A stretch of DNA of 6,836 nucleotides, from NCBI GenBank assembly GCA_946481065.1, contig CAMLMA010000094.1, positions 1 to 6,836 on the forward strand. The letters are read 5' to 3'. Below, one piece after another: positions 1 to 6,836 of this stretch. Source of the stretch: an uncultured Nitrosomonadales bacterium. Its GTDB lineage: Bacteria > Pseudomonadota > Gammaproteobacteria > Burkholderiales > Methylophilaceae. The position numbers and the translations under genes were made by a program. The stretch's first letter is position 1. Every line of letters starts with the position of its first letter. The notes below the pieces were generated by a model. It saw only the letters and a program-made list of their open reading frames with translations, searched no databases and was not told the DNA's origin.

Positions 1-493
1 CCACGGCCAGTTCTTCCGACACCATGAGCAATACGTCCGGCACGCCCAGCGCATCCGGCTTTTGCGTGTCGGCCAGGCGTCGCTCGATGTAGCGCACGGT
101 CTCATAGCCGAAGTAGCCTGCCAGGCCGCCGGTGAAGCGTGGCAAGCCTGCCTGTGCTGGCGGCGTCTTGAACCGCCGCTGGTACGCCTGGACGAAATCC
201 AGTGGGTTGGTGTCGGCCTCAGACTCGACGACTGTACCCTCACGGATGACTTGCACGTGCCGGCCTCGCGCTTCGATGCGCGTCCTGGCCGGTAAACCGA
301 TGATGGAATATCGCCCGAAACGCTCCCCGCCCTGCACCGATTCCAGCAGATAGGAATAAGGTCGGTTGGCGAGCTTGAGGTAAAGCGAGAGTGGCGTGTC
401 GAGGTCGGCGAAGGTTTCGACGACGAGCGGAATACGATTGTAGCCGTCGCGCGCGAGGCTATCGAAATCCTGTTGGTTGATCGTTTGCAGCAT
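1..493 (-). CDS. trpE: Anthranilate synthase component I, N-terminal part (partial)
   Basis: The enzyme makes anthranilate from chorismate with ammonia or glutamine (with TrpG), the first committed step of tryptophan synthesis in the cytosol. About 164 codons are visible; the gene runs off the left edge, so the chorismate-binding catalytic domain is outside the window. The visible part is the regulatory N-terminal domain: it begins [10 protein letters not shown], has LLES at residues 49-52 (the motif that binds feedback-inhibiting Trp in the family), then [11 protein letters not shown] at about 56-66, and the [10 protein letters not shown] segment at about 122-131 that is typical of TrpE. The ATG at 493-491 is preceded by AGGGA about seven bases upstream. 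The gene lies downstream of rpe on the same strand and behind a Trp-codon leader ORF with strong secondary structure (see 498-596), so end-product control by both allostery and leader-ribosome sensing is likely. Identity is secure; the downstream trp genes are not visible. Confidence 0.95.
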
Positions 494-497
494 GAGA

Positions 498-596
498 ATT
501 CCCTAAAGTCGATGGTTGGCGATACCCGGCGATGCCGGGCCTGTGGCTAAACTAGAGCCACCATCGCCAACTGTTGCGACTGATCGGGGAATCCAT
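498..596 (-). promoter_or_regulatory. trpE leader / attenuator-like RNA with nested inverted repeats
   Basis: In the minus-strand transcript, GUUGGCGAU (571-563, covering Trp codon 10 and the first base of codon 12) can pair perfectly with AUCGCCAAC (523-515). Inside this outer helix two further hairpins fit: GUGGCU (561-556) with AGCCAC (548-543) around a 7-base loop, and CCCGGC (539-534) with GCCGGG (530-525) around a 3-base loop. Together they give a compact three-way junction. Competing pairings exist: GGCGAU of the Trp-codon arm also matches the AUCGCC copy at 533-528, and CGAUGGU (566-560) matches ACCAUCG (516-510). GGGAAU (503-498), which includes the trpE Shine-Dalgarno, can pair with AUUCCC (592-587) in leader codons 2-4. 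No uridine run follows any hairpin, so a classical intrinsic terminator is not visible. Ribosome-sensed regulation of trpE is a strong inference; the exact mechanism is not resolved. Confidence 0.7.
552..596 (-). CDS. trpL: trp operon leader peptide (14 codons, three Trp)
   Basis: This short ORF reads MDSPISRNSWRWWL and stops at TAG (554-552). Three of its last five codons are UGG: codon 10 (569-567), codon 12 (563-561) and codon 13 (560-558). It lies between rpe and trpE, starts 10 bases after the rpe stop and ends 58 bases before the trpE start. In known Trp leaders the peptide itself has no function; ribosome stalling at its Trp codons senses charged tRNA-Trp and changes the fold of the downstream RNA. 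Here the Trp codons lie inside one arm of an inverted repeat, as that model requires. The Shine-Dalgarno is poor: the nearest AGG is only one base from the ATG, so initiation may depend on coupling to rpe termination. The frame is also open upstream through rpe (to 869), so the start at 596 is chosen from position and length. It is not a shadow of a real gene, because it extends past the rpe end into non-coding leader. Confidence 0.85.
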   Translation of the reverse strand: MDSPISRNSWRWWL

Positions 597-606
597 GCCT
601 GCGGGC

Positions 607-1305
607 TTAAACGGTCGCCAAGGCAGCGCGCATCTCGGCGACGACGCTGTTGTAGCGATTGGGGTCGTTGTCGTTACCCTTGCCGAAGATGGCGGAGCCG
701 GCGACAAAGGTATCGGCACCTGCGCGAGCGATCTCGGCGATGTTCTGCGGATTGACGCCGCCGTCGATCTCAAGCCAGATCTCGCGACCGGTCTTCTCGG
801 TGTAAGCGTCGATCTTGGCACGGGCATGGCGCAACTTATCCAGCGTGCCCGGGATGAACTTCTGGCCACCGAAACCCGGGTTGACCGACATCAGCAGCAC
901 CATGTCGACCTTGTCCATGACGTAATCGAGGTAGTCGAGCGGCGTCGCCGGGTTGAACACCAGGCCGGACTTGCAGCCATGTTCACGCACCAGGGACAGG
1001 CTGCGGTCGATGTGGTCGGACGCTTCCGGGTGGAAAGTGATGATATTGGCACCGGCCTTGGCGAAATCCGGGATGATACGGTCGACCGGCTTCACCATCA
1101 GGTGTACGTCGATGATCGCATCGGTCACCGGACGGATCGCTTCACATACCAGTGGGCCGATGGTCAGGTTCGGAACGTAATGGTTGTCCATCACGTCAAA
1201 GTGGACGATATCGGTGCCGGAGGTGATGACATCGGTGATCTCCTGACCCAGCTTGGCGAAGTTGGCGGAGAGGATACTCGGGGCGATTCGGAATTGTTTA
1301 GCCAT
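607..1305 (-). CDS. rpe: Ribulose-phosphate 3-epimerase
   Basis: This cytosolic TIM-barrel enzyme interconverts D-ribulose 5-phosphate and D-xylulose 5-phosphate in the pentose phosphate pathway (and in the Calvin cycle where present). The 232-residue product matches the usual family length of about 220-230. Metal and catalytic residues are visible: H35 and D37 in [13 protein letters not shown]68 in DVHLMV, D181 in EIDGGV. The phosphate-binding parts SVNPGFGGQ (140-148) and VAGSAIFG (201-208) are also present. The frame is open to 1353, but the start at 1305 ([14 protein letters not shown]) matches the family N-terminus, and a -10-like box at 1346-1341 would lie within the longer version. No strong Shine-Dalgarno is seen. 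The gene is divergent from hemA. It is followed directly by trpL and trpE, with no gph (phosphoglycolate phosphatase) in between, although gph often sits there in related bacteria. Confidence 0.97.
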
Positions 1306-1340
1306 GATGATTTGTTCTGCGTCAGCTACGAAAAGAGTGC

Positions 1341-1346
1341 ATTTTA
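1341..1346 (-). promoter_or_regulatory. Possible -10 box for rpe
   Basis: The minus strand reads TAAAAT here, one mismatch from the sigma-70 -10 consensus, about 35 bases before the rpe start codon. The expected -35 position holds only a T-rich stretch (opposite the A-run at 1363-1368), so the call rests on the -10 alone. Confidence 0.35.
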
Positions 1347-1380
1347 ACCGCAATCTGCCTGTAAAAAACAGTCTAGGCGA

Positions 1381-1411
1381 TTGAAATTGTTGCTTAAGCA
1401 GGGCCGATACA
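1381..1411 (+). promoter_or_regulatory. Possible hemA promoter containing a 10-bp palindrome
   Basis: TTGAAA at 1381-1386 resembles a -35 element, and GATACA at 1406-1411 is a poor -10 at a long 19-base spacing. Between them lies a perfect 10-bp palindrome, TGCTTAAGCA (1391-1400), which could be an operator half-site or chance. The hemA Shine-Dalgarno AGGA (1411-1414) overlaps the proposed -10, which argues against transcription starting from it and weakens the call. Confidence 0.2.
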
Positions 1412-1424
1412 GGAAAATTACGGG

Positions 1425-2672
1425 ATGCATCTATTCACTGTCGGCGTGAACCACACGACCGCACCGCTTTCCATCCGTGAGCATGTCGCTTTTCAAAATG
1501 AACAGCTGGGACAAGCCTTGCGCGACCTCACGCAGCGCCACAAGGTGCAGGAAGCGGCTATCCTCTCGACCTGCAACCGCACCGAGCTCTACTGCAACAC
1601 CGAAGACCCGCAGGCCGCGCTCGACTGGCTGGCCCACTATCACCACCTGAACCCGCAGAACATCCAGCCATATACCTATCTCTATCCGCACAAGGATGCC
1701 GTCAAGCATGCCTTCCGTGTCGCTTCCGGGCTGGATTCGATGGTACTCGGCGAGCCGCAGATCCTGGGCCAGATGAAGCAGGCTGTGCGTATCGCCGAAC
1801 ATGCAGGGACATTGGGAACGCTATTACACAAGCTGTTCCAGCGTACCTTCGCCGTCGCCAAGGAAGTGCGCACCAGCACCGATATCGGCGCCAGCTCACT
1901 GTCGATGGCGGCCGCCTCGGTCAAGCTGGCGCAGAAGATCTTCGGCAACCTGGCCGGTCAGCACGTGCTCTTCATCGGCGCCGGCGAGATGATCGAACTG
2001 TGTGCCGAACATTTCGCCGTGCAGAAGCCGGCGTCGATGACGGTCGCCAACCGCTCGCTGGAACGTGGCACCGAGCTCGCCGCGCGTTTCGAGGGCAAGG
2101 CCATGTTGCTGGCGGATCTGCCCGAGCGCCTGGCGGAGTTCGACATCGTCGTCACCTCCACCGCCAGCCAGCTGCCGATCGTCGGCCTGGGCATGGTGGA
2201 ACGCGCGATCAAGCACCGCAAGCACCGGCCCATGTTCATGGTCGACCTGGCTGTGCCGCGCGACATCGAACCGGAAGCGGCTGAACTGGACGACGTGTTC
2301 CTGTATACCGTGGACGATCTCGCGCAAGTCGTACAAGAGGGCTTGGGCAACCGCAAGGAAGCCGCTGCCGAGGCAGAAGCCATCATCGCCCTGCGCGTCG
2401 AGAACTTCATGCACTGGCTCAAGAACCGCGATGCCGTGCCGACCATCCGCGCCCTGCGCGACCAGGCCGAGCGCCTGCGCCGCAGCGAGCTGGAGAAAGC
2501 CCAGAAACTCCTCGCCAGGGGCGAAGACCCCACGGCCGTGCTCGAGGCACTGAGCAACGCGCTCACCAACAAACTGCTGCATGGCCCCAGCCACGCACTC
2601 AACAACCACGGCGCACAAGATCATGAACAGCTCGACGCCCTCATGCGCCAACTCTACCAGCTCGATCCATGA
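1425..2672 (+). CDS. hemA: Glutamyl-tRNA reductase
   Basis: The enzyme reduces glutamyl-tRNA(Glu) with NADPH to glutamate-1-semialdehyde, the first committed step of the C5 route to 5-aminolevulinate, haem and other tetrapyrroles; it works as a V-shaped dimer with HemL as partner. The 415-residue length is normal for the family. The N-terminal catalytic domain has [13 protein letters not shown] (7-19) and [10 protein letters not shown] with the catalytic thiol C50. [16 protein letters not shown] (101-116) is the conserved substrate-binding signature. The NADPH domain has VLFIGAGEM (181-189). A long helical spine and dimerisation domain fills about 315-415. The ATG at 1425 follows AGGA (1411-1414) at 10 bases and gives the family N-terminus. 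The gene heads a probable hemA-prfA-prmC operon, the order also found in enterobacteria, and is divergent from rpe. The family is often controlled by haem-dependent proteolysis, which cannot be judged from this sequence. Confidence 0.98.
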
Positions 2673-2703
2673 ACCCGATCCGCACGCATCGCGCGCCGAG
2701 CGG

Positions 2704-2775
2704 ATGAACACTGGCTACCACTTGACGCGTAACGCCGACCCCCTAGCCATCGCGCCTGAAAGAAATTTGAAATGA
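2704..2775 (+). CDS. Possible upstream ORF coupled to prfA (23 codons)
   Basis: The gap between hemA and prfA contains an ATG at 2704 followed by 23 sense codons (beginning [10 protein letters not shown]). Its TGA at 2773-2775 overlaps the prfA ATG at 2772-2774 in an ATGA arrangement, the layout used for translational coupling. There is no good Shine-Dalgarno: GAG at 2698-2700 is only three bases from the ATG. The peptide matches nothing recognisable. It may be a chance ORF in a 99-bp spacer; the overlap with the prfA start is the only reason to list it. Confidence 0.2.
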
Positions 2776-3851
2776 AACCCTCGATGTTGAAAAAGCTCGC
2801 CACCCTGAGCGAGCGCCTGGATGAACTCAACCGCCTGCTGAGCACGGAAGACGCCACGGCGAACATGGACAATTTTCGCAAGCTGACGCGCGAACATGCC
2901 GAGATCACGCCCATCGTCGAGCAATACCGTGCCTATGAACAATGCGCGGCGGACCTGCAGGAAGCGCAAGCCATGCTGGCCGATCCGGAGATGAAGGTTT
3001 TCGCGCAGGAAGAGATCGACAACGCAAAAGACAAGCAGGAAGCCATCGGCGTCGAGTTGCAGAAACTGCTGCTGCCCAAGGACCCCAATGACGAGCGCAA
3101 TATCTTCCTCGAGATCCGGGCCGGTACCGGCGGCGACGAATCCGCACTGTTCGCCGGCGATCTTTTCCGCATGTACTCCCGCTACGCCGAGCGCCAGCGC
3201 TGGAAGGTGGAAGTGGTCTCGGCCAACGAATCCGAGCTCGGCGGCTACAAGGAGATCATCGCCAAGATCGAGGGATTCGGCGCCTACTCCAAGCTGAAGT
3301 TCGAGTCCGGCGGACACCGTGTGCAGCGCGTACCGGATACCGAGACCCAGGGCCGCATCCACACCTCGGCCTGTACCGTGGCCGTATTGCCGGAAGCCGA
3401 CGAGGTCAGCGACGTCGTCATCAGCCCGGCCGATATCCGCATCGATACCTTCCGCGCCTCCGGGGCCGGCGGGCAGCACATCAACAAGACCGATTCCGCC
3501 GTGCGCATCACGCACTTCCCCACCGGCATCGTCGTCGAATGCCAGGATGGCCGCAGCCAGCACGCCAACAAGGCGCAGGCCATGCAGGTGCTGGCCGCAC
3601 GCATCAAGGCCAAGCAGGTCGACGAACAGCAATCCAAGATCGCCAGCGAACGCAAGTCGCTGATCGGCTCTGGCGACCGCTCTGAGCGCATCCGCACCTA
3701 CAATTATCCCCAGGGTCGCATCACCGACCACCGCATCAACCTCACGCTGTACAAGATCGACGCCATCACCGAGGGCGACATGGACGAGCTGATCAACGCG
3801 CTACTGGCCGAGCACCAGGCGGAATTGCTGGCGACGCTGGGCGAAGACTGA
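2772..3851 (+). CDS. prfA: Peptide chain release factor 1
   Basis: Release factor 1 recognises UAA and UAG in the ribosomal A site and triggers hydrolysis of peptidyl-tRNA. The 359-residue length is close to the usual 360. A helical N-terminal domain covers about 1-100. The stop-codon-recognising tripeptide is P188-D189-T190 within [19 protein letters not shown], so this is RF1 (PxT) and not RF2 (SPF). The catalytic GGQ is at 233-235 in [19 protein letters not shown], with Q235 as the residue methylated by PrmC. The start [15 protein letters not shown] matches the family N-terminus; the upstream GAAAG-type Shine-Dalgarno is weak. prmC begins four bases after the stop, so enzyme and substrate are almost certainly co-transcribed. 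The gene ends in UGA, which its own product does not read. Confidence 0.98.
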
Positions 3852-3855
3852 GACC

Positions 3856-4755
3856 ATGCCGACCATCCGGACGCTGCTCGCGGATGCCAGGCAAGCCTTG
3901 CAACAGCGCGGCCTGCCTGCCGACGAAGCCCGGCTCGAAGCCCGCTTGCTGCTGCTACAACAACTACAGGTCGACCATGCCTGGCTGCTCGCACATGAGG
4001 GCGACAGCCTGCCCGCCGATTCCCATGCAGGGTTCCAGGCACTGCTGCAGCGCCGCTTGAGCGGCGAACCCATTGCCCATATCCTCGGCCAGCGAGAGTT
4101 CTACGGGCTTATGCTGAAAGTCACGCCGGACACGCTGATCCCACGGCCGGATACCGAAACCCTGGTCGAGGCAGCGTTAGCCAAGATACCGGACGTATCC
4201 TTCGTGGCCAGGCAGGGTTGCCCCGCCGAGAATCACGATGGCATTGCACCAGGATTCAAGGTACTCGACCTCGGCACCGGCACCGGCGCGATCGCACTGG
4301 CGATCGCCAGCCAGCGCCCGCACGCCGAAGTCCTGGCAGTCGACGCCTCGATCGCCGCGCTGGCCGTCGCCAGCGAAAACGCCCGTAGCCTGCATCTGCG
4401 CAATGTGCGCTTCCTGCAAAGCGACTGGTTTTCGGCCTTGCCCGATATCAGATTCGATCTCGTCGTCAGTAACCCGCCTTACATCGCGGACCAGGACCCG
4501 CATCTCAGTCAGGGCGACCTGCGCTTCGAGCCTCTTGACGCGCTGGCTTCTGGCACAGACGGCCTCGACGACCTGCGCCAGATCGTCGCCGGCGCCCCAC
4601 GACATCTCAACGCGGGCGGCTGGCTCATGCTGGAACATGGCTACGATCAGGCAAGCAGGGTCGGCGAGCTGTTGCAGCGCGCCGGATTTTCGGCACTCGG
4701 GCAGGCGCGTGACCTGGCAGGTATCGTCCGCGTCAGCTACGGCCAGCTGACCTAG
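3856..4755 (+). CDS. prmC: Release factor glutamine N5-methyltransferase (HemK/PrmC)
   Basis: The enzyme uses S-adenosylmethionine to methylate the glutamine of the GGQ motif of RF1 and RF2, which speeds peptide release. An N-terminal helical bundle that holds the release factor covers about 1-85 and ends in GEPIAHILGQREFYG (70-84). The Rossmann methyltransferase domain then has PRPDTETLVE (96-105), the SAM-binding LDLGTGTGAIAL (137-148), AVDASIAAL (161-169) and the catalytic NPPY (206-209) in VVSNPPYIADQDPHL. The length of 299 exceeds the roughly 277 of the E. coli protein, because about 20 polar residues (about 114-134, around VARQGCPAENHDG) lie between the DTETLVE helix and the SAM motif. 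All catalytic motifs are intact, so it should be active. It starts four bases after prfA, with no clear Shine-Dalgarno beyond a nearby GAG, which suggests translational coupling. It stops in UAG, a codon read only by RF1. Confidence 0.96.
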   Translation: MPTIRTLLADARQALQQRGLPADEARLEARLLLLQQLQVDHAWLLAHEGDSLPADSHAGFQALLQRRLSGEPIAHILGQREFYGLMLKVTPDTLIPRPDTETLVEAALAKIPDVSFVARQGCPAENHDGIAPGFKVLDLGTGTGAIALAIASQRPHAEVLAVDASIAALAVASENARSLHLRNVRFLQSDWFSALPDIRFDLVVSNPPYIADQDPHLSQGDLRFEPLDALASGTDGLDDLRQIVAGAPRHLNAGGWLMLEHGYDQASRVGELLQRAGFSALGQARDLAGIVRVSYGQLT

Positions 4756-4760
4756 CTGGC
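4742..4760 (+). terminator. Hairpin spanning the prmC stop codon
   Basis: GCCAGCT (4742-4748) and AGCTGGC (4754-4760) form a perfect 7-bp stem around the 5-base loop GACCT; the UAG stop (4753-4755) starts in the loop and enters the 3' arm. It sits at the end of the hemA-prfA-prmC cluster, before a convergent gene, where a terminator is expected. No uridine run follows on either strand, so it is not a standard intrinsic terminator; it may act in mRNA 3'-end protection or with Rho. Confidence 0.4.
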
Positions 4761-4813
4761 ATCAAAGGAATAACCGGGTAACGACGGCGAGAGAACGGGA
4801 CGCAGCGGCGCGC

Positions 4814-5377
4814 TCAGTGCAGCCGACGACGTCCTGGCGGGCTCGGCATGGTGATGGGGAGATCGTCGCTACCATGCGGCGCCTGGCTGGCAGACAACAT
4901 GTTGGCAGGGGCACGGAACAGACGATCGACCAGGGTCAACACTTCGTTCACCGCCTGCGGATTGAACTGTCGGGCCAGCAGATCCTCGATATCGGCGAGC
5001 ATTTCGCGCCGCTGCGCCTCAAGGATCGCCGCCGGCGTGGGGCCGACGAACAGCAGCTGGAATTCATCGCGGCCGTCTTCGTGATACGTGCTGATCTCGA
5101 TCGGCGCGGCATTCTCGACCAGCGGCCCCAGCGCATGCATGGCAGCCTCCAGTGTCCCGACGAAATGCGGCCCTGCCTCCAGCGTGCAGCAGATATCGAG
5201 CGTCCAGTTCCGGTCATCGAAGTGGAATCCAGGCTGGTCCGGCTCCAGGCTTTTTATCGCGTTCAGCTGATCGAGTTCGAGATCATCGAGCAGTGGGCGC
5301 AACGCATGTTCCACCTGCCGCCGGCTGACGCCTTCCACCAGTTCCAGATAGCCATGCACATGGATTTCAGTGCGCAC
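4814..5377 (-). CDS. Conserved-looking protein of unknown function (about 187 aa)
   Basis: I do not recognise the family. With the GTG start at 5377 the product is about 187 residues, acidic through the middle, with no signal peptide or membrane helix. It begins RTEIHVHGYLEL, includes a DDLELDQLN stretch (31-39), WTLDICCTLEAGPHF (58-72), PIEISTYHEDGRDEFQLLFVG (92-112) and a helical segment (about 115-155), then a low-complexity tail rich in S, P and R. The alternating beta and helix pattern suggests a small alpha/beta cytosolic protein. The frame allows an ATG at 5407, but that ATG is the end of a TATAAT box (5411-5406), whereas GAAGGA (5388-5383) sits five bases before the GTG, so the GTG is preferred. 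The gene is convergent with prmC and follows the EamA permease gene on the same strand with its own apparent promoter, so it is probably a separate unit. The clean long frame and good initiation signals make it a real gene. Confidence 0.75.
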   Translation of the reverse strand: MRTEIHVHGYLELVEGVSRRQVEHALRPLLDDLELDQLNAIKSLEPDQPGFHFDDRNWTLDICCTLEAGPHFVGTLEAAMHALGPLVENAAPIEISTYHEDGRDEFQLLFVGPTPAAILEAQRREMLADIEDLLARQFNPQAVNEVLTLVDRLFRAPANMLSASQAPHGSDDLPITMPSPPGRRRLH

Positions 5378-5405
5378 AAGATTCCTTCGTTGAGATGAGG
5401 CGCTC

Positions 5406-5411
5406 ATTATA
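5406..5411 (-). promoter_or_regulatory. Consensus -10 box for the unknown gene
   Basis: The minus strand reads TATAAT, a perfect sigma-70 -10, about 28 bases before the proposed GTG start. Transcription would begin near 5399, leaving a leader of about 20 bases that contains the GAAGGA Shine-Dalgarno. No convincing -35 hexamer is found at 16-18 bases upstream, so an activator may be needed. The same bases include the alternative ATG at 5407. Confidence 0.5.
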
Positions 5412-5494
5412 ACCGAGTGCCCAGCGACGCCTTACGCTGCCGCATGGATCGAGACCGTGCGTTGCGGAAGCGTCGTATATCCCCTAGAACGATA

Positions 5495-6409
5495 TCAGGG
5501 CTGCGCTGGCGTCTGTTTTCTGAGACTGATCATCAACACCCCCGCCAGCACCAGCAGCGACCCCAGCATCTGCACGGCCGACATCGCCTCGCCCAGGAAC
5601 ACGTAAGCCAGGTAGATGGTCGAGACCGGCCCGATGGAACCGATGATCGAGGTCTGCATCGAGCCGATGCGCCGGATCGCGGCTGCCAGCACGAACGCCG
5701 GCATGACGGTCGAGAACAGCGCCATGGCGATGCTCAACCAGTAGACCCGCGCGGGTTGCGCGAGATCGGATAGCGCGTTGGTCAGCGCGAATTGCAAGAG
5801 GGCGGCGACGCAAGCGACCGTCATGGCATAGGCGGTGAAGCGCGTCCCGCCGATACGGGCGATGGTATGCCCGGCACCGATGAGATAGACGGCATAGGCC
5901 AGGGCGCTGGCGAATACCAGCGCCGACCCCAGCAGCAGGCCTGGTTGCTGCATCTGCATATCATGCATGTAGGCGAAAGCGATACCGACGTAACTCAGCA
6001 CCAGCGCAGCGATGACGCGCTTACTGATCCTGTGGCGGAACCATAGCGCCGAGATCAGTACCACCATGGTTGGATACAGGAACAGGATCAGGCGCTCGAG
6101 ACCGGCACTGATGTATTGCAAGCCAAGGAAATCCAGGAAGCTCGCCAGGTAGTATCCCGTGAAGCCGAAGACCCCCACGGCCCACCAGTCACGCCGCGTC
6201 ATGGCCGCATGCTGTTGATGGCGGTTGGCGAGCCACGCCGCCAGCAGGAAGAACGGCAGGGAGAACGCCATGCGCAGCGCCAGTAGCGTGATGGCATCCA
6301 CATGGTCGATATAGGCGAGCTTGACCAGTACCGCCTTGGCGGAAAAGCCGATCGCGGCGATGAAGGCAAAGAAGACGCCAGTCATTTTCTGACGTGGGGA
6401 GAACACCAT
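5495..6409 (-). CDS. EamA/DMT-family inner-membrane permease
   Basis: The product has 304 residues, the normal size of a two-repeat drug/metabolite transporter with ten membrane helices. Predicted helices lie at about 11-30, 39-61, 75-97, 101-123, 131-148, 156-178, 189-209, 221-245, 252-273 and 277-296, and the two EamA repeats are about 11-148 and 157-296. The segment LERLILFLYPT (104-114) at the fourth helix and GPVSTIYLAYVFLGE (260-274) near the end are typical of the family. Members export or import amino acids, metabolites or drugs; the substrate cannot be told from sequence. The ATG at 6409 has AGGG eight bases upstream. The gene starts 41 bases after the end of the hexapeptide-repeat gene and is probably co-transcribed with it. 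The short basic C-terminus (LRKQTPAQP) is expected to be cytoplasmic. Confidence 0.9.
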   Translation of the reverse strand: MVFSPRQKMTGVFFAFIAAIGFSAKAVLVKLAYIDHVDAITLLALRMAFSLPFFLLAAWLANRHQQHAAMTRRDWWAVGVFGFTGYYLASFLDFLGLQYISAGLERLILFLYPTMVVLISALWFRHRISKRVIAALVLSYVGIAFAYMHDMQMQQPGLLLGSALVFASALAYAVYLIGAGHTIARIGGTRFTAYAMTVACVAALLQFALTNALSDLAQPARVYWLSIAMALFSTVMPAFVLAAAIRRIGSMQTSIIGSIGPVSTIYLAYVFLGEAMSAVQMLGSLLVLAGVLMISLRKQTPAQP

Positions 6410-6442
6410 AATGTAACCCTGTGGATGTGTGGTTCTGGAGAT

Positions 6443-6461
6443 TCGGCGGATTAGCCGCCGA
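6443..6461 (-). other. Hairpin spanning the stop codon of the hexapeptide gene
   Basis: Read on the minus strand, TCGGCGG (6461-6455) and CCGCCGA (6449-6443) form a perfect 7-bp G+C-rich stem around a 5-base loop (CTAAT) that contains the TAA stop (6453-6451). It lies in the 41-bp spacer before the permease gene. No uridine run follows, so full termination is unlikely; a role in differential mRNA stability or attenuation between the two genes is possible. Confidence 0.4.
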
Positions 6462-6836
6462 GATATTCGTTCTTGAGCGCGATATAGTTTTGCGCAGAAT
6501 ACATGAAGTGCCGGAGCTCCGCCTCGGTCAGCCTGCGGATCTGCTTCACCGGCCTCCCGAGGTAAAGATGCCCACGCTCCAGCACCTTGCCTTCCGGCAC
6601 CAGACTGCCCGCGCCGACCAGCACCTGCCGCTGGATGACCGCCTTATCCATGACGATGCTGCCCATGCCGATCAGGCATTCATCCTCGATGGTGCAGCCA
6701 TGCAGGATGACGTGATGCCCGACAGTGACGTAACGGCCGACATGCAGCGGAGCACCGGCCGGGTCCTCTGCCGAACGATGATTGACATGCAGCACCGAGC
6801 CGTCCTGCACATTGCTGCCTGCGCCGATATGGATGC
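6451..6836 (-). CDS. Gamma-carbonic-anhydrase-like hexapeptide-repeat protein (partial)
   Basis: The C-terminal 127 residues are visible; the start lies beyond the right edge. The sequence is built of left-handed beta-helix hexapeptide repeats: IHIGAGSNVQDGSVLHV, then VGRYVTVGHHVILHGCTI, LIGMGSIVMDKAVI and VLVGAGSLVPEGKVL, followed by a terminal helix (about EAELRHFMYSAQNYIALKNEYL). The three histidines expected to bind metal between subunits of the trimer are present in VLH, GHH and ILH, so it groups with the YrdA/PaaY/CaiE type of gamma-carbonic-anhydrase-like proteins. These bind zinc or iron; carbonic anhydrase activity has been shown for some members only, so the reaction here is uncertain. 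An internal GTG at 6810 is in frame but falls in the middle of a repeat and is not the start. The gene is upstream of the EamA permease on the same strand. Confidence 0.9.
   Translation of the reverse strand, partial: IHIGAGSNVQDGSVLHVNHRSAEDPAGAPLHVGRYVTVGHHVILHGCTIEDECLIGMGSIVMDKAVIQRQVLVGAGSLVPEGKVLERGHLYLGRPVKQIRRLTEAELRHFMYSAQNYIALKNEYLGG

What the first reader, a model, noticed from the sequence alone, without database searches (positions are those of the whole stretch)
552..596. Unlabelled tryptophan-rich leader peptide (S-W-R-W-W-L-stop) between rpe and trpE
A 14-codon ORF with three UGG codons among its last five stands exactly where a trp leader peptide should be and would be missed by gene callers with a length cut-off. 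UGG is one codon in 64, so three in five next to trpE is very unlikely by chance. It implies ribosome-sensed control of trpE by charged tRNA-Trp.
Basis: partly seen in the sequence, partly recalled or inferred. Interest (0 to 1): 0.7.

Follow-up and report, generated by a model that had tools for sequence, protein, structure and literature searches.

The report
Tryptophan leader that locks trpE start
A tiny tryptophan-rich reading frame in front of a tryptophan-making gene is complementary to that gene's start signal, so translation of the tiny frame probably decides whether the gene is read; this looks like a bacterial tryptophan switch that works on translation instead of by stopping transcription as in E. 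coli.

Summary
The leader ORF is real: minus strand 596..552, MDSPISRNSWRWWL, 10 nt after the rpe stop and 58 nt before trpE. Trp-codon leaders precede trpE in 129 of 147 further loci of the family (124 by script, 5 degenerate ones by hand) and in 46 of 79 loci sampled across the order (3.7 expected). The mechanism does not look like E. coli's: the window has no U-tract terminator and no Rfam match. Instead the leader's start codon and first codons pair with trpE's Shine-Dalgarno and start codon. These arms co-vary between genomes: own pairs -17.0, swapped -10.8 kcal/mol, 0 of 100,000 permutations, peaking at the RBS; 28 independent clusters repeat it. Leaders have on average no Shine-Dalgarno, and the upstream stop is usually within 30 nt, suggesting reinitiation. 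In equilibrium folding a single ribosome stalled at the Trp codons does not open the trpE RBS; a ribosome on the leader start does. I infer translational attenuation, perhaps driven by ribosome queueing. Pairing is shown by sequence only; regulation is inferred. New variant of a known kind.

The parts
552..596 (-). Leader ORF trpL-like, MDSPISRNSWRWWL, ATG 596-594, stop TAG 554-552
   Evidence: same peptide in L081
558..569 (-). Sensor: UGG CGA UGG UGG (Trp codons 10, 12, 13 with an Arg CGA codon between the first two)
   Evidence: UGGCGAUGGUGG invariant in an alignment of 15 leaders chosen for W-R-W-W; CGA in 88 of 89 W-R-W
577..602 (-). 5' arm of closing stem P1 (602-577, with internal loops): leader start codon and codons 2-7, the anti-RBS arm
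   Evidence: MFE fold, z -5.34, 0 of 200 shuffles as stable; helix coordinates checked; co-variation of the arm with the RBS
487..511 (-). 3' arm of P1: trpE Shine-Dalgarno AGGGAA (504-499), spacer and start codon AUG (493-491); leader CAUG 597-594 pairs with CAUG 494-491
563..571 (-). 5' arm of P2, GUUGGCGAU, containing Trp codon 10 and the first base of codon 12
515..523 (-). 3' arm of P2, AUCGCCAAC
   Evidence: across 49 clusters trpE positions near -30 pair with leader positions near +28 with mean probability about 0.5
543..561 (-). Hairpin P3 (GUGGCU 561-556 with AGCCAC 548-543) around Trp codon 13 and the leader stop
524..540 (-). G+C-rich hairpin P4 (GCCCGGC 540-534 with GCCGGGU 530-524), no U-tract after it; sequence differs in L081 but a hairpin is predicted there too
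   Evidence: 0 terminator-like sites in 400-1450
2..493 (-). trpE (N-terminal 164 residues; runs off the window)
607..1305 (-). rpe, upstream gene; its stop ends 10 nt before the leader ATG; presumed source of reinitiating ribosomes (inference)

Best explanation
This is an intra-operonic translational attenuator of trpE that senses tryptophanyl-tRNA. The leader ORF is itself the 5' arm of a long hairpin: its start codon and first codons pair with the trpE Shine-Dalgarno and start codon, and its first Trp codon pairs with sequence just upstream. Because the leader has no good Shine-Dalgarno it is probably fed by ribosomes that terminate at rpe (another upstream gene in some relatives) and reinitiate. 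With ample Trp the ribosome clears the leader quickly, the hairpin closes, both start codons are buried and trpE is off. With scarce Trp-tRNA a ribosome stalls on UGG, followers queue over the leader start, the 5' arm cannot pair and the trpE RBS stays open. Shown by sequence: leader, its conservation, complementarity and co-variation of leader start and trpE RBS, absence of a terminator in the window. Inferred: the Trp response, reinitiation, queueing. The confidence given is for control of trpE translation by an RBS lock sensing Trp; for the queue step alone it is about 0.5.
For: Window fold -58.4 kcal/mol, z -5.34, closing leader start on trpE SD and AUG. Leader arm with RBS: own -17.0 vs swapped -10.8 kcal/mol over 49 clusters, z -12.8, 0 of 100,000 permutations; 31 Methylophilaceae-side and 18 other clusters each 0 of 100,000; within-genome sliding peaks at leader start x trpE RBS. 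Order-wide sample: 35 clusters, -20.9 vs -14.2, 0 of 100,000; with nothing dropped or hand-changed, 37 clusters, -20.3 vs -14.8, 0 of 100,000; restricted to 28 clusters unlike the first set, -21.7 vs -14.6, 0 of 100,000. Register is start codon opposite start codon on average. RBS less accessible than with a shuffled leader: 0.309 vs 0.445, 40 of 49 clusters, p 1.5e-7. E. coli control is the opposite: terminator found, leader x RBS -5.6 against background -11.3, RBS paired with leader 0.00. Leader SD -0.80 kcal/mol vs -1.95 random and -4.53 trpE; upstream stop within -30..+5 of the ATG in 35 of 46 and 24 of 31 in the order-wide sample. RBS unpaired 0.31 free, 0.32-0.36 with one stalled ribosome, 0.53 with an initiating ribosome, 0.54 with both.
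Against: No expression, probing or profiling data. SD pairing with the leader exceeds 0.5 in only 30 of 49 clusters and AUG-to-AUG pairing in 21 of 49. A single stalled ribosome does not open the RBS at equilibrium, and adding the stalled ribosome to an initiating one changes little (p 0.12), so the queue step is a model. 11 of 49 leaders have an SD energy of -3 or lower, so not every leader lacks an SD. Within clusters P1 is mostly invariant, with few double changes, and alignment-based folding of the two largest clusters (21 and 20 members) gave no leader x RBS pairs. 33 of 79 order-wide loci have no Trp-rich ORF by my rule. Footprints and energies are simplified and pseudoknots were not modelled.
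Confidence: 0.8

Rival explanations
1. Classical ribosome-mediated transcription attenuation as in E. coli trp: a stalled ribosome favours an antiterminator over an intrinsic terminator.
For: Trp-codon leader before trpE; G+C-rich hairpin P4 in the window; L025 has a G+C hairpin followed by six U; L308 has a 5-bp G+C stem with six U and several others have weak terminator-like sites.
Against: No terminator-like site in the window. Terminator-like in 6 of 49 clusters vs 3.0 expected from shuffles, 12 of 157 loci, 6 of 35 clusters in the order-wide sample (no shuffle control there). No Rfam match in the window or in 19 relatives, while E. coli matches RF00513. Does not explain the co-variation with the RBS.
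Confidence: 0.06
2. Rho-dependent version: with ample Trp the closed RBS leaves the RNA untranslated and Rho terminates inside trpE; stalling prevents this. It could act together with RBS occlusion.
For: A Trp sensor without a U-tract terminator; a link of this kind is described for E. coli topAI, passages read (PMC12121999).
Against: On its own it does not need the conserved pairing with the trpE RBS. Rho sites were not tested.
Confidence: 0.2
3. Same RBS lock, but a single stalled ribosome acts kinetically during transcription: it holds P2 and upper P1 open long enough for a 30S subunit to load on trpE before the lower stem zips; no queue needed.
For: With the stalled footprint forced unpaired the window's best fold drops from -61.3 to -30.4 kcal/mol; cotranscriptional order favours early decisions (established knowledge).
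Against: Equilibrium accessibility of the RBS hardly changes with a single stall (0.306 to 0.320-0.362).
Confidence: 0.35
4. The leader is only a translational coupling bridge from the upstream gene to trpE and does not sense Trp.
For: Leaders lie close to upstream stops and on average lack an SD.
Against: Trp codons persist while other codons drift; 46 of 79 vs 3.7 expected Trp-rich ORFs.
Confidence: 0.04

Closest known systems
E. coli trp leader / Rfam RF00513 Trp_leader (ribosome-mediated transcription attenuation)
   Same: 14-residue leader peptide before trpE with Trp codons from codon 10 on (E. coli 10 and 11; here 10, 12, 13); ribosome as Trp-tRNA sensor
   Different: Here no U-tract terminator and no Rfam match; leader ORF pairs with the trpE RBS (E. 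coli: 0.00); located inside an rpe-trpE gene string, without a good SD
ermC/cat-type translational attenuation by leader peptides (recalled); E. coli toiL-topAI uORF (PMC12121999, passages read)
   Same: Leader translation controls base-pairing around the downstream ribosome-binding site
   Different: Those respond to ribosome-targeting drugs; here Trp codons; here the anti-RBS arm is the leader start region, i.e. upstream of the stall site
Actinobacterial LEU element upstream of leuA (PMC1262725, passages read)
   Same: Leader codons of the cognate amino acid take part in a base stem with the downstream SD; no terminator
   Different: In LEU the Leu-codon run itself pairs with the SD, with a pseudoknot, and that paper argues against classical attenuation; here the start region pairs with SD/AUG and the Trp codons pair upstream of the SD; different phylum
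Leader peptides without obvious terminators before cys operons in Mycobacterium (PMC1262725, passages read); experimental Cys uORF work (recalled)
   Same: Amino-acid codon leader with no intrinsic terminator
   Different: Other amino acid and taxa; start-to-start pairing not reported in the passages read

Membership tests
Ribosome-mediated transcription attenuator (E. coli trp type, RF00513) | Leader ORF with clustered Trp codons before trpE | tested here: met
Ribosome-mediated transcription attenuator (E. coli trp type, RF00513) | Intrinsic terminator with U-tract between leader and trpE | tested here: not met
   0 in window; 6 of 49 clusters vs 3.0 expected; E. coli control detected
Ribosome-mediated transcription attenuator (E. 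coli trp type, RF00513) | Match to the Rfam covariance model | tested here: not met
   window none at E<=1; 19 relatives none at the gathering score, E. coli 93.1 bits
Translational attenuation by leader peptide | Downstream SD/start codon sequestered by a structure involving the leader | tested here: met
   by computation only; above 0.5 for the SD in 30 of 49 clusters
Translational attenuation by leader peptide | Ribosome stalled in the leader releases the downstream RBS | tested here: inconclusive
   single stall 0.32-0.36, initiating ribosome 0.53, both 0.54, free 0.31
Translational attenuation by leader peptide | Regulated change in translation of the downstream gene by the cognate signal | not testable with these tools
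   needs reporter or ribosome profiling
LEU element | Amino-acid codon run itself pairs with the SD of the downstream gene, with pseudoknot | tested here: not met
   here leader positions about 0 to +15 pair with SD/AUG; Trp codons mostly pair before -14; pseudoknots not modelled
T-box riboswitch or other curated riboswitch | Match to a curated RNA family | tested here: not met
   no match at E<=1

The most novel reading that the evidence does not exclude
Across much of the betaproteobacterial order trpE is controlled by a translational lock in which the leader ORF is the complement of the trpE start region, laid start codon against start codon, has little Shine-Dalgarno of its own and lives on ribosomes handed over from the upstream gene. 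Trp shortage is read as a ribosome traffic jam: the queue standing on the leader's start, not the stalled ribosome's own footprint, keeps trpE open.
Probability: 0.4. Interest if true: 0.78.

Novelty: new variant of a known kind. Interest (0 to 1): 0.6.

Why it matters
The trp leader is the textbook case of transcription attenuation. If this reading holds, a large bacterial group uses a Trp-codon leader to gate translation of trpE from inside an operon, with a geometry in which a ribosome on the leader start and repression of trpE exclude each other by base pairing. That makes a clean prediction (queue versus footprint) that reporters and disome profiling can separate, and it suggests why terminator-based searches and Rfam would miss such leaders.

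Tried and rejected
Transcription attenuation by an intrinsic terminator: rejected as main mechanism. L025 has the clearest terminator of the 81 loci scanned; by my reading of its sequence its leader frame starts with ATA.

An overlapping ORF from the AUG created by the CGA codon (cgAUGg): rejected, its length and end are scattered across 36 clusters. Pairing of UGGCGAUGG with an exact downstream complement as the reason for the CGA: weak only (4.62 vs 4.07 nt); left unexplained.

Alignment-based covariation (RNAalifold on MAFFT clusters): of little use; P1 is nearly invariant within clusters and the two largest clusters gave no leader x RBS pairs; the arms do not align between clusters. The swap test was used instead; because swapped pairs differ in base composition, a within-genome sliding control was added.

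Simple model in which one stalled ribosome opens the RBS: not supported by equilibrium folding.

Negative control group from other gammaproteobacteria: a class-wide search with E. coli TrpE gave 1 match in 229 genomes, so E. coli is the only outside control.

Rows dropped or changed: one search left out L070 as spurious and added L010 and L022 by hand (51 leaders); one search added L094, L125, L135, L186, L208 by hand and removed identical regions (180 to 157); one search dropped L264, L271, L305 as spurious and took the second candidate for L232, L265, L304 (43 leaders, 35 clusters); reran it with all 46 first candidates unchanged, and with the 10 of 43 leaders resembling the first set removed: result kept. 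One search also reran the first set without hand-added loci, L151 and the L055 outlier (43 clusters, -16.7 vs -11.0, 0 of 100,000). L257 was cut by a contig end and not used (79 of 80). One search left out L094, L151, L186 (46 of 49). In L151 my shortest-ATG rule probably truncates the leader. Of 173 TrpE matches in the family search 147 were fetched; of 146 genomes with matches in the order search I chose 80, leaving out the Methylophilaceae already seen, so that sample is not strictly random.

Papers: Vitreschak 2004 is not held. [quoted passage not shown] PMC2965389 says Merino and Yanofsky could detect translational attenuators; that work was not read. Any of these may list betaproteobacterial trpE leaders, so I do not claim that nobody has predicted them.

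Full report
Observation. The rpe stop codon (609-607) ends 10 nt before its ATG; trpE starts at 493, 58 nt after its stop. Gene names rest on NCBIfam and Pfam; the trpE fragment passes the Pfam cut-off but, being a fragment, not the NCBIfam ones. In dinucleotide shuffles of the 200 nt before trpE, an 8-35-codon ORF with three TGG in five codons occurs in 1 of 5000.

Conservation. The 23 best named loci (L001-L023, mostly titled Methylophilaceae) all carry a leader, 21 found by script and 2 by hand; of the next 57 (L024-L080, other betaproteobacteria) 27 do by my rule. A search of 187 genomes of the family of L001 gave 173 TrpE matches, of which 147 loci were fetched; some are the same genomes as L001-L023. 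The script found 124 leaders; 5 more were found by hand (one with TTG start, others with lost or changed Trp codons). After removal of identical regions 106 of these add to the set. The 18 without are L142, the contig-end case L168, and all 16 loci L212-L227. Those 16 have a TrpE only 53-58% identical to the window's and come from genomes of 0.8-1.3 Mb, probably the streamlined branch of the family (inference). Four of the 16 contain other Trp-containing small frames (MRLWWVILL in L212 and L214, MGNQLNLIKWIWQ in L219 and L220) that lie where the upstream gene should be and that I did not count. Two other small genomes (0.8 and 0.7 Mb; L101, L150) do carry the leader. In a sample across the order (160 genomes drawn evenly by the tool, 146 with TrpE, 80 chosen and fetched by me with Methylophilaceae left out, 79 usable) 46 of 79 have a Trp-rich ORF against 3.7 expected from shuffles. 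In an alignment of 15 leaders chosen for W-R-W-W, UGGCGAUGGUGG is invariant while the codons before it drift. Window and L081 differ by one synonymous base in the ORF and by more between it and trpE.

Structure. The window RNA folds to -58.4 kcal/mol (shuffles -38.6, sd 3.7; z -5.34; 0 of 200 as stable) into a closed multi-branch structure (coordinates recomputed). P1 pairs leader start and first codons with trpE SD and AUG, CAUG against CAUG; P2 pairs the first Trp codon with AUCGCCAAC; P3 and P4 are internal hairpins. No U-tract follows P4, and the terminator scan finds none. Rfam gives nothing at E<=1; 19 relatives give nothing at gathering scores, while E. coli gives RF00513 with 93.1 bits.

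Co-variation. P1 sequences are rewritten between genera but stay complementary. I tested this without alignment: the leader arm (-6..+30) of each genome against the trpE RBS (-30..+6) of its own or another genome. Over 157 unique loci in 49 clusters, own pairs average -17.0 and swapped pairs -10.8 kcal/mol; 0 of 100,000 permutations reach the observed value (z -12.8). Own RBS is the best of all 49 for 15 clusters and in the best 10% for 31. The 31 Methylophilaceae-side and 18 other clusters each give 0 of 100,000. Sliding either window inside the same genome gives a peak at leader start and trpE RBS, with about -8.5 to -12 away from it. Without hand-added loci, L151 and the outlier L055, 43 clusters give -16.7 against -11.0, 0 of 100,000. 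The order-wide sample repeats this: 35 clusters, -20.9 against -14.2, 0 of 100,000, same peak. Because 10 of its 43 leaders resemble the first set, I removed them: 28 clusters, -21.7 against -14.6, 0 of 100,000; and with all 46 first candidates and no hand choices, 37 clusters, -20.3 against -14.8, 0 of 100,000. Averaged pair probabilities lie on one diagonal: trpE +2 with leader about 0, -10 with +9, -20 with +21, -30 with +28, i.e. start codon against start codon. The trpE RBS is less accessible than with a shuffled leader in 40 of 49 clusters (0.309 vs 0.445, p 1.5e-7). E. coli as the only outside control: terminator detected, leader x RBS -5.6 with background -11.3, RBS paired with leader 0.00.

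Against. Pairing of the SD with the leader exceeds 0.5 in 30 of 49 clusters only, and AUG-to-AUG in 21 of 49. In L040, L041 and L076 (Azonexus/Dechloromonas) the RBS pairs with the leader ORF with probability 0.00-0.15; by eye their sequence just around the leader ATG resembles a partner of the trpE SD region in a shifted register, untested. RNAalifold on MAFFT clusters shows few compensatory pairs inside P1, and the two largest clusters gave no leader x RBS pairs. Terminator-like sites are somewhat above expectation (6 of 49 vs 3.0) and occur in 6 of 35 clusters of the order-wide sample, L308 being the best of them; a minority of these loci may therefore use termination.

How the leader is translated. 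Its Shine-Dalgarno energy averages -0.80 kcal/mol, weaker than random upstream sequence (-1.95), while that of trpE is -4.53; at a cut of -3, 11 of 49 leaders and 37 of 49 trpE genes have one. The window's leader has -0.6. The stop of the upstream long frame lies within -30..+5 of the leader ATG in 35 of 46 clusters where one was found, and 24 of 31 in the order-wide sample. Reinitiation after the upstream gene is therefore the likely supply (inference). The promoter scan found no promoter-like site between rpe and the leader; its one hit lies inside trpE.

How it switches. I folded the leader with ribosome footprints forced unpaired, 46 of the 49 clusters. Mean RBS unpaired probability: free 0.306, terminating 0.317, stalled with first Trp of the cluster in the A site 0.362, with last Trp 0.320, initiating ribosome alone 0.526, initiating plus stalled 0.538. 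The anti-RBS arm lies behind the stalled ribosome, under the footprint of a ribosome at the leader start. So the simplest equilibrium reading is that stalling works through queueing: followers standing on the leader start hold the 5' arm. The last Trp codon is at codon 11 or later in 155 of 157 loci and 42 of 43 in the order-wide sample, which leaves room for a second ribosome; but E. coli trpL has Trp at 10 and 11 too, so this does not discriminate. A kinetic single-ribosome model remains open. Confidence: leader and Trp sensing about 0.95, control of translation initiation about 0.8, queueing about 0.5.

Literature. Ten searches returned no title or abstract start that I could recognise as describing a betaproteobacterial trpE leader that sequesters the RBS. 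Passages only were read in PMC1262725, PMC2965389 (its terminator-based search does not detect translational attenuators), PMC8632094, PMC12121999, PMC4833913 and PMC11955535. Older comparative papers that could contain it were not read.

Verdict. New variant of a known kind.

Noticed in passing
window 558-569 (-) and leaders of the fetched loci: The Arg codon between two Trp codons is CGA in 88 of 89 W-R-W motifs (28 of 32 in the order-wide sample), although CGA is 9 of 131 Arg codons in the window's genes and Arg codons elsewhere in the leaders are mixed. Not explained; slow CGA decoding as part of the sensor is one idea.
   Followed up: partly
L055 and L239, leader start and trpE RBS: The two arms are long near-perfect inverted repeats (duplex -56.0, and -48.3 kcal/mol) encoding MNRKGAKAQR and MNHRDTEAQR; they look like a dispersed repeat (recalled, not searched) recruited as the RBS lock.
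   Followed up: no
L212-L227: The 16 family loci with the most distant TrpE (53-58%), from genomes of 0.8-1.3 Mb, lack the Trp leader; in several trpE starts within a few bases of the upstream stop.
   Followed up: partly
L025 upstream of trpE: The leader frame starts with ATA instead of ATG (read by eye) and is followed by a G+C hairpin with six U, the clearest terminator of the 81 loci scanned.
   Followed up: no
window 5495-6409 (-): EamA-family transporter with a below-cut-off match to the aromatic amino acid exporter YddG (45 bits, cut-off 300), about 5 kb from trpE.
   Followed up: no
window 4814-5407 (-): 197-residue protein of the DUF6806 family (Pfam PF20621), no NCBIfam match.
   Followed up: no
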